Shown piece by piece: positions 1 to 64,000 of a stretch of DNA of 64,000 nucleotides; the stretch's first letter is position 1, and every line of letters begins with the position of its first letter. The DNA is from Planctomycetota bacterium (GTDB lineage: Bacteria > Planctomycetota > J058 > J103). The notes under the pieces were generated by a model, which made no database searches, was not told where the DNA came from, and saw nothing but the letters and a program-made list of their open reading frames with translations. The position numbers and the translations under genes were made by a program. The stretch spans positions 693,482 through 757,481 of the forward strand of contig BPJM01000001.1 in assembly GCA_026004615.1 (NCBI GenBank), given 5' to 3'.

Positions 1-1
1 G

Positions 2-214
2 GTGGTGGCGCTCGGCAGCCCGCGGCTGCTCGCGGGTGCGGAGGGCGGCTGCGGTTTTCGCGGGTTCGCCTGTTCGGACGAGCCGCCGAGTCAGGCGGCA
101 GTCGCGCGCGCGTTGCTCGGCGGCCTGCGCTTTGGCGCCGCCTCGCCGCTCCAGGGGCGTGCCTGGCGCGCGCGCCTGGAGCGCTGGCGCGGCAGCGGGG
201 TGGCGGCGGGGTGA
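2..214 (+). CDS. C-terminal end of an unidentified protein (cut by window edge)
   Basis: About 70 residues are visible in an open frame that runs off the left edge. The frame ends in TGA at 212-214, and the next gene starts with GTG at 211, giving a GTGA stop/start overlap. The same overlap recurs between real genes elsewhere in this window, which is the main reason to accept this as a real C-terminus. Codon choice is strongly G/C in third positions like its neighbours. The residues (Gly-, Ala- and Arg-rich, ending in an Arg-rich helix-like stretch) match no family I recognise, so no function is proposed. Confidence 0.45.
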   Translation: MVALGSPRLLAGAEGGCGFRGFACSDEPPSQAAVARALLGGLRFGAASPLQGRAWRARLERWRGSGVAAG

Positions 215-1596
215 GCGGGCGCGCCTGGGCCAGGGTACCCGGCGCGGCCCCAGGCGGGCACGCCGGCACCGCGAGCTGGGCACGCGCCTGGGCCTTCGTG
301 CCGACGGCCTATTTCGTGCAGGGGCTGCCCTACAACGCCGTCACCCAGACCATGCAGCTGTCGCTGCAGGACTACGGGATCGACAAGGCGCTGATCAATA
401 CCGCCTTGGGCGCGGTCCTGCTGGTCTGGTCGCTCAAGATGGCGTGGGCGCCGCTGGTCGACGGGGTGCTGACCAAGCGCACCTGGACGGTCGCCACCCA
501 GTTGCTCGGCGGCGCGGTGCTGGGAGCGCTGGGGCTGCTGGCCGACCGCCCGCCGGAGGCGTTCCTCGCGGTGGCGGTGGGCGCGATGGCGGTCGCGGCG
601 CTGCTGTCCGCCACCCACGACATCGCGCTGGACGGCTACTACATGCTGGCACTCGATCCGCGCCAACAGGCGTTCTTCGTCGGAGTGCGGGCGGCGGCCT
701 GGCGGCTGGCGCTGGTCTTCGCCACCGGGGCACTGGTGTGGCTGGTGGGGCTCGCCCAAGAGCAGCCGCCGGCCGCTGGCACGGTTCCGGCGGCCTGGCG
801 GCAGGTGCTGCGCGCGGTGCTGGGCCTGCCCGGGCCCGGGGCGGGGGTGGTGGCGAGCTGGCGGTGGGGGTGGATGGCCTGCGCCGCGCTCATGATCGGG
901 CTCGGTCTGTACCACGCGCTGGTGTTGCCCCGTCCGGCCGCCGACCGCCCGGCGGCGCGGGGCGGGCCCATGGCCGCGTTCGGGCCCGCCTTCCGCAGCT
1001 ACCTGCGGCAACCCGGGCTGGTGCGCCTGCTCGCGTTCATCCTGCTCTACCGCTTCGCGGAGGTGTTGCTGGCGGCGATGGCGAAGCTGTTCCTGCGCGA
1101 TCCGCCAGCCGCCGGCGGCATGGGGCTCGATCTGCAGCAGGTGGGGCTCGTCTACGGTACGGTCGGGGTGGTGGGACTGGTGCTGGGCGGCGTGCTCGGC
1201 GGCGCCGCGGTCGCGCGCTGGGGGATCGCGCGCACACTGTGGCCCCTGGCGCTCGCCATGAATGCGCCGGATGTGGTCTACCTGTATCTGGCGTGGCGGC
1301 CCGAGACGCCGCTGGGGGTGGTGGCGGCGCTGGTGGGCCTGGAGCAGCTCGGCTACGGCATGGGCTTCAGTGCGTTCCTGGTGGTGTTGCTGCGCGCGGC
1401 GCGGCCTCCGTACCAGACCACGCACTATGCGATCTCGACCGGGATCATGGGCTTGGGGCTCATGGTGCCGACGGCGCTGAGCGGTTGGCTGCAGGCCGGG
1501 CTCGGCTACTCGGGTTATTTCGCGCTGGTGTGCGCTCTCGCCATCCCTTGCCTCTTGACGGTGGAGCCGGTCCGCCGGATGCGGTGGCAGGAGTGA
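211..1596 (+). CDS. AmpG-like MFS permease
   Basis: A 461-residue integral membrane protein with about twelve hydrophobic segments. It matches the AmpG/acetyl-CoA-transporter branch of the major facilitator superfamily: the opening segment 'YFVQGLPYNAV' resembles the family's Y-x-x-Q-G-x-P start, and 'WSLKMAWAPLVD' corresponds to the conserved K-x-x-W-x-P-L-x-D loop after helix 2. 'ATHDIALDGYYM' fits the conserved D-x-x-x-D-x-x-x loop in the middle of the N-half. AmpG proteins import muropeptides; other members of the branch carry different substrates, so the substrate here is open. The GTG start overlaps the preceding stop (GTGA), and a CDF exporter follows after 110 bp. The N-terminal 30 residues before the first helix are Gly/Ala-rich and could be a start overextension. 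Confidence 0.8.
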   Translation: MSGRAWARVPGAAPGGHAGTASWARAWAFVPTAYFVQGLPYNAVTQTMQLSLQDYGIDKALINTALGAVLLVWSLKMAWAPLVDGVLTKRTWTVATQLLGGAVLGALGLLADRPPEAFLAVAVGAMAVAALLSATHDIALDGYYMLALDPRQQAFFVGVRAAAWRLALVFATGALVWLVGLAQEQPPAAGTVPAAWRQVLRAVLGLPGPGAGVVASWRWGWMACAALMIGLGLYHALVLPRPAADRPAARGGPMAAFGPAFRSYLRQPGLVRLLAFILLYRFAEVLLAAMAKLFLRDPPAAGGMGLDLQQVGLVYGTVGVVGLVLGGVLGGAAVARWGIARTLWPLALAMNAPDVVYLYLAWRPETPLGVVAALVGLEQLGYGMGFSAFLVVLLRAARPPYQTTHYAISTGIMGLGLMVPTALSGWLQAGLGYSGYFALVCALAIPCLLTVEPVRRMRWQE

Positions 1597-1706
1597 ACGG
1601 CGGCAGGGCGCAGCCCGGTGCGCGCGCGTACCATTGGCGCCCGGATTCCGAGCCGGTAGACTCGGGCGCAGCGGCGCCGGCGGCGCCGACTGGCAGGAGG
1701 AGGGCC

Positions 1707-2666
1707 TTGGGCCTGCACCACCGGCATCACGACCAGCGGCGAGCTGGCCCGGACGGCGCCAGCGCCGCGGCGGGCAACCTGCGGCCGGCGGCCCGGCGCG
1801 GCCGGCGGGCGTTGAAGATCGCGCTCGGGATCACCGCGGGTTTCATGGCGGTGGAGGCGATCGGTGGCTGGCTCGCCAACTCGCTGGCGCTGCTCGCCGA
1901 CGCAGCGCACATGTTCACCGATGCGGCGGCACTCGCGCTGGCGCTGGCGGCAGTGCACTTCGCGGCCCGGCCCGCGACGGCGCGCAAGAGCTTCGGCTGG
2001 ATGCGGCTGGAGATCCTGGCGGCGCTCGCCAATGGAGTGGTGCTGGCGCTGGTCGCGGCCGGCATCTTCTGGGAAGCGTGGCAGCGCCTCGCGGCGCCAC
2101 CCCAGGTGCAGATCCCGCTCATGCTCGGCATCGCGAGCGCGGGGCTGGGGGCAAACGTGGCGGCCGCGCTGGTGCTGCACCGCGCGCAGCACGGGCAGAT
2201 CAACACCCGCGCCGCCTATTTCCACGTGCTCGGCGACCTGCTCGGCTCGCTCGGAGCGATCGTGGCCGCGTTCATCATGGGCGCCACGGGCTGGTATGCC
2301 GCCGACCCGATCATCTCGATCTTCGTGGGACTGCTGATCCTGGCGAGCGCCTGGAAGATCTGCCAGCAGGCCGTGGATGTGCTGCTGGAGGCAGTGCCGG
2401 CCGAGCTGGACCTCGAAGAGATCGAACTGGCGCTGCGCGCCGCCGAGGGTGTGGCGGACGTGCACGACCTGCACGTCTGGTCGATCTCGAGCGGCCACCA
2501 CATGCTGACGGTGCATGTGGTGGTGGGCGAGCACGGCGACCACCACGCGGTGCTGGAGCGGTTGCAGGCGATGCTGGCCGCGCGCTTCGGGATCGAGCAC
2601 ACCACGATCCAGATCGAATGCGAGGACATCTCGCCTCGCGAACCGGGCCTCGCGTACTGCCGGTAG
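1707..2666 (+). CDS. CDF-family metal cation exporter (CzcD/ZitB type)
   Basis: A 319-residue cation diffusion facilitator that should export Zn2+ (or a similar divalent ion) in exchange for protons at the inner membrane. A TTG start at 1707 is chosen because AGGAGG lies 6 nt upstream (1695-1700) and the coding pattern begins there; the same frame is open far upstream but that is a shadow of the preceding gene. Metal-site signatures are H68-x3-D72 in helix 2 ('AHMFTD') and H173-x3-D177 in helix 5 ('HVLGD'), the Zn-type HxxxD pairs. Six transmembrane segments are followed by a soluble C-terminal domain with 'VHDLHVWS', typical of the family. A His-rich N-terminus (LHHRHH) precedes helix 1. The HD-domain gene starts 14 bp downstream. 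Confidence 0.88.
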   Translation: MGLHHRHHDQRRAGPDGASAAAGNLRPAARRGRRALKIALGITAGFMAVEAIGGWLANSLALLADAAHMFTDAAALALALAAVHFAARPATARKSFGWMRLEILAALANGVVLALVAAGIFWEAWQRLAAPPQVQIPLMLGIASAGLGANVAAALVLHRAQHGQINTRAAYFHVLGDLLGSLGAIVAAFIMGATGWYAADPIISIFVGLLILASAWKICQQAVDVLLEAVPAELDLEEIELALRAAEGVADVHDLHVWSISSGHHMLTVHVVVGEHGDHHAVLERLQAMLAARFGIEHTTIQIECEDISPREPGLAYCR

Positions 2667-2679
2667 TGGTCGCACGCCG

Positions 2680-3999
2680 ATGAAGGTCATCCGCGATCCG
2701 GTCCACGGCGACATCGAGGTGCCGCCCGAGGCGCTGCGCGTGCTCGACACCCCTCAGATGCAGCGATTGCGCGGCGTAAAGCAGCTGGGCACCGCACACC
2801 TGGTCTACCCCGGCGCCACCCACACGCGCTTCGAGCACGCGCTGGGGACCATGCACATGGCGGCACGCCTGCTCGCACGGCTGGAGGCGGCGGCCGCGGC
2901 AGCAGGCCAGCCACCCCCGCTCGATGCCGCAGCGCGGCGCGCGGTGCTGCTGGCGGCACTCGTACACGACGTCACCCACCTCCCCTACGGGCATACCCTC
3001 GAGGACGAGCGGCGGTTGTTCCCGCGCCACGACGAGCCGGCGCGCGTGCGGGAGGTGCTCCGCGCCGGGGCGCTGGGCGAGGTGCTGGCCAAGCTGGGCG
3101 CGGCCGCCGCGGTGGAGGAGTTGCTGGCCGGGAGGCCGGAGGTGCCGCTGGGCGCCGAGCTGGTGCGTGCGACCGCGGGCGCCGACCTACTCGACTACCT
3201 GGCGCGCGATGCCTACTTCTGCGGTCTGAGGCGGAGCTGGGACGAGCGGCTGTTGCGCTACTACGTGGCGGCGCCGGACGCCGCGGGCCGGCTACGGCTG
3301 GCGCTGGCCATCGCCAAGGATGGCGTGGTGCGCGAGGACGCGCGCAGCGAGATCCTGGGCCTGCTCTGGTTGCGTTACACGCTGTGCGAGCGGGTCTACT
3401 ATCATCACGCCAAGCTCGCGGCCGGGGCCATGCTCTCGCGCGCGGTCGAGCTGGCCGTGGAGCGCGGGCTGCTCGGGGTGGAGCAGCTGCTGGAGCTGCG
3501 CGACGAGACGCTGCCGGCCTACCTGCGGGAGTGCCTGCCCCCCTCGCCAGCGCTGGAGCGGCTGCTGGACGGGCTGGAACGGCGCGCGCTGTACAAACGC
3601 GCCTACGCGCTCACGCCGGCGATCGGCCCGCAGGCGCAGGCCGCGCTCGTCGCGCGGTTGCACGCCGATATGGCGGCGCGCGCGCAGGCGGAGGCCGAGA
3701 TCGCCGGCGCCGCCCGCCTGCCGCCGTACCACGTGATCCTGTACTGCCCGCCGGTGCAGATGGCGCTCAAGGAGGCGGACATCCCGGTCGTCGAGGCGGA
3801 CGGCAGGGCGCTCCGCACCCTCGCTGAGCTGGGGCTGCCCGAGGTGGAGGTGCTGCTGGACAAGCACCGCCGGCTGTGGCGCCTGTACCTGTTCGTCGCG
3901 CCCGAGGTGGATCGCACCGCCGCGCGCCGCGCGGCGGCGGCGGCGGCCGAGCTGCTGGGCCACCCCGACGAGCTGCGGCGCGGCCAGCCGGCCGGCTGA
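2680..3999 (+). CDS. HD-domain phosphohydrolase (COG1078/SAMHD1-like)
   Basis: A 439-residue cytosolic metal-dependent phosphohydrolase of the HD superfamily. It opens with 'IRDPVHGDIEVP', the characteristic start of the COG1078 group that also contains SAMHD1-type dNTPases. Metal ligands can be read as H53 ('RFEHALG'), H96-D97 ('LVHDVTHLPYGH') and an Asp near 169-172 ('GADLLDYLARD'). The ATG at 2680 follows the CDF gene by only 13 nt, so the two may be cotranscribed. The substrate cannot be told from sequence; nucleotide hydrolysis is the family norm. The C-terminal third ('VILYCPPVQMALKEADIPV') resembles the COG1078 accessory region. No damage is visible. Confidence 0.85.
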   Translation: MKVIRDPVHGDIEVPPEALRVLDTPQMQRLRGVKQLGTAHLVYPGATHTRFEHALGTMHMAARLLARLEAAAAAAGQPPPLDAAARRAVLLAALVHDVTHLPYGHTLEDERRLFPRHDEPARVREVLRAGALGEVLAKLGAAAAVEELLAGRPEVPLGAELVRATAGADLLDYLARDAYFCGLRRSWDERLLRYYVAAPDAAGRLRLALAIAKDGVVREDARSEILGLLWLRYTLCERVYYHHAKLAAGAMLSRAVELAVERGLLGVEQLLELRDETLPAYLRECLPPSPALERLLDGLERRALYKRAYALTPAIGPQAQAALVARLHADMAARAQAEAEIAGAARLPPYHVILYCPPVQMALKEADIPVVEADGRALRTLAELGLPEVEVLLDKHRRLWRLYLFVAPEVDRTAARRAAAAAAELLGHPDELRRGQPAG

Positions 4000-4045
4000 G
4001 CGCCGGGACCGCCGCAACCCCTCGCCAGCGCACGGGCTGGTGTGG

Positions 4046-4074
4046 TTGACGGCCGGCGGGTGTGGATGTATGGT
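4046..4074 (+). promoter_or_regulatory. Sigma70-type promoter for the FHA gene
   Basis: TTGACG (4046-4051), 17 nt spacer, TATGGT (4069-4074). The predicted start is near 4081, leaving a leader of about 72 nt before the ATG at 4153. It lies in the 153-bp gap after the HD-domain gene. Confidence 0.5.
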
Positions 4075-4152
4075 CGTCACCCACGGGCTGCACGAGGCAC
4101 CGCCGCTGGGGTGTGCGCGCAGTCGCCAGGCCGTCTGGGGGACTAGACCGCC

Positions 4153-4839
4153 ATGGGGTTCGCCCTCTTCCTCGTCGGGTTCTGCGTGCTGGTCGCCGGG
4201 CTGGTCACGGGACTGTCGACGTGGTACGCCGGTGCGGTCGGCACCGGCGGGGCCATCGGCATGATGGTGGGCATCGGGCTGGTCGGCCTGGGGACTGCCG
4301 CCGTGGGACTCGCGCTCGGCAAGAGCAAACCCAAGCCCGCCCCGGCACCTGCGCCGGCCCCGCAGCCGGTGGTGAGCCCGCCGCCGCAACCCGCGGCGCC
4401 GACCTGCCCCAAGTGCGGGCGCCGCATGCTGCCCGGCAAGCCGTGCCCGTTCTGCAACCCCCCGCAGCCCGCGGTGGCACCGGTGCCGGTGGCGGCAGTC
4501 GATCCCGGCTATGCCGCCCGTGGCCGCGGTGCGGTCGAGGGGCCCAATGGCTACATGCAGGTGGTCGAGGGGCCGGATGCCGGCAAGCAGTTCACGATCG
4601 CGCCGCGCATGGAGATCACGATCGGCCGCAACCCCGACAACATGTTCCCGCTCACCGACCCGGAGGTCAGCGGATACCACTGCCGGCTGATCACCGGCAA
4701 CGACCGGATCCTGTTCCAGGACCTCGGGTCGTCCAACGGCAGCTTCCTCAATGAGCAGCCGATCACCGAGGGGCGCATCCAGAGCGGCGACGTCCTGCGG
4801 CTCGGCCGGACGACGAAGCTGTTCTTCTCGTTCAAGTGA
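4153..4839 (+). CDS. Membrane-anchored zinc-ribbon/FHA-domain protein
   Basis: A 228-residue protein. Two hydrophobic helices (about 2-20 and 31-56) are followed by a Pro/Ala-rich linker (60-82) and a four-cysteine zinc ribbon (C85, C88, C98, C101). A C-terminal forkhead-associated domain runs from about 135 to 228. FHA hallmarks are visible: G158-R-N, S173-G-Y-H and S194-N-G-S, the residues that bind phosphothreonine peptides. It probably recruits a phosphorylated partner to the membrane; no Ser/Thr kinase is in the window to name that partner. Its TGA stop (4837-4839) is overlapped by the GTG start of the M24 peptidase, so the two are translationally coupled. Confidence 0.85.
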   Translation: MGFALFLVGFCVLVAGLVTGLSTWYAGAVGTGGAIGMMVGIGLVGLGTAAVGLALGKSKPKPAPAPAPAPQPVVSPPPQPAAPTCPKCGRRMLPGKPCPFCNPPQPAVAPVPVAAVDPGYAARGRGAVEGPNGYMQVVEGPDAGKQFTIAPRMEITIGRNPDNMFPLTDPEVSGYHCRLITGNDRILFQDLGSSNGSFLNEQPITEGRIQSGDVLRLGRTTKLFFSFK

Positions 4840-6020
4840 TCGAGATCGCCGAGGCGCAGCGCGCGCTGCGCGAGGAAGGGCTCGCGGGCTGGCTACTGTA
4901 CGACTTCGGCGGGCTGAACCCGATCGCGCAGCAGGCGGTGGCGCCGCCGGGGCGCCTGCTCACGCGGCGCTGGTTCTGCCTGCTCACGCCCCAGGCACCG
5001 CCGCGCTGGCTGGTGCACGCGATCGAGCGCGCGAGCTTCCGCGGAGTACCGGGCGAGGTGCGGACATATGCCGGGCGCCGCGAACTGTGTGCGGAGCTGG
5101 CGGCGCTGTTGCGTGACTGCCCCCGGGTCGCGATGGAGTACAGCCCCTGCGGGCATGTGCCCGCCATCTCCCGTGTCGACGCGGGTACCGTGGAGCTGGT
5201 GCGCGCGGCGGGCGCGGAGGTGGTGAGCAGCGGTGACCTGATCCAGCGGTTGCTCGCGCGCTGGCCGGAAGAGGGCGTGCACGCCCACCGGCGTGCCGCA
5301 CGGGCGCTCGAAGACGCGGTGCGGGCGGCCTGGCGCCGCATCGGCGAGCGCATCGCCGCCGGACGCCCGGCCACCGAGTGCGAGGTGCAGGCCTGGTTGC
5401 TCCAGGCGCTGCAGGCGGCGGGGCTGGAGAGCCACGCCCCTCCCATCGTCGCGGTCGGGGCGCATGCCGCCGATCCTCACTTCTCCCCCGAACCTGCCAC
5501 CGATGCGCCGATCGCAGCGGAGCGCCTGCTGTTGATCGACATCTGGGCGCGCGAACCGGGACCCGCCGGCATCTACGCCGACATCACCCTCATGGCCTAC
5601 ACCGGCCAGGAGCCTCCCGCGCGGCTGCGCGAGGTGTTCGCGGTGGTGCGCGAGGCGCGGGATGCGGCACTGGCGCTGGTGCAGCAGCGGGCAGCCGCGG
5701 GCGTGCCGGTGCGTGGCTTCGAGGCCGACCGCGCCGCGCGCGAGGTGATCGAGCGTGCGGGCTTCGGCGCCTGGTTCGTGCACCGGACCGGACACTCGCT
5801 GGGTCCGGAGGACCACTGGCTCGGCGCCAATCTCGACGACTACGAGACGCACGAGCAGCGCCGGTTGCTGCCGGGGACGGGCTTCACCATCGAGCCCGGC
5901 ATCTACGTGCCGGGAGAGCTCGGCATGCGGTTGGAGATCGACGTCTTCTGGGGTGCGGACGGACCACAGCCCACGACCTGGGTGCAGACCGAGCTGGAGT
6001 GCATCACCGCGCCCGGATGA
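4836..6020 (+). CDS. M24-family metallopeptidase (Xaa-Pro aminopeptidase-like)
   Basis: A 394-residue protein with a creatinase-like N-domain and a pita-bread catalytic domain. All five dinuclear metal ligands of family M24 can be placed: D235 ('LLIDIWA'), D249 ('IYADITL'), H320 ('RTGHSLG'), E353 ('TIEPGIY') and E367 ('RLEIDVF'). It probably removes N-terminal residues from Xaa-Pro peptides or hydrolyses a related C-N bond; substrate is not resolvable. The GTG start at 4836 overlaps the stop of the FHA gene. It ends 45 bp before the convergent coiled-coil gene. Confidence 0.87.
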   Translation: MIEIAEAQRALREEGLAGWLLYDFGGLNPIAQQAVAPPGRLLTRRWFCLLTPQAPPRWLVHAIERASFRGVPGEVRTYAGRRELCAELAALLRDCPRVAMEYSPCGHVPAISRVDAGTVELVRAAGAEVVSSGDLIQRLLARWPEEGVHAHRRAARALEDAVRAAWRRIGERIAAGRPATECEVQAWLLQALQAAGLESHAPPIVAVGAHAADPHFSPEPATDAPIAAERLLLIDIWAREPGPAGIYADITLMAYTGQEPPARLREVFAVVREARDAALALVQQRAAAGVPVRGFEADRAAREVIERAGFGAWFVHRTGHSLGPEDHWLGANLDDYETHEQRRLLPGTGFTIEPGIYVPGELGMRLEIDVFWGADGPQPTTWVQTELECITAPG

Positions 6021-6065
6021 TCGCCCGGGCTGAGGCCGGCCTCCGGCGGGACCGCCGCAGGCGGG

Positions 6066-7115
6066 CTAGTGTCCCTGGGCTGCCCCGCCGCCGGCCTGTG
6101 CCGGCCCGCTCGCCGCCTGGCCCGCGCCGCCGCCGCCCTGGGCGGGCCCATTGCCCGTCTGGCCGGCCCCGCCGCCCTGGTGTTCGCACGTCTCCGGGAA
6201 GCTGTCGTACTTCTTCTGCAGCTCCTCGACCTGCTTCTGCAGTTGCTCGACCTGCTGGCGGCACTGCTCGAGCTCTTGCTTCGCGGCCTCGAGTGCCTGC
6301 CTGGCCTGCTCCAGGCACCGCTGGCACGGCTTGCCATCGAGCATGCCCACCGCCGCCCGGACGTTGCTCGCTCCCTCCACGGCCTGCTTGAGCTCGCGGC
6401 CCTTGGCCTGCAGGTTGTCGAGCTTGAACGACTTGATGATCTGGAGGATGTTCCGCAGCTCGCCGGCCGCGCCCTGGAGCGTGGGCTCCAGGTGGGTGCA
6501 GTGCTGGCGAACCTGCTCGATCTGGTGGATGGACTGCTCGACCCGGGCCTTCGCCCGGTTGACCGCGGCCAGGTCCTCCTCCGCGCGCTTGCGGTTCTCG
6601 CTGCTGACGCCGCCCCCGTCGAGCAGGTCGAACATGACCGTGAGCGCGGTGCGGAGAAACGTGAAGCTGCGCCGGGCGAGCTGCTGCAGGTCCCGCCACA
6701 TGTCGTCGATCCGGGGCAGGACCCGCGCCTCGGCCTCGCGCTGTGCCGCCTCCAGGCCCGGAATCCGACCCTCCAGCTCCGCCAAGCGCCGCTGCGCTTC
6801 GGCCAGCTCGCCCAGCCTGGCGTCCAGCTCCTGTTTCGTCTTCTGCTTGTCGGCCTGGCACTGCTGGCACAGGCCCTGTTGTTGGTCCGCCTTGCCCTGG
6901 ACGAGCAGCGCCCCCTCGGCCCTGTGCGTGAGCTCGTAGGCGGGCACGCGCACGATGGCGACGTACTGCCACGGCTCGCTCTCGCCGCCGGTGGGCGGCG
7001 CCGGAGCCTCGATCTGGACGGTGGCCCGCGACTGCTGGATGACCGTGCCCTCGACGCGGCCGACCAGGGTCATGGAACCGCCGCTACCGCCCGTGGAACT
7101 GCCCGCCTGCGCCAT
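6066..7115 (-). CDS. Cytoplasmic coiled-coil protein with two CxxC pairs
   Basis: A 349-residue protein with no signal peptide. The first 75 residues look like a small folded domain. Residues about 88-132, 175-205 and 265-305 are Gln/Glu/Leu-rich heptad-like helices expected to form coiled coils. Two CxxC pairs flank the helical body (C83-x2-C86 and C264-x2-C267), and single Cys occur at 206, 285 and 310, so a metal- or redox-linked hairpin is possible. The last 35 residues are Gly/Gln/Ala-rich and disordered. The ATG at 7115 follows a GGAGGGAAG ribosome site. I do not recognise the family. The gene is convergent with the M24 peptidase and divergent from the M28 gene. Confidence 0.72.
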   Translation of the reverse strand: MAQAGSSTGGSGGSMTLVGRVEGTVIQQSRATVQIEAPAPPTGGESEPWQYVAIVRVPAYELTHRAEGALLVQGKADQQQGLCQQCQADKQKTKQELDARLGELAEAQRRLAELEGRIPGLEAAQREAEARVLPRIDDMWRDLQQLARRSFTFLRTALTVMFDLLDGGGVSSENRKRAEEDLAAVNRAKARVEQSIHQIEQVRQHCTHLEPTLQGAAGELRNILQIIKSFKLDNLQAKGRELKQAVEGASNVRAAVGMLDGKPCQRCLEQARQALEAAKQELEQCRQQVEQLQKQVEELQKKYDSFPETCEHQGGGAGQTGNGPAQGGGGAGQAASGPAQAGGGAAQGH

Positions 7116-7185
7116 GGCCTCTTCCCTCCGGAGCGCGCCCGGCCCGATCGGGGTGCACGCCGCCAAACACCCGGTCTGCCAGCCA

Positions 7186-7214
7186 AGTATAGAGCCGTTC
7201 GGGGGCGATGGGAA
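7186..7214 (-). promoter_or_regulatory. Putative promoter for the coiled-coil gene
   Basis: On the minus strand TTCCCA (7214-7209), 17 nt, TATACT (7191-7186). The predicted leader is about 64 nt. The -10 match is good; the -35 matches 4 of 6. Confidence 0.4.
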
Positions 7215-7304
7215 CCGGCTGCCGGCCGCGCTTCGCGCCCCGCCGGCGCCGGTGGCGGTCCGGTGCGGGGCATGCGGGTGGCGGATCGGGGAGGGGAGGC
7301 GGCC

Positions 7305-9389
7305 ATGGGTTGGAGCAGCCACGGGCGCGCGCACGGCCTGGCGGCGGTCTTCGCAGTGGCAGTCCTGGTGGGGGCGGCCATCCCGTGCGGGCTCGGAGCC
7401 CCCACGGCTCTGGCCGAGCAGCCGCCAGCGCCCGCCCCTGCGGATGCTGCGATCGCGATCGCGCGGCTGCGCGCGGCGGTCGCCGAGCTGAGTTCGCCGC
7501 AGATGGAGGGGCGTCCCGCCGGCGGGCCGGGCGCCGAGCGCGCGGCGCGCTGGATCGCCGCGCGGCTCGCCGAGGCGGGGGTGGCCCCCGGTGGCGATCC
7601 GGGCCCCGCCCGCCCCGGCGAGCACGAGCCCGGCTCGCCCGCCGGCACCGGCACCGACACCGCTGCGCCCGCCGGTGGCGCACCCGCGCTACCGCTCGCA
7701 CCGGGCGCGCGGAGCTACGAGCAGCGGTTCCGCTTCGCCTGGGGCGTGGAGGTCGGCCCCGGCACCGCGCTCGCGATCGGTCAGCCCGGCGGGGTGGCGG
7801 CGCTGGTGCTCGGTCGCGACTTCCGCCCCCTCGGCTTCTCGGCGAACGGCGAGGCCAGCGCCGAGATCGTGTTCTGCGGCTACGGCATCACCGCCCCCGC
7901 GCTGGGCTGGGACGACTACGCGGGCGTGGATGCCGGCGGCAAGATCGTGCTGGTGCTCGAGGGGTTGCCGCCGCTGCCCTCCTCCGGCGAACCCGAGGAC
8001 GCGCGGCGCCGCGCCGAGGCGCTGCCCCGCTACGGGCAGCTCCGCTACAAGGCGATGAACGCGCGCGAGCACGGCGCGGCCGGCATGCTGGTGATCGCGG
8101 CCCGGCCGGCAGCCGAGGCCGAGGGCGGCGCGGGCGAGCCCGAGCTGCTGCCGCTCGGCCGCACCGGCATGCAGGGCGATGCCGGCATCGTCGCCGCTGA
8201 CCTGCGGCGCTCGGTCGCGACGGGCTGGCGGACGGCGGCCGGCGAGAGCGTCGCCGAACTGGAGCAGCGCATCGCCACTGCCCGCGCGCCGCACTCCGCG
8301 CCGCTGCAGGGGGTCACTGCCCACCTGGTGGTCGAGCTGCGCAAGGAGGAGCGCGAGACGGCCAACGTGCTCGGCGTGCTGCGCGGTCGCGACCCCGTGC
8401 TCGCCGAGCAGGCGATCGTGATCGGGGCCCACTACGACCACCTGGGCGACGGCAGCCTCGGCGGCTCGCTGGCGGCCGAGCCGGGCATCCACCACGGGGC
8501 GGATGACAACGCCAGCGGGGTGGCGGCGGTGCTGGAGCTGGCGCGCGTGCTCGCCGCGGCGCCGCCGGCCGCCCGCCCCCGGCGCACGGTCGTCTTCGCC
8601 CTGTTCGGCGCCGAGGAGCTGGGCCTGCTCGGCTCGGCGCATTACGTGCGCCACCCGCTCGTGCCCCTGCAGCGCACCATCGCCATGCTCAACCTCGACA
8701 TGGTCGGCCGCATGCGCAAACATCGACTGCACGTGGGCGGCGTCGGCACCGGAGAGGGGCTGCGCGAGCTGGTCGAGCGCGCGGCGGCGGGCTCGGGGCT
8801 GAGCCTGTCGTACGACCCCGAGGGCTTCGGGCCCAGCGACCACAGTTCGTTCTACGCCCGCCAGGTTCCGGTGCTCTTCCTGTTCACCGGGGCGCACGAG
8901 GACTACCACAAGCCGAGCGACACCGCGGACAAGCTCGACTACGAGGGACTGCGCGAGGTCACCGCGCTCGCGCTGCGGCTGGTGCGCGAGCTGGACGCGC
9001 TCGCCGAGGGCCCGGCGTGGCGCAGGACCGAGGGCAGCCCGCATGGCGCGGCCCAGGCGCGCCGGGGCCCGAGCGTCTATCTCGGCACCATCCCCGACTA
9101 CGCGCCCGCCGAGGGGGTGCACGGGGTGCGGCTCGCAGGGGTGCGGGCGGGCAGCCCCGCCGAGCGGGCCGGGCTGCGCGCGGGCGACGTCATCGTCGGT
9201 CTGGACGGGACCGAGGTGCGCGACATCCACGAGTACACCTACGCGCTGTTCGCCAGGAAGCCCGGCGAGCGGGTGCGCCTGGTGGTGCTGCGCGACGGCG
9301 AGCGGCTGGAGCTGGAGGCGGTGCTGGGCCGCCGGGGCGGCGAGCACGCCCCCGCCGCGCCCGAGGGGCGACCCGCAGGGCATCCCTGA
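7305..9389 (+). CDS. Exported M28 aminopeptidase with PA and PDZ domains
   Basis: A 694-residue protein. The ATG at 7305 is chosen because GAGGGGAGG sits just upstream (7291-7299) and a signal peptide of about 36 residues follows (ends near 'PTALAEQ'). Next comes a PA-type insert (about 150-310) and the M28 zinc peptidase core. Metal ligands can be read as H376-x-D378 ('GAHYDHLG'), Asp in 'GADDNASG', Glu-Glu in 'FGAEELGLLG', Asp in 'NLDMVGRM' and His in 'GAHEDYHK'. The C-terminus (about 590-680) is a PDZ domain ('AGLRAGDVIVGLDG'), usual for envelope proteases that bind substrate tails. Its last 144 bases form the start of a 202-bp unit that is duplicated directly downstream. Confidence 0.88.
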   Translation: MGWSSHGRAHGLAAVFAVAVLVGAAIPCGLGAPTALAEQPPAPAPADAAIAIARLRAAVAELSSPQMEGRPAGGPGAERAARWIAARLAEAGVAPGGDPGPARPGEHEPGSPAGTGTDTAAPAGGAPALPLAPGARSYEQRFRFAWGVEVGPGTALAIGQPGGVAALVLGRDFRPLGFSANGEASAEIVFCGYGITAPALGWDDYAGVDAGGKIVLVLEGLPPLPSSGEPEDARRRAEALPRYGQLRYKAMNAREHGAAGMLVIAARPAAEAEGGAGEPELLPLGRTGMQGDAGIVAADLRRSVATGWRTAAGESVAELEQRIATARAPHSAPLQGVTAHLVVELRKEERETANVLGVLRGRDPVLAEQAIVIGAHYDHLGDGSLGGSLAAEPGIHHGADDNASGVAAVLELARVLAAAPPAARPRRTVVFALFGAEELGLLGSAHYVRHPLVPLQRTIAMLNLDMVGRMRKHRLHVGGVGTGEGLRELVERAAAGSGLSLSYDPEGFGPSDHSSFYARQVPVLFLFTGAHEDYHKPSDTADKLDYEGLREVTALALRLVRELDALAEGPAWRRTEGSPHGAAQARRGPSVYLGTIPDYAPAEGVHGVRLAGVRAGSPAERAGLRAGDVIVGLDGTEVRDIHEYTYALFARKPGERVRLVVLRDGERLELEAVLGRRGGEHAPAAPEGRPAGHP

Positions 9390-9447
9390 GGCGGCTGCAG
9401 GAGCGGGCGCAGCTCGCCCCGCCCCCTCGCACCGAGCCTCTCCTCAG
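9246..9447 (+). repeat. 202-bp tandem duplication, copy 1 (tail of the M28 gene)
   Basis: Starts at CTGTTCGCC inside the PDZ domain, includes the stop codon at 9387-9389 and continues into the 3' flank to CCTCTCCTCAG. The copies are joined head to tail without a spacer. Confidence 0.85.
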
Positions 9448-9649
9448 CTGTTCGCCAGCAAGCCCGGCGAGCGGGTACGGCTGGTGGTGCTGCGCGACGG
9501 CGAGCGGCTGGAGCTGGAGGCGGTGCTGGGCCGCCGGAGCGGCGAGCACGCCCCCGCCACGCCCGAGGGGCGAGCCGCAGGGCATCCCTGAGGCGGCTTC
9601 AGGAGCGGGCGCAGCTCGCCCTGCCCCCTCGCACCGAGCCTCTCCTCAG
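9448..9649 (+). repeat. 202-bp tandem duplication, copy 2 (PDZ-tail pseudocopy)
   Basis: Begins again at CTGTTCGCC and repeats copy 1 with about a dozen scattered substitutions over 202 nt. The period is not a multiple of three, so the copy falls in another frame and is separated from the M28 gene by its stop. It retains an open frame for the last 46 PDZ residues but has no start of its own. The substitutions show the duplication is not brand new, or that the copies were exchanged with related loci. Confidence 0.85.
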
Positions 9650-10005
9650 AGGGGAAGAGAGCGATAGACAGAAGATAGAGCGCGCTCGCTCCCCTCCCCG
9701 CTCCCCTGCCTGCGCCCGCGCTCCCCGCTCCCCCGGCTGCGCCCTCGCTCCCCTCTTCCCCGCCTGCGCTTTGCTCCCCTCTCCCGCGCGCGCGCTTTGC
9801 TCCCCTCTCCCCCGCGTGCGGGGGAGAGGGTCAGGGTGAGGGGGCCCCGGAAAGCGCCTCCCACCCCGCACCGCCCCTCAGCCGTCCGGGGAGACGATCG
9901 GTCCGCACCACCGCTCCAGGGTGTCATGGCTCCGAGGCGACCGGAAGGATCCCCGGGCGCTGCGCGCTCGCGCGCAGCGCACTCGCGCAGCGGACCGCCG
10001 CCCGC
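9650..10005. other. Non-coding low-complexity stretch with no supported gene
   Basis: Between the duplication and the Bfd-like gene. 9680-9810 is a run of degenerate repeats of the type GCTCCCCTCTCCC or CGCTTTGCTCCCCTC, followed by the REP-like palindrome at 9803-9830. 9845-10005 is plain GC-rich sequence in which I see nothing coding. Confidence 0.6.
9803..9830. repeat. REP-like palindrome
   Basis: CCCTCTCCCCCGC followed by GT and GCGGGGGAGAGGG is a perfect 13-bp inverted repeat with a 2-nt centre. It is followed by TCAGGGTGAGGGGG. Interspersed palindromes of this GGGAGAGGGTCAGGGTGAGGG type are common extragenic repeats in GC-rich proteobacteria. It lies between convergent genes, where it could also act as a bidirectional transcription stop. 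Confidence 0.65.
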
Positions 10006-10284
10006 TCAGTCGTCGTGGCGGTGGCGGCGACCGCTCCGCAGGTAGGCGCGCCGCAGCGCCTCGTACTGGGCCGGCGGGATGGCGCTCGCCTCGCGGACCT
10101 CGCCGTACGCGAGCAGCTCGGCGTGCAGGCGCCGCAGCGTCGGGATACACCAGCCGCACCCGGTGCCCGCCGACAGGCATTCGGAGATCAGCGAGGCGCG
10201 CGGCGGGCGCTCGCGCAGGATGAAGTTGGTGATCTTGCGGCAGCTCACGCGGAAGCAGAGGCAGACGGGGTCATCCGGTCCCAT
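10006..10284 (-). CDS. Bfd-like [2Fe-2S]-binding protein
   Basis: A 92-residue protein with the BFD-type iron-sulfur motif: C8-x-C10 near the N-terminus and C43-x2-C46, spaced as in bacterioferritin-associated ferredoxin. In Bfd the four cysteines hold a [2Fe-2S] cluster used to reduce and release iron from bacterioferritin; related domains occur in nitrite reductase and NifU. The C-terminal 40 residues are Arg/His-rich ('SGRRHRHDD') and extend beyond usual Bfd (about 64 residues). The ATG at 10284 has AAAGGA just upstream. No bacterioferritin gene is in the window, so the iron role rests on family knowledge. Confidence 0.8.
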   Translation of the reverse strand: MGPDDPVCLCFRVSCRKITNFILRERPPRASLISECLSAGTGCGWCIPTLRRLHAELLAYGEVREASAIPPAQYEALRRAYLRSGRRHRHDD

Positions 10285-10409
10285 GGTTCCTTTGTGACGC
10301 GCGCGCTCGCCCGCGTCAAGGAGCCCGCAGGGCTGGCTCCACCTGCGAGCCGGCCGGTATACTCCGCAATCGGCGGGCGGCGCGTCCTGGCGCCGAGCGG
10401 GGGGACGAG

Positions 10410-11105
10410 GTGGGCGGGCGAGCAGAGCAGCTGTGGGGCGGCCGTGCGGCCGTTCGCGCAGGCGAGCAGCTGCCGCCGAGCCTGCGAGCACGGCTGCGCC
10501 ACCGCCTGCAGTCGCTCGCGGCCGCGGCGCTGCTCGGCGTGTCGCTGTCCCTCATGGGCTGCGCCGGATTGCGCGCCGGGGAGTTCTCGTACGACGGGCC
10601 CCTGCAAGCGGCCGACCGCGAGCGCTTCGCGCAGGGCTATCGCGCCTGGGCGGGGCTGCCGCCCCTGTGGTGCGCTGCGGAGTACGGCCGGCTCGTCCCG
10701 GCCGCCGGGCCAGGCGGAGCGCCCGCGCACGGCGGCGAGCGGAGCGGCGCGGCGCAGCAGTACGAGGCGCGGCTTGCGGCCTACACCGCCCTCGGACTGC
10801 TGACCTACCGGACCCAGATCGCGCGCTGGAGCGAGGGTGGAGCGCTCCAGGTGCGCGTCGAGCGCACCGCCTACGGCGCGGGACTGCTCGCCACCCACGA
10901 GCTCACCCTGCACCACCCGCCACGACCGGGCGCAGCTCCGCTGGCGGTCCACGACTGGCGCTTTCTGCTCGGGCTGGTGGGCTACCGCGAGGAGGGCAGC
11001 CGCCGCGTCCTCACCATCCTCGGCCTGCCGATCCCGTTGCCCGCCCGGCCGGCGGGCAGCTCGGCCGCCGCGCGGCGTAACGGCCAGCAGCAGCAGGAGC
11101 CCTGA
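10410..11105 (+). CDS. Putative lipoprotein of unknown function
   Basis: Up to 231 residues from GTG at 10410 (GGGGACGAG just upstream). Residues about 25-50 form a basic-then-hydrophobic export signal ending in a lipobox, 'LSLMGC', with the Cys near residue 51. The mature part, about 180 residues, is otherwise soluble and contains '[21 protein letters not shown]', which looks like a beta-rich fold; I cannot place the family. The ~45-residue leader in front of the signal is long, so an internal start is possible. A TATACT box at 10358-10363 could be its -10 element; no convincing -35 is seen. It precedes accD by 223 bp. Confidence 0.65.
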
Positions 11106-11247
11106 GGGCGGTCCCGGCCGCTGGCGATCCCGCGCTTGTCCACTCGGCGCCGCCGCGGCAGCACCTCTTCGCGGCGGCGCGCCCCGTGCGGTGGCGGCCG
11201 CGCCTGCAGCGGGCTGCGGGCCGCGGCCCGGCGGAACAGGCGGCCGC

Positions 11248-11276
11248 TGGCGGCTCCCGCCCCCGCGGGATAGAAT
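11248..11276 (+). promoter_or_regulatory. Putative promoter for accD
   Basis: TGGCGG (11248-11253), 17 nt, TAGAAT (11271-11276). The predicted leader to the ATG at 11329 is about 46 nt. Confidence 0.4.
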
Positions 11277-11328
11277 CCCGCCGGCCGCTTGGCGCTGGGC
11301 GGGCGGCCGGAGCGAGGAGTGGCTGCGA

Positions 11329-12177
<849 letters not shown>

Positions 12178-12300
12178 GGCCAGCCGCCCGCCGTCCAGGC
12201 CAGCCTCGGGCCCGCGCCGTGGCACGTAACCCTTCGCCAGCAGGGGCTGCTGGCGGTCGAACGGAGCGCGCCCGGGGGAGCTGGGCGAGCCGCGGCCGGC

Positions 12301-13257
12301 TCAGCCTAGCCAGCTCGGCCGTTCGCCCTCCAGCCTCTGCCGCGCGGCGCGCACCGCGGCCAGCCCCTTGGGCATGCCGGCGTCCGGGGAGACCTCCACC
12401 AGCTCCTCCTCCGGCTCATCCACCAGCCGCAGCACCGGGTGCTCGCCCTGCGGGGTGGGCAGCAGCACCGTCCGCAGCCGTGCCCCCTCGTACTCCACGG
12501 TCTCGCCGGCATCGAGCACGTCGCCCCGCAGGATGGCGTCGGCCGCATCGAGCAGCAGCGCCTCGATGCCGCCGAGCAGATCCTGGGGCACCCCGCTCAC
12601 CTCCAGGTCGGCGTTGCCGAACTTGCGCAGGCCGTGGGTGCGCAGCCGCCAGCGCGGGCCGCCGTGCTCGCCCGCCCGCGCGTCCTCGGCCCGCGCGATC
12701 CGCACGTGGCTCAGCGGCGAGAGCGGCGCCTCCATGACCTCCCGCCACTCCTGATGGCCCCAGATCTTGCGCATGTACACGTCCCAGACCACCCCCCGCA
12801 TGAGATCGCGGAACGCGTCGGCCAGATGGACCAGCGTCTCGATGAAGCGGTTGTTCTCGGGGTTGGTCAGCGTCGCCCGGATGACCACGCAGCTCGCGGC
12901 GTTGCGGGCGATCAGCGCATCGGTCTCGTCGAAGCGCGAGCCCTGCCCGGCGGCGAGCGCGTCTTCCAGCTCCTCCCACAGCGCCGGTGCCTCTGCGGGC
13001 AGGTAGCCCATCACGAAGTACTCGGGCGAGGCGCCGAGCGCCTGCTGCAGCCGCCGCATCCCCTCGCCGGGCGGGAAGACGTAGCCGTCCGGGGGATTGT
13101 ACGGATTGCCGCCGGTCAGCCGTGCGAGCAGGCGCTCCAGCGGGGGCATCGCGCTCTTCGCCGCATAGACCCGGTACAGCACGTCCGCCTGCAGCGGCGG
13201 CAGGCCCGGGGCTGACGACGGGCCGCTGCCCTCGGCTCCGCTGAGATCGTCGGCCAA
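12301..13257 (-). CDS. Conserved-looking protein of unknown function
   Basis: 318 residues from a TTG start at 13257 supported by AGGAGGAGG 3-4 nt upstream (13261-13269). No signal peptide or membrane segment. The middle contains 'NAASCVVIRATLTNPENNRF' and 'VVWDVYMRKIWGHQEW', which have the feel of a conserved alpha/beta domain. The C-terminal part ('GLRKFGNADLEVSGVP') reads like a small beta domain common in bacterial DUF proteins. I cannot name the family. It lies convergent to accD and downstream of the insertion-sequence region. A possible -10 (TAGGAT, 13298-13293) lies about 35 nt upstream of the start. Confidence 0.7.
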   Translation of the reverse strand: MADDLSGAEGSGPSSAPGLPPLQADVLYRVYAAKSAMPPLERLLARLTGGNPYNPPDGYVFPPGEGMRRLQQALGASPEYFVMGYLPAEAPALWEELEDALAAGQGSRFDETDALIARNAASCVVIRATLTNPENNRFIETLVHLADAFRDLMRGVVWDVYMRKIWGHQEWREVMEAPLSPLSHVRIARAEDARAGEHGGPRWRLRTHGLRKFGNADLEVSGVPQDLLGGIEALLLDAADAILRGDVLDAGETVEYEGARLRTVLLPTPQGEHPVLRLVDEPEEELVEVSPDAGMPKGLAAVRAARQRLEGERPSWLG

Positions 13258-13295
13258 GGCGCCTCCTCCTGGCGCTGAACTCGCACCCCGCAATC

Positions 13296-13600
13296 CTACC
13301 CGGCGCGCGCGCGGCGGGCTAGCCGCGGCGCGAGGAGTTCGATCTGGCGAGCCCGCAGCGCGCCTGCGCAACCCCGCCGCATCGTACTCCTCGATACGGC
13401 CCAGCGGGCGCCCCGCAGGCCGTTCGCCGAAGGCCACCGGGAAGTCGCAGGGTTCGAGTTCGGCAGCCTCGTCCGTTCGTCCCAGATGCAGGTGCTCGAG
13501 CAACGCCCCGGGCCGCTCCCCGGGATCGCGCGCGGCAGCTGCCGGTTCGCGTGGGGCCTCCTCCTCGGTGTCCTCCGCACGGGCCGGGTGGGTCGCGGCA
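13296..13600 (-). pseudogene. 3' remnant of an unknown gene, cut by the insertion sequence
   Basis: On the minus strand an open frame reads '...GRTDEAAELEPCDFPVAFG...' and then 'LGRIEEYDAAGLRRR'. A plausible C-terminus, 'LRARQIELLAPRLARRARAG' with a TAG at 13298-13296, continues in the +1 frame from about 13350. This looks like the last 80-100 codons of a real gene with one +1 shift, whose 5' part was removed at the left edge of the IS remnant. The family is not recognised and the exact junction is uncertain. Confidence 0.35.
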
Positions 13601-13614
13601 CCGTCGGTCGGTGA

Positions 13615-14946
13615 GCGCCGCGATCGGCCAGGGCCGAGGCGGCCGCGCGACTCGGCGTGAGCACGCGCCGGCTCCGGCGGCCGCTCGGGCGGCTGAGGAA
13701 AGAGGGCGATCGGGTGGCGATCCATGGGCTGCGGGGCAGGGCTGGCAACCGGGGGGCGTGCTAGCGGGAGTCGGGTTTTCGCGGATACGTGCTGGAGTTG
13801 ATCAGGCGCAAGTATGCGGACTATGGGCCGGTGCTGTTGGCGGAGACCCTGGCGGAGCGGGAAGGCCTGCACGTGGCGCGCGAGACGGTGCGCCGCTGGC
13901 TGCGGGAGGCTGGTCTGCGGGCCGCAGGGCGAAGGCGGTGGCGGCGACATGTGCGCCGCGAGCGCCGGGCGCGGTTCGGCGAGCTGGTGCAGCTGGACGC
14001 CTCGATCCACCGCTGGCTGGAGGGCCGGGGGCGGGGCGGTCGGGAACCGGTTCTGATCTCGATCGTGGACGACGCGACGGGGCGGAGCTTCGGTCGCTTC
14101 CATGCGGGCGAAACGGTGCATGCGATCCAGGACGTGATGCGGCCATGGATCGAGCGGCACACGAGGCCGCGGGCCTGGTATGTCGACCGGGCCTCGCAGT
14201 TCCAGGGCAAGCGGGACGAAGACGGCTTCGACCCGCGTTACAACACGCAGATCGGGCGCATGTGGAGGGAACTGGACAGCGAGCTGCTCCTGGCGCGCAG
14301 TCCGCAGGCGAAGGGACGGGTGGAGCGGGCGTTGCGCACCCACCGAGACCGCCTGGTCAACAAGCTGCGCGAGCGGGGGATCCGCACGATCGAGCAGGGC
14401 AACGCCTTTGTCGAGCAGCAGTACTGGCCGGAGCACAACCGGCGCTTCGCACGCCCGGCAGCCGAGCCGCGGGATGCGCACCGGCCGTTGACGCTCGAGC
14501 AGGCAGCTCGCCTCGAAGAGATCTTCAGTGTGCGCGAGCAGCGGACGCTGGGCAAGGGCGAGGTCGTGAAGCTCGACGGGCGGGTGCTGCAGCTCGAAGG
14601 GGCGGGCCGTTGCCGGCCGCGGCCAGGCTGCAGGATCGAGGTGCTGCGTGACCCGCACGGAGGCGTACGCTTGCGCTACGAGGGCCTCGAGCTGGGGTAT
14701 CGTGACGTGACCGAGGCACACCTGCAAAGCGCTGCCGAGCGGCGAGAGGCCAAGGAGCTGACCCGCCGGCGGCGGCGCCTGGAGGCCGCTCTGCGTGCGC
14801 AGGGCGTAACCCACTGCCCCCGTGGCCGGCCTCTGGAGCAGCTCACCAGCCTGGAGCTCCAGGCGTTGCGCGCCCCGGTGCCCCCGCGGGCGGACCACCC
14901 CTGGCGGCGGCGAGCGTTGGACAAGCCGCCGCGTAGGGCAGGCTAG
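13615..14946 (+). pseudogene. ISNCY-family DDE transposase, interrupted by stop codons
   Basis: The frame reads a helix-turn-helix ('EAAARLGVSTRRLRRPLGRL') and a Gly-Leu-Arg-Gly-Arg linker, then a TAG at 13762-13764. Past this it continues in frame as 'YVLELIRRKYADYGPVLLAE', the usual junction to the integrase-like core. A TGA at 13612-13614 cuts the frame further upstream, where family members still have some 20 residues. The core keeps candidate catalytic residues: Asp in 'QLDASIHRW', Asp in 'YVDRASQF' and Glu in 'KGRVERALR'. An ATG at 13789 could still express 385 residues, but without the HTH. The element is therefore probably inactive. Confidence 0.8.
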
Positions 14947-15089
14947 GGGCCGGGGGCTGTGGCCAGTGACGCTCGTGCCGGCGGCATGGACAGGCCTGCG
15001 GCTTGTCCACACTGCCCACAGCCCGAATACGGATAGGGATTTACATACTTCCAGGGCCAACGGTCTACGCCTCTGCCGTCGGTCCTGAC

Positions 15090-15134
15090 GCGGACATTTC
15101 GATGGGGCGAGAGGTGCGGTCATTTCTATTGGGT
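15090..15134 (+). repeat. Paired motifs at the IS right end
   Basis: Two copies of a GCGG(A/T)CATTTC(G/T)AT(G/T)GGG motif, 15090-15107 and 15117-15134, 27 bp apart in direct orientation. Spaced short repeats of this kind are typical transposase binding sites at IS ends. Confidence 0.5.
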
Positions 15135-15215
15135 TGCTACAGGCCTGGCTTTCCGCTTGATCGGCGTCTGCGCGGTGCGTAAGATGGGCTCCACCACCGC
15201 TGGGGCGCTCTCGAA

Positions 15216-15446
15216 GTGCTCGGTCACGAGCTGCTGCAACACTACCGACGCATGACTCCGCGCGAACGGATCGCGGAGATGCGGGAGCTGATCGAGGTCG
15301 CCGAACGCGCGCTCGGCGTTCTGGCCCCGCAGGAGGTGCGGCGCCGCTTCGAGGCCGCGGACCGCATCCGCGAAGCGTCGAAGCGTGCCCTGCTCGAGCG
15401 CCTCGCCAGGCTGGACGAGGGGCGTGCAGCCGCCGCTGGCCAGTGA
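15216..15446 (+). CDS. Small helical protein paired with a nucleotidyltransferase
   Basis: 76 residues from GTG at 15216; ATG at 15252 is an alternative. Highly charged and almost fully helical ('MTPRERIAEMRELIEVAERA...'), with no membrane segment. Its last 23 bases overlap the start of the nucleotidyltransferase gene, the arrangement seen in toxin-antitoxin and AbiE-like operons where a small protein precedes an MNT-type enzyme. The frame is open for another 11 codons upstream toward the IS end, so the insertion may have trimmed the original N-terminus. Function is inferred only from position. Confidence 0.55.
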   Translation: MLGHELLQHYRRMTPRERIAEMRELIEVAERALGVLAPQEVRRRFEAADRIREASKRALLERLARLDEGRAAAAGQ

Positions 15447-16005
15447 GCTGATCGCCCGCAGCCGCCAGCTGGCGGAGATCCTGTCGGCGCGCGGCACCGA
15501 GTACGCCTTCATCGGCGGGCTCGCGATGAACGCCTGGACCATCCCGGTCCCCACCTATGACATCGATCTCTGCGCCGAACTGGAGCCGGATGACGTCCCT
15601 GCGCTGCTCGAGGAGCTGGAGGCGGGCGGATTCGTGCCGCCGCCCACATCCTGGATCGACGCGGTCGGCCCGGCGCGTTTCCGGGAGCTGACCGTCCACT
15701 TCCCCTATGGCAGCGGCCTGCGTCCCGTCGACATCTACCTCGCGACCGATGCGTTCCAGCGCGAGGCGCTCGCGCGGCGGCGAGGTGTGGAGCTGGATGC
15801 GGGGTTTTTCGCCTACGTCGCCACCCCCGAGGACCTCCTGGTCTACAACCTGCTCGCCTGGCGGCCCAAGGACCGGAGCGCCATCGAGCGGCTGCTGCTC
15901 GTGCAGCGCGATCTCGACTGGGACTGCGTGCGAGGTTGGAGCGCGCGCTTCGGCGTCGAGGACCGCCTGCGGGAAGCGCTGAGCGAAGCAGGACTGGCAG
16001 CGTAG
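15424..16005 (+). CDS. AbiEii/MNT-like nucleotidyltransferase
   Basis: 193 residues from GTG at 15424. The N-terminal half shows the Pol-beta nucleotidyltransferase signature: 'FIGGLAMNAW' (the G-G loop) followed by 'TYDIDLCAEL' (D-x-D metal-binding pair), with a third acidic position in 'RPVDIYLA'. Proteins of this group nucleotidylate a target, and several act as toxins of toxin-antitoxin or phage-defence pairs. 'YVATPEDLLVYNLLAW' and 'DWDCVRGWSARFG' match the C-terminal helical part of this group. It overlaps the preceding small gene by 23 bp and is convergent with the PAP2-GT39 gene. Confidence 0.75.
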   Translation: MQPPLASELIARSRQLAEILSARGTEYAFIGGLAMNAWTIPVPTYDIDLCAELEPDDVPALLEELEAGGFVPPPTSWIDAVGPARFRELTVHFPYGSGLRPVDIYLATDAFQREALARRRGVELDAGFFAYVATPEDLLVYNLLAWRPKDRSAIERLLLVQRDLDWDCVRGWSARFGVEDRLREALSEAGLAA

Positions 16006-16096
16006 TTCGTTCCGCTCATCCCCTCCGACGGATCGACGCGGGGCGAGCGTGCCGACGCCCGTGGCCTGTAGGAAGAAGTCTCAGTCCTGCCTGCCG

Positions 16097-18556
16097 TCAC
16101 CGCGGCGATTCGCCCGGCGGTGGGAGATCGCGGCCCAGGGCGAGGACCTCGACCCACCTGCCCTTGGCGTAGTTGTAACCGGAGCGCTCGGCGATGCGTT
16201 CGAGCGCAGCGATGCGCGCGGCGTGGCCGTGTTGCGCCACGAATCGCTCCAGCCCCGCACGACTGGCCACCAGCACCCCGGCGCCCTCCTGTGCGAGCCA
16301 GGCGGCGAGTTCGCGGTCGGACAGCCGCGCCACCGGCTGGGGTCGGTCCAGATAGAACACCAGCGACGACTCGGTGTACTTGTACATGACGACGGGGACC
16401 TCGGGCGCGGCGCGGGCGCGGATCGCCTCGGCGATGGGGCGGGAGACCTTGAACGACTCCGCGGCTGGCAGCACCCAGCCACTGATCAGGGCGACGAGCA
16501 GCAGCATCCCCAGGACCAGCACCCCCAGCGCCCCGAGGTGGCGGTGCGCGCGCTGTTCCCTCACGGCGTGTGCTGTCCAGACCAGCAGCAGCACGCCGGC
16601 CGCGACACAGGGCAGGCGCAGCGCCCCCACGGCAAACCACCACGGCGCGAGCACCAGCCCGAGCCCGAGCGGAACCAGGATCGCCACCACCAGGATCCGG
16701 CCGTAGCGCAACCACCGCCGATCGTCCGGTCGCAGCTCCCCGCCCAACCCGTGCACAGCCGTCGCCGCGACCGCGATCGCCAGGGCGGGCCATACCGGCT
16801 GGATGTAATGCGGCAGTTTGGTGGCGACCAGGCTCATGAGCACGAAGGTCGACACGAGCCATCCGCCGAGCAATGCCCGGCCCCGCCGCTCGCCCACCCG
16901 CCCCTGGTAGAGCAGCCGCAGCGCCGCGGGCAGATACAGCGTCCAGGGCAGAAAGCCGAGGGGGATCACGACGAGGTAGAACGGCAGCGACAGCAGAAAC
17001 GGCCCCCCATGGCCTTCCAGCGGGCTGAGCGCCCGCCCGACGACGTGATGGCCGATCCCCTCGGCGGCGAATCGACCCGCGGTTCCCTGGTTGGCCGGGA
17101 TCGCCCACGCCGCGAACAGCGCCGTCCCTCCGAGGGCCGCCGCCGCGACCCTCCCCCATCCCCGGCCTGCGGGCCAGGGCGAGGGCCGGCCGAGCCAGCC
17201 GGCCGTGGCCACGGCCAGCAGCGGGACGGCCAGCCCCACCGGTCCCTTGGTCAGCAGGGCCCCCCCGAACAGCACGGCCAGCACTGCGGTCCGCGCCCAG
17301 CTCCAGCCCTGCTCGGCACAGCGCGCATACCACCACAGCGAGCTCGTGATCCAGGCGAGCAGCACCGCGTCGGTGGTGGCGGCGCTGCCCGTGACCAGGG
17401 TGAGCGGCGTGAGCAAGAGCACCACCGCGGCCAGCCAGCCGACCGGGGTCGAGCACAGCCGGCGGCCGAGCCCGAAGGTGGCGAGGGCGGCGGCGGCCAT
17501 GCCGAGGGGGGCGGCGGCGCGGACGGCCATCTCGTGGACGCCGAATGCCCGCACCGCCAGCGACATGAGCCAGTAGATGAGGATCGGCTTATCGGCGCGC
17601 AGCTCGCCGTTGAACGTCGGCACCAGATAGTCGCCCGAGCGCACCATCTCGACCGCGGCGCGGGCGAAGCGGGGCTCGTCGCGATCCCACAGCGTCGAGG
17701 CACCGCTGAGCCACACCAAAACGCCCAGGCCCAGCAGCACGACCGGCCATGGAGCGCGTACCCCCGACGCCAACAGCCAGCTGCGTGCGGCCTGCCGCCG
17801 GCGCGCCCAGGGCCGGACCAGCACCGCCGTCGCGACCGCGAGCGCCGCCGCGGGGCCGAACAGGGTTGTCGCCAGGGCGAGGGGCTGCTGTGCGCGATGC
17901 GGCAACAGCAGCCACAGCAGAGCCCAGGCGAGGACGGCGAGCGCGGCCCACCACCGCCGCCGCAGGCGGAGCCACGGGCGGCGGACCCAGCGCTCGGCCA
18001 ACGCTGCGGCGAGCAAGCCCATGGCAAGTCCGACCAGCACGTCCGAGGGATAGTGCCAGCCGCGCGCCAGGCGCGAGTAGCCCACGGCGCTGCTCACCGC
18101 GAGCGCTCCCAGGCGCGCCGCTGGTGAAGCGCCCGCCAAGGCGAACCAGACCGCGGCCGCAGCGGCGGTGTCACCGCTCGGCATCGACTGATCGCCCTTG
18201 GCCGGGCGGGGGCGATCGACGAGCAGCTTGACCGGCAGCACCAGCAGACCCACCGCCAGCAGCGCCAGCAGGGCACGGCTCGCGCGCAGCCGCCGGCCGA
18301 GCCCGCCTGCGACCAGCGCCAGCACGAGCAGGCAATCGGCCTTGCCGAAAGGACGGATCAGATCCAGCAGGTCCGACAGGGCCTCGGGCTCGGCGTCCGA
18401 GAGCCGCAGCATCTCCGAGAGCACGTGATCCCAGGGAAACACGAGCAGGGCGCCGAGCAGGCAGCTGCCCGCGGCGACGAGCCAGGTCCAGGCGCGTTGC
18501 CGGCTGCGCGGGCGGGCGCGCGGCGGCGCACCCAGTTGTGCAGGCGGCTCGGTCAT
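16097..18556 (-). CDS. PAP2 phosphatase fused to an ArnT/PMT-like (GT39/83) glycosyltransferase
   Basis: 819 residues, about 18 membrane segments. Residues 22-200 are a PAP2 lipid phosphatase: K110-x6-R117-P118 (motif 1), P126-S-G-D129 (motif 2, with Asp where His is usual) and S161-R-x5-H168-x3-D172 (motif 3). Residues about 225-800 are a lipid-phosphate-sugar-dependent glycosyltransferase: 'LWDRDEPRFA' is the acidic first-loop motif and 'KPILIYWLM' the following K-P-x-x-x-Y segment. Such enzymes take a sugar from a polyprenyl-phosphate donor. The fused PAP2 domain could hydrolyse the released carrier or prepare the acceptor; both are inference. The ATG is at 18556. It is convergent with the nucleotidyltransferase gene. 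Confidence 0.85.
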   Translation of the reverse strand: MTEPPAQLGAPPRARPRSRQRAWTWLVAAGSCLLGALLVFPWDHVLSEMLRLSDAEPEALSDLLDLIRPFGKADCLLVLALVAGGLGRRLRASRALLALLAVGLLVLPVKLLVDRPRPAKGDQSMPSGDTAAAAAVWFALAGASPAARLGALAVSSAVGYSRLARGWHYPSDVLVGLAMGLLAAALAERWVRRPWLRLRRRWWAALAVLAWALLWLLLPHRAQQPLALATTLFGPAAALAVATAVLVRPWARRRQAARSWLLASGVRAPWPVVLLGLGVLVWLSGASTLWDRDEPRFARAAVEMVRSGDYLVPTFNGELRADKPILIYWLMSLAVRAFGVHEMAVRAAAPLGMAAAALATFGLGRRLCSTPVGWLAAVVLLLTPLTLVTGSAATTDAVLLAWITSSLWWYARCAEQGWSWARTAVLAVLFGGALLTKGPVGLAVPLLAVATAGWLGRPSPWPAGRGWGRVAAAALGGTALFAAWAIPANQGTAGRFAAEGIGHHVVGRALSPLEGHGGPFLLSLPFYLVVIPLGFLPWTLYLPAALRLLYQGRVGERRGRALLGGWLVSTFVLMSLVATKLPHYIQPVWPALAIAVAATAVHGLGGELRPDDRRWLRYGRILVVAILVPLGLGLVLAPWWFAVGALRLPCVAAGVLLLVWTAHAVREQRAHRHLGALGVLVLGMLLLVALISGWVLPAAESFKVSRPIAEAIRARAAPEVPVVMYKYTESSLVFYLDRPQPVARLSDRELAAWLAQEGAGVLVASRAGLERFVAQHGHAARIAALERIAERSGYNYAKGRWVEVLALGRDLPPPGESPR

Positions 18557-18706
18557 GGCGCCGGATCCATACCACGACCCGGCCTCGCGGGCCAGGGGCG
18601 GCGCCGGCGCGCGCGTCCTGCGCGGGCGCCGGTCCGGGGGATCGGCTCCGAAGGCGGCCGCGCACCCCGCCCGGCGCGCGCCGGCGCCTGCCGCGGCACG
18701 GCGTCC

Positions 18707-18735
18707 TTGGCACCGCCCCGGCGCGGGGGTATGAT
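18707..18735 (+). promoter_or_regulatory. Sigma70-type promoter for the crotonase-like gene
   Basis: TTGGCA (18707-18712), 17 nt, TATGAT (18730-18735). The predicted leader to GTG at 18827 is about 85 nt. Confidence 0.5.
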
Positions 18736-18826
18736 CGCGCTGCGGCAGCGCCGCCGCAGGCCGGGTTGCGGTGCGGCGGCTCCGAGCCCCGCCCGGCGCG
18801 CGGCGGGGCAGCGAGCGAGGGGGACC

Positions 18827-19531
18827 GTGAGCGCGATCGTCCACTACACGCTCACCGAGGACGGGCTCGCCCTCCTCCGCATGGACGACGGCAAGGTCAA
18901 CGCCATCAACGAGGCGTTGCTCGAGGGGCTGGAGCGTGCGCTCGCGCGCGCCGAGGCGGAGCAGGCGCGGGCGCTGGTGCTGCAGGGCCGGCCGGGCTGC
19001 TTCTCGGCGGGCCTGGACCTCAAGCGCCTGCCGCAGCTCCAACCCGGCCCGCTGCACGAGGTGCTGGGGCGCTTCGCCCGGCTGCTGGGCACGCTTCTCG
19101 CCTCGCCGCGCCCCGTCGTCATGCTCTCGACCGGGCATGCACTCGCCGGCGGTGCGGTGCTGCTGCTGTGCGCCGACCGCCGGCTCGGCGTCGATCTGGA
19201 TTACCAGTACGGGCTGCGCGAGGTGCCGATGGGCATCCCCATGCCCGAGGCGGTGCTCGAGCTGGCGCGGCTGTGGATTCCGCCGCCGCTGTGGATGGAA
19301 GCCATCATCCACGGCGCGACGTATCTGACCCCGCAGGCGGTGCGGGCGGGCTTGCTCGACGCGGTGGTGCCGCCCGAAGAAGCCGAGGCGGCAGCGCACC
19401 AGGCGGCGCGCGAGCTGGCGGCGTTGCCCAACCCTGCCTACGTGGAGTCCAAGCGGAGGCTCCGCGCACCGGCGCTGCAGGCGCTGGGGCGCGGCGTGCC
19501 GGTGGATCTGAGCCGCGCGCGGCGGCTGTGA
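18827..19531 (+). CDS. Enoyl-CoA hydratase/isomerase family protein
   Basis: 234 residues from GTG at 18827, preceded by GAGGGGG. The crotonase fold is clear: 'VNAINEALLEGLE' near the start, 'GCFSAGLDLKRL' (oxyanion-hole strand) and 'HALAGGAVLLLCADRRLG'. In true hydratases the latter stretch carries a catalytic Glu (G-G-x-C-E); here it is Gly-Gly-Ala-Val-Leu. The second catalytic position keeps a Glu ('LREVPMGIP'), as in enoyl-CoA isomerases that use a single acid. So an isomerase or another crotonase-type reaction is more likely than hydration. No other fatty acid oxidation genes are nearby. Confidence 0.82.
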   Translation: MSAIVHYTLTEDGLALLRMDDGKVNAINEALLEGLERALARAEAEQARALVLQGRPGCFSAGLDLKRLPQLQPGPLHEVLGRFARLLGTLLASPRPVVMLSTGHALAGGAVLLLCADRRLGVDLDYQYGLREVPMGIPMPEAVLELARLWIPPPLWMEAIIHGATYLTPQAVRAGLLDAVVPPEEAEAAAHQAARELAALPNPAYVESKRRLRAPALQALGRGVPVDLSRARRL

Positions 19532-19573
19532 GGGACGCCCGAAGGAATCGGCTGCGATCGAGGACGACGGAAC

Positions 19574-20218
19574 ATGGTGATGTACGAGACGGAGGAGCGG
19601 CTGGCCATGGCACCGAGCGAAGGCAAGCCGGAGGATTCGCCCGGGGGGGCGCCGCAGGCAGCATGTTGCGCCGGCGCCGGGGCGGGCGGCGCCCCGGCGC
19701 AGCCCGCCCTGGCACAAGGGCACCCACCGCAGCGGACCGAGCGGCGCCGCGCGCTGGCGGTCGACCGGCAGGTGCGGCGCATGTATCTGGTGGTGTGGGG
19801 ACTCAGCGTCCTGCTCGTCGCGCTGTTCGGCGCTCTCGCGGTCCTGCTGCTGTGGTTCGGCGAGGCGGGCGCACCGCCCGCCTCGGTGCCGCTGTTCGCG
19901 GGGATCGCGCTGGTGAGCCTGCTGCTCGTCGCCATTGCGCTCGGCCTGGGGGTGTATGCGACGCTGCACGTGCACCGCGCGGTCGGCGCTGCCTACCACA
20001 TCGAGCGCGCGTTGCGGGAGCTGGTGGAGCGGGCCGGGCGCGAGCGGCAGGGCCAGCATGGGGCGCCAGCGGCGGCGCACGGCGGTGCGCCGGGCCCGGC
20101 GGCTGCACTGGCACTTCGCCCCGCGGACTATCTCCAGGGGGTGGCGGAACAGATCAACGTCCTGGCGCAGCACCTGGAACATGCGGGCGGTAGAAATGGG
20201 GGTCGAGCGCGCAGCTGA
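19574..20218 (+). CDS. Two-helix membrane protein of unknown function
   Basis: 214 residues. An N-terminal Pro/Ala/Gly-rich cytoplasmic tail (1-68) is followed by two hydrophobic helices (about 71-95 and 105-130). A C-terminal helical part ('AVGAAYHIERALRELVERAG ... LRPADYLQGVAEQINVLAQH') recalls the HAMP-like or linker helices seen after the second membrane helix of sensory proteins. No kinase or methyl-accepting domain follows, so it may be a stand-alone membrane adaptor. The ATG at 19574 has GAGGA about 13 nt upstream; ATG 19580 is an alternative start. It lies 42 bp after the crotonase-like gene and could share its promoter. Confidence 0.6.
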   Translation: MVMYETEERLAMAPSEGKPEDSPGGAPQAACCAGAGAGGAPAQPALAQGHPPQRTERRRALAVDRQVRRMYLVVWGLSVLLVALFGALAVLLLWFGEAGAPPASVPLFAGIALVSLLLVAIALGLGVYATLHVHRAVGAAYHIERALRELVERAGRERQGQHGAPAAAHGGAPGPAAALALRPADYLQGVAEQINVLAQHLEHAGGRNGGRARS

Positions 20219-20516
20219 GAAGGGGATGTGCCGCGCGCGAGGTGCGGCGGCGGTGTTGGGGAGAAGACCCGGGCGGTGGCCGATTGCGCCCGCCTCGGCC
20301 CGGATCGGGAGGCCCGAAAGCGAGGTCGGGATCAGGCGCAACGTTCGTCGATGCCGTACGTTACATCTATGCGCAGGCGAGCGTGAAGCAGCCCGGCGAG
20401 CGGCACGTCCATTGCTCAGGGATCCGGGCGGTTCCCGCGCCGCGCCCCGAGGAGCGCACGGCATGCGTCCGCCTTCCGAAGGGCGGGCAGGGCAGGAGGA
20501 GGGAGGAGGAGCAAGC

Positions 20517-21143
20517 GTGCGACGCCTGGTGAAGCTCCAGCCGCATGCTCGCAGCAGCCACTGGCGGGCCGCGCCCGCCGTGCCGCGGTGGTGCGGCGCG
20601 CTGCTGGGCGCGGTGCTGCTCGTCGCTGCTCCGGCGGCTGCCACCACGGTGGTGCTGCTGGATGACGATGCGCTGGTCGCCCGCGCCGTCGCGATCGTGC
20701 ACGGCGATGTCGTGGGCAAGCGATGCGCCCGCACCCCCGACGGCCGCATCTTCACCGAGTACCGCTTCGCGATCCGCGAGATGCTCAAGGGCGAGGCGCC
20801 CCCCTCCGGCGTCGTGAGCTTCCGTGAGTGGGGCGGGGAGCTGGACGGCCTGCGGTACTGGATCCCGGGCACGGGGCGGTTCGAGATCGGCGACGAGGTG
20901 ATCGTCTTTCTCGGCGCGACCGACGCCACGACCGCGGTGGGCTTCACCACCGGGCTTGCCCAGGGCAAGTTCCGCGTCGTGCGCAATGCGCGCGGGGCGC
21001 GCGCCATCCGGCAGCTCGGGACGCTGGTGACGATCGACGAGGAGAGCGGCGAGCCCGTTGCCCACGCCGAGCGCGACGAGCACGACCTCGAGGCGCTGCT
21101 CGCCCGCATCCGCGCACGGGTGCGGGGCGAGCGCGGCCGCTGA
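20517..21143 (+). CDS. Exported protein of unknown function, partner of the matrixin gene
   Basis: 208 residues from GTG at 20517, with AGGAGGA 6-7 nt upstream. A signal peptide runs to about residue 40 ('LLGAVLLVAAPAAA'). The mature part has 'TTVVLLDDDALVARAVAIVHG' and 'EYRFAIREMLKGE', a pattern I have the impression of seeing in exported proteins encoded next to matrixin-type proteases, where the start reads 'surface protein whose export or cleavage is linked to the protease'. I cannot name the domain with certainty. It ends 84 bp before the matrixin gene on the same strand. The 298 bp upstream (20219-20516) hold no gene I can support. Confidence 0.65.
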   Translation: MRRLVKLQPHARSSHWRAAPAVPRWCGALLGAVLLVAAPAAATTVVLLDDDALVARAVAIVHGDVVGKRCARTPDGRIFTEYRFAIREMLKGEAPPSGVVSFREWGGELDGLRYWIPGTGRFEIGDEVIVFLGATDATTAVGFTTGLAQGKFRVVRNARGARAIRQLGTLVTIDEESGEPVAHAERDEHDLEALLARIRARVRGERGR

Positions 21144-21227
21144 GTGGACAGGGCCGGCAGAGCTGTGGGCGGCCCGGGGGCCCGCCCGCGGGCCGGCCGG
21201 GCGAGGGACGACACCGAGGACGACCGG

Positions 21228-23732
21228 ATGACGCGCATCTCCCGCCGCTTCGTGCTGTACGCGCCGCTGTTCGTGGTACCGCTGGCGGCGCTGGTGCTAT
21301 CGACCGCGACCTTCGCATACATCCGCCTGGTGCACCCCGGCACCGGTGGGGGGCTGTACTGGGCGAACCAGCCGGTGACCTACACGCTGCATGCCTCCGG
21401 CTCCGACGACATGCCGGAGGACGACCGCGAGCTGCTGGCGCTGCGGATGGCGTTCGAGACCTGGAGCAGCATTCCCGGCAGCAAGCTCCGCTTCGTCGAG
21501 TCGAGCGCCGCCAGCACCCGGCCCAAGGTGCACGACGACGACGGGATCAACCTGGTGTTCTTCGACGAGACCAACGCCACGGGGCTTTTCACCGGGCAAT
21601 CGCAGATCGTCGCCATCACGCCGGTCTGGTTCGACGGCGCCGGGCGCATCTACGATGCGGACATCATCTTCAACGGCAAGGACCACCGGTTCTCCACCGA
21701 CCTGGCGCCCGGCACCTTCGATTTCGATGCGCAGGCGATCGCGACGCATGAGATCGGGCATTTCATCGGGCTCGATCACACAGGGATCTACGGCTCCACC
21801 CTGCTGCCGTTCGCCTTCGTACAGGACTGGCGGCCGCGCTCGCTCGCATTCGACGAGGTGGCGGCGGCACGGGTCGTCTATCCAGAGGCGGGGGCCCCCG
21901 CGCCGGGGGCGATCGAGGGCTGGGTGCTCTGGGAGGCGGATGGCAACCCGGTCGTGGGCGCGCACGTGGTCGCGACCAACGCCACCACCGGCGAGACCGC
22001 CGCCAGCGCCCGGACCGCGACCAACGGCTACTTCAAGATCGGGGGGCTCGAGCCCGGCAGCTATCACGTCTACGCCGAACCGCTGGACGGGCCGACCACC
22101 GGCGCCAAACTCCAGCTCCCGGAGGTCCAGACCGGGTTCGGAACCCTTTTCTATGGCGGCAACCTCACCCCCCTGGCGGTGGCGGTCGCCGGCGGGCAGA
22201 CCCGCCAGCTCGAGGCGCTGCGCGTGCAGGCGAGCAGCGGTTTCAACCTGAGTGGCGCCTCGCCGCTCACCGTGCCGCGCGGCACCTTGACGACGGTGAC
22301 GCTCCAGGGCAGCGGCCTCAGCCGCGGCCAGGTGGTCCAGGTCAGCGGCCCCGGCATCACGGTCGTCGGCGGCAGCGGCAACACCGGTACGCTCGGCTTC
22401 GGGGCGTCGTTCACCGTCGAGGTCGACCTCGATGCCGCACCGGGCCTGCGCGACATCTACGTCTTCTCCGATACCGGCGGGACCCGCCGCGCCGTGGCGC
22501 TGCCGGGCGGGCTGGAGATCCGCGCCGAGCCGCCCTCGATCGCAGCGCTCTCGCCCGGGAGCGGGCCGGCGAGCGGGGGCACGGTGGTGCGGCTCAGCGG
22601 CGACGGTTTCGCACCGGGGCTCGCGGTCCTGTTCGGCGACCGGCGCGCGGCCTCGGTGGTCTTGCTCGACCCGGGCACGGTCGATGCCACCACGCCCCCG
22701 GGCACGCTCGGCGCCGTCGACGTGGTGGTGCTCAACCCCGACGGCCAGCAGGCGGTGCGGCGCAACGGGTTCAGCTACACCGGCCAACCGCGCATCGACA
22801 GCGTCTCGCCCGCCCACGGCCCGAGTGCGGGCGGGGTGGCGGTGACGATCGCGGGCGCGCAGTTCGCGAGCGGCGCGCGCGTGCTCATTGGCGGGCGCGC
22901 CGCGAGCGGTGTGAGCGTCTCGAGCGACGGCCGCACGATCTCGTGCATCGCGCCGCCCGGCAGCCTGGGCGCGGCGGACGTGCGGGTCGACAACCCCGAT
23001 GGCTCTGCGGATGTCCTCGCCGGCGGCTACAGCTACCGGCCGCCAAGCCTGAGCTCGCTGTCGCCGAGTGCGGGTTCGACCACGGGCGGCACGTGGGTCC
23101 GGCTGTTCGGCGATGACCTGCCGCCGAACTCGACCGTGACCTTCGGCAACCTGCCGGCCAGCGCGGTGAGCTTCGTGTCTCAGACCGAGGTGCGCGCGAG
23201 CACGCCCGCGGGCGCACCGGGCGCGGTCACGGTGACGCTGCGCACCCCGGATGGGCTCACGACGAGCCTCGCCGCTGCCTTCAGCTACGTCGAGGGCACC
23301 GAGCCGCGGCTGCAGGCGGTGAGCCCGGGCAGCGGCCCCACCACCGGGGGCACCGCGCTCGAGCTGAGCGGCAGCGGCTTCGAGCCCGGCGCGGCGGTGC
23401 TGGTGCGTGGCGTGCCGGCGCGCGACGTGGTCGTGGAGTCCGCCAACCGGTTGCGCTGCGTGAGCCCACCCGGCCAGGCCGGCCCGGCGGATGTCACGGT
23501 CCGCAACCCGAACCTGCTCGAGGGCACGCTCCCCGGCGGTTTCACCTACACCCAGGTCGTCGCCGCGGGCACGAGCGGCGGCTCGGGCGGGGGCTGCGCG
23601 CTCGCTGGAGCGGGCGCGGACAGCAGCGGTGCCGCGGGCTGGCTCGTGGGCCTGGCCGGGCTGCTGCTCTGGCGGGCATGCCGCCGCTCGCGGCGGCATG
23701 CCGCTGGATGGTGGGCGGGTGTTGGAAGCTGA
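21228..23732 (+). CDS. Matrixin-like (M10) metalloprotease with four IPT/TIG repeats and a C-terminal sorting tail
   Basis: 834 residues. An N-terminal membrane helix/signal (about 10-32) is followed by a metzincin protease domain with the zinc motif H174-E-x2-H178-x5-H184 ('THEIGHFIGLDH'). A carboxypeptidase-regulatory-like beta domain follows ('GWVLWEADGNPVVGAHVVA'). Then come four IPT/TIG immunoglobulin-like repeats starting near 'IAALSPGSGPASGG', 'IDSVSPAHGPSAGG', 'LSSLSPSAGSTTGG' and 'LQAVSPGSGPTTGG'. The end is Gly-Gly-Gly-Cys, a hydrophobic helix and an Arg-rich tail, a layout like the JDVT/MYXO-CTERM sorting signals, so the protein is probably anchored at or released from the cell surface. 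The ATG at 21228 is preceded by GAGGACGACC. Confidence 0.85.
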   Translation: MTRISRRFVLYAPLFVVPLAALVLSTATFAYIRLVHPGTGGGLYWANQPVTYTLHASGSDDMPEDDRELLALRMAFETWSSIPGSKLRFVESSAASTRPKVHDDDGINLVFFDETNATGLFTGQSQIVAITPVWFDGAGRIYDADIIFNGKDHRFSTDLAPGTFDFDAQAIATHEIGHFIGLDHTGIYGSTLLPFAFVQDWRPRSLAFDEVAAARVVYPEAGAPAPGAIEGWVLWEADGNPVVGAHVVATNATTGETAASARTATNGYFKIGGLEPGSYHVYAEPLDGPTTGAKLQLPEVQTGFGTLFYGGNLTPLAVAVAGGQTRQLEALRVQASSGFNLSGASPLTVPRGTLTTVTLQGSGLSRGQVVQVSGPGITVVGGSGNTGTLGFGASFTVEVDLDAAPGLRDIYVFSDTGGTRRAVALPGGLEIRAEPPSIAALSPGSGPASGGTVVRLSGDGFAPGLAVLFGDRRAASVVLLDPGTVDATTPPGTLGAVDVVVLNPDGQQAVRRNGFSYTGQPRIDSVSPAHGPSAGGVAVTIAGAQFASGARVLIGGRAASGVSVSSDGRTISCIAPPGSLGAADVRVDNPDGSADVLAGGYSYRPPSLSSLSPSAGSTTGGTWVRLFGDDLPPNSTVTFGNLPASAVSFVSQTEVRASTPAGAPGAVTVTLRTPDGLTTSLAAAFSYVEGTEPRLQAVSPGSGPTTGGTALELSGSGFEPGAAVLVRGVPARDVVVESANRLRCVSPPGQAGPADVTVRNPNLLEGTLPGGFTYTQVVAAGTSGGSGGGCALAGAGADSSGAAGWLVGLAGLLLWRACRRSRRHAAGWWAGVGS

Positions 23733-24369
23733 GCTGCGGGAGCAGCTCGTCGCCGCCGGCGCGCTGCTGGAGCGGCGCGGCCTGATCGTCGCGACCGACG
23801 GCAACCTCTCCGCCCGCCTGCCCGACGGACGCCTGCTGGTCACCCCCGCGGGCAGCCGCAAGGGGGCGCTCCGGCCCGAGGAGCTCGTGCTGTGCGATCC
23901 CGACGGCGCACCGCTGGGCGCCGGTGCGCGCCCTTCGAGCGAGGTGCGCATGCACGCGCGGCTGTACGCGGTGCGCCCCGAGGCGGGGGCCGTCGTGCAC
24001 GCCCACCCGCCGGCGGTGGTGGCGCTGAGCCTCGCCGGGCGCCAGATCGCAGCGGCGGCGCTGCCGGAGGTGGCCGAGGGGATCGGGGAGGTGGCGCTGG
24101 CCCCCTATGCCCACCCGGGCACCGAGACGCTGGCACGGCGGGTGGCGGAGGCGGCGCGGCAGGCGGAGGCGGTGGTGCTGGAGCGGCACGGGGCGCTGAC
24201 CCTCGGCCGGACGGTGGAGGAGGCGCTGCTGCGCATGGAGCGGCTGGCCTGGGCGGGGGAGGTGACCCTGCTCGCCTGCGCGGCGGCGGGCGGCGCCGCC
24301 CCGCCGGCGCTGCCCGCCGAGGCGCTGGTGCAGCTCCGCTTCTGGCGCACGCAGCCGCGCAGGTGGTAG
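23698..24369 (+). CDS. Class II (AraD/fuculose-phosphate type) aldolase family protein
   Basis: 223 residues from ATG at 23698; an in-frame GTG at 23719 could be the true start and reduces the overlap with the matrixin gene. Class II aldolase signatures are present: 'TDGNLSARL' (phosphate-binding loop), 'PSSEVRMHARLY' (acidic catalytic Glu), 'VVHAHPPAVV' (two zinc-binding His) and a later His in 'LERHGALTL'. Such enzymes cleave sugar phosphates or act in methionine salvage (MtnB) and related routes; the substrate is unclear. It overlaps the end of the matrixin gene by 35 bp. The glycosyltransferase gene pair follows on the same strand. Confidence 0.83.
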   Translation: MPLDGGRVLEAELREQLVAAGALLERRGLIVATDGNLSARLPDGRLLVTPAGSRKGALRPEELVLCDPDGAPLGAGARPSSEVRMHARLYAVRPEAGAVVHAHPPAVVALSLAGRQIAAAALPEVAEGIGEVALAPYAHPGTETLARRVAEAARQAEAVVLERHGALTLGRTVEEALLRMERLAWAGEVTLLACAAAGGAAPPALPAEALVQLRFWRTQPRRW

Positions 24370-24403
24370 GTATCCTTGCGGAGGAGGGGGTGAGGACGCG
24401 ACC

Positions 24404-24949
24404 TTGACGCACGCCGAGGCCGCGAGCGGCTCGCTGGAGCTCGCCGAGACCGATCGCATCCCCACGCCCCAGGGCGGCGACTCGATCCGCCAGCGGGTCG
24501 CGGCGCTGCGCGAGGCGCTCGCCAGTCCCGACCCGCTCCAGCGGCTGGAGGTCGTGGTGGCGCTGGATCGGCTGGAGCGCGCGCTGCTGGCCGAGGTGGC
24601 GATGGCGCGGCGGGCGCTGGAGGACGGGCCCACCGCTGGCTCCCGCGCTGCCGAAGCCGCACTCGACCACGCGCTCGCGCTGCGCGCGCTTGCGGACGCC
24701 GGGTTGCTCGGCCCGATCTGCGAGGGACACGTGCTGGAGCACGCCATCAAGAGCTTCGCGCGAGTGGTCGTGGAGGCCGGGATGCCGCCCGAGCCGGTGG
24801 TCCGGCTCTTCGTCGAGACCGCGGAGCGGCGGGGACGCCGGCAGCTGGCCGCCCGGCTGCGCGAACGGCTGCTCCCTGGTGGGGCAAGTGCTCGCCCCGG
24901 CGGTCGCCGGGCGGCGGCCGGCGATCCCCGCCCCGGGCCCGGCGCATGA
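24404..24949 (+). CDS. Helical protein of unknown function, coupled to a glycosyltransferase gene
   Basis: 181 residues from TTG at 24404; a GAGG element about 8 nt upstream supports it, though a stronger GGAGGAGGGG lies further off. Mostly alpha-helical and charged; no signal peptide or membrane helix. The body ('LREALASPDPLQRLEVVVALDRLERALLAEVAMARRALE') may be a helical bundle. The C-terminal 25 residues are Gly/Arg/Pro-rich and may be untemplated linker. Its TGA is overlapped by the ATG of the next gene (ATGA), so the two proteins are probably made in fixed ratio. No family recognised. Confidence 0.62.
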   Translation: MTHAEAASGSLELAETDRIPTPQGGDSIRQRVAALREALASPDPLQRLEVVVALDRLERALLAEVAMARRALEDGPTAGSRAAEAALDHALALRALADAGLLGPICEGHVLEHAIKSFARVVVEAGMPPEPVVRLFVETAERRGRRQLAARLRERLLPGGASARPGGRRAAAGDPRPGPGA

Positions 24950-26613
24950 CCGCCCTGCCCTGGTGTCTGATCCTCGAGGAGCAGGCCGCGCCACCTGGCG
25001 GCGAGACGGCGCGCTGGTTCGAGGACCTGGTCGCCGGCCTGGCACCGCGCCCGCTGGTGCTGGTTTACCTCGGGGCCGGCGGCGCGCACGGGCTGGATGT
25101 CGCCCCGGCGGGGGGCGGGGCGTCGCCGCGGCGTGGCGCAGGCGACAGAGCGGCGGAGACGCGGCCGCCTCCGCCCCATGTGGTCGAGGTCATCCGGCTG
25201 GCGGCCGGCGAGCGGGGGCTCAGCACGCGCGTGTCGCCTCACGGCGTGGTGCGCCCCGCGGTCGCTCCAGGTCCTCTCGGCCGCCTGTTCCGCCGCGACA
25301 CCCACCAGGCGTATCGGGCTGCCCTCGAGCGCGTGCGACCGCTGCTGGAGGCAGTGGCGCGCGGGCGCGGTGCGGAGGAGACCACCCTCGGGCTCGCCGC
25401 CGCGCTCGAGGTGCTGGCCGGCGATGGACCGCACGGTCTCGCGCCGCGGGCGGTGTTCGAGGGCCATGAGGCCGCCCAGCTGTTCGAGGAGATCTCTCAC
25501 GGCGCGCGCGGCGCTGGCGGACTCGAAGGCGGGCCGCGATACGGGCCGGCCGAGCTGGCGGCAGCCGCACGACGGGCGCTACGGCCGCTCGCGGAACTGC
25601 TGGCGTGCCGGCTGCCGCCCGCGGAGCTCTACCTGGCGGCGGGAGGGGGCCAGGCCGGACTGGTGGCGGCGGTCGCGGCGCGCCGCGCCGGGGGGGTCCC
25701 CGTGGTACTCGCCGAGACCACACGCGCGCTCGAACGGCGGTTGCTCCAGGTCCACTGGCAGCACGAGGCGCTGGCGGCCGCGCAGGGCGGTGCGGTGGCG
25801 GGGGCGGAGCTCGAGCTGCGCGCGGTGCTGCTGCTGCACCGCATGGCGCTGGAGCGCGCCGACCTGATCCTGGCCGCGAGCGAGCACGACCGCGCGCTGC
25901 AGCGCCTGGCCGGCGCCCCCGCGGAACGCGTGTGCGTGATGCCGCCGGGACTGCTGCTGGAACAGGACATGCCGCGGGGAACACGCCCGGACGGCTCCCG
26001 GCCCCAGGTGGAGATCGTGGGCAACCTCGGGCCGGTCGATCCGCTGCACGACACGCGCACCTTCGTGCGGTGCGCGCGGGTGCTCATCGAGCGGCTCGAC
26101 CTGGTGCGTTTCGTCGCCGTCGGGCCGCTGGAGGTGCACCCGGCCTATCTCGCACGGTGCGTCGAGGAGGCGACGCTGCTGGGCATGGCACCGCTGCTCC
26201 GCTTTCTCGGGCCGTACCGGATCGAGGACGTGCTGCCGCAGCTGGACTGTCTGGTGGTGACGGGGCTCGGAGGAGCCAGCCCGCCGGGGCTGCCGGAGGC
26301 GCTGGCGCTGGGCCTGCCCGTGGTGGCGGTGGACACCCCGCCCTGCCGCGAGCTGCTGGGAGGCGATGAGCCCGCAGGCCTGCTGGCGCCACCGGGCGAG
26401 GAGCAGGCGCTGGCAGCGGCGGTGGTCCGGATCCTGCGGGATGCGGAGCTACGCCGCCGGCTGGGCGAGGCGGCACGCCGCCGCGTCGCCGCACTGCCCT
26501 CGCGGCAGCTCGCCCTCGCTCGGCTGGCAGCACGGCTGGAGGAATTGCGCGCAGCGGGGGTCGCGCCGGCCGCACGCGATCAGGCGGTGACCGGACGCAA
26601 GGCCCCGGGATGA
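24946..26613 (+). CDS. PelF-like GT4 glycosyltransferase
   Basis: 555 residues. The C-terminal half is a GT-B (GT4) donor domain: 'EIVGNLGPVDPLHDTRTF' (the nucleotide-sugar-facing loop), then 'GPYRIEDVLPQLDCLVV' and 'LPEALALGLPVVAVDTPPCREL', the acidic donor-binding region. The N-terminal half resembles the acceptor domain of PelF, a UDP-sugar polymerase of exopolysaccharide synthesis, in layout: 'YLAAGGGQAGLVAAVAARRA' followed by a 'PVVLAETT' strand. The usual Thr-Glu-His-Gly-Ile box of PelF is degenerate. It is translationally coupled to the preceding gene. No other pel-type gene is nearby, so an exopolysaccharide role is inference. Confidence 0.75.
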   Translation: MTALPWCLILEEQAAPPGGETARWFEDLVAGLAPRPLVLVYLGAGGAHGLDVAPAGGGASPRRGAGDRAAETRPPPPHVVEVIRLAAGERGLSTRVSPHGVVRPAVAPGPLGRLFRRDTHQAYRAALERVRPLLEAVARGRGAEETTLGLAAALEVLAGDGPHGLAPRAVFEGHEAAQLFEEISHGARGAGGLEGGPRYGPAELAAAARRALRPLAELLACRLPPAELYLAAGGGQAGLVAAVAARRAGGVPVVLAETTRALERRLLQVHWQHEALAAAQGGAVAGAELELRAVLLLHRMALERADLILAASEHDRALQRLAGAPAERVCVMPPGLLLEQDMPRGTRPDGSRPQVEIVGNLGPVDPLHDTRTFVRCARVLIERLDLVRFVAVGPLEVHPAYLARCVEEATLLGMAPLLRFLGPYRIEDVLPQLDCLVVTGLGGASPPGLPEALALGLPVVAVDTPPCRELLGGDEPAGLLAPPGEEQALAAAVVRILRDAELRRRLGEAARRRVAALPSRQLALARLAARLEELRAAGVAPAARDQAVTGRKAPG

Positions 26614-26659
26614 GCAGGACCGTGAGGCACGGACAGGCCGGCGTCGCGCCGGCGCCCGC

Positions 26660-28102
26660 TCAGGACTGGGCCCCGGTGGCGGCGCCGCTCGCCGCCGGCT
26701 GTTCTCGCCGGTCGGCCTCGCGCAGCCGGCGCAGCTCCTCCAGGAAGGCGCCGTAGAAGGCGCGGCGTGCCGCCTTCTCGTTCAGACCCTGCCAGCGGTT
26801 CTTGAAGGCCTCCTTGGGCACCACCACCTTCGCCATGGTGCGGTGGCCGCCCGCACTGCCGATCTCGCCGAAGACCCTCTTCACCACGTCGCCCGCTGCG
26901 CGGACGTAGCCGGCGTTGCGCACGCTGGCCACCACGTTGTCGCCGGCGATGCCTGCGCACACCGCCCATTCGGCCCCTTCGACCTGCAGCAACAGGTCGG
27001 CCACCTGGGCGATCACGTCCTCGCGCACCTGGCCGATCCAGGCGAACGCCAGGCCGTCGTCCAGCTCGAGGCGCGCCAGCGCGCGCCCGAACGACGCCAA
27101 GGCGTCGCGCGGGATTTCGGGATTCCCCATGCGGCGCAGCCAGTTGAGGTTGGCGTGGCGGTAGAGGAAGTAAAACGCCTCGATGTCCTCGTGGCTGGTC
27201 TCGCGCCCCAGCAGGAGCGTGTCGGTCTTCAGCCCGTAGAGCAGCGCGGTGGCATGGCGCTGGTTCATCGGGATGCCGGCGGCGCGGAAGTACTCGGTCA
27301 TGATGGTGGCGGTGGCGCCGTAGCCTGGCCGCACGTCCTGGAAGCGCGCGTTGTAACCGCCAGCCTCCGGGTGATGGTCGATGACGACATCGATCTGCCG
27401 GCCGCCCAGCCGATCGCCGAACACCGGCGGCTGGATGTCGACGCAGGCCAGGTGGCTGAACTCCTCCAGGTCCTTCGGGCCAGCGATGGTCTGGACCTGC
27501 AGGTCGAGGATGCGCAGCATGGCGAGGTTCTCGGGCCGGGTCACCGCGCCGAAGCTGAGCAGCGGTGCCGAGACGCGGTTGCGGTTGACCAGGCTGCGCA
27601 GCGCCAGCCCGCTCGCGATCGCGTCCGGGTCCGGGTCGTTCTGGAGCAGGATCCCGATCTTTTTCGCCTCGGCGAGCACCGCCCGCAGCCGCTCGACATC
27701 CCAGGCGGTGACCAGGGTCCGAATCTCGTGCAACAGGCTGCGGCCGAAGGCCTCGTCCCAGGTGCGCGCGCGCATGCGCTCGAACTTGGCGCTCTCCGGC
27801 AGGTGCTCGTCCAGCGACAGGAACAACAGGTAGGTCTGCGGCAGCGCCCTCGTCAGCGCGCGCGCCACCCGCTCGGCCTCGCTGCGCTGGGCATACGCGA
27901 GCACCGCCACGTACTGGTCCGCGGGGTCGAACATCCGGTAGGTCTCCGGGTCGGCCGGATCGCCGCGGAACACCTCGCCGAGATCGGGATAGGGCGTCCG
28001 CTCTCCCTTGTCGAGGTGGTAGTAGGGCGTCACCCAGGCGCCGACCGAGCGGCAGACCAGCCCGTAGAAAAGACGCTGGTCGGAGAGCACCAGGCACTTC
28101 AT
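26660..28102 (-). CDS. DHH-family phosphoesterase with DHHA1 domain
   Basis: 480 residues. Residues 1-130 form an N-terminal alpha/beta region without obvious catalytic motif. The DHH catalytic domain is clear: N155-D-P-D158-P-D160 ('NDPDPDAIASG'), D222 ('CVDIQPP') and D242-H-H244, the Mn-binding signatures. The C-terminal DHHA1 domain shows 'GSAGGHRTMAKV', the substrate-binding Gly-Gly-His motif. Family members cleave nanoRNA or cyclic dinucleotides (NrnA/GdpP); with no GGDEF or PAS domain here, nanoRNase-type activity is the simpler guess. The ATG is at 28102. The helicase gene diverges from it with 178 bp between. Confidence 0.85.
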   Translation of the reverse strand: MKCLVLSDQRLFYGLVCRSVGAWVTPYYHLDKGERTPYPDLGEVFRGDPADPETYRMFDPADQYVAVLAYAQRSEAERVARALTRALPQTYLLFLSLDEHLPESAKFERMRARTWDEAFGRSLLHEIRTLVTAWDVERLRAVLAEAKKIGILLQNDPDPDAIASGLALRSLVNRNRVSAPLLSFGAVTRPENLAMLRILDLQVQTIAGPKDLEEFSHLACVDIQPPVFGDRLGGRQIDVVIDHHPEAGGYNARFQDVRPGYGATATIMTEYFRAAGIPMNQRHATALLYGLKTDTLLLGRETSHEDIEAFYFLYRHANLNWLRRMGNPEIPRDALASFGRALARLELDDGLAFAWIGQVREDVIAQVADLLLQVEGAEWAVCAGIAGDNVVASVRNAGYVRAAGDVVKRVFGEIGSAGGHRTMAKVVVPKEAFKNRWQGLNEKAARRAFYGAFLEELRRLREADRREQPAASGAATGAQS

Positions 28103-28266
28103 GACGAGCGGCCTCACTGCGCTGCGCGCGCGGGTGCCGGGCCGGCGCGCGCTGCCATCGTCGTCGTGCGCGGGGCCCCGGTCAAGCCGCCGGTGCAAGC
28201 CTCCGCAGCGCCGGGGCGCCTGCGGCGGCGAGGCCATGGCGCCCGTTTCGTGCCGGTCCGGTGTGC

Positions 28267-28272
28267 TATAAC
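28267..28272 (+). promoter_or_regulatory. -10 element directly upstream of the helicase start
   Basis: TATAAC, preceded by TGTGC, ends 8 nt before the ATG at 28281. A matching -35 is weak. If used, the mRNA would start at or within two bases of the ATG; a GAAAGG element also lies in the gap. Confidence 0.3.
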
Positions 28273-28280
28273 GAAAGGCC

Positions 28281-30545
28281 ATGCGGATCTACAAGGACTA
28301 CAAGCTCGACCGGTTCCAGCGCGAGGCGCTCGAGGCGGTGCGCGCGGGTGAGTCGGCGATCGTGGCGGCGCCGACCGGCTGCGGCAAGACGCTGATCGCC
28401 GAGTATGCGATCGAACAGGCGCTGGAGCGCGGCGAGCGGATCATCTACACCGCGCCCATCAAGGCGCTCTCCAACCAGAAGTTCCGCGACTTCGGCGCCA
28501 TGTACGGGGCGCGGGTCGGCATCATGACCGGGGACGTGACGATCAACCCCGGCGCCCAGGCGCAGATCATGACGACGGAGATCTTCCGCAACACGATCTT
28601 CGACAATCCCGAGCGGCTGGCCGGGGTCCGGTACGTGATCCACGACGAGGTGCACTACCTGGACGATCCCGAGCGCGGCACCGTCTGGGAGGAATCCATC
28701 ATCTTCGCGCCGCCGGAGATCCGATTCATCTGCCTGTCGGCGACCATCTCCAACCTCGATCAGTTCGCGGCCTGGTTTCGCGAGGTGCGGTCGGGGCGGC
28801 TGCGGGTCGTGCAGGAGCGCCACCGCCCCGTGCCCCTCCGGATGTATGTGTGGACCGGAGAGCAGGCGCTGGAACTGGACCGGGTACGCGGCGCGCGATT
28901 TCCGCGCCGGCGGGCGCACGGGCGCGGTGGCGACGGCGCGCGGCCGGCCCCGCGCCACGGCCGGCGAAGGCGCCGGGCCGCGCAGGCCGGCCTGTTCGAG
29001 CAGACCCGGGCCCTGATCGATCACGTGGTCGCGGTCGGACACCTGCCCGCGATCGTCTTCGTCTTCTCGCGAGCCTACGTCGAACGCTACGCGCGCAGCT
29101 GCGCCGAGCTGGACCTCGTGGATCGCCGCGAGAAGGCGGCGCTGCGCGAGCACTGGAACTGGCTGGTGCGCGAGTTCGAACTCGTGGAGGACGAGCCGGG
29201 CACCGCCGGCCTCAAGAAGCTGTTGCTGCGCGGGATCGCGTATCACCACGCGGGCATGCTGCCGACACACAAGGAGGTCGTCGAGCGGCTGTTCACCTCC
29301 GGGCTGATCAAGCTGTTGTTCGCGACCGAGACCTTCGCCCTCGGGGTCAACATGCCCGCCAAGGCGGTGCTGTTCGAGACGTTGAAGAAGTTCGACGGCG
29401 TCAGGCGCGACTACATGAAGTCGCGCGACTTCCTGCAGATGGCGGGGCGGGCCGGGCGGCGCGGGATCGACGAGGTCGGGCACGTCTACGCGAGCGTGCT
29501 CGCGGAGGAGGAGCGGCCGGCGGAGGTGCGGGCGGTCATGGCCGGCCGGCCCGAGGAGGTGGCCTCGCAGTTCAACCTCTCCTACGCCACCCTGCTCAAG
29601 CTCTACAGCCACCTCGGTGAGCGCATCTACGAGGCGTGCCAGCGCTCGTTCGCCTACTTCCGCCACCGCAAGCGCAAGCGCTCGCCCTTCGCCGACATGG
29701 TGTCGCTGGTGCGGCGGCGGCTGCAGCTGCTGCAGGAGCAGGGCTATCTGGAGGGAACCCGCCTGACCGCCAAGGGCCGGTTCGCGGCCCAGATCTATGG
29801 CTACGAGATCCAGCTCACCGAGCTGTTCATGGGCGGACTCATCGAGGCGCTGCCGCCACAGGCGCTGGCGACGCTGCTGGTGGCGGTCGTGCACGAGAGC
29901 CGGCGGGAGCAGTGGTCGATGCCGCTCGCCCGCCGCCTGCTGAAGCCGCTACAACAGGAGACGCAGCGCCTGCTGGCGCCGATCCTTGCGGCCGAACACC
30001 AGCTGCGGCTGCCGCCGATGAAGATGCCCGACTGGGGGCTTGCCCGCGCGGCGTGGGAGTGGGCCGGCGGGGCGGAGTTCGCCGAGGTGCTGGCGACCAC
30101 CGACGCCCAGCCGGGGGATGTGATCCGCGCCTTCCGCATGGCGATCCAGCTGGTGCGCCAGCTGTACAAGCCGCTCTCCGGACTGGGCTGGGAGGTGGAG
30201 CGGCTCGAGGCGCTGCGGGCGAACCTGCGGGAGACGACCGCGCGGCTCAAGCGGGGCGAGGTCGATGCCGAACGGCAGCTCCGCCAGTCGATCCACGCCG
30301 ACGGCGGCGACGAGGCGCTGGAGCACATCCCGCGCGAGCGGCTGGAGGAGGAAGCGGCCGACGAGCCCGCGCTCGAGCGGCTGTTGCGCGAGCGGGTGGA
30401 CGGTGCGCGTCCCCCCGCGCCGCAGCGAGACAGCGGCACGCGCCCGCCCCGCACCGCCCCGGCCGCAGGGGCCCGGGCCTCGGCCGGCATGTTCGACCTG
30501 GATCGCGAGGAGCGCGACGAGGCGGGCCGGCGACCCGACGGCTAA
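28281..30545 (+). CDS. Ski2/HelY-like DEAD/DEAH-box helicase
   Basis: 754 residues. Superfamily 2 motifs in order: A30-P-T-G-C-G-K-T37 (Walker A), D122-E-V-H125 (motif II), S153-A-T (motif III), then 'GIAYHHAGMLPTHKEVVERL' and 'QMAGRAGRRGID' (motif VI), the signature of the Ski2/Mtr4/HelY group. These enzymes unwind structured RNA, often beside exonucleases. The neighbouring divergent DHH phosphoesterase is a possible partner in RNA turnover (inference). Residues about 201-235 are an Arg/Gly-rich insertion between the two RecA domains. The last 60 residues are a Pro/Arg/Ala-rich tail. Members of 700-900 residues are usual in bacteria that have this family. Confidence 0.9.
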   Translation: MRIYKDYKLDRFQREALEAVRAGESAIVAAPTGCGKTLIAEYAIEQALERGERIIYTAPIKALSNQKFRDFGAMYGARVGIMTGDVTINPGAQAQIMTTEIFRNTIFDNPERLAGVRYVIHDEVHYLDDPERGTVWEESIIFAPPEIRFICLSATISNLDQFAAWFREVRSGRLRVVQERHRPVPLRMYVWTGEQALELDRVRGARFPRRRAHGRGGDGARPAPRHGRRRRRAAQAGLFEQTRALIDHVVAVGHLPAIVFVFSRAYVERYARSCAELDLVDRREKAALREHWNWLVREFELVEDEPGTAGLKKLLLRGIAYHHAGMLPTHKEVVERLFTSGLIKLLFATETFALGVNMPAKAVLFETLKKFDGVRRDYMKSRDFLQMAGRAGRRGIDEVGHVYASVLAEEERPAEVRAVMAGRPEEVASQFNLSYATLLKLYSHLGERIYEACQRSFAYFRHRKRKRSPFADMVSLVRRRLQLLQEQGYLEGTRLTAKGRFAAQIYGYEIQLTELFMGGLIEALPPQALATLLVAVVHESRREQWSMPLARRLLKPLQQETQRLLAPILAAEHQLRLPPMKMPDWGLARAAWEWAGGAEFAEVLATTDAQPGDVIRAFRMAIQLVRQLYKPLSGLGWEVERLEALRANLRETTARLKRGEVDAERQLRQSIHADGGDEALEHIPRERLEEEAADEPALERLLRERVDGARPPAPQRDSGTRPPRTAPAAGARASAGMFDLDREERDEAGRRPDG

Positions 30546-30585
30546 GCGCAGCAGGCGGCCCGGAGCAGCGGCGCGGGCGGCCTGC

Positions 30586-31179
30586 TCACGGCGGGCCCGC
30601 GACGGCGAGATCCCGCCGCGCGAGCCGGCGCACCATGACGGTGTGGAAGGTGGTCAGCCGCTCGCGGCCGCGCTCCAGCCGCCGCACGCGCGCCTCGACG
30701 TGAAAGACGTCGGCAGCCGCGGGGTCCTCGGCGTCGATCGGCGTGAGCAACAGATCGTAGCTCAGATCCGGATAGGCCGGCTCGCGCACGCCCTCGGCGA
30801 GCGCGTGCACGGGGCGGCCGCCCGCCGCCGGCCCGGCGTAGCGCGGCAGCTCCGCCACCCGCAGCCCGTAGGTCAGAGCAGCCCGCGCGCGCGCGAAGGC
30901 GAGATCGGCCAGCAGCGCCATGTCGGTGCGATCGGTGGCGGCGCGGTGGACCGCGCTCGCCGCCGCGAGCAGCCCCAGCACCGCCGTCATCCCGAAGGCG
31001 AGGATCGACAGCGCCACCAGCACCTCGATGAGCGTGAGCCCGCTCGCCGAAGCCGGCGGGCAGCCCGCGCGCCGGCGGGCGCCGGCAGCGGCTGGCGTCC
31101 TGGGCGCGGGCGCGCCCAGGACGCCCCCGGCGCCCAGGCCGGGGCGGACGGAAGCGGGGCCTCTCAACGGCCGGGCCAT
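30586..31179 (-). CDS. gspI: GspI-like minor pseudopilin
   Basis: 197 residues from ATG at 31179. Class III signal: a 47-residue leader ending in G47, then L48-T-L-I-E52 with the +5 Glu that pairs with the +1 amine of the next subunit, and a hydrophobic alpha-helix ('VLVALSILAFGMTAVLG'). A prepilin peptidase would cut after G47 and N-methylate the new end. The periplasmic remainder is short and beta-rich as in GspI. It is the last gene of the pseudopilus operon; its start lies 15 nt inside the GspJ-like gene. Leaders are usually about 10-20 residues, so an internal start could be missed, but none has a better ribosome site. Confidence 0.78.
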   Translation of the reverse strand: MARPLRGPASVRPGLGAGGVLGAPAPRTPAAAGARRRAGCPPASASGLTLIEVLVALSILAFGMTAVLGLLAAASAVHRAATDRTDMALLADLAFARARAALTYGLRVAELPRYAGPAAGGRPVHALAEGVREPAYPDLSYDLLLTPIDAEDPAAADVFHVEARVRRLERGRERLTTFHTVMVRRLARRDLAVAGPP

Positions 31180-32375
31180 GGCTCGCGGGCCTGTGGTAGC
31201 TCGACGTCGAGCACGAAGGTATGCCCGCTCACCACTTCGGTGAGCGCCGGGTGCGCCTGCGGCGCGGTGCCGCGCCGGCCGCGCCCGCCCGGCTCGACCT
31301 CCAGCGACTGCGCGTCGCGGTAGCGACACCGGATCCACTCCGTTCCTACGCGCACCCACGGCAACCGCTCGCGGAACGGGCGTGCATCCTCCAGGTAAAG
31401 CACGCCCTCGCCCGGATCGAGGGGACGCTGCAGCACCGACCACGCACCGGCCGGCGGCGGCTCGGCGACCACCAGCTCGATCCGCACCCGCTCCGGGAAC
31501 ATGTCGTCGCTCGGCTCGCGCAGCGACGCCGGGCCGAGGCCGAAGGAAAAGCCGGCCTCAGCTCCCGCCTGCGGCGGCACCAGCCCCCGGGTGGAGTCCC
31601 AGATGCGCGCCGGCCCGCCGGCCCCCGGCTCCTGCCAGTCGCGGGTGTGCGGGGTCCACAACCACAGCCCCAGGTGGAGCACCTGCGTGCCGAGCGGCGT
31701 GGTGGCGGCGCGCAGCCGCGCCGGATCGTCCAGCACCGCCGCGGTGAACAGGCTGTCCGGGCCGCCCACCGGGCTGCGATAGCCGCGCCGCAGCTCGGTG
31801 CCGCCGTCCGGGTCCATGGCGTAGGCGACCTCCAGCAGGCCGCCCGTCGGCAAGAGCGCGCCGGCGAACGCCTCCTCGCGGTCGCGGCTGCCATCCAGCC
31901 AGGCGCTGGCGCCGAGCCGCACGCCGGCCAGCTGCAGCAACGGCTGCCGCCCCGCCCCCGGCAGCGTCCGCACCAGCACCAGCCGCTGCCGGCCGCGGGC
32001 ATCGAAGTCCGCGATCAGGCGGGCGAGCGGCAGCTCGCCCCGCACCGGCAGCGCGGCGGTGAAGGCGTGGCGCAGATCGTCGGCGAGCTGGCGCAGCACG
32101 GCCTGCGCCTCCTCGTAGGCCGCGCGCCGCGCCTCGCCCGCCCGCCAGGCGCGCACCCCCTGGCGCAGCATCGCGACCAGCCCGCCGCCCAGCAGCACCA
32201 GCAGGCCGAGCACCACCAGCAGCTCGACGAGCGTGAAGCCGCGCCCGCGCGGACCCCACACGCCCGGCCCGCGACCGGCTCGGCCGCCCGCGGCGGGCTC
32301 GTGCGCCGCCCGGCGCCCCGCCGGGTTGAGGGCGCGGGCCTGCGCTGCGCTGCGCCGGGGCACGCCGGTCCTCAC
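31164..32375 (-). CDS. gspJ: GspJ-like minor pseudopilin
   Basis: 403 residues from GTG at 32375, which overlaps the stop of the giant GspK gene (GTGA). The prepilin cut site is G46, followed by F47-T-L-V-E51 (+5 Glu) and a long hydrophobic helix ('LLVVLGLLVLLGGGLVAML'). The periplasmic part is nearly twice the usual GspJ size (about 200 residues), with many beta-strand-like stretches such as 'GVLYLEDARPF'. GspI, GspJ and GspK form the tip complex of the type II secretion pseudopilus. Placement between GspK and GspI fits that set. Extra length suggests an added domain I cannot name. Confidence 0.8.
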   Translation of the reverse strand: MRTGVPRRSAAQARALNPAGRRAAHEPAAGGRAGRGPGVWGPRGRGFTLVELLVVLGLLVLLGGGLVAMLRQGVRAWRAGEARRAAYEEAQAVLRQLADDLRHAFTAALPVRGELPLARLIADFDARGRQRLVLVRTLPGAGRQPLLQLAGVRLGASAWLDGSRDREEAFAGALLPTGGLLEVAYAMDPDGGTELRRGYRSPVGGPDSLFTAAVLDDPARLRAATTPLGTQVLHLGLWLWTPHTRDWQEPGAGGPARIWDSTRGLVPPQAGAEAGFSFGLGPASLREPSDDMFPERVRIELVVAEPPPAGAWSVLQRPLDPGEGVLYLEDARPFRERLPWVRVGTEWIRCRYRDAQSLEVEPGGRGRRGTAPQAHPALTEVVSGHTFVLDVELPQAREPWPGR

Positions 32376-35300
32376 CGCGCTTGCTCGCTCGCCAGCACGC
32401 GCGTGGGCTGGACGTAGTACACGCGGATGGCGTCGACGACGGGACTGTCCTTCCACGCCCCGCGCGCATAGGCGCCCGGCTTGAAGGGCATCACGACCCG
32501 GACCTCGATCGTGTGGCCGCTCACCTCGATGCGGTTGGGCGCGCGCGGATCGTCGAAACGCCACAGCCCGCCCGGGGCGTTGGTCGGCTCGGCGTCCCAG
32601 GCCGGACGCCCGTCGATGCGCACCAGCACCCACACGTCCGCATCGGCGCGCCCGGGCCGCTCGTCCCAGCTCACGCGGGTGAACAGCGCGGGCACGCCGC
32701 TGCCCGCTCCGGGCGGGCTCCAGCCCGCCTGGAAGAAGCATCCGTCATCGGACTCCACCCCGGTCTGGAACCGGTCGTGGTGGCGGAAGGGGAAGGCGAA
32801 CACCAGCCGGCCCTCGCGCAGCTCCGCCTGCTGGCTGGTGCCGAAGGCGCCGCGGTAGACCCCGCGCCCGCGATCATCGCGCGGGCGCAAGAGGTAGTTC
32901 CGCTGCCGCTCCTCGTAGGGCAGGATCTCCTCCACCCCCCCGCCCTCGCCCGCATCGAGCATCAGCATCCCGCGTTCGGCAAACGCCTCCGCGTCCGGAT
33001 AGTAGCTCGACTCGCGGCCGCGGCTCAGCGGGATGCGCTCGCCGCGCGCCCCGTCGAAGCCCCCGGCGAGTCGCGCCACGGGCGGAAACGGCAGCGGGTA
33101 GAGCGGCGTCTCCTCGCTGTGCATCTCGGGCTGGGTCCCCAACATGCCGCGGGTCATGTCCTCGAGCCAGCCCCCGGCGAACCGCCCCAGCCCGATCGCC
33201 TCGTTGCCCGCCAGCACCACGATCCCGCTCGAGTTCACGAGGCGGTCCGCGGGATCGTGCCAGACCGGCTCGAGCGGCACCCGCCGCGCCCCGGGCGCGA
33301 TGCCGAAGGGTTCGGGCGGAGCCACCGGGTCCGTCAGCACCAGGACGCCGAACTGCGCCTGGTGCAGGAAGCCGCCGCCGACCGGCGGCAGCGGCTCCGG
33401 CAGCAGCACCCGCGGCCGGCCGCCGGCCAGGCGGGCGGACTGCGCGGCGGCCCGCAGCGCCGCCTGGTAGTCGAAGTCGCGGTTCGTCCGGTCGGTCGCC
33501 ACCCGCAGCTCGTCGATGCGGCCGGCGAGCACACCGCCATCGGCAGGTGGCGTCTCGCCCGCCGGCCGCGGCGCGCCGATGCGCATCGCGAACGGCCCGA
33601 ACAGCGGCAGCTGCCCGCTCGGCCGCTTGACCAGCCGCAGGCCCTGGCCGGGATCCCACGGGCGCGCGGGGATCCATTCGGTGAACGCCGCCAGCCAGAA
33701 CGGCAGCGGCCGGTTGCCGGTGGCGGCACTCAGCAGGTGCGCCCGCTCGCCCCTGGCCACCTCGAGCTGCGCCCGCCGCGGACGGGCAGCCGGGTTGCCG
33801 TCGAGCAGGGTGAGCCGATCGCCCGCGCCGGTGTACGGCCGCGTCAGCGCATAGACCGGCAGCACCGGGCTCGCGGCCGGGTGCGCGCGCGCGCTGCCGT
33901 CCGGACTCCACAGGTTGCGCGCCCACTCCATGCCGTAGTGGATGTGGTCCGGGCGCCGATCGACGGGCGCGGTCGGGAAGGGGCCGCCCTGGTTGCGCTC
34001 CAGCCGCTCGAGCAGCTGCTGGTACTTGGCGGCCCCGCCGCGCTGCCAGCCGTCCGCTCGCCCCCAGCGATCGCGATCGGGCCGCACCGCATGGCTGCCC
34101 CCGCCGAAGGCCGCCGGCTGCGTGCTGGCGAGGTCGGCGGGGGCGTCGGCGCAGATCAGGATGTTCCGCCAGCGCGGATCGGGCTGGCCGGTGGTGGGGT
34201 TGGGGATGTTCGCCGCCTTGAAGTAGCGGAACCACTCCCCGCCGATCGCACACCAGAACCCGCGCAGCGGATTGCGGCTCTGCGGCACCAGCCCGCCCGG
34301 CAGCTCGAAGTCCTCGTAGTCGGAGGCATCCGTCAGCTCGATCGAGGCGAGGAAGATCGGTGTGAAGGCGGCATAACCCTCGGCGATCGGCTCGCCGGTA
34401 CGCGGGTCGCGGAGCACCTCGTTGTCGAACCAGCCATAGACCCTGCGCACGCAGCCCTCGAAGCTGTGCGCGCCCAGCCGGTCGTAGTAGAGCACCTCGT
34501 GCTTGATCTGCAGGAAGCCGCGCGGCGGGAAACCCAGGCTCGCGAGCGTCGGCCCGGCGGGCGCGGTCGGGATCGTGCTCGCATCGTTGCGTAGCAGATC
34601 GCCCTCGCCGCCCGGCGGCATGAGCGTCGTGCACGGCACCTCGGCCGGCAGCGCGTGCAGCAGGCGGGCGCCGCCGCGGCGCACCGGCAGCACCTCGATC
34701 ACGCCCGGGATTCCGGTGACGAAGAAGTTGGTGTAGCCCCACAGCCGCACCGGGGTGCCGGCGGCGTGCGGGCGGGGCTGGGTGCCGCGCGCCCCGCGGC
34801 CGGTGGGCGGCGGCACCCTGCCCTGCGGATCGGGTTGCATCTGCTGCGGGCTCCGCCGATCCACCACGCGAAACGCGTCCGCGGTGCGCGCGTCGTACTC
34901 CACGACCTCGGTGCCCACCAGCAGCGCTCCCTGCTCCGGGAAACCATCGGTGCCGTCGACCCGGATCGCGGTGTCCTCCGGCCCCAGCGGCGCGGTCAGC
35001 CGCGCCAGGCCGTCTGGGGGCCCGGCGCGGCCGGCGAGCAGCCCATCGACGAACAGCGCCAGATCGCCCGGGCGGGTGCCCCGCCACGAGGCCGCGAGGT
35101 GGTACCAGACCCCGGGCTCGGGCCGCCAGGGGGCGCGCACGCGCGCGCACGGATACGGGCTGCCGTCCGGCCGCAGGGTGGGCAGGGCGGCATCCCAGGC
35201 CTCCAGCACCAGCTCGCCAGCCGCCGCGTCGTAGCGCAGCACCAGGCGGTCGGTCTGGTCGCGCTGGCCGAGGTCGAACACGGTGAACGAGGCGTCGGCC

Positions 35301-37837
35301 TCCGGCCGCACCCACAGCTCGACCAGCCCCGGCGCCAGCGTCTCGGTCGGCCAGGTGCCGAACCAGTCGTCCATGTGGGGGACCTCGGCCGCACCGAGCG
35401 ACATGCCGCCTTCGAGCCGGTGTCCCTCGGGTTCCAGCCGGAAGTGCTCGACCCGACCGCGGCCGCCGGTATCCTCCCCGGTCTGCCCGGTCGCCAGCCG
35501 CAGCTCGCCGCGTCCCGGCTCGTGCGAGCGGTCCAGCCACACCGTGCTGCCGGCGACGGCGGTGCGCAGGGACTCGGCCGGTACCGGCAGCGTCTCCATG
35601 AGGTAGCCGCGGCGGCCGGGCCGCAATAGCCACGCCAGCGCGCGCGGCACCCGCCCCCTACTCGACCGGGCTCCGAGCGGCGCCGGGACCGCCGCGGTGA
35701 GATCATCCTGGCTGTCGAGGTGCCAGACCGCCTCGCGCGGGGGCGCCACCGCCACCACGTCGCGGACCGACCGCCGCGCCAGCTCGCCCCCGGCCGGGTC
35801 GTTGACGATCCCGGTCGCGAGCAGGGTGTAGACGTCCCCGCTCCGGTAGGCGAACGGGACGCCCTGGCCGCGGGCGAGCCGCCCGCCGGGGTCGATCGCG
35901 CTGGCCTGGATCGCGAGCGCCTGCTCCGGGCTCAGCTCGCCGGCGGCGAGCGCGGCGCCGAGCACTGCCCCGAGCGCGCCCGGATCCTGCAGCGGCGCCT
36001 GCACCAGCCGCGCGACCAGCGCGTCGGCCTCGCCGGGCCCGAGCCCCCCCAGGCCGATCAGGCTCGCGCGCAGCACCGCGCGCGGCGCGGTGTTGACGTT
36101 GAGGGGCGCCGGCGGCCGCACCCAGACGCGCGCCTGCTCCGGCTCGTAGGTGTGCTCCAGCGGCGGCTCGAGCTGCAGCAGCCCGCGCTGGCGCTGGTAG
36201 CCGACCACCCGGCGGTACTCCACCCGCCCGTCCGGTCCCTCCACGCGCGCAGCGGCGCCGATGGTCGCCTCGGGGACCACCACCCCGAGCAGCAGCGTGC
36301 TCACCATCTGCCGCGGATCGGGCGCGAGCCGATTGCGCACCAGCGCCCCGCCCGCCCACTGCACAGGGCGCGCTGCCCACACGGTGAGGTACGGCCGCAG
36401 CCGTTCCAGCTCGCGCGCCCCCAGCACCTCGATGTCGTGCACCGCGGCCAGCCGGTGCACCTGCTCGGCCTGGCTGCGGAGGTATCCCTCCTCGTAGGCG
36501 GCGAGCTGCCGCACCCGCTCGCGCAGCAGCTCTGCCAGCTGCTGGGTGCGGGCGTCCCCCAGCAGCTCCGCCGCCAGGCGTTCGACCCACTGCGCGCCCT
36601 GCTCGCGCCCCAGCTCGCCGAGCGCGCGTTCGACCAGCGGCGGCAGCTGCTCGCGCGCGCCCTCCCCCCGCAGCCGCTCGGCGAGGCGCGCCGGATCGAG
36701 CTCGCGCAGCGAGGCGCCCCCCTGTTGCGGCGCCGGGCCGTCTTCGGCGACCGCCTCCTCCGGCTGCTCGGCGGCGCCCTCCGGCGGCGCCCCCGCGGGG
36801 GCTCCAGCCCCCCCACCGGCCACCGCTTGCTCCTCCTCGAGCGGGCCCGGGGCCGGCCAGCCGGCTCCGGCCGCGCTCACGCCCAGCGCCGCCAGCGCCT
36901 CGGCGCCGAGTCCGAGCGCGCGCAGCTCGGCCGGGCTGTAGCCGCGCCGCTCCAGCGCCCGCCGCAGCCAGGCGTACTGCGGGACCGCCAGCCGCCAGCG
37001 GGCGATCTCGCGTGCCGCCTCCACGGTGGCGAACGGGCTCCAGTGACCGGGCCGCAACCAGAAGGGATGGAGCGCGAGCTTGTAGCCGCGCGCATCGTGT
37101 ACCAGCGCGCCGGCGCGATGGCGCAGCTGCTGGGGACGCACGCCCGAGAACAGCGCACCCCGTTCCAGCCCCAGCACGCGGTTGCCATCGAGGTGCCGGT
37201 AGGCGATCAGCTCGCCGTCGATCCGCAGCAGCCCGTCGACGGTCTGAGGATTTCCGTCCGAGTAGAGCCAGCTGGTGTCCTCCAGCACCAGCGCGCTGCT
37301 CTGTTCGTCCGCCGGCTCCAGCAGCACGGTGACGCCGAGCAGGTTCATGAGCGCGCGCGGCGGGGTGCTGTCGAGGTCGAGCTTGCCGTCCTCGTCCTCC
37401 ACCCGCACCTGCAGCATGGTGCCGCGCGGATCGGCGATCGCCAGCGTCTCGGCACCGGGCAGGTCCTCCAGCTGCGGGCGCAGCTCCGCGGTGTCGTCCC
37501 AGTCCTCCGGGCTGTTGCCGAGCGCGCCCTGGGCCTGCGCGGTCCGCCGTTCCTGGTCGGGATGCGAGCGGAGCAACCAGGCGAGGCCGAGTTCGCGCGC
37601 GCCCTGGGCGAGCCACTCCGCCTGCCGCTGTGCCGCGAAGCTCCGGGCGCTCCGTTCCTGCAGCCGCATCTGCCGGGCGAACGGCACCCCCACCACCACG
37701 AGCGCCGCCAGCACCAGCAGCACCATCACCAGCGCGATGCCGGCCGGCGCGGATCGTGCCGGCCCCCCGGGGGCAACGGCCTCGCACCGCCCGCGGCCAG
37801 CGGTGCGGAGCCCGGCGCGGCAGGACGGCCTGCGCAT
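32372..37837 (-). CDS. gspK: Giant GspK-like pseudopilin with LamG domain
   Basis: 1,821 residues from ATG at 37837, after AGGAGGAGG. The leader ends at G33, then I34-A-L-V-M38: the +5 residue is not Glu, as in GspK, and a hydrophobic helix follows. 'LNVNTAP' near residue 577 is the GspK helix-hairpin-helix signature. Beyond the normal GspK end (family about 320 residues) lies a LamG/ConA-like domain near 830-940 ('LVELWVRP', 'WYHLAASWRG', 'LFVDGLLAG') and a further 850 residues. This last part contains a second LamG-type end ('GRIDELRVATDR', near 1445) and no membrane segment. GspK caps the pseudopilus, so this would place a large beta-rich sheet at its tip. Uninterrupted frame. Confidence 0.85.
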   Translation of the reverse strand: MRRPSCRAGLRTAGRGRCEAVAPGGPARSAPAGIALVMVLLVLAALVVVGVPFARQMRLQERSARSFAAQRQAEWLAQGARELGLAWLLRSHPDQERRTAQAQGALGNSPEDWDDTAELRPQLEDLPGAETLAIADPRGTMLQVRVEDEDGKLDLDSTPPRALMNLLGVTVLLEPADEQSSALVLEDTSWLYSDGNPQTVDGLLRIDGELIAYRHLDGNRVLGLERGALFSGVRPQQLRHRAGALVHDARGYKLALHPFWLRPGHWSPFATVEAAREIARWRLAVPQYAWLRRALERRGYSPAELRALGLGAEALAALGVSAAGAGWPAPGPLEEEQAVAGGGAGAPAGAPPEGAAEQPEEAVAEDGPAPQQGGASLRELDPARLAERLRGEGAREQLPPLVERALGELGREQGAQWVERLAAELLGDARTQQLAELLRERVRQLAAYEEGYLRSQAEQVHRLAAVHDIEVLGARELERLRPYLTVWAARPVQWAGGALVRNRLAPDPRQMVSTLLLGVVVPEATIGAAARVEGPDGRVEYRRVVGYQRQRGLLQLEPPLEHTYEPEQARVWVRPPAPLNVNTAPRAVLRASLIGLGGLGPGEADALVARLVQAPLQDPGALGAVLGAALAAGELSPEQALAIQASAIDPGGRLARGQGVPFAYRSGDVYTLLATGIVNDPAGGELARRSVRDVVAVAPPREAVWHLDSQDDLTAAVPAPLGARSSRGRVPRALAWLLRPGRRGYLMETLPVPAESLRTAVAGSTVWLDRSHEPGRGELRLATGQTGEDTGGRGRVEHFRLEPEGHRLEGGMSLGAAEVPHMDDWFGTWPTETLAPGLVELWVRPEADASFTVFDLGQRDQTDRLVLRYDAAAGELVLEAWDAALPTLRPDGSPYPCARVRAPWRPEPGVWYHLAASWRGTRPGDLALFVDGLLAGRAGPPDGLARLTAPLGPEDTAIRVDGTDGFPEQGALLVGTEVVEYDARTADAFRVVDRRSPQQMQPDPQGRVPPPTGRGARGTQPRPHAAGTPVRLWGYTNFFVTGIPGVIEVLPVRRGGARLLHALPAEVPCTTLMPPGGEGDLLRNDASTIPTAPAGPTLASLGFPPRGFLQIKHEVLYYDRLGAHSFEGCVRRVYGWFDNEVLRDPRTGEPIAEGYAAFTPIFLASIELTDASDYEDFELPGGLVPQSRNPLRGFWCAIGGEWFRYFKAANIPNPTTGQPDPRWRNILICADAPADLASTQPAAFGGGSHAVRPDRDRWGRADGWQRGGAAKYQQLLERLERNQGGPFPTAPVDRRPDHIHYGMEWARNLWSPDGSARAHPAASPVLPVYALTRPYTGAGDRLTLLDGNPAARPRRAQLEVARGERAHLLSAATGNRPLPFWLAAFTEWIPARPWDPGQGLRLVKRPSGQLPLFGPFAMRIGAPRPAGETPPADGGVLAGRIDELRVATDRTNRDFDYQAALRAAAQSARLAGGRPRVLLPEPLPPVGGGFLHQAQFGVLVLTDPVAPPEPFGIAPGARRVPLEPVWHDPADRLVNSSGIVVLAGNEAIGLGRFAGGWLEDMTRGMLGTQPEMHSEETPLYPLPFPPVARLAGGFDGARGERIPLSRGRESSYYPDAEAFAERGMLMLDAGEGGGVEEILPYEERQRNYLLRPRDDRGRGVYRGAFGTSQQAELREGRLVFAFPFRHHDRFQTGVESDDGCFFQAGWSPPGAGSGVPALFTRVSWDERPGRADADVWVLVRIDGRPAWDAEPTNAPGGLWRFDDPRAPNRIEVSGHTIEVRVVMPFKPGAYARGAWKDSPVVDAIRVYYVQPTRVLASEQAR

Positions 37838-37898
37838 GGCGTCACCTCCTCCTGTCCGGCCCCTCGGGCAGGCAGCGCCCGCCGCCGCCCCGCCTCCC

Positions 37899-39116
37899 TC
37901 AGCGCAGCGCTCCCGAGCGCAGCACCTCGATGGTGCCGATCGCGCGCCAGTGTCCCGCCCCGCCGGCCGCCTCGGGCTGCCCGCTGCCCTCCCCGGACGC
38001 GCTGCGCGCGGCGGTGCGTTGCAGGCCACCGGCGGGCGCCGGCTCGCCGGAGGAGTCCGCTCGCTCGTGCACCAGGATGCGCACCGGGCCGTCGTGGTGC
38101 AGCGGATCGAGCTGGCCATCCGCATCCAAGTGGAGCTCGGCAGGGCCCTCGAGCCGCAGCTCGGGCGGCAGCGCGAGCTGCTCGCTGCCCGCGATGCCGT
38201 AGAGGTAGAGCTCGTCGAGCACGGCGAACAGAGACAGCCCCGGCTCCGGACTCGAGATCACCAGCGGCGCCGCCGAGGGCACCAGCCGTGCGGGGACCGG
38301 CGCCGTCTCGGCCCCCGGCGTGCCGGGCTCGGGCGGGGGCAGCTCGCGGCGCAACCCCTCGCACCAGATCCCCAGCTGCTCGCCATCCCACTCCATGACC
38401 ACCTGTTGCCAGCGCCCGGGCTCGAGCGTGCGCGGGGGGGTCTCGCGCAGGCAGCGCGGCTCGCCGGCCCCGCGGCCGACCCATGCCTCGAGCGCATAGT
38501 CCTCGCGCAGCACCAGGCCGTATTCCTCGCCCTTGGTGACGATCGGCAGGCGCAGCGGCCGCTGCAGCCCCCGCGCCGCCTCGGCCCCGGGCCGGTCGGC
38601 GATCGGGCCCGGAAAGATCCAGAACTCCAGGCGCACGCCGTGGGGCGGCGACAAGAACGGTGCATCGCCGCACTCGAGCGCCGCCCCGGGCTGCTCGAAT
38701 ACCAGTCCCTGCCCCAGGTAGCCCGCGCCCTGCGCCACCGCACGTCCCCGGGCGAGCAGGCCGCGGGCGCCGCGCACCAGCACCTCGCCGTCCGCGGAGG
38801 ACTCGAGCTCCTCCCCGCGCAGCAGGACCAGCAGCTCCCACACCCGCGCCACGACGCGCTCGGGCGCCAGCACCACGCTCGCCGCCCCGGTCTCCAGCGC
38901 GGCCGCCCGTGCCCGTTGCAACAGCGCCCGCACGCTGCCGAGCACCTGCTCGTGCGCGTAGCGACGCGGCAGCGCCATGAACACCCCCAGCGAGAGCGAG
39001 GCGAGCAGCGCCACCACCGCCAGTGTCACGAGCAGTTCGGTCAGCGTGAACCCGCGCCCGCCGTGCGAGCGCCCCCAGCGCCAGCTGCGCGCCATCGCGC
39101 CCATGGTCTCGCTCAC
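37899..39116 (-). CDS. gspH: GspH-like pseudopilin with LamG-type domain
   Basis: 405 residues from GTG at 39116, overlapping the GspG stop (GTGA); ATG at 39104 is an alternative. Prepilin cleavage after G22, then F23-T-L-T-E27 (+5 Glu) and helix 'LLVTLAVVALLASLSLG'. After a short GspH-like region, residues about 145-330 resemble a LamG/concanavalin jelly roll: 'GVRLEFWIFPGP', 'GRWQQVVMEWDGEQLGIWCEG' and 'VLDELYLYGI'. Typical GspH is about 170 residues, so the lectin-like part is an addition. The C-terminal 70 residues are Gly/Ser/Glu-rich. It precedes the giant GspK gene by 61 bp. Confidence 0.8.
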   Translation of the reverse strand: MSETMGAMARSWRWGRSHGGRGFTLTELLVTLAVVALLASLSLGVFMALPRRYAHEQVLGSVRALLQRARAAALETGAASVVLAPERVVARVWELLVLLRGEELESSADGEVLVRGARGLLARGRAVAQGAGYLGQGLVFEQPGAALECGDAPFLSPPHGVRLEFWIFPGPIADRPGAEAARGLQRPLRLPIVTKGEEYGLVLREDYALEAWVGRGAGEPRCLRETPPRTLEPGRWQQVVMEWDGEQLGIWCEGLRRELPPPEPGTPGAETAPVPARLVPSAAPLVISSPEPGLSLFAVLDELYLYGIAGSEQLALPPELRLEGPAELHLDADGQLDPLHHDGPVRILVHERADSSGEPAPAGGLQRTAARSASGEGSGQPEAAGGAGHWRAIGTIEVLRSGALR

Positions 39117-39820
39117 CAGGACGTCACGTCGTCGCCGCCACCGTCCTCGTTGAGCCCGTTCGGACCCGCCGACCAGATCATGAAGCTGGTGAGCGCCGGA
39201 TAGCTGCCGGTCGTCTCCTCGGGCCGCGGGCGGCAGCGCTGCTGCCGCCCGCCGATCGCGTAGTCCTCGATTCCGCGCCCGCCCCGGTAGTCGCGGTGGT
39301 GAAAGTAGATGAATGGATTGCCCCACGGATCGACGAGCTCCAGGAGCTCGCGGCTGCCCAGCACCGAGCCGGTGGGGTCATCCGCCGTGGCCGCGATCGC
39401 GTCGCCGTCGGTGTTGGCCAGCTCCTCGGCGCTCGGCTCGAGGAACGGCCCGCCGCGCCCGGCCGTCGTCAGCGCGCGCAGCAGGCTCTCGATGCCCTCG
39501 TTGACGCCGTTGGTCCGCGGAATCCCCAGTTCGCCGAGGCTGCTCGGGGGAAAGTCGCCGAAGGCGGCAGCGTAGCGCTCGACCGCGAGCTTGAGCCGTT
39601 CGATCGTCGCCTGGCAGGCGTGGACCTGCCCGCGGCGGCGCGAGGCGTTGAGGGCCGGGATCGCCAGTCCGATCAGCAGCGCCAGCACCGCCACCGCGAC
39701 CAGGATCTCGATGAGCGTGAAGCCGCTACGCCGGAGCGCGTCCGGCGAGGACGCACGCGCTGCCGGCCCGCCGCGGGGCGCCGGCATCCGGGGCGCGAGG
39801 CTTCGCGGCCGCCTGGTCAT
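39113..39820 (-). CDS. gspG: GspG-like major pseudopilin
   Basis: 235 residues from ATG at 39820. G33 is the cleavage site, then F34-T-L-I-E38 with the +5 Glu and the helix 'ILVAVAVLALLIGLAIP'. 'DPWGNPFIYFHH' is the GspG signature, and the C-terminal 'SAGPNGLNEDGGGDDV' matches the calcium-binding loop of major pseudopilins. The protein is about 90 residues longer than usual GspG, with extra sequence between the helix and the DPWGNP box. It should form the shaft of the pseudopilus that pushes cargo through the secretin. The TPR protein gene stops 3 bp upstream; GspH overlaps its stop. Confidence 0.9.
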   Translation of the reverse strand: MTRRPRSLAPRMPAPRGGPAARASSPDALRRSGFTLIEILVAVAVLALLIGLAIPALNASRRRGQVHACQATIERLKLAVERYAAAFGDFPPSSLGELGIPRTNGVNEGIESLLRALTTAGRGGPFLEPSAEELANTDGDAIAATADDPTGSVLGSRELLELVDPWGNPFIYFHHRDYRGGRGIEDYAIGGRQQRCRPRPEETTGSYPALTSFMIWSAGPNGLNEDGGGDDVTSW

Positions 39821-39822
39821 GG

Positions 39823-42222
39823 TCAGTCCTCCTCGCGCACGACGTAGATCCGCGCTTCCTCGCAGGCCAGCTGGACCGAGGTGCCGAGCGGCGCCTCGAC
39901 GTAGATGGCACAGGCGAAGCGACCGCGGCGGGCCAGCGGCTCGCGCCGCTCGCGCAACAGCTCGCGGCCGTCCAGCAACAGCACCAGCTCGCGCCGCTCG
40001 CCCTCCAGCCCGATCGCCAGCTCGTGAGCGGCACCGTCCTCTGGCCAGCGGCCGAGCTCGACCGGATCCGACCACCGCCCGCCGCGCGCGCCCAGCTGCC
40101 ATGCGGCGCGCAGCGCCCCGTCGCCGTCCCGGTAGCAGACCACCTGCCCCTGGCCTTCCAGCGTGAACCGGATGCCCGTGCGCGCCCCGGCGGCGGCCAG
40201 CGGCAACAGCCGGGCCCGGAACTCGGCGAACAGCTTGCCCTCGACCTCGCGCCGCACCGAGGTCACACCCATGTCCGCGTGCGCCTGGGTGCCGGCGATC
40301 AGCAAGCGCCCGCCGGCGATCGCCGCCTCGAGACCATAGGGTTCCTCCTCCAGCCAGCGGTTGCGGACCTCGGGGCCGTCCGGGCGCGCGAAGGTATCGC
40401 GCCACAGCCGCCGCTCGCGGGCGTTGCGCAGCCGGCGCAGCGCCTCGCGCGCCCAGGACTGCGCCGGCTCGACCGCCTGCAGCCGTTGCAGCACGGCCTC
40501 CGCCTCCGCAAACGCCTGACGCCGGTACAGCACGTAGGCCTGGCCGAGCAGGGCATACGGATGTTCGGGGGCGAGCGCCAGCGCCCGCTCGTAGGCCTGC
40601 GCCGCCTCCGCCTCGCGCCCGGCGGCGAGGTACGCCGCCCCCGCCTCGCACCACAGATCCGGGTCATCCGCCCGCAGCGCCGCCGCGTACTGCGCAAAAC
40701 GGGCAGCGTCGGCGTGGCGGCCGAGCGCGCGCTGCACCCGCAGCAGGCGCGCGGCGATGGTGGCGAAGTCGTAGCCCGCGCGCCCGGCCTCGCGCAGCGC
40801 CTGCTCGGCCGCGGGCAGCTCGCCCAGATCCTCCAGGATCTCCGCCCGCAGCAGCAGCGCGAGCGGTCCGTGCGGCGGGGGCGCGCCGCCCAGCCGCTCC
40901 AGCCGGGCGAGGGCCTGGGGCGCCGCCCCGGCGCGCGCCTCGACGAATGCCCGCACCAGCTCCCAGGCCGCGTCCTGCTCCGCAGGGGCAATCTCATCCA
41001 GCAGCGCCAGCGCTCGCTCCGCTCCGCCCGTGAGCGCCTCGGCCAGGGCCTGCAGCCGCCGCCGCTCCGCACCTCCGCCGCCGCCGCGACGCTCCGCCTC
41101 GCGGCACAGCCCGGCGGCGGCCGCCGGTTGCCCCGCCAGCAGCACCGCCAGGGCCTCGTGCACCAGCGGCCGCGGGTCGTCGGGCCGCAGGGCCCCCGCC
41201 GCGGCGAAGGCCTGCCGGGCTCTGTCGAGCTCGGCGCGCCCCAGCTCCGCCAGCCCCAGGCCGAAGCGGGCGGCCCCGGCGAGCTGGGGCGCGCTCGCGG
41301 CGGCGGCCGCCGCCGCGAACGCACCCGCCGCCTCTTCCAGCCGCCCCAGGCCGAGCAGCAGCTCGCCCTGCTCCAGACGGCACTGCGCGAGCAGCTCCGC
41401 GGTGGGGGTGGGCAGCGCGGGCGCGGCCGGCGCCGCCTGCTCGCCCGGCGCCGCGCCGGGCCCGGCGGTGCCGGAGACCGGCGCCGGGCCAGGGGCCGGC
41501 GAAAGCTCGGCGGCCAGTCGCTCCAGCAGCTCGAGCGCCCGGCGTTCGGCCCCCGCGGAGCGCAGCACCCGTGCCTGGCCGAGCACCAGAGCTGGCTCGC
41601 GCACCCCGGCGCTCTCCGCCAGCTCATAGATCCGCAGCAGCCGCTCGCGCAGGCCCGCCGCCGCCTCGCCCTCCGCCTGCGACAGGCGAGCCTGCAGCGC
41701 CTCGGCCAGGATCAGATAGGGCTCGGGCTGCGCCGGAACCAGGCGCGCCGCCTCCAGCAGCTGTTGCTCCGCCTCGGCGAGCAGACCATGGCGCACGCAG
41801 AACCGGCCGAGTTCGATCCGGCCAGCGGCGTCCCCGGGCGCCAGCGCCCCCGCGCGCTCGCGGTAGACCTCCACGGGCGTCGGCGCCAGCTCCACCCGCT
41901 CCACCTGCTCGAAGCTGAGCACGATCGGCGAGCTCGCTCCCCGCATGCGGAACAGCCAGCCCTGCGGGGTGCGCTCCAGCACCGTGCCCTCCAGCGGCGC
42001 CTCGCGCCCCTTCATGAAGACCCGGTCGTAGCCGATGCGGACCGGCGCCGGCGAACCACCGGCACTCGCAGGCAGCTCCGGCCCGGCCTGCGCCAGCGCG
42101 GGCAGCGCCCCGGCGAGCAGCGCGAGCACCCACAGCACAACCCGCGGCGCACCCCGGCGCAGCGGGCCCCGGCGCACGAGGGCCGCGCGCGTTGCGCGGC
42201 CGGGATGGCAGCGCGCGCTCAC
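39823..42222 (-). CDS. Exported TPR protein with C-terminal LamG-like domain
   Basis: 799 residues from GTG at 42222, overlapping the stop of the PilP-like gene. A signal peptide ends near 'ALPALAQA' (about 45). Residues 60-115 form a small beta domain ('EGTVLERTPQGWLFRMRG'). From about 120 to 610 there are many degenerate Ala/Leu-rich tetratricopeptide repeats ('LGRFCVRHGLLAEAEQQLLEAARLV'; 'AGAAYLAAGREAEAAQAYERA'). The last 180 residues ('FARPDGPEVRNRWLEEE ... RFACAIYVEAPLG') have the pattern of a LamG or DUF1080-type jelly roll. It may scaffold the pseudopilus apparatus in the periplasm. Location between platform and pilin genes supports this. Confidence 0.75.
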   Translation of the reverse strand: MSARCHPGRATRAALVRRGPLRRGAPRVVLWVLALLAGALPALAQAGPELPASAGGSPAPVRIGYDRVFMKGREAPLEGTVLERTPQGWLFRMRGASSPIVLSFEQVERVELAPTPVEVYRERAGALAPGDAAGRIELGRFCVRHGLLAEAEQQLLEAARLVPAQPEPYLILAEALQARLSQAEGEAAAGLRERLLRIYELAESAGVREPALVLGQARVLRSAGAERRALELLERLAAELSPAPGPAPVSGTAGPGAAPGEQAAPAAPALPTPTAELLAQCRLEQGELLLGLGRLEEAAGAFAAAAAAASAPQLAGAARFGLGLAELGRAELDRARQAFAAAGALRPDDPRPLVHEALAVLLAGQPAAAAGLCREAERRGGGGGAERRRLQALAEALTGGAERALALLDEIAPAEQDAAWELVRAFVEARAGAAPQALARLERLGGAPPPHGPLALLLRAEILEDLGELPAAEQALREAGRAGYDFATIAARLLRVQRALGRHADAARFAQYAAALRADDPDLWCEAGAAYLAAGREAEAAQAYERALALAPEHPYALLGQAYVLYRRQAFAEAEAVLQRLQAVEPAQSWAREALRRLRNARERRLWRDTFARPDGPEVRNRWLEEEPYGLEAAIAGGRLLIAGTQAHADMGVTSVRREVEGKLFAEFRARLLPLAAAGARTGIRFTLEGQGQVVCYRDGDGALRAAWQLGARGGRWSDPVELGRWPEDGAAHELAIGLEGERRELVLLLDGRELLRERREPLARRGRFACAIYVEAPLGTSVQLACEEARIYVVREED

Positions 42223-42641
42223 CGCGTTCCCTCCGCGCCGTCTTCCGCAGGTGCGGCGGCGGCCGCCGGCGAGACCGCCGCTGGCAGGCCGCGCCGCACC
42301 GGCGCCCGCGGCAGGACTACGCGGCCGCTATCCAGGGTCGCGATCGGCAGCGTGCGCTCCGGCGGCGGCAGCGGCGGCGGCGGCATCGGATCGGGCAGCG
42401 GTGGCAGCCACGGATCGGTCGCGGCGAAGGGATTGCGGCCCGCCAGGCGGGCCGCGCCGTCGTTGCGCAACACCAGCGGCAATAGCGGCACCTCCTCGGG
42501 CAAAAGCGGCGCCGCCCGCTCCGGCGGCGGCACCGCCGGCAGCGGGCGCGCGGGCTCCGCCTCGCCGAGCCAGCTCGCCGCCACCCACACGGCCAGCAGC
42601 ACGCCCAGACCGCCTGCGATCATCTCCTTGGTGGGCGTCAC
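42219..42641 (-). CDS. PilP/GspC-like inner-membrane protein
   Basis: About 140 residues from GTG at 42641 (AGGGGAGG 12 nt upstream); an open frame reaches 42749 but lacks a better start. One membrane helix ('MIAGGLGVLLAVWVAASWL') near the N-terminus, then a Pro-rich periplasmic tail. 'AARLAGRNPF' is the R-N-P-F box found just after the membrane helix in GspC and in PilP-type linkers, which connect the inner-membrane platform to the secretin. The HR domain of GspC is very short or absent here, so only the linker function is supported. Overlaps the TPR gene start by GTGA. Confidence 0.6.
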   Translation of the reverse strand: MTPTKEMIAGGLGVLLAVWVAASWLGEAEPARPLPAVPPPERAAPLLPEEVPLLPLVLRNDGAARLAGRNPFAATDPWLPPLPDPMPPPPLPPPERTLPIATLDSGRVVLPRAPVRRGLPAAVSPAAAAAPAEDGAEGTR

Positions 42642-42776
42642 CGCCGGGTTCGCCTCCCCTCGCACCTGCCCTCGCCGCCAGCTTGCCGCCCGGCGGCGGC
42701 GCGCCCGCCCCGCCGCTCGCCGGCCTGCAGCCAGCAGCACCGCGCACACCGCCGTGACAGCGCCGCTCCAGCCCGC

Positions 42777-43637
42777 TCAGCGCTGCCGCCACCGCCCCCC
42801 CAGTCCCCCTGGTGCCGTCCCGGGACCGAACAGCCCGGCTGCGCCGGCGGCCGCGCGCGCCTGCTCGTATGGCACCGTGGCCAGCGCCGCCAGCTCCAGG
42901 CGCAACCGGAGGCGATCGTCGCGCTCGCGCCGGATCTCCACCCCCGCGACCTCGAACACCGCGCCCGGACGGAGCAGGTCCGCGATCAGCCGGGCACAGG
43001 CCTCCGGGCTCGCCAGCAGCTCGAGCTCGATCGGCAGCTGCCGCAACACCGGCGCCCGGGCCGGCGGCTCGGCGCGCCGCCCCTCTGGCTCGAGCAGGGG
43101 CTCGAAGCGCGGCTCGCCGGCGCGCAGGCGTACGATGTGCGCGACTCCGTGCTCGACGAGCCGCCCGAGCAGGTGTTCCACCGCGTCGGCATGCGCCAGC
43201 GCCAGTTCCACCCGCTCCGCCGGCGGCTGGCGCACCAGCCCCAGCTCCTCGGGGCAGGCGATGCCGCGCTTGCGCGCCTGCTCGCGCCGCTTGCTCACCA
43301 GCTCCAGCGCCCGGTGGTAGGCGAGAAAGGGGCTGTCCGCACCCCGGACCTCGAAAGGCGGCCGCCGCCGCAGCTCGAGAGCGGCGCGGCGCGCCGGCTC
43401 GACGCTCTCCGCGAGCACCCGCTCCAGCCCCTTCTCGAAGCCCTCCCGCCCGGCGAGCGCGCTCGCCAGGTCTTCGATCTCGCGCTCCAGCCGGGCGGCC
43501 TGCTGCTCGAGCGCCCGCGTCTGGGCGGCGAGTGTACCCGCCGCCGCCAGCCCGAGCAGCACTGCCAGGAGCGCGACCGCCACGCTCAGGATGAAGCGCC
43601 GGTGCTGGCGCCACAGCTCCTCCAGCGCGATCTGCAC
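42777..43637 (-). CDS. PilO/GspM-like inner-membrane platform protein
   Basis: 286 residues. Two GTG starts are 6 nt apart. The one at 43637 is preferred because the GGGGAGAG ribosome site abuts the one at 43643 but lies 6 nt from this. A single membrane helix ('FILSVAVALLAVLLGLAAAG') is followed by a coiled coil ('ALEQQAARLEREIEDLASALAG') and a ferredoxin-like periplasmic part, the PilO/GspM architecture. In the family it pairs with PilN or GspL to couple the cytoplasmic ATPase to the pseudopilus. It sits 25 bp after the PilM-PilN fusion. Confidence 0.75.
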   Translation of the reverse strand: MQIALEELWRQHRRFILSVAVALLAVLLGLAAAGTLAAQTRALEQQAARLEREIEDLASALAGREGFEKGLERVLAESVEPARRAALELRRRPPFEVRGADSPFLAYHRALELVSKRREQARKRGIACPEELGLVRQPPAERVELALAHADAVEHLLGRLVEHGVAHIVRLRAGEPRFEPLLEPEGRRAEPPARAPVLRQLPIELELLASPEACARLIADLLRPGAVFEVAGVEIRRERDDRLRLRLELAALATVPYEQARAAAGAAGLFGPGTAPGGLGGRWRQR

Positions 43638-43662
43638 GCTCACCTCTCCCCGTGCTCTGCGC

Positions 43663-45336
43663 TCACGGCGTCCTCGCCTCGGGCAGCGGGCGCACCTGCA
43701 CGCGCAACGTGAAGGCGAGCAGCGCGCCCGGTCGGCTCTCCGGAGTCCCCCTCACCCGGGCGGCGGCGATGCGCGGGTCGGCCGCCAGCGCCGCCTCGAA
43801 GCCCGCCAGCACCGCGCCTGCCTGCCCTGCCACGTCGTCGATGATCCCCTCCAGCACGAACGGCACGCCTTCGCGCAGCGCGGCGGCGCTGCCCGCCGTC
43901 TCGCCCGCGGCAGCTGCACCGGAGCCGGGCTGGGCCGCCGTCCGGAACACCCCGCCGGCGGCGGGGCTCGCCGCGCTCGGTTGTTCCAGCGCGAGCCGCT
44001 CGATGGTCACGGCCGGGGGAGTCAGCTCCCCCAGCGCCTCCAGCAACTGCAGCGTCGCCGCCCCCGCCGCGGTACGCGCCGCGAGCGCGTCCAGGCTCGC
44101 CAGCCGCTCGCGGTTGGCCGCGCTGAGCGCCTGCAACGCGTCGTGGCGCGCCTGCAGCTCGGCGCGGACGCGCCGGAGCTCGGCGAGGCGCTCGGCGGCT
44201 CGCCCGCGCTCCAGCACCGCGCCGCCCAGCGCCAGCAGCAGTGCGGTCCCGAGCGCCGCCCCGCCTGCGAGCAACCAGGCGGTGCGGCGGCGGAACTCGC
44301 GCCGGCGCTGGAGCTCGCGCGGCAGCAGCTCGAGCCAGAGCGCGCGCGGATGGCGGTCGGCGAGCGCCAGACCCAGTGCCAGCACCAGTTCCGGACCCCG
44401 CTGCTCCAGGCCGTGAGCGCGCAGATCCGCCAGCGCCAGCTCGCCGGCGGGCTCCAGGCGCTCCAGCGGATCGAACAGCGCGAGCGGTGCCTTCAGCGCG
44501 GCCTGGATCGCCTCGGCCAGTTCCCGCCGGCGCGCGTACACCCCGCTCAGCCGTATCTCGTCCACCGCGAGCTCGCGCAACCGCTGCTGGTCGCGCGCGA
44601 AGTGCAGCGAGCTGCCCAGCGCGGCGGCGAGCTGGCGGACCTCGCGCTCGCCCGTCCCCGGCAGGCCGGGCAGCGTGCGCGCGAACAGCAGGAATCCCTC
44701 GCGCGCGATCGCCATCTCGACCGCCTCCGGACCCGCATCGACGAGCAGCACGGTCCGTCCCGGCTCGAGGTGGCCGAGCCCCACCCAGGCGTCGAACAAT
44801 GCGATGGGGTTGGGCAGCAGCCCCCCGACGCGCAGGCCCGCCCCGGCGAGGGCGGCGATCCGCTCCCGGAGCGGCGCCTCCTTGGCCAGTGCGACCATGA
44901 CCGCCAGGCCCTCGGCGCCCGGCGCGCGCTGCTCGGCGGGCAGGCTCAGCAGCCGGAAGTCGGCGCTCAACGGCTCGCCGACCTTCTCCGCCACCTCCTC
45001 GATCTCCGCCTCCATGAGCAGCCGCAGCCGCCAGGCGGGCACCACCGGCAGGTGGAGGTAGCGCAGGATCGCGTCCCGGCCCGGGATGCCCACCCGCGCC
45101 TCCCCGCGCCGCAGCTCGCGCGGCCCGAGCGCCACGCGCAGCGCCGCACCCAGCGCGCTGGCGCTCGCGGGGTCCAGGATAGCCTCGGCCGTCCGTTCGG
45201 ACGCACCCTCCACCGGCTCGGCCTGCTCCTGCCCGGTCCAGGGCACGATCGCGGCGCGCTCGAGCACCGGCTGGCCCGGCGGCCCCGCGGCCCGCACCCA
45301 GATGGCCCGGCCGGCGTTGAGCGCGAGCCCGATCAC
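43663..45336 (-). CDS. PilM-PilN fusion (GspL-like) platform protein
   Basis: 557 residues from GTG at 45336, overlapping the FHA gene stop (GTGA). Residues 1-345 have an actin-like PilM fold: 'LRLLMEAEIEEVAEKVGEPL' and the nucleotide-binding strand 'TVLLVDAGPEAVEMAI' (196-210). 'LWLELLPREL' at 333-342 replaces the I-N-L-L-P motif that PilN uses to bind PilM. A membrane helix at 352-372, a coiled coil and a PilN-like periplasmic domain follow. GspL is the secretion-system equivalent of exactly this fusion. It should link the secretion ATPase to the PilO/GspM protein encoded next. Confidence 0.82.
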   Translation of the reverse strand: MIGLALNAGRAIWVRAAGPPGQPVLERAAIVPWTGQEQAEPVEGASERTAEAILDPASASALGAALRVALGPRELRRGEARVGIPGRDAILRYLHLPVVPAWRLRLLMEAEIEEVAEKVGEPLSADFRLLSLPAEQRAPGAEGLAVMVALAKEAPLRERIAALAGAGLRVGGLLPNPIALFDAWVGLGHLEPGRTVLLVDAGPEAVEMAIAREGFLLFARTLPGLPGTGEREVRQLAAALGSSLHFARDQQRLRELAVDEIRLSGVYARRRELAEAIQAALKAPLALFDPLERLEPAGELALADLRAHGLEQRGPELVLALGLALADRHPRALWLELLPRELQRRREFRRRTAWLLAGGAALGTALLLALGGAVLERGRAAERLAELRRVRAELQARHDALQALSAANRERLASLDALAARTAAGAATLQLLEALGELTPPAVTIERLALEQPSAASPAAGGVFRTAAQPGSGAAAAGETAGSAAALREGVPFVLEGIIDDVAGQAGAVLAGFEAALAADPRIAAARVRGTPESRPGALLAFTLRVQVRPLPEARTP

Positions 45337-48291
45337 CGCCGTCCCTCCAGCGCCGCGTTCGCGAACTCGAGATCCTGGCGCGCCCGCGCCGCCAGTTCGT
45401 CCACCTCCCCGTAGGCCAGCAGCAGCTCCTGCAGCAGCGCCCGCCCCAGGCGGAAACGCCGCGCCTCGAGCTGGTGGCGCGCCCGCTCGTACAGCGCGCG
45501 CGCCGCTTGCAGCCGGCGCTGCTGGGCGAGCCGCCGGTGGGCGAGCTCGATCCGTTCCAATGCCTGGGCGGCCCGCTCCGCCCAGCCCGTGCCCGGGAAG
45601 GCCTCGCAGACGAACCGGCAGCGGGCGGCGGCGGCCTCGAGCAACGGCGCCACGCCGAGTGCGTTCGCATCCTGCTCCAGCGTCGCCGCCTGGGCGAGCG
45701 CGGCGCGGGCCCGCTCGGCCAGCGCCTCGGCGCGCTGCGCCGCCTGGGTCCGCACCTCGGGCTGCCAGGCCTCGCGCGCCAGCCGTGCATACAGGGCGCG
45801 CGCCGCCTCCAGCCTGCCCTGCCGCTCCAGTTCCGCCGCGTCAGCGAGCTGCTGCTCGAGCAGCTCGCGCGCGCGGCTGGAGCTGCGGCCGACCTCGAGC
45901 CGCAGCTCGGTGCCGCCCTCGGGCCCCGTCAGCAACAACAGCGCGCCGCCGCCGCCCAGCCGCCGCGTGCTGACGGCGAGCGGCGGGCTGAGGGTGAGCG
46001 AGACCGCGGCCGCACCCTCGCCGAACACCAGCTCGCGCACCGGCCCGGAGGCGGCCGTGCCGTCCGCCGCGCCGCCCTGTGCGCCCGCCGGCACGCGCTG
46101 CAGTTCCGCCAGTGCCGCGGCATCCGCCAGGTGCAGCCACAGCGCGGGCCGGCCGGCCGGCGGGACCCCACCGCCCAGTTTCCATGAGAACTCGAGCGTG
46201 CCGTCGGCGCCGGGCCGGACCGCGGCGGTGCAACCGATGGGCATGCCCGCTGGCACCAGGAGCGCCGCCCCGTCGATCTGCCAGCCCTGGCCGCCGCCGG
46301 CTGCCGCCGCGCCGGCGCTGTTCGTCCCGCCGGTGGCAGCGCTGCCGGCGCCAGAGCCGGCACTGGGGTCTGTTGGCGCCGCGCCGAGCGCGCGCGCCTC
46401 GGCCCACAGCGTCACCGGCCGCACGAGCAGCGGGTCCGCGCCCGCGCCCGGTCCGAGCACGACCGGCACCAGCGCGTGCAGCAGCGGCCGCTCGCCGCGC
46501 TCCAGCACCACCACCCCGCCCTGGCCGACGCGCGCGCTCACGCCCGCCCCCTCTACCGCGCGCCGGCGCGGCTCGGGCAGCGCGCGCTCGACGAGCACCA
46601 CGCGGTCGAACAGCACCGGCCCGCCGCTCGCCAGCAGCACCGCGCGCGCGCGGTCGCAGCCAGGCGGAGGCAGCAGCACCGCCCGCGCGCTGCTCCAGTG
46701 CGGTCCGGGGCTGAGGGGCAGCAGCTGCAACAGCTCCAGGGAGGGATCGGCGCTCGTGCCCCAGGCGACGCCCACCGCAGCGGCAAGCCCCTGCTCGCTC
46801 GGGCCTGCCGCCGCCGGCGCGCCCGCGCGCACCACCGCGCGCAGCTCGACCTCGCGCCCGCCGACCGCTACCCGCCTCGGCGCTCTCGGCGAGCGCGGCC
46901 GCAGCCGTCGCTGGGCCGAGCCACAGCGCGCGCTCGCCGCCGGCGGCCCCGCCCTGCTGCACTGCGAGCCGACTGCCCGGTGCGGGGGCGCCCGCGCCCG
47001 GCGGGGCGGCCAGCCGCCAGCCCACGGGCTGGCCGGCCGCATCCAGGTGCTCGAACGACCAGTTGCGGACCGCGTTGCCGAGCGGCGGCGCGTCGGCTTC
47101 GGCGGGAGCGGTGGCCGGCCGCAGCGTGCCGATGAACACCGCCGCGGCGCCGCCCAGCACCACGAGCAGGGCCAGGACCGCCAGCCGCGCTCCGAGTCCG
47201 CGTGCGCCCGGGCCAGCCCCGCCGCTCGCCTGCGCCGCCACCTCGCGCCCCAGCGCGGCGGTGGCGGCCTCCAGGCTCCGCGCCTCGGCGGTGCCGGCGC
47301 CCTGGGGCGGCCGCGGCGCCACGATCTCGCGTCCCGGCGGGGGCACCTTGGGGTGATCGGCCGGGCGGCGCGCCGCCGCGGGCGCGCCGGGCGCGCCGGC
47401 GCCCGGGCGCGGCGCCTCGCGGTCGCGGAACACCAGCACGTGCTCGCCGAGCTCGATCCGCGCGCCGTCCGCCAGCGCCGCGCGCGTGACCCGCCGGTTG
47501 TTCACGCGGGTGCCGTTGGTGCTGTCCAGGTCGATCAGCACCACCCCGCCGCCCTTGCGCGCGGCGATCTCGCAGTGCACCCCCGAGACCTCCGGGTCTT
47601 GCAACACCAGATGGTTGCGGCGGTTGCGCCCGATGCGGAACGGCAGCCGGCCGAAGGCGATCTGCTTGCCGGCGAGGGGGCCGGAGATGATCTGGAGCCG
47701 GAAACGCGGCGGCCCGCTGCCGGCGGTGCGCTCGCCCTGCTGCTGCGCCGGCGCGGTGGCGGCCTCCGCCGGCTCGGGGTGGGAGGCGCCCGCCGGGGAG
47801 CCGCCGGCCGCGGGCGCTGCTCGGCGTGCGCGTCCGGACGCGGCCGGCTGCCGCCCGCTGGTGGCGCTCGCCCCGCCGCCCGCCGCCGGAGCCGGCGCGG
47901 GCGGCGGCGGCAGCTCGGGCGGTGTGGGTTCGGACACGATCGTCACCGCCGCGGGCTCGGGCGGGCGGGCGGGCGGCGCGCTCCCGGCCGGCGGCGCGGC
48001 GGCCCCGGCGGACCGCGTCTCGAACCAGAGCTCGGTCCGGCCGATCGTGAGCCGGTCGCCGGGCCACAGCCGCGCGCGGCGCAGCGGCTTGCCGTTGTAG
48101 AGCGTGCGGCCCGCTCCCTCGACCGCCTCGGCGAACGTCGCGCCTTGCCTGCGGACGATGCGCAGGTGCACGGGGGAGGCGGCGGGATCCCGCAGCGGGA
48201 CCGTGCAGTCGAGGTCAGCGCCGAGCGTCACCTCGGACGCATCGAGCTCGTAGGTGATGGTGCGCCCGCGTTCCTCGACGATCAGCTTCAT
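45333..48291 (-). CDS. Double-FHA membrane protein at the head of the pseudopilus operon (one +1 frameshift)
   Basis: About 985 residues when a +1 at 46871-46873 (GGG on the coding strand, one G too many) is removed. Residues 1-90 are a first FHA-like domain, 92-195 a Pro/Ala-rich linker, 198-290 a canonical FHA domain (G-R-N at 221-223, S236-G-V-H, S257-T-N-G) and 369-389 a membrane helix. After the shift the frame continues as a large periplasmic region with beta-rich and helical repeats ('GRLEAARALYARLAREAWQ'). FHA domains bind phosphothreonine, so this protein may link Ser/Thr kinase signalling to secretion (inference). ATG at 48291. The product would end near residue 650 in another frame without correction. 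Confidence 0.75.
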
Positions 48292-48330
48292 CCATTCCGC
48301 CCGCTCGAGCCCCCCAGCCGGCGCCGTGGC

Positions 48331-48360
48331 ATTCTAACCGCGCCGGCCCTTCCGGGACAA
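48331..48360 (-). promoter_or_regulatory. Putative promoter of the pseudopilus operon
   Basis: On the minus strand TTGTCC (48360-48355), 18 nt, TAGAAT (48336-48331). The predicted start is near 48325, about 34 nt before the FHA gene. No other convincing promoter is seen inside the run of overlapping genes down to 30586. Confidence 0.45.
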
Positions 48361-48438
48361 CGCCCGCGGCCGCCCGGCGTTGCGGTGCACTGCGCGCGGT
48401 GGCGCCCCGGCGCCGGCGCAAGCGCCGGGACGCGGCGG

Positions 48439-50254
48439 CTACAGCGCCTCGTAGCGCTCCACCATCCGCTCGATGACCGCGAGGCTGCTCCGCCAGAACT
48501 CCGGCGTCCGGATGGCGATCCCGAAGCGGGCCGCCAGCGGCTCCGCCCACGCCTCGCCGGTCGCGCGCAACAGCTCCTCGTAGCGCGGCACGAACGCGGC
48601 GCCCTCGCGCCGGTAGACCGCGTACAGGCCCAGTCCGAACAGGTGCCCGAAGGCGTAGGGGAAGTTGTAGAAGTGCTGCTCGTGGCCGTAGTAGTGGGGC
48701 TTCCACAGCCACATGTAGGGGTGGTAGGTCTCCGGGTCCACCGCCTCCGCATAGGTCTCGGCCTGCGCGTGCCGCATGAGCTCGCACAACTCGTCCGGGC
48801 CGAGCTCGCCCTCGGGGCGCCGCTCGAACACCGCACTCTCGAACAGAAACCGCGAGTAGATGTCCAGGCAGACCTGGGTGGCGCCGGCGAGCTGCGTTTC
48901 CAGGATGGCGAGCCGCTCGCCGGGCGCGGCATGCTCCAGGGCTGCCTCCGTGACCAGGGTCTCGCACAGGATGCTGGCGGTCTCGGCGAGCGTGGCCGGC
49001 GCCCCCCGGCGCAGCGGCGGCAGCCCCTCTTGGCAGAGGTTGTGGAAGCCGTGGCCGAGTTCGTGCGCCACGGTGCTGAGCTGATCGAAACTGCCGTCGT
49101 AGTTGCAGAGGATGCGGCTCTGCTCCAGCGCCGCGATCCCCATGCAGAAGGCGCCCGGACGCTTGCCGTCGCGGGGCTCGGCGTCGATCCAGCGCTCCGC
49201 GAAGGCGCGGGCGGCGAAGGCGGCCAGCCGCTCCGAGAAGCGGCCGAACTGCTCCACGATGAACGCGCGCGCCTGCGCCCAGTCGTAGCGCTGCTCGGTG
49301 GCGCCGAGCGGGGCGAACAGGTCCCACCATGGCAGCTGCTCGCGCCCCAGCTTGCGCGCCTTGCTCCTGAGGTAGCGGCGGAAGACCGGAAACGACTCGC
49401 GAATCGCTCCCAGCAGCGCGTCCAGGGTCTCGCGGTCGATGCGGTTGTCCTCCAGCGCCTGCTCGAGCACCGAGCGGTAGCCCCGCCGGCGGCTGAGCGT
49501 GAGCGCGGTGCCCTTGATCGCATTGAGGCAGGCGGCCACGGCGGTCCGCACCGAGCGCCAGCCCTCCAGCTCGGCCCGGTAGGCGCGCTCGCGCACCTGG
49601 GGGTCGGGATCGGTGCACAGGTTGCGGACCACGGTGATCGGCAGCACCTCCGTGCGGCCGTCGCGTTCCAGCGCCACCTTGATCTGGCTGGTGAGGTTGC
49701 CCTGCAGCCTGGAGAACGCGCGCGCGCCGTCCACCACCAGTTCGGCGGCGAGCGCCTCCAGCTCCTCGCTCATGAGGTGGCGGCTGCTGGCGCGCGGACT
49801 CGGCGAGGAAGAAGGCGTGCTCGGCGAGCACGGGCCGGCGGCGCTCGAGCTCGGGCAGCCGCGGCTCGAGCGAGCCGATCCATCCCTGGAGCCGGACCCA
49901 GAGTTTGCGCAGCCGGGTCTCTAGCTCCTCCCAGCGGCTGAGTTCGCGCGCGGCGAGCTGGTCGTAGCTGTCGGTGCTGACGTGGGCGTAGATGAACGCG
50001 CCCAGCCGCTCCAGGCGCAGCAGCACCGCGTTGGCGCGCTCGATCGCGCCTGCGAGCGCTGTGGCCAGCGCCTCGTCGTCGCCCGCCACCTGCGGGCTGT
50101 GCGCGCGCCGGATTCCGTGCTCGTCGAACCACTCCCCCAGCGCCGCGATCTCCTCTCCGGCACGCGCGAAGTCGCGCCGGTACTCCTCGCTGTCGAGTCC
50201 CGGGTACATGGCGCTGGTGTCCCAGCGCGGCAGCTCGCCCAGCGGCTTGGCCAT
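48439..50254 (-). CDS. pepF: Oligoendopeptidase F (M3 family), one +1 frameshift
   Basis: 604 residues once an extra C in the coding strand near 49789 is removed ('FFLAESAR' in one frame, 'SSRHLMSEELEAL' in the next). Zinc motif 'AHELGHGFH' (H-E-x2-H) with the downstream Glu in 'TLAETASIL' identifies M3. 'HFYNFPYAFGHLFGLGLYA' is a PepF/M3B signature. It degrades peptides of about 7-17 residues in the cytosol. ATG at 50254; the zinc-ribbon gene ends 20 bp upstream and is probably cotranscribed. Both frames keep full codon bias and conserved motifs, so a real pseudogene would have to be very recent. Confidence 0.88.
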
Positions 50255-50274
50255 CGCACGCACTCCCGATCCGT

Positions 50275-50598
50275 TCAGGCCCGCGGTTGGTGTTCGGCGT
50301 CCGGTCCGTCCTCTGCTGCCGGTGCCGGCAACGGCTGCTGCAGGTAGTCGCGCTGGCAGCGGGGGCAGAGATCGAAGCGCAGCTCGCGGTAGACCTCGTC
50401 CTGGAGCTGTTCGGCGGTGCGGGCGCGGATGGCGGCCAGCAGCCGGTCCCACTGGCGCGGATCGCCGGCCTGCTCCAGATCCTGCCGTGTCACCTCCAGC
50501 GGATCGTAGGCGGCATAGACCCGGATCTCGACGACGTAGCGCACATCGTCGTCGACCAGCAGGCTCCGGCCGCAGCGGTCGCAGCTGATGCCTTCCAT
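50275..50598 (-). CDS. Small zinc-ribbon protein
   Basis: 107 residues from ATG at 50598. Two CxxC knuckles, 'CDRCGRSLL' near the N-terminus and 'CPRCQRDYL' near the C-terminus, would hold one zinc. Between them lies a helical stretch ('VTRQDLEQAGDPRQWDRLLAAI'). No membrane segment. It precedes pepF by 20 bp on the same strand and diverges from the S41 protease gene. Small ribbons of this kind are seen in many high-GC bacteria but without assigned role; a regulatory or nucleic-acid-binding function is possible. Confidence 0.72.
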   Translation of the reverse strand: MEGISCDRCGRSLLVDDDVRYVVEIRVYAAYDPLEVTRQDLEQAGDPRQWDRLLAAIRARTAEQLQDEVYRELRFDLCPRCQRDYLQQPLPAPAAEDGPDAEHQPRA

Positions 50599-50678
50599 GG
50601 CCCCGTTCTCCGCGAGCCGGCGCGCCATGATCGCCCGCGACGGCCGGGGGGTCAAGCGCGGCGCCGCACCGGACGGCA

Positions 50679-50707
50679 TTGGCCGCCCCGGCCGCATGGG
50701 CTAAAAT
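50679..50707 (+). promoter_or_regulatory. Promoter for the S41 protease gene (probable leaderless mRNA)
   Basis: TTGGCC (50679-50684), 17 nt, TAAAAT (50702-50707). The ATG at 50716 is only 8 nt past the -10 box and has no Shine-Dalgarno sequence, so transcription probably begins at or beside the start codon. Confidence 0.5.
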
Positions 50708-50715
50708 CGCACCCC

Positions 50716-52064
50716 ATGGGCGAGCCGAGGGCGACACGGAGCCGGGTTGTGCAGACGCTGTTCGCGGCGCTGCTCGCGGCGGTGCTGGCGTTCGTAGTGC
50801 ATACCGGACCGACGGTGGCACGCCGCCAGCCGCAGGCCACCTTCAGCGATGTCAAGCGCCTGATCCAGGAACACTATGTGCGGCCGGTCGACGAGCAGGA
50901 GCTCACCTGGGCGGCGCTGCGCGGCATGGTGCAGGCGCTCGATCCGTACAGCGCCTTCCTCACCCCGGCGGAGGCGCGTTCGTTCCTCGACGAGACCGAG
51001 GGGGAGTTCGGAGGCCTGGGGATCGAGATCACCGTCGAGGACGGGCTGGTGCTGGTGATCGCCCCGCTCGAGGGCACTCCCGCCTTCGAGGCCGGGATGC
51101 TGCCCGGCGACCGGATCATCGCGATCGAGGGCGAGGCGCGCGAGTTCCGCTCGGCGGAGGAGGCAGCGCGAGTGCTCAAGGGACCGCCGGGCACGCGGGT
51201 GCGGCTGACGGTGGTCCACCCGGGAGAGAGCCGGCCGGTGGAGATCGAGATCACGCGCGCGGTCATCCACGTGCCGAGCGTGCGGCGGCCCGAGCTGCTC
51301 GAACCCCAAGCCGGCATCGGATACGTGCGCGTGGCGCAGTTCGGCCCGGAGGCCGGCAAGGAGGTGCGGGCGGCGGTGGAACGGCTGCGCGCCGACGGGA
51401 TGCGCGCGCTGGTCCTCGATCTGCGTTCCAACCCCGGCGGCCACCTGGAAGCGGCGCTCGAGGTCGCCGACCTGTTCATCCGCGAGGGAGTGCTGTTGCG
51501 CACCGAGGGGCGCGAGGGTGCGCGCTCGTATCCGGCGCGCGCCGAGGGCACGATCGCCGATCTGCCCCTGGTGGTGCTGATCAACGGCTACAGCGCCAGC
51601 GCCTCGGAGATCGTGGCGGGCGCGCTCAAGGACGCCGGGCGGGCGCACCTGATCGGGACCCGGACCTTCGGCAAAAGGGAGCGTGCAGCAGCTCATTCGA
51701 ACTCGGCCCGCGCGAGGCGCCGGCGCTCCTGCGGCTGACGACGGCGCTGTTCTACACCGCCTCGGGGCGGCCGATCCACCGCCAGCCGGGGGCCGGTCCC
51801 GAGCAGCCCTGGGGGATCGAGCCCCACGAGATGGTGGAGCTGGATGCGGCGACGCTGCAGCGCATCTACCGCGCGCAGGCCGCGAACGGCTATCCGGCGC
51901 GCGCGCCCGCGGCTGCTCCCGCTGGCGAGCAGCTCGCACCGTCGCGCCCGCCTCTGCCCGAGCCGCGTGACACCCAGCTCGAGGCGGCGCTGCGCTACCT
52001 GCGAGGGCGGCTCATGGAGATGAACCCCGCGCCCGCCCCCGCCGCGGCTGGCGCGGGGAGCTGA
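50716..52064 (+). CDS. S41 C-terminal processing protease (CtpA-like), two +1 frameshifts
   Basis: About 448 residues after removing two extra A's, one in AAAA at 51673-51676 and one at 51695. This restores 'GTRTFGKGSVQQLFELGP'. N-terminal membrane anchor/signal (about 12-32), then an S41 helical part ('[20 protein letters not shown]'), a PDZ domain ('[12 protein letters not shown] ... [17 protein letters not shown]') and the catalytic core. The core has Ser in '[18 protein letters not shown]' with the Lys 20-25 residues later and the Gln of 'KGSVQQ'. These proteases trim or degrade periplasmic proteins in a PDZ-activated manner. Uncorrected, the product would stop just after the catalytic Lys. 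tsaD follows 62 bp downstream. Confidence 0.87.
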
Positions 52065-52126
52065 AGCTGGCACCTGGAGGATGGCGATGGCCGGCGGCGG
52101 ACGAGCGCAGGGCTGGGAGCGACACC

Positions 52127-53223
52127 GTGCAGCTTGAAGCGCATGGCGGAGCCCGTGGCGACGGCACGCTGGTGCTCGGCATCGAGACCTCGTGCGACGA
52201 CACCTCGGTGGCGCTGGTGCGGGCCGGCCGCGAGGTGCTCGCGAACGTGGTGGCCTCGCAGCATCGGATCCACCAGCGCTGGGGGGGAGTGGTGCCCGAG
52301 GCGGCGTGCCGGGCGCACCTGGAGGCGATCCTGCCGGTGCTGGAGGAGGCGCTGGCGCGCGCCGGCTCCATCCCGCTCCGGCGCATCGACGCCATCGCCG
52401 TCACGACCCACCCTGGCCTGGTGGGGGCGCTGCTCGTGGGCATCGCGACCGCCAAGACGCTCGCCTGGGCGCTGGGCCCGGCCGCTGGTCGGGGTCGACC
52501 ATCTGGAGGGGCACATCCAGGCCAACATGCTCGCCTCGCCCCAGCTCCGGCCCCCCTTTCTGTCGCTGGTGATCTCGGGCGGGCACACCGAGCTGTACCG
52601 CTACGAGGGGCTGGGGCGGCGGGTGGTGCTCGGGCGCACGCTCGATGACGCCGCCGGCGAGGCGTTCGACAAGGCGGCCGCGATGCTGGGGCTCGGCTAT
52701 CCGGGCGGGCCGGCGATCGCGCGCGCCGCCGAGCGGGGCGATCCGCGCGCGGTGCGCTTTCCGCGGGCACTCATGAAGGACAGGCACTCGCTGGATTTCT
52801 CCTTCAGCGGGCTGAAGACGGCGCTGCTGTATCACCTCAAGGGCACGGGCGCGCGCCGCGGCGGCTTCGGGCCGGCGGCCGAGCTGCCCGCACAGCAGGT
52901 GTGCGATCTCGCCGCCTCCTACCAGGAGGCGATCGTCGACGTGATCGTGGCGAAACTGCGGCGTGCGGTGCGCCAGAGCGGGCTCCGGGAGGTGGCGATC
53001 GGCGGCGGGGGTGGCGTGCAACCGCCGGTTGCGCGAGCGGCTCGAGCAGGCGGCCGCGCGCGACCGGTTCCGGGTGCACGTGCCGCCGCCCTCGCTGTGC
53101 ACCGACAACGCGGCCATGATCGCCGCGCTCGGCTACCACAATCTCTGCGCCGGCCGCAACGTGGGCCTGGAGCAGCAGGCGCGGGCGAGCGGCCCCGAGC
53201 CCGCGCTCACCGGAGCGCCCTAG
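52127..53223 (+). CDS. tsaD: tRNA N6-adenosine threonylcarbamoyltransferase TsaD, two +1 frameshifts
   Basis: 364 residues after removing one C in CCC (52477-52479) and one G in GGGGG (53007-53011). The three frame pieces join perfectly: '[14 protein letters not shown]' (start), '[15 protein letters not shown]' (H-x3-H metal ligands), '[10 protein letters not shown]', '[16 protein letters not shown]', '[14 protein letters not shown]', then '[13 protein letters not shown]' and '[11 protein letters not shown]' (metal-binding Asp). TsaD installs threonylcarbamoyl on A37 of ANN-decoding tRNAs and is nearly always essential, so the frameshifts are best read as sequence errors. GTG at 52127 is used as start; a shorter start near residue 14 is possible, since most TsaD proteins begin just before L-G-I-E-T. 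Confidence 0.93.
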
Positions 53224-53322
53224 CGCACCCCCTGCGGAGGGGGGCAGCCGCCGCCTGGTCCCGAGCCGCGCGCGCAGCACGGCCGCTCATGCCGTCAGGG
53301 CCGATCCGGGGCCGCACGCACC

Positions 53323-53351
53323 GTGACGGCGGCCGGCCCCCCTGCTACAAT
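53323..53351 (+). promoter_or_regulatory. Putative promoter for the YugP-like peptidase gene
   Basis: GTGACG (53323-53328), 17 nt, TACAAT (53346-53351) with an extended TGC just before the -10. The leader would be about 120 nt. Confidence 0.45.
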
Positions 53352-53480
53352 GGGCGCGCGGGCCCGCCAGACCGCCGCGAAAGGCGGGGCGCGCGGCGAA
53401 GCCGTCCGCCCGGGAGCGCTGGCCGGGGGCGGCACCGCCGTCGTGGCGGCCCGGGGAGAGGCAGGAGGAGCGCAGAGGGC

Positions 53481-54197
53481 ATGTTCGCATTCATCTACTT
53501 CGACCCGCTGTACTTCGTGATCGTCGGGCCGGCCATGCTGCTGGCGTTGTGGGCGCAGTACAAGGTGCAGTCCGCCTACGCCGAGGCCAGCCAGATCCTG
53601 GCGAGCAGCGGGCTGACGGGCGCCGAGGTCGCCGCCGAGATCTGCCGGCGCTCCGGGGTCGAGGGCGTGCGGGTGGAGATGGTGCCGGGCACGCTGACCG
53701 ACCACTATGATCCGCGCGAGCGCGTGCTGCGGCTGAGCGAGGGGGTGTACGGCGGGCGCTCGCTGGCGGCGCTCGGGGTGGCGGCGCACGAGGCGGGCCA
53801 TGCCCTGCAGCACGGACACGGCTACGCGCCGCTGGCGCTGCGCAACGGCATCGTGCCGCTGGCGGCGCTCGGGGGCAACCTCACCTGGATCCTGATCATG
53901 GCGGGGCTGGTGATCGGCGGGGCGAGCGGCTCGCCGCTCGGCGGCTGGCTGATCCTGGGCGGCATCGTGGCGTTCTCGCTCACCGTGATCTTCCAGCTCG
54001 TGAACCTGCCGGTGGAGTTCGACGCCAGCCGGCGCGCCAAGGCGCTGCTGGTCGAGATGGGCATGGTGCGCGAGCAGGAGCTGGGCGAGGTGAGCCGCGT
54101 GCTGTCGGCAGCGGCGATGACCTATGTCGCGGCCACGCTCACCGCGATCCTGACGCTCATCTACCTGCTCATGCGCTTCGGCAACCAGCGCGACTAG
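53481..54197 (+). CDS. YugP-like membrane zinc metallopeptidase
   Basis: 238 residues from ATG at 53481, with AGGAGGAG about 11 nt upstream. Membrane helices flank a cytosolic or peripheral zinc site, 'VAAHEAGHALQH' (H-E-x2-H). Later segments ('QLVNLPVEFDASRRAKALL') carry the Glu/Asp expected as third ligand and match the family's N-x-P-x-E-x-D-A-S motif. It follows the standard length of the family (about 225-240). Substrate unknown; such proteins are grouped with membrane-associated peptidases like HtpX. An amidohydrolase gene begins 12 bp downstream and is probably in the same transcript. Confidence 0.87.
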   Translation: MFAFIYFDPLYFVIVGPAMLLALWAQYKVQSAYAEASQILASSGLTGAEVAAEICRRSGVEGVRVEMVPGTLTDHYDPRERVLRLSEGVYGGRSLAALGVAAHEAGHALQHGHGYAPLALRNGIVPLAALGGNLTWILIMAGLVIGGASGSPLGGWLILGGIVAFSLTVIFQLVNLPVEFDASRRAKALLVEMGMVREQELGEVSRVLSAAAMTYVAATLTAILTLIYLLMRFGNQRD

Positions 54198-54208
54198 CGG
54201 CGGTTCCG

Positions 54209-55312
54209 GTGCGCGAACAGCTGCGCTTCGAGGACTGCACGGCGCTCTGCCGGCTGCCCTGGTTCGAGCGCGATCGGGCGACGGGCCTGCCGCGGCTGCT
54301 CGAGGGGGTGGCGGACGACATCGTCGACGCCCACACACACCTGGGCTGGAGCTACGGCCTGGCGCGGCGGCTCCGACTGCGGGTGCGCACCCCCGAGGTG
54401 CAGCACTTCTTCCCCGAGCGCGGAGTGCCGGTCGAGCTCGGGCACTACTCCGCGTGGGATTTTCCGCCGGAGGTGGCGCGCCGCACGCGCCGCGAGTCGG
54501 TCTCGGCGCTGTGGACGGCGCGCGGCGCGCGCGCCACCTTCACCGTGCCCAACCTGCTCGCCGAGATGGACCGCCTGGGAGTGCGCGAGGCGGTGGTGCT
54601 CGCGATCGAGATGCCGATCCTCTCGCGTTGCACCGAGGACTTCCTCGAGGCGACCGCGGGCGCGGACCGCCTGCACGTATTCTGCTCGGTCCACCCGTTC
54701 GCCGTCGGCAACCGCCGGCGGGTCGCGCGCGCGGTGGCGCGCGGGGCGTGCGGGATGAAGCTGCATCCGGCGACGCAGCTGGTCGCGCCCGATCATCCGC
54801 GCATGCTACGAGCGGCGCGGCTGGCGGCCGCGCACCGCCTGCCGGTGCTGTTCCATACGGGCGCGAGTCCCATCGCGCCGCGGCTGACCGACCGGCTGTG
54901 CCGGCTGGCGCGCTTCGAGCGGGTGGTCGCCGAGCTGCCGGAGACGACGTTCATCTTCGGGCACGCCGGGATCGACGAGTACCGGGTGGCGATGGCGCTC
55001 GCGCGCCGCTATCCGAACGTGGTGCTCGAGCTGAGCGGGCAGCCGCCCGCGCGCATCCGCGAGATGATCCAGGAGCTCGGGCCGGAGCGGCTCGCCTTCG
55101 GCTCGGACTGGCCGTTCTATCCGATCGCGCTGCCCCTGGCGAAGGTGCTCATCGCGACCGAGGACGAACCCGCGGCGCGGGCGGCGATCCTGGCGGGCAC
55201 CATCCGGCGGATCGTGGCGCCGCTCGGACGCCGCCGCGCCGAGGGGGCGTGCGCGCCTGCCGCCAGCAGCGCCCTGCCGGCAGCGCGCGCGGGCACCGCG
55301 CCGGCGTTGTGA
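54209..55312 (+). CDS. Amidohydrolase family 2 protein (COG2159)
   Basis: 367 residues from GTG at 54209. TIM-barrel metal motifs are present: H42-x-H44 ('VDAHTHLG'), Lys-x-His in 'GMKLHPATQ', His in 'VLFHTGAS', His in 'FIFGHAGIDE' and Asp in 'FGSDWPF'. Such enzymes cleave C-N or C-C bonds in small amides or carboxylic acids (for example decarboxylases of the ACMSD group); the substrate is not evident. The C-terminal 35 residues are Ala/Arg-rich and probably disordered. It ends 19 bp from the convergent threonine synthase gene. Confidence 0.82.
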   Translation: MREQLRFEDCTALCRLPWFERDRATGLPRLLEGVADDIVDAHTHLGWSYGLARRLRLRVRTPEVQHFFPERGVPVELGHYSAWDFPPEVARRTRRESVSALWTARGARATFTVPNLLAEMDRLGVREAVVLAIEMPILSRCTEDFLEATAGADRLHVFCSVHPFAVGNRRRVARAVARGACGMKLHPATQLVAPDHPRMLRAARLAAAHRLPVLFHTGASPIAPRLTDRLCRLARFERVVAELPETTFIFGHAGIDEYRVAMALARRYPNVVLELSGQPPARIREMIQELGPERLAFGSDWPFYPIALPLAKVLIATEDEPAARAAILAGTIRRIVAPLGRRRAEGACAPAASSALPAARAGTAPAL

Positions 55313-55330
55313 AGCCCGCCCCCGGGCGGC

Positions 55331-56626
55331 TCAGCCGCGCTCGAGTTCCCGCTCCACAAGCGCCAGTAGCGCCGCCGGCTCGGCCGGCACGCGCACCGGC
55401 CGGTTGGCGCGCGGGCCCGGCTCGGGCCCGGCGTGATAATCCAGCGTCGTGGCCGGGTCCTTGAGCAGGTGCCCGGTGAGCACGCACAGCACCCGCGCAC
55501 TGGCCGGCACCGCCCCGGCGGCGACCAGGCGCCGCAGCCCCGCCAGCGCCGCTGCGCTCGCCGGCTCGCAGCCCAGGCCGGCCGCATCGATCGCGGCCTT
55601 GGCCTCGAGGATCTCCGCGTCGCTGACCGCGGCGCTCCGCCCGCCCGTCCGGCGGACCGCGCGCGCCGCCCGCCGCCAGCTGCGCGGCCGGCCGATGCGG
55701 ATGGCGCTCGCGACCGTGCGGGGCTCCGGCTCGGGCTCGAGCTCCGCCGCGCCCCGTTCGAGCATGCGGTGAAACGGGGCCGCGCCCTCGGCCTGCACCG
55801 GCAGCAGCCGCGGCAGCCGCTCGATCAGCCCCAGCGCCTGCGCCTCGGCCAGCGCCTTGCCGAAGGCGCTGGTGTTGCCGAGGTTGCCCGCCGGCAGCGC
55901 GATCGCATCGGGGGGCTGCCAGTCCAGCTCCGCCAGCGCCTCGAGCACGATCGTCTTCTGCCCCTCGATGCGCCAGGGATTGACGCTGTTGAGCACGTAC
56001 AGCGGCAGTTCGGCCGCCGCCCGCTCCAGCAGCGCCAGCGCGGTGTCGAACGAGCCCTCGACCTCGATGCACCGCGCTCCGTAGGCGAGCGCCTGCGCCA
56101 GCTTGCCCGGAGCGACGCCGCCCGCCGGCACCAGCACCAGCGCCCGCAGCCCGCCCAGCGCCGCGTACGCCGCGAGCGAGGCGGCGGTGTTGCCGGTCGA
56201 GGCGCACGCCACCGCCCGCGCCCCCAGCGCCACCGCCCGGCTCACCCCTACCGTCATGCCCCGATCCTTGAACGATCCGGTGGGGTTCATGCCCTCGTGC
56301 TTGAGCAGCAGCGGGCGGGCGAGCCCGGCGAAGGCCGCCAGCGCGCGGCTCTCGTACAGCGGGGTGTTGCCCTCGCGCTGGCTGACCGCCGCCGCCGGCT
56401 CCAGCCCCGGCGCGATCAGCTCGGAAAACCGCCACACCCCGCTCGTGGTACGCGGATCGTGGCGGGCGGGCGGGCGGGCGGCCAGGCGCGCCCGCAGCGC
56501 CGCGCCCCGCACCGGCGGCGCGGGGTGCACGAGCTCGAGCAGCTCACCGCACGCGGGGCAGGCATACGGCGGACGGTCCGGACCCGGGTTGCGGCATACC
56601 GGACAGAGCAGGCGCGAGGGTTCCAA
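55331..56626 (-). CDS. thrC: Threonine synthase
   Basis: About 431 residues from a TTG at 56626; the frame is open further upstream but without a better start. An N-terminal zinc ribbon (C8, C11, C23, C26) leads to a fold-type II PLP enzyme: 'SQREGNTPLYES', then K120 in 'NPTGSFKDRG' (PLP Schiff base) and 'ACASTGNTAAS' (phosphate-binding loop). 'ALPAGNLGNTSAFGKAL' is a threonine synthase signature. It converts O-phosphohomoserine to threonine. The gene is on the minus strand, convergent with the amidohydrolase gene. hom and lysC lie within 3 kb, so the aspartate branch is clustered but not in one operon. Confidence 0.9.
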   Translation of the reverse strand: MEPSRLLCPVCRNPGPDRPPYACPACGELLELVHPAPPVRGAALRARLAARPPARHDPRTTSGVWRFSELIAPGLEPAAAVSQREGNTPLYESRALAAFAGLARPLLLKHEGMNPTGSFKDRGMTVGVSRAVALGARAVACASTGNTAASLAAYAALGGLRALVLVPAGGVAPGKLAQALAYGARCIEVEGSFDTALALLERAAAELPLYVLNSVNPWRIEGQKTIVLEALAELDWQPPDAIALPAGNLGNTSAFGKALAEAQALGLIERLPRLLPVQAEGAAPFHRMLERGAAELEPEPEPRTVASAIRIGRPRSWRRAARAVRRTGGRSAAVSDAEILEAKAAIDAAGLGCEPASAAALAGLRRLVAAGAVPASARVLCVLTGHLLKDPATTLDYHAGPEPGPRANRPVRVPAEPAALLALVERELERG

Positions 56627-56742
56627 CGGAGGTTGCTCTCCCGGCCTCTCACCGAAGACGCCTACCCAGTCTACCCGCTGGTGCCGGGCGCGGGCAGGCG
56701 GGCGGGCCGCCCCGCCGGTGCCCACCTGCACGGCGCCGCCGG

Positions 56743-56781
56743 AACAAAAAGACCGCGGCGGGCCGAACAGGCCCGCCGCGG
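56743..56781 (-). terminator. Rho-independent terminator (minus strand)
   Basis: A perfect 12-bp inverted repeat, CCGCGGCGGGCC (56753-56764) with a GAACA loop and GGCCCGCCGCGG (56770-56781). On the minus strand it is followed by TCTTTTTGTTCC. It sits 66 bp past the stop of the small minus-strand gene and about 120 bp before the thrC start. Confidence 0.8.
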
Positions 56782-56846
56782 CGAGGAGAGAGAGGAGGAG
56801 AGAGTGTTCGTCCCGGTGCCGGTCCGCGCCCGTGCGCGCCCGCTGC

Positions 56847-57095
56847 TCAGCCCTGCTGTTGCTGCTCGGCTGCCAGGCGCAGGATCTCGCGCAGCAGCAG
56901 CACCGCCCGCGGGTCGCCCTGGGTCCGTAGCGTGCGGATCGCGGCGTTGCGCGCCTCGCACTCCTCGCGCGGCGGTTCGCCCTGCAGGACACTGCCCGGC
57001 TGCAGGCCGCCGCCCGGTCGCAGCGCCTCCAGCATGAAGAACGAGGGCGTCCGCACCTCCAGATCCGCGAGCGCGTGTGCGAGATTGAGATACAC
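56847..57095 (-). CDS. Small protein of unknown function
   Basis: 82 residues from GTG at 57095, with GGAGGAAG 7-8 nt upstream. It starts 'VYLNLAHALADLEVRTPSFF' and ends in a Gln-rich tail. The sequence looks like one compact helical domain; no cysteine pair, signal peptide or membrane helix. A strong terminator directly downstream shows that it forms its own short transcript. It lies between thrC and hom but is divergent from hom. I do not recognise a family. Confidence 0.65.
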   Translation of the reverse strand: MYLNLAHALADLEVRTPSFFMLEALRPGGGLQPGSVLQGEPPREECEARNAAIRTLRTQGDPRAVLLLREILRLAAEQQQQG

Positions 57096-57340
57096 GTCCC
57101 GGCTTCCTCCAGTCGAGTCATCCGGGACGGGAGCAAGCCGCGGGCCAAAGGGCAGGGCGCGGGTGAGGCGACGCCCATCGTCGCCTGCGCTAGGATGTTG
57201 CGCTGGCGGTCGGCCCGCTCCGGCACGGCCCTGCCGCCGCAGCGACCGACGCCGGTTGCGTGTCGCGACGAACCGCAAACGACCCGCGAGCCGCCGCGCC
57301 CCCTGGCGGCGGCGAGGCGGGGCGGTGAGGAGGGCCTGGG

Positions 57341-58375
57341 GTGTTGCGGACCGTGCTGGTCGGCCTGGGCCACGTGGGCCGGGCGGTGTTGCGCGGCTGG
57401 GAGCGGGTGCCGCCGGAGCTGCGGCTGGTCGGGGCGGCGGACTCGCGGGGGCGCTTTTGCGACGAGGCGGGGCTCGATCCCCGGGAGCTGCTCTCGCGCA
57501 AGGCGGCCGGCGACTACGACAGCCCGGCCGAGCGGCCCACCTGGCAGTGGATCGCCGAGCTGGAGCCGGAGCTGCTCATCGAGCTGACGGTGACCGATCT
57601 GCAGAGCGGCGAGCCCGCGGTCCCCGACATGCTCGCGGCGTTTGCCGCCGGCGCCCACGTGGTGACCTCGGCCAAGTCGCACCAGCGCTCGCGCGCGGAG
57701 CTGCAGCGGTGCGAGGCGGCGGCGCGCGCCGCCGGGAGGCTCTTTCTGGATCACGCCGCGCATCTGGCCGGCGTGCCGGTGACCGAGATGATGGCCGGGG
57801 TCGGCATGCGGGTCACGATGCTGGAAGGCGTGCTCAACGGCACCACCAACTACCTGCTCCAGCGCCTGGAGGACGGTGTGGGGTTCGAGCAGGCGGTGGC
57901 CGAGGCGGTGGCGCGCGGGTATGCCGAGCGCGACTGGCGGTACGACGTCGAGGGCACCGATGTCGGCCTCAAGCTGGTGGGGCTGGCGCGGCGGCTCATG
58001 GGCGGGGCGGTGCTCGACCTGGAGGAGATCCGCTTCGAGGGGCTCGGGCCGGGACGGCGCGGCATCGACGGGGTGACGCCGGAGCTGGTGGCCGCGCTGC
58101 GGGCGCAGGGCAAGCGGCTCAAGCTGTTCGGCGAGGTGCGGCTGGAGGGCGGAGACGGCGCACCGGCGCTCGCTGCCCGCGTCTACCCCCGCACGCTGCC
58201 GCTCGCCGATCCGTTCGCGCGCGTGGCTGGCTTTCGCAACGCGATCGCCATCCACGGCGAGCTCAACGGCACGCGCATGGACCTGTTCCTCGCCGGCCCG
58301 GGCGCGGGCGCGGACCAGACCGCGAGCCGCGTCATCGGCAACCTGCGCCACCTGGTGGAGCTGCTGCGGCTGTAG
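57341..58375 (+). CDS. hom: Homoserine dehydrogenase
   Basis: 344 residues from GTG at 57341. N-terminal NAD(P)-binding motif 'VLVGLGHVGRAVLRG', a Thr-Ser-Ala-Lys-Ser segment ('VVTSAKSHQRS') and the catalytic-domain signature 'GVLNGTTNYLLQRLE', with the following 'GYAERDWRYDVEGTDVGLKL' matching the conserved E-x-D-P-x-x-D-x-x-G-x-D-A-A-x-K region. It reduces aspartate semialdehyde to homoserine. There is no C-terminal ACT domain, so feedback regulation by threonine through that domain is not expected. lysC lies convergently 21 bp downstream. A TAGGAT box (57191-57196) could be its -10. Confidence 0.9.
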   Translation: MLRTVLVGLGHVGRAVLRGWERVPPELRLVGAADSRGRFCDEAGLDPRELLSRKAAGDYDSPAERPTWQWIAELEPELLIELTVTDLQSGEPAVPDMLAAFAAGAHVVTSAKSHQRSRAELQRCEAAARAAGRLFLDHAAHLAGVPVTEMMAGVGMRVTMLEGVLNGTTNYLLQRLEDGVGFEQAVAEAVARGYAERDWRYDVEGTDVGLKLVGLARRLMGGAVLDLEEIRFEGLGPGRRGIDGVTPELVAALRAQGKRLKLFGEVRLEGGDGAPALAARVYPRTLPLADPFARVAGFRNAIAIHGELNGTRMDLFLAGPGAGADQTASRVIGNLRHLVELLRL

Positions 58376-58396
58376 GCTGCCGGTCCGCGCTCGCCC

Positions 58397-59734
58397 TCAG
58401 TCCAGCTCGCGCTCGATGAAGCGCTCGTGCAGCGCCGCCACCGCTTCGGGCACGCGGTCGCGCTCCAGGATCACCGAGACGTTGCGCTCGCTGGCGGTCT
58501 GTGCGATCGCCAGGATGTTGATGCGGTGCGCGGCGAGCGTCTCGAAGATGGCGGCCGCGAACCCCACCCGGCCGCGCATGCGGCTGCCGATCATCGCCAC
58601 CAGGCCGATGTCCTCGCGCACCAGCGGTTGCTCATCGATCTGGTGCTCCTCCAGCAGCTGCTCCAGCAGCCCGAGATCGCCCTGCTTGAGCACGATGGAG
58701 GTCTCCCCGCGCGGGGAGGCCTCGGTGACGAGCAAGGGGTAGGTGTTGCGCTCGGCGAGCGCGCTCAGCAGGCGCGCCAGGGTGCGCAGCATGTCGCGGC
58801 CGGTGCCCAGGAAGTCCACCATCACCGCCTCGGCGACAGAAGAGACGGCGAGGACCCCGGCCTCGCGCCCATCGATCCGCGTCACCTCCTCGGGGTGGAG
58901 AAAGCCGCGGATCTCGATGGGGGTCCGGGCCTGCATGCACGGCAGGATCGCGCGGTCGGCGATCGCCCGCGTGCCGTAGTGGGCGAGCTCCAGGGCGTCC
59001 AGGTAGTGGATCTGCGTCAGCCGGCGCGGGGCGGCCACCAGCCGCGGATCGGCGGTGAGCAGTCCCTGGGTGTCCTTCCACAGGGTGGTGGTCGCCCCCA
59101 GCACCGCCCCGAGGTAGGTGGCGGTATAGTCCGAGCCCCCGCGCCCGAGCGTGGTGATGGCGCCCGAGCGGCTGCGGCCGATGAAGCCCGGCACCAGCAC
59201 GACCCCGCGCCGGCCCCGGTAGCGGGCGAGCACGTGCGGGCGGCTGTCGGGCAGGATGCGCGCGTCCCCGTGCACGGCGTCGGTGAGCAACCCCGTGTCG
59301 GCGCTCGCGTCCGCCTCCACCGCCAGCCCCGCCTCCGCGAGCAGCGCCGCCGCCAGCACCACCGCCGCGCGTTCGCCGAAGCTGAGGGCGCGGTCGCGCG
59401 CGCGCGCCGAGGGCTCGCCGAGCAGCGCCACCCCCAGCAGCGTCCGCTCCAGCTCCGCGCCCAGCGCGGCGAGCTGCGCCTCCGCAGGAGCGCGCCGCAC
59501 AGCTGGCAGCGGCTCCAGATAGGCGCGGTGCTCGGCCAGCAGGGCCTGCGCCTCGGCCGGCACCTCGCCGGTGGCGACCGCGCGCTCGAACAGCGCGAGC
59601 AGCCGGTCGGTCACCCCGCGCAGCGCGCTGAACACGCAGAGCAGCGGCAGGCCCGCCGCCCCCACCAGCTCGCGCACCCGCTCCAGGCTGGCGGGGCTCG
59701 TCAGGCAGGAGCCGCCGAACTTGTACACTCGCAT
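58397..59734 (-). CDS. lysC: Aspartate kinase
   Basis: 445 residues from ATG at 59734. It starts 'MRVYKFGGSCLTSPASL', the K-F-G-G-S nucleotide site of aspartokinases. 'VPGFIGRSRSGAITTLGRGGSDYTA' carries the aspartate- and ATP-binding residues. Two ACT domains at the C-terminus ('VMVDFLGTGRDMLRTLA ... ' and 'VAMIGSRMRGRVGFAAAIFETLA') provide for allosteric control by lysine or threonine. It phosphorylates aspartate for lysine, threonine and methionine synthesis. Convergent with hom; the ABC transporter genes follow it on the same strand from upstream (59798). Confidence 0.92.
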   Translation of the reverse strand: MRVYKFGGSCLTSPASLERVRELVGAAGLPLLCVFSALRGVTDRLLALFERAVATGEVPAEAQALLAEHRAYLEPLPAVRRAPAEAQLAALGAELERTLLGVALLGEPSARARDRALSFGERAAVVLAAALLAEAGLAVEADASADTGLLTDAVHGDARILPDSRPHVLARYRGRRGVVLVPGFIGRSRSGAITTLGRGGSDYTATYLGAVLGATTTLWKDTQGLLTADPRLVAAPRRLTQIHYLDALELAHYGTRAIADRAILPCMQARTPIEIRGFLHPEEVTRIDGREAGVLAVSSVAEAVMVDFLGTGRDMLRTLARLLSALAERNTYPLLVTEASPRGETSIVLKQGDLGLLEQLLEEHQIDEQPLVREDIGLVAMIGSRMRGRVGFAAAIFETLAAHRINILAIAQTASERNVSVILERDRVPEAVAALHERFIERELD

Positions 59735-59797
59735 GGCCGGGCCGCGCCTGCTCCCTCCGCCAGGATAGTGATCGGCCGCCGGCGGGCGTGACTGCGC

Positions 59798-60634
59798 TCA
59801 GGCGATCCGGTCCTCCCGCACCCGCCCGTCGCGCATCACCACCACCCGGTCGCCAGCACGGATGTGGGCGGTGTCGTGGGTGACGACGACGGTGGCGCTG
59901 CGGGGACCGCAGGCCGCGCGCAACAGCTCCATGATCTCGCCCCCGGTGCGGCTGTCCAGCTCCCCGGTCGGCTCATCGGCGAGCACCAGCGGCGGGCCGG
60001 CGAACAGCGCCCGCGCCACCGCCACCCGCTGCTGCTCGCCCCCGCTCAGCTCGGCCGGCCGGTGGCCGAGCCGCGCGCCCAGCCCGAGCCGCTCGAGCAG
60101 CGCCCGCGCCCGCGCGCGGTCCGCCGCCCGCACCCCGACCGGGATGCGGCCCACCAGGACGTTGTCCACCGCGTCCAGCGCCCCGAGCAGGTGGAACGAC
60201 TGGAAGACGAAGCCGACCCGCTCGCGGCGGTAGCGGGCGCGCTCGCGCTCGGACATGAGCGCCAGGTCGCGGCCCTCAGCGCTCAGCACCCGGCCGGTGC
60301 TCGGGCGGTCGAGCGCGCCCATGAGGTGCAGCAGCGTCGACTTGCCGCTGCCCGAGGGGCCGACGACGAACGTCATCCCGCCGGCGCGCACCTCCAGGTC
60401 GATCCCATCGAGCGCGCGCACCTCGCGCCCGCCGCGGGGGTAGACCTTCGAGACCCGCTCCAGGCGGACCAGCACCGGCGGGGCTGGCGGTGGCGCCGGC
60501 GGCGGCGGGCCGCCGCGACCGGCGGGCGCGGCGGCAGGGGCCGCCGCGCCGTCGGCACTGCCCGCCGCGGGCGCAGCGCCGGTACCGCCCCTCGGGGCGT
60601 GCCGGGCGGCCGTCTCGCCTCGCTCCGCCGCCAT
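59798..60634 (-). CDS. ABC transporter ATP-binding protein (LolD/MacB type)
   Basis: 278 residues. After a 50-residue Pro/Ala-rich leader comes a single ATPase domain: '[17 protein letters not shown]' (Walker A), '[18 protein letters not shown]' (Q-loop), '[15 protein letters not shown]' (signature) and '[12 protein letters not shown]' (Walker B). The 'SFHLLG' Q-loop and close pairing with a MacB-like permease place it in the lipoprotein/macrolide export (LolD/MacB) group. ATG at 60634 overlaps the stop of the permease gene (ATGA). It ends 63 bp upstream of lysC's start. Confidence 0.9.
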
Positions 60635-61776
60635 CAGCCGTGCCGGATCGCCTCGACCGGATCCAGCCGCGCGGCTCGCCAGGCCGGATACATCCCCCCC
60701 GCCAGGCCCAGAAGCAGCGCCAGGGCGAAACAGCAGGCGAGCAGCGCCGGCGAGGCGACCGGCCGCAGCGGCAGCACCACCCGGGCGGCCGCCACCCCGG
60801 CCGCCCCCAGCGCGCAGCCCAAAAGCCCGCCGCCTGCTCCCAGCAGCGCCGACTCCAGCAGCACCAGGTGCAACACGTCGCGCCGCGCCCAGCCGAGCGC
60901 GGCCAGCACCCCGAACTCGCCCGTGCGCTCGATCACGCTCATGAGCATCGTGTTCACGATGCCCACCGCGCCCACCAGCACCGCGATGCCGGCGATGGCG
61001 GCGAGCAGCAGATCGACCTCCGACCAGAGCTGCGAGAACTGCCGGTTGGTCTCGGCGGCGGTGCGCGCATCCACATCCGGCAGCCGCTCCGCCACCGCGC
61101 GCGCGACCGCCTGCGGGTCGGCGCCCTCCTCCAGCTCCAGGTAGAACGCCGAGACCGATTCTTTCGGCTTGCGCGCGATGCGGCGGGCATACTCGATCGG
61201 CACCACCAGTCCCCGATCGAGCAGCAGCGAGCCGATGCGGTAGATGCCGACCACCTCGAAGCGTTCGCCGAGCACCTCGATCGTGTCGCCGAGAGCCTTG
61301 CCGAAGGTGCGCGCCGCGTCGGCGGGGATCATGACCTCGGCGGCGCCCGCGCGGATGGGGCGGCCCTGGGTGAGCGCGCGCGCGAAGATGCCGCCCCCGG
61401 GCAGCGCGGCCACCTCCTCGGGGTCGATCCCTACCAACAGGTAGAGGTTGAACAAATCGCCCCGCAACACCAGGTTCCTGCCATCGATGGCGGTGGCCGG
61501 ATAGAGCACCTCGGCGATCGCCGCGCGCACCCCGGGCAGCTGCTCGAGTTCGCGGTCGTAGGCCGCCGGGACGGTGGAGAGCGCCGGGCTGGGCACATCC
61601 TTGCGCAGCACGATGATGCCCGGCAGCAGCTCCAGGGTCTCGCGCAACAGGCTCTGCACGCCGCTGGACAGCGAGATCAGCGCCACCACGCCGAGGATGG
61701 AGATCGTCAGCCCCAGGGCCGCGAGCGCGGTCCGCGCCCGGTGTCCGAGCAGATTGCGCAGGGCCAGGTGGAACAT
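60634..61776 (-). CDS. ABC transporter permease (MacB/FtsX type)
   Basis: 380 residues from ATG at 61776. Helix 1 with 'LGLTISILGVVALISLSSG', a large MacB-type periplasmic core domain ('VMIPADAARTFGKALGDTIEV'), then three helices of the FtsX domain with 'VIERTGEFGVLAALGWARRDV', the coupling motif. It ends 'AARLDPVEAIRHG', the canonical MacB C-terminus. With the ATPase it would perform mechanotransmission across the envelope, for example lipoprotein or small-molecule export. The start has no ribosome site and sits 7 nt after a -10 box, suggesting a leaderless transcript. Confidence 0.88.
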   Translation of the reverse strand: MFHLALRNLLGHRARTALAALGLTISILGVVALISLSSGVQSLLRETLELLPGIIVLRKDVPSPALSTVPAAYDRELEQLPGVRAAIAEVLYPATAIDGRNLVLRGDLFNLYLLVGIDPEEVAALPGGGIFARALTQGRPIRAGAAEVMIPADAARTFGKALGDTIEVLGERFEVVGIYRIGSLLLDRGLVVPIEYARRIARKPKESVSAFYLELEEGADPQAVARAVAERLPDVDARTAAETNRQFSQLWSEVDLLLAAIAGIAVLVGAVGIVNTMLMSVIERTGEFGVLAALGWARRDVLHLVLLESALLGAGGGLLGCALGAAGVAAARVVLPLRPVASPALLACCFALALLLGLAGGMYPAWRAARLDPVEAIRHG

Positions 61777-61783
61777 GGAGCTG

Positions 61784-61811
61784 ATTTTAGTCTGGCAAAA
61801 TGGACTTGCAA
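61784..61811 (-). promoter_or_regulatory. Promoter of the ABC transporter operon (probable leaderless mRNA)
   Basis: On the minus strand TTGCAA (61811-61806), 16 nt, TAAAAT (61789-61784). The ATG at 61776 is 7 nt past the -10 box, and no Shine-Dalgarno sequence lies between. Confidence 0.5.
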
Positions 61812-61843
61812 CGCCCGCCGCGGCGGCGGCGCGCGCCAGCCGC

Positions 61844-61872
61844 TTGCCGGCGCGCGAGCGGCTCGCTACCAT
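61844..61872 (+). promoter_or_regulatory. Putative promoter for the redoxin gene
   Basis: TTGCCG (61844-61849), 17 nt, TACCAT (61867-61872). The predicted leader to ATG at 61932 is about 53 nt and includes a strong AGGAGGAGGA ribosome site (61916-61925). Confidence 0.4.
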
Positions 61873-61931
61873 GTGCGCTCCGTTGCGCGGGCGTTCGCAG
61901 GAGCTCGCCTCTCGCAGGAGGAGGACCGCGC

Positions 61932-62928
61932 ATGCGCTCGATCGCTGCCTCCGGCGCGGCGCTCGTGCTCGCCGCAGCCGGGTTGCTGGCTGGAGCCGCC
62001 GTGCCCGCCCGCGCCGCGGGCAAGAGTTTCCTCGGCCAGCGGCCCCCCCGAAATCGCCGCCGCGCGCTGGGTGAACACCGAACCGCTGGAGCTGGCGCGG
62101 CTGCGCGGCCGGCTGGTGCTCATCGAGTTCTGGTCGCCGGGCTGAGGGCCATGCCGTGCGGCGGTGCCGCACCTCAACGAGCTGCACACCAAGTACGGCC
62201 CCCGGGGGCTGGTCATCGCGGCGCTCACCCAGAGCGCGACCGACAGCTTCCTCAAGGAGCACAAGATCGCCTACCCGGTCGGCATCGGCGGCGGCAGCTT
62301 CGCGGCCTATGGGGTGACCGGCATCCCCCAGGTCTACCTGGTCGGCCCCGACGGCCGGGTGGTGTGGGAGGGCCATACCAGCGGGCTGACCGAGGCGCTG
62401 ATCGAACAGCACCTGCAGCAGGTGGTGGTGTTTCCCGAGCGCGAGCAGTGGCCGCGCGTGCTCGAGCCGGCGGCGAGGGCGGCGCAGGCCGGCAGGCTCG
62501 GCGAGGCGTGGCGCAAGCTCGAGCGGCTGGGAGAGCTCCAGGGCGAGGAGGCCGAGGCGCAAGCGGCGCTCCGCTCCTACATCGAGCGCAAGGCCGAGGC
62601 GGTGCGGCGCGCGGTCGAGGCCGCGGTCGCCGAGGGCGACTATTACGCCGCGCAGGCCGAGCTGCGGGCGCACGAGCGCGCCTTCCAGGGGCACCCGTTC
62701 GGCGAGCAGATCGAGGAGCGGCTGCGCGCGTTCAAGCGCGATCCCGAGATCCAGAAGGCGATCCGGGCCGGCGCGCTGTTCGAGCAGGCCCAGGCCCTCG
62801 AGGCCCAGGGAGATCTCCGGCGCGCGCTGGGGTACTACGCGCAGGCGGCCAAGGTCGGCGAGGGCACGAAGGCCGGTGCGCGCGCGCGCGAGCGGGCCGA
62901 GGCGCTGGCGGCAAAGCTGGGGCGGTAG
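61932..62928 (+). CDS. Exported TlpA/redoxin-like protein, probable selenoprotein (UxxC), one +1 frameshift
   Basis: 331 residues after removing one C from a C7 run (62043-62049) and reading TGA at 62143-62145 as an amino acid. ATG at 61932 has AGGAGGAGGA 6 nt upstream; a signal peptide covers about residues 1-30. The thioredoxin fold follows: 'LVLIEFWSPG', position 71 encoded by TGA, then 'GPCRAAVPHLNELH' with C74. This makes a U-G-P-C site where TlpA/ResA proteins have C-x-P-C, and the cis-Pro region is intact ('VTGIPQVYLVGPDG'). The C-terminal 170 residues are charged helices ('AEAVRRAVEAAVAEGDYYAAQ') resembling TPR-like arms. It should reduce or isomerise disulfides in the periplasm. Selenocysteine is inferred from the TGA position and the downstream hairpin; a TGC-to-TGA error or mutation is the alternative. 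Confidence 0.7.
62156..62172 (+). promoter_or_regulatory. Candidate bacterial SECIS hairpin
   Basis: GTGCGGC, loop GGT, GCCGCAC: a perfect 7-bp stem beginning 10 nt after the TGA. Bacterial SECIS elements are short hairpins within about 40 nt downstream of the UGA with a G (commonly GGU) in the apical loop; in E. coli fdhF a 17-nt apical hairpin with GGU in its loop starts 11 nt after UGA. The stem uses an Arg CGT codon (62155-62157), the only CGT I find among about two dozen Arg codons of this gene. Its T pairs with the A of the His codon CAC. Confidence 0.6.
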
Positions 62929-63003
62929 CGAGCGCGGCCAGCCGCCGGGGCGCGGTGGCCGAACAACGCGCGCGGCCCGCGCGTCCAACATCGCGTGAGC
63001 GAG

Positions 63004-64000
63004 ATGAACGCAACGCTCGACGCGGACAAGGCGGTCGTGCGCGCCGCCGGGGTGGCGGAGCTCACCGCGGCGCTGGTCGCGATCGACACGGTCTCGCGCC
63101 GCTCCAACCTCGATTTTCTGCAGGCGGTCGAGGACCGGCTGCGCGCGCGCGGCGGCGGGCAGTGGCGGTTCCGCCGCCTGAGCTACCAGGGCCGCTTCGG
63201 CCGCGAGCAGGCCAACCTGATCGCGACGCTGCCCGATGCCGAGGGCCGCGACAGCGGCGGGTTGGTGCTGGCCGGCCACGCCGACACCGTGCCGTACGAC
63301 CCGGAGAGCCGCGCGACCACGCAGGCGGTGCGGCAGGGCGAGCTGCTCTACGGCCGCGGCAGCTGCGACATGAAGGGTGCGATCGCGGCCATGCTGCTCG
63401 CCGCCGAGGCGGTGGCGCGGAGCGGGGCGCCGCGGCGGCGCGCGCTCACGATCCTGATCACCGCCGAGGAGGAGATCGGCTGTCTCGGCGCCAAGCGGCT
63501 GCTGCGGGATCGCGCGCTGCGCGCCGACATGGCCTGGGTGGGCGAGCCCACCTCGCTGCGCCCGGTGCGCATGCACAAGGGGTGTCTGGGCGCCGAGGTG
63601 CGCACCCACGGGCGGCCGAGCCACGCCTCGCGGCCGGAGCTGGGCGAGAGCGCGCTGTTGCCGGCTTGCCGCGCGGTGCTGGCGCTCGAACGGCTCGCGG
63701 CGGAGCTCGAGCGCGAGGGCCTGCTCGATGCGCCCGGCGCGGGCGAGCCCTCGCTCTGGCAGCCGCCGGCGGCGACCCTGGTCGTGGGCCTCATGCAGGC
63801 GGGGACCGCGCGCAACGTGGTGCCGGCGGAGGCGAGCTTCACGATCGATGTGCGGGTGCTGCCCGGCCAGGACATCTCGGCGCTCCGCCGCCGGGTGGAG
63901 CGGGTGGTGGCGGAGGCGCTCGGCCCGCAGACGCGGGCGGAGCTGATCTGGACGGCGACCGATCCGCCCATGATGACCGCCGCCGACGCCGAGGTGACGC
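63004..64000 (+). CDS. M20-family peptidase/deacetylase (ArgE/DapE type), 3' end outside the window
   Basis: The first 332 codons of a gene that runs off the right edge. ATG at 63004 is chosen; GTG at 62995 in frame is an alternative. Metal and catalytic residues of clan MH are present: H92-x-D94 ('LAGHADTVPYD'), D122 ('GRGSCDMKGA'), E155-E156 ('TAEEEIGCLG') and Glu in 'WVGEPTSLRP'. 'RTHGRPSHASRPELGESAL' marks the dimerisation-domain His. The pattern fits acetylornithine deacetylase (ArgE) or related amidohydrolases better than carboxypeptidases, but substrate cannot be fixed without the C-terminus. It follows the redoxin gene by 75 bp. Confidence 0.87.
   Translation, partial: MNATLDADKAVVRAAGVAELTAALVAIDTVSRRSNLDFLQAVEDRLRARGGGQWRFRRLSYQGRFGREQANLIATLPDAEGRDSGGLVLAGHADTVPYDPESRATTQAVRQGELLYGRGSCDMKGAIAAMLLAAEAVARSGAPRRRALTILITAEEEIGCLGAKRLLRDRALRADMAWVGEPTSLRPVRMHKGCLGAEVRTHGRPSHASRPELGESALLPACRAVLALERLAAELEREGLLDAPGAGEPSLWQPPAATLVVGLMQAGTARNVVPAEASFTIDVRVLPGQDISALRRRVERVVAEALGPQTRAELIWTATDPPMMTAADAEVT

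Follow-up and report, generated by a model that had tools for sequence, protein, structure and literature searches.

In the thioredoxin fold the first Cys of a CxxC motif is the exposed nucleophile; Sec at this position is a more reactive, low-pKa nucleophile, and the second Cys resolves the mixed selenenylsulfide. Published lists (PMC1088965, PMC2398784, PMC13188914 Table 1) already include UxxC selenoproteins of the TlpA/redoxin kind, with MGB1650493.1 and HEU0032618.1 as reference sequences for the cd02966 / PF08534 families. These selenoproteins (cd02966, thiol-disulfide isomerase-like; PF08534, Redoxin-family / Prx-like 3) have the same TlpA/redoxin fold, with Sec for the first Cys of CxxC, as the protein described here, which we found in a 64,000-nucleotide stretch of Planctomycetota DNA (hereafter the window). 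They are listed without a C-terminal helical arm or a Planctomycetota distribution, and may overlap with the window family.

The ResA/TlpA oxidoreductases (PDB 4nmu, 1st9) resemble the window protein in their N-terminal fold, CxPC-type site, cis-proline loop and, as predicted for the window protein, export, but the window protein almost certainly has Sec for the first Cys and has an extra helical arm of 165 residues; it misses the cut-off of the NCBIfam ResA model (NF002854) with 63.9 of 170 bits. NF041054 (WAxxUGC_long, ‘UGC-containing TlpA’) likewise has an active-site Sec within a ResA-like domain, but its motif is UGC, one residue shorter than the UGPC predicted here, and the window protein, at 36.4 bits, falls short of the model's cut-off of 300. 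With NF041382 (VPGUxxT type 1) the likeness lies in the C-terminal half, which was matched by 31 of 79 family members (best E 6e-23) and by 20 of 45 family arms searched alone, whereas the thioredoxin domain and the Sec motif (VPGUxxT) differ. These partial C-terminal matches occur in relatives only; the window protein itself gave no match to NF041382 (cut-off 350 bits). Because the arm is common to the family and to the VPGUxxT selenoproteins, sequence similarity suggests that it is one module joined to two different Sec-containing thioredoxin domains.

None of the NCBIfam selenoprotein models reached its cut-off for the five family members checked in detail. A literature search returned no paper linking Planctomycetota with this TlpA-arm family; a Planctomycetes genome paper gives selenoprotein candidates of two species in its supplement (PMC4807772). 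The initial annotation had called the protein possibly undescribed. That holds in part: the UxxC TlpA/redoxin kind is already listed (PMC13188914 Table 1), while the two-domain Planctomycetota subfamily is unnamed there. The chemistry is thus known, and the two-domain architecture and phylum-wide spread are apparently uncatalogued, no description having been found. What is new is this spread, together with SECIS hairpins whose apical loops fall into four or more registers (+16-18, +21, +29-30 and +34).

Gene layout and the in-frame TGA codon

The gene frame (62047-62928, + strand) contains an in-frame TGA at 62143-62145 in the context ...LIEFWSPG-TGA-GPCRAAVPHLNEL... and, translated in a single frame, reads PEIAAARWVNTEPLELARLRGRLVLIEFWSPG-TGA-GPCRAAVPHLNELHTKYGP... 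up to the closing TAG. The TGA occupies the first Cys position of a ResA/TlpA-type CxPC site (F-W-S-P-G-U-G-P-C). The start codon and the signal-like stretch, which begin at 61932, are in a different frame from the active site, and the two frames meet by a one-base change in a run of seven C. The relative L018 (genome G001, same taxonomic family; 71% identity to the window protein across the matched part) reads ...SFLGQRPPEIEAQRWIN...FWSPG-TGA, in one frame from the signal peptide via SFLGQRPPEI to the TGA. Since L018 needs no frame change there, the window's additional C is likely an isolated insertion or an assembly or sequencing error. The claim that a single homopolymer correction places an in-frame TGA on the first Cys of C-x-P-C was borne out by this comparison. 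The features of the locus and the evidence for each are as follows.

61932..62042, + strand: start codon and signal-peptide-like N-terminus (MRSIAASGAALVLAAAGLLAGAAVPARAAGKSFLGQR), first frame (sequence and translation; L018 continues uninterrupted from the same stretch)
62043..62049, + strand: C7 run with one-base frame change, likely an assembly or sequencing insertion (frame comparison with L018)
62047..62430, + strand: TlpA/ResA-like thioredoxin-fold domain with cis-Pro motif GIP (Pfam; ResA 4nmu by sequence and fold)
62143..62145, + strand: in-frame TGA, almost certainly read as selenocysteine, at the first Cys of CxPC (TGA/TGC/TGT-only column; selABCD in genome)
62143..62154, + strand: predicted redox motif U-G-P-C (translation with TGA=U; invariant columns of alignment A2)
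62156..62172, + strand: candidate SECIS hairpin, 7 bp, GGU loop (shuffles, RNAfold, identical in L018, bacterial SECIS model)
62434..62925, + strand: C-terminal all-helical TPR-like arm (AlphaFold model; weak TPR/YbgF/BamD matches, and NF041382 matches in relatives)
62926..62928, + strand: stop codon TAG (sequence)

Protein domains and predicted structure

The protein comprises two domains, a thioredoxin fold (N-terminal 127 residues) and a helical, TPR-like arm about 165 residues long. Pfam AhpC-TSA, Redoxin and Thioredoxin_8 all scored above their gathering cut-offs for the N-terminal domain (Redoxin PF08534: 33.1 bits, cut-off 26.6), and ResA 4nmu was the best PDB match both in the sequence search (E 2.2e-15) and in the fold search (E 5.5e-9). 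The AlphaFold model of the residues from 62047 on has a mean pLDDT of 96.3; in it, the arm (residues 130-293) forms eight helices with a mean pLDDT of 97. By profile search the arm weakly resembles TPR proteins of the YbgF/CpoB/BamD type, and a PDB fold search with the arm gave no convincing solved structure (best E 0.08). The arm was found in both Sec and Cys relatives. Both structural proposals of the initial annotation are upheld, membership of the TlpA/ResA group by the profile, PDB and AlphaFold results and the long helical C-terminal arm by AlphaFold and profiles. At the N-terminus, a hydrophobic stretch ending in ARA-A looks signal-peptide-like by eye.

Gene neighbours had no common theme (a MacB/FtsX-type permease and an M20 peptidase here; GAPDH and DUF1573 elsewhere), and no conserved one hints at a client. 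The DUF1573 gene, which belongs to a published selenoprotein family, lies near the family gene in L012 and L063, from two related genomes. A short Cys version made of one domain (FWATWCPPC), with no helical arm, is also encoded in the genome that contains the window (G000:C6:31482-31886).

Active-site codon across the phylum

We searched 392 genomes of Planctomycetota with a profile built from nine full-length TGA genes, and 305 of them gave a match at E 1e-20. In the 131 rows in which the active-site column was read, a count that still includes some duplicate loci, the codon was TGA in 109, TGC in 18 and TGT in 4, with no other codon and three gaps; the homologues thus carry only U or C codons here, as the initial annotation had proposed to check. 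Removal of near-copies left 77 TGA and 21 Cys genes. In alignment A2 the invariant columns are U/C33, P35, C36 and P94 (cis-proline loop). On a quick tree the Sec/Cys label switches at least 10 times, 7 of them required by well-supported branches; on this sequence-based tree, therefore, Sec and Cys appear to have been exchanged repeatedly in the family. Neighbouring family copies occur in several genomes (L086/L096, L156/L163, G125:C4), and in G272 the Cys copy L156 adjoins the Sec copy L163.

Candidate SECIS hairpin

In the accepted bacterial SECIS model the apical loop is small, has a G near its start and lies 16-37 nt from the UGA (PMC13188914). In the window, the hairpin gugcggc-GGU-gccgcac (62156-62172) has seven perfect pairs, begins 10 nt past the TGA and has G in the first two loop positions, with the apical loop at +17, in agreement with that model. 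RNAfold of 62143-62185 returned exactly this 7-bp hairpin plus a lower UGAG/CUCA stem, so that the element described in the initial annotation, a perfect 7-bp stem with a GGT loop 10 nt past the TGA, was recovered by folding. As also claimed there, the hairpin costs the gene its only CGT: this codon occurs once among the 29 Arg codons of frame 62047-62928, and that occurrence is in the stem. L018, which has its TGA at the same place, carries an identical hairpin, and L010 a version shifted by one base. Rfam gave no match for the window hairpin.

The free energy of the window's 43 nt was unremarkable against dinucleotide shuffles (z -0.55). When synonymous codons were shuffled with the protein sequence and codon pool kept constant, 60 of 10,000 shuffles of the window gene gave an equally stable SECIS-type hairpin. 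In the same comparison across the family, SECIS-type hairpins past TGA proved much more stable than in the shuffles (group z -14.5), and those of the Cys relatives did not (-0.7). SECIS-type hairpins at or below -4 kcal/mol follow the codon in 44 of 77 TGA and 2 of 21 Cys genes (Fisher p 1.2e-4), and averages by taxonomic family gave Wilcoxon p values of 8e-5 for TGA and 0.11 for Cys. Total free energy of the 45 nt past the codon fails to separate TGA from Cys genes, whereas the SECIS-specific test does. As a group, then, hairpins follow TGA and not TGC or TGT, which agrees with the earlier suggestion of a SECIS element; 33 of the 77 TGA relatives have no canonical-type hairpin at or below -4 kcal/mol.

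The signal splits into separate registers (loop at about +16-21 or about +28-34), and clades hold their own register: the window's group uses +17, one clade +18, another +21, and others +29-30 and +34. Counting only genes with a clear hairpin, at least 5 register changes are required on the quick tree. Among seven genes of the +17 register all seven pairs have changed on both sides; these genes were picked for having a hairpin, and the pair changes therefore illustrate rather than test the conservation of pairing. Pair-count support is weaker in the other two registers. In several TGA clades (the EKWATWU... and FFAYWU... groups; within L061-L170) no hairpin conforms to the accepted bacterial SECIS model.

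Selenocysteine machinery

Selenocysteine machinery is complete in the window's genome (G000), as the initial annotation had asked to verify: all four of selA, selB, selC (tRNA-Sec) and selD were found. The tRNA-Sec lies on contig 9 (76.3 bits; called tRNA-SeC with anticodon TCA by ARAGORN), selA scores 512 bits, selB 249.9 bits (above cut-off, with extra pieces in adjacent frames) and selD 324.5 bits; selD is itself a selenoprotein gene, its TGA falling on the usual Sec position (GGUAGK). The selB gene is broken into several frames (G000:C3:309868-311775), as indel-prone sequence would give, and this fits indel errors in the assembly and its completeness estimate of 77.7%.

Across the phylum, 227 of the 392 genomes (58%) carry tRNA-Sec, and 81 of the 91 genomes that carry a TGA copy have a tRNA-Sec match. 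Among the ten that have none, selA was found in 6, with selA and selB in G001 and selB and selD in G011; in two fragmentary TGA-copy genomes (77% complete), neither tRNA-Sec nor selA was found. No tRNA-Sec, selA, selB or selD was found in G015, whose family copies are Cys only. This genome had been a candidate for a TGA copy without Sec machinery and was rejected as such: the TGA there terminates the gene itself, and the site reads CPPC.

Alternative readings of the TGA

The TGA might be a miscalled TGC, the protein then being an ordinary Cys TlpA protein, and the assembly gives some grounds for suspicion, with a likely homopolymer indel in the same gene (62043-62049) and a selB split into frames. 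Indel errors, however, yield no substitution precisely at one codon, the same TGA is present in dozens of other genomes, one from the same taxonomic family included, and a SECIS-type hairpin follows the TGA and not the Cys versions. We therefore regard an error as very unlikely; the initial annotation had already judged a random TGC-to-TGA change at this codon less likely. It is also highly improbable that the TGA is a true stop and the locus either a pseudogene or the source of the downstream ORF only (GTG 62164-62928). A mechanically called ORF does begin at GTG 62164, shortly past the TGA, but its product would have neither the active site nor the first strand of the thioredoxin fold; moreover, the sequence on both sides of the TGA is conserved across the phylum with the TGA always in the Cys column, and GC3 is alike before and after it (0.94 and 0.95).

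Decoding of UGA as another residue (e.g. Cys or Trp), by readthrough or a reassigned code, would accommodate the 33 of 77 TGA relatives in which no canonical SECIS hairpin reaches -4 kcal/mol. This reading is very unlikely given that the Sec machinery is complete in the genome, that copies are Cys-only where the machinery is missing, that TGA is limited to one redox position and is also a stop in relatives (G015), and that selD of the same genome has TGA at a known Sec position. All three alternatives were rejected on the homologue, hairpin and Sec-machinery evidence. The TGA position, the U/C-only column, the Sec machinery, the hairpin enrichment and the fold are computed directly, and from the sequence evidence TGA 62143-62145 is almost certainly read as selenocysteine. 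Every named test that was run came out in favour of the initial annotation, whose overall interpretation is thereby supported.

Proposed mechanism

We consider it very probable, from sequence and predicted structure, that the gene encodes an exported selenoprotein in which SelB and Sec-tRNA decode UGA with the hairpin's help, with a UGPC redox site and a TPR-like arm. SelB with Sec-tRNA would decode UGA 62143-62145, aided by the mRNA hairpin at 62156-62172, and so place Sec where a ResA/TlpA-type site (UGPC) has its exposed nucleophile, the first position. Because its N-terminus is signal-like, the protein should act outside the cytoplasm, where its selenol and thiol would together act on disulfides (or other oxidised substrates) of client proteins, either reducing or exchanging them, by way of a selenenylsulfide intermediate. 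Our best guess for the TPR-like helical arm is that it holds a client or partner. In this scheme we infer actual Sec insertion, export, the direction of redox catalysis and client binding by the arm.

Implications for selenium use in Planctomycetota

Standard annotation truncates selenoprotein genes unless a family model exists. Because this family occurs in most of the genomes sampled and meets no model's cut-off, selenium use in Planctomycetota is probably understated; the 227 of 392 genomes that carry tRNA-Sec contrast with the few Sec-using planctomycetes mentioned in the literature found. Tentatively, and with rather less than even confidence, we propose that the family may constitute a phylum-wide, multi-copy, Se-dependent extracytoplasmic redox system in which TlpA domains carry a TPR-like arm, and that annotation may have overlooked it since UGA truncates its genes. 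Its SECIS would have moved or re-arisen several times (+16-18, +21, +29-30, +34), and some clades would use an element outside the accepted bacterial model. The family raises the question of the role of a Sec-based thiol reductase outside the cytoplasm, and it offers a natural series for studying the origin and movement of SECIS elements within one gene.
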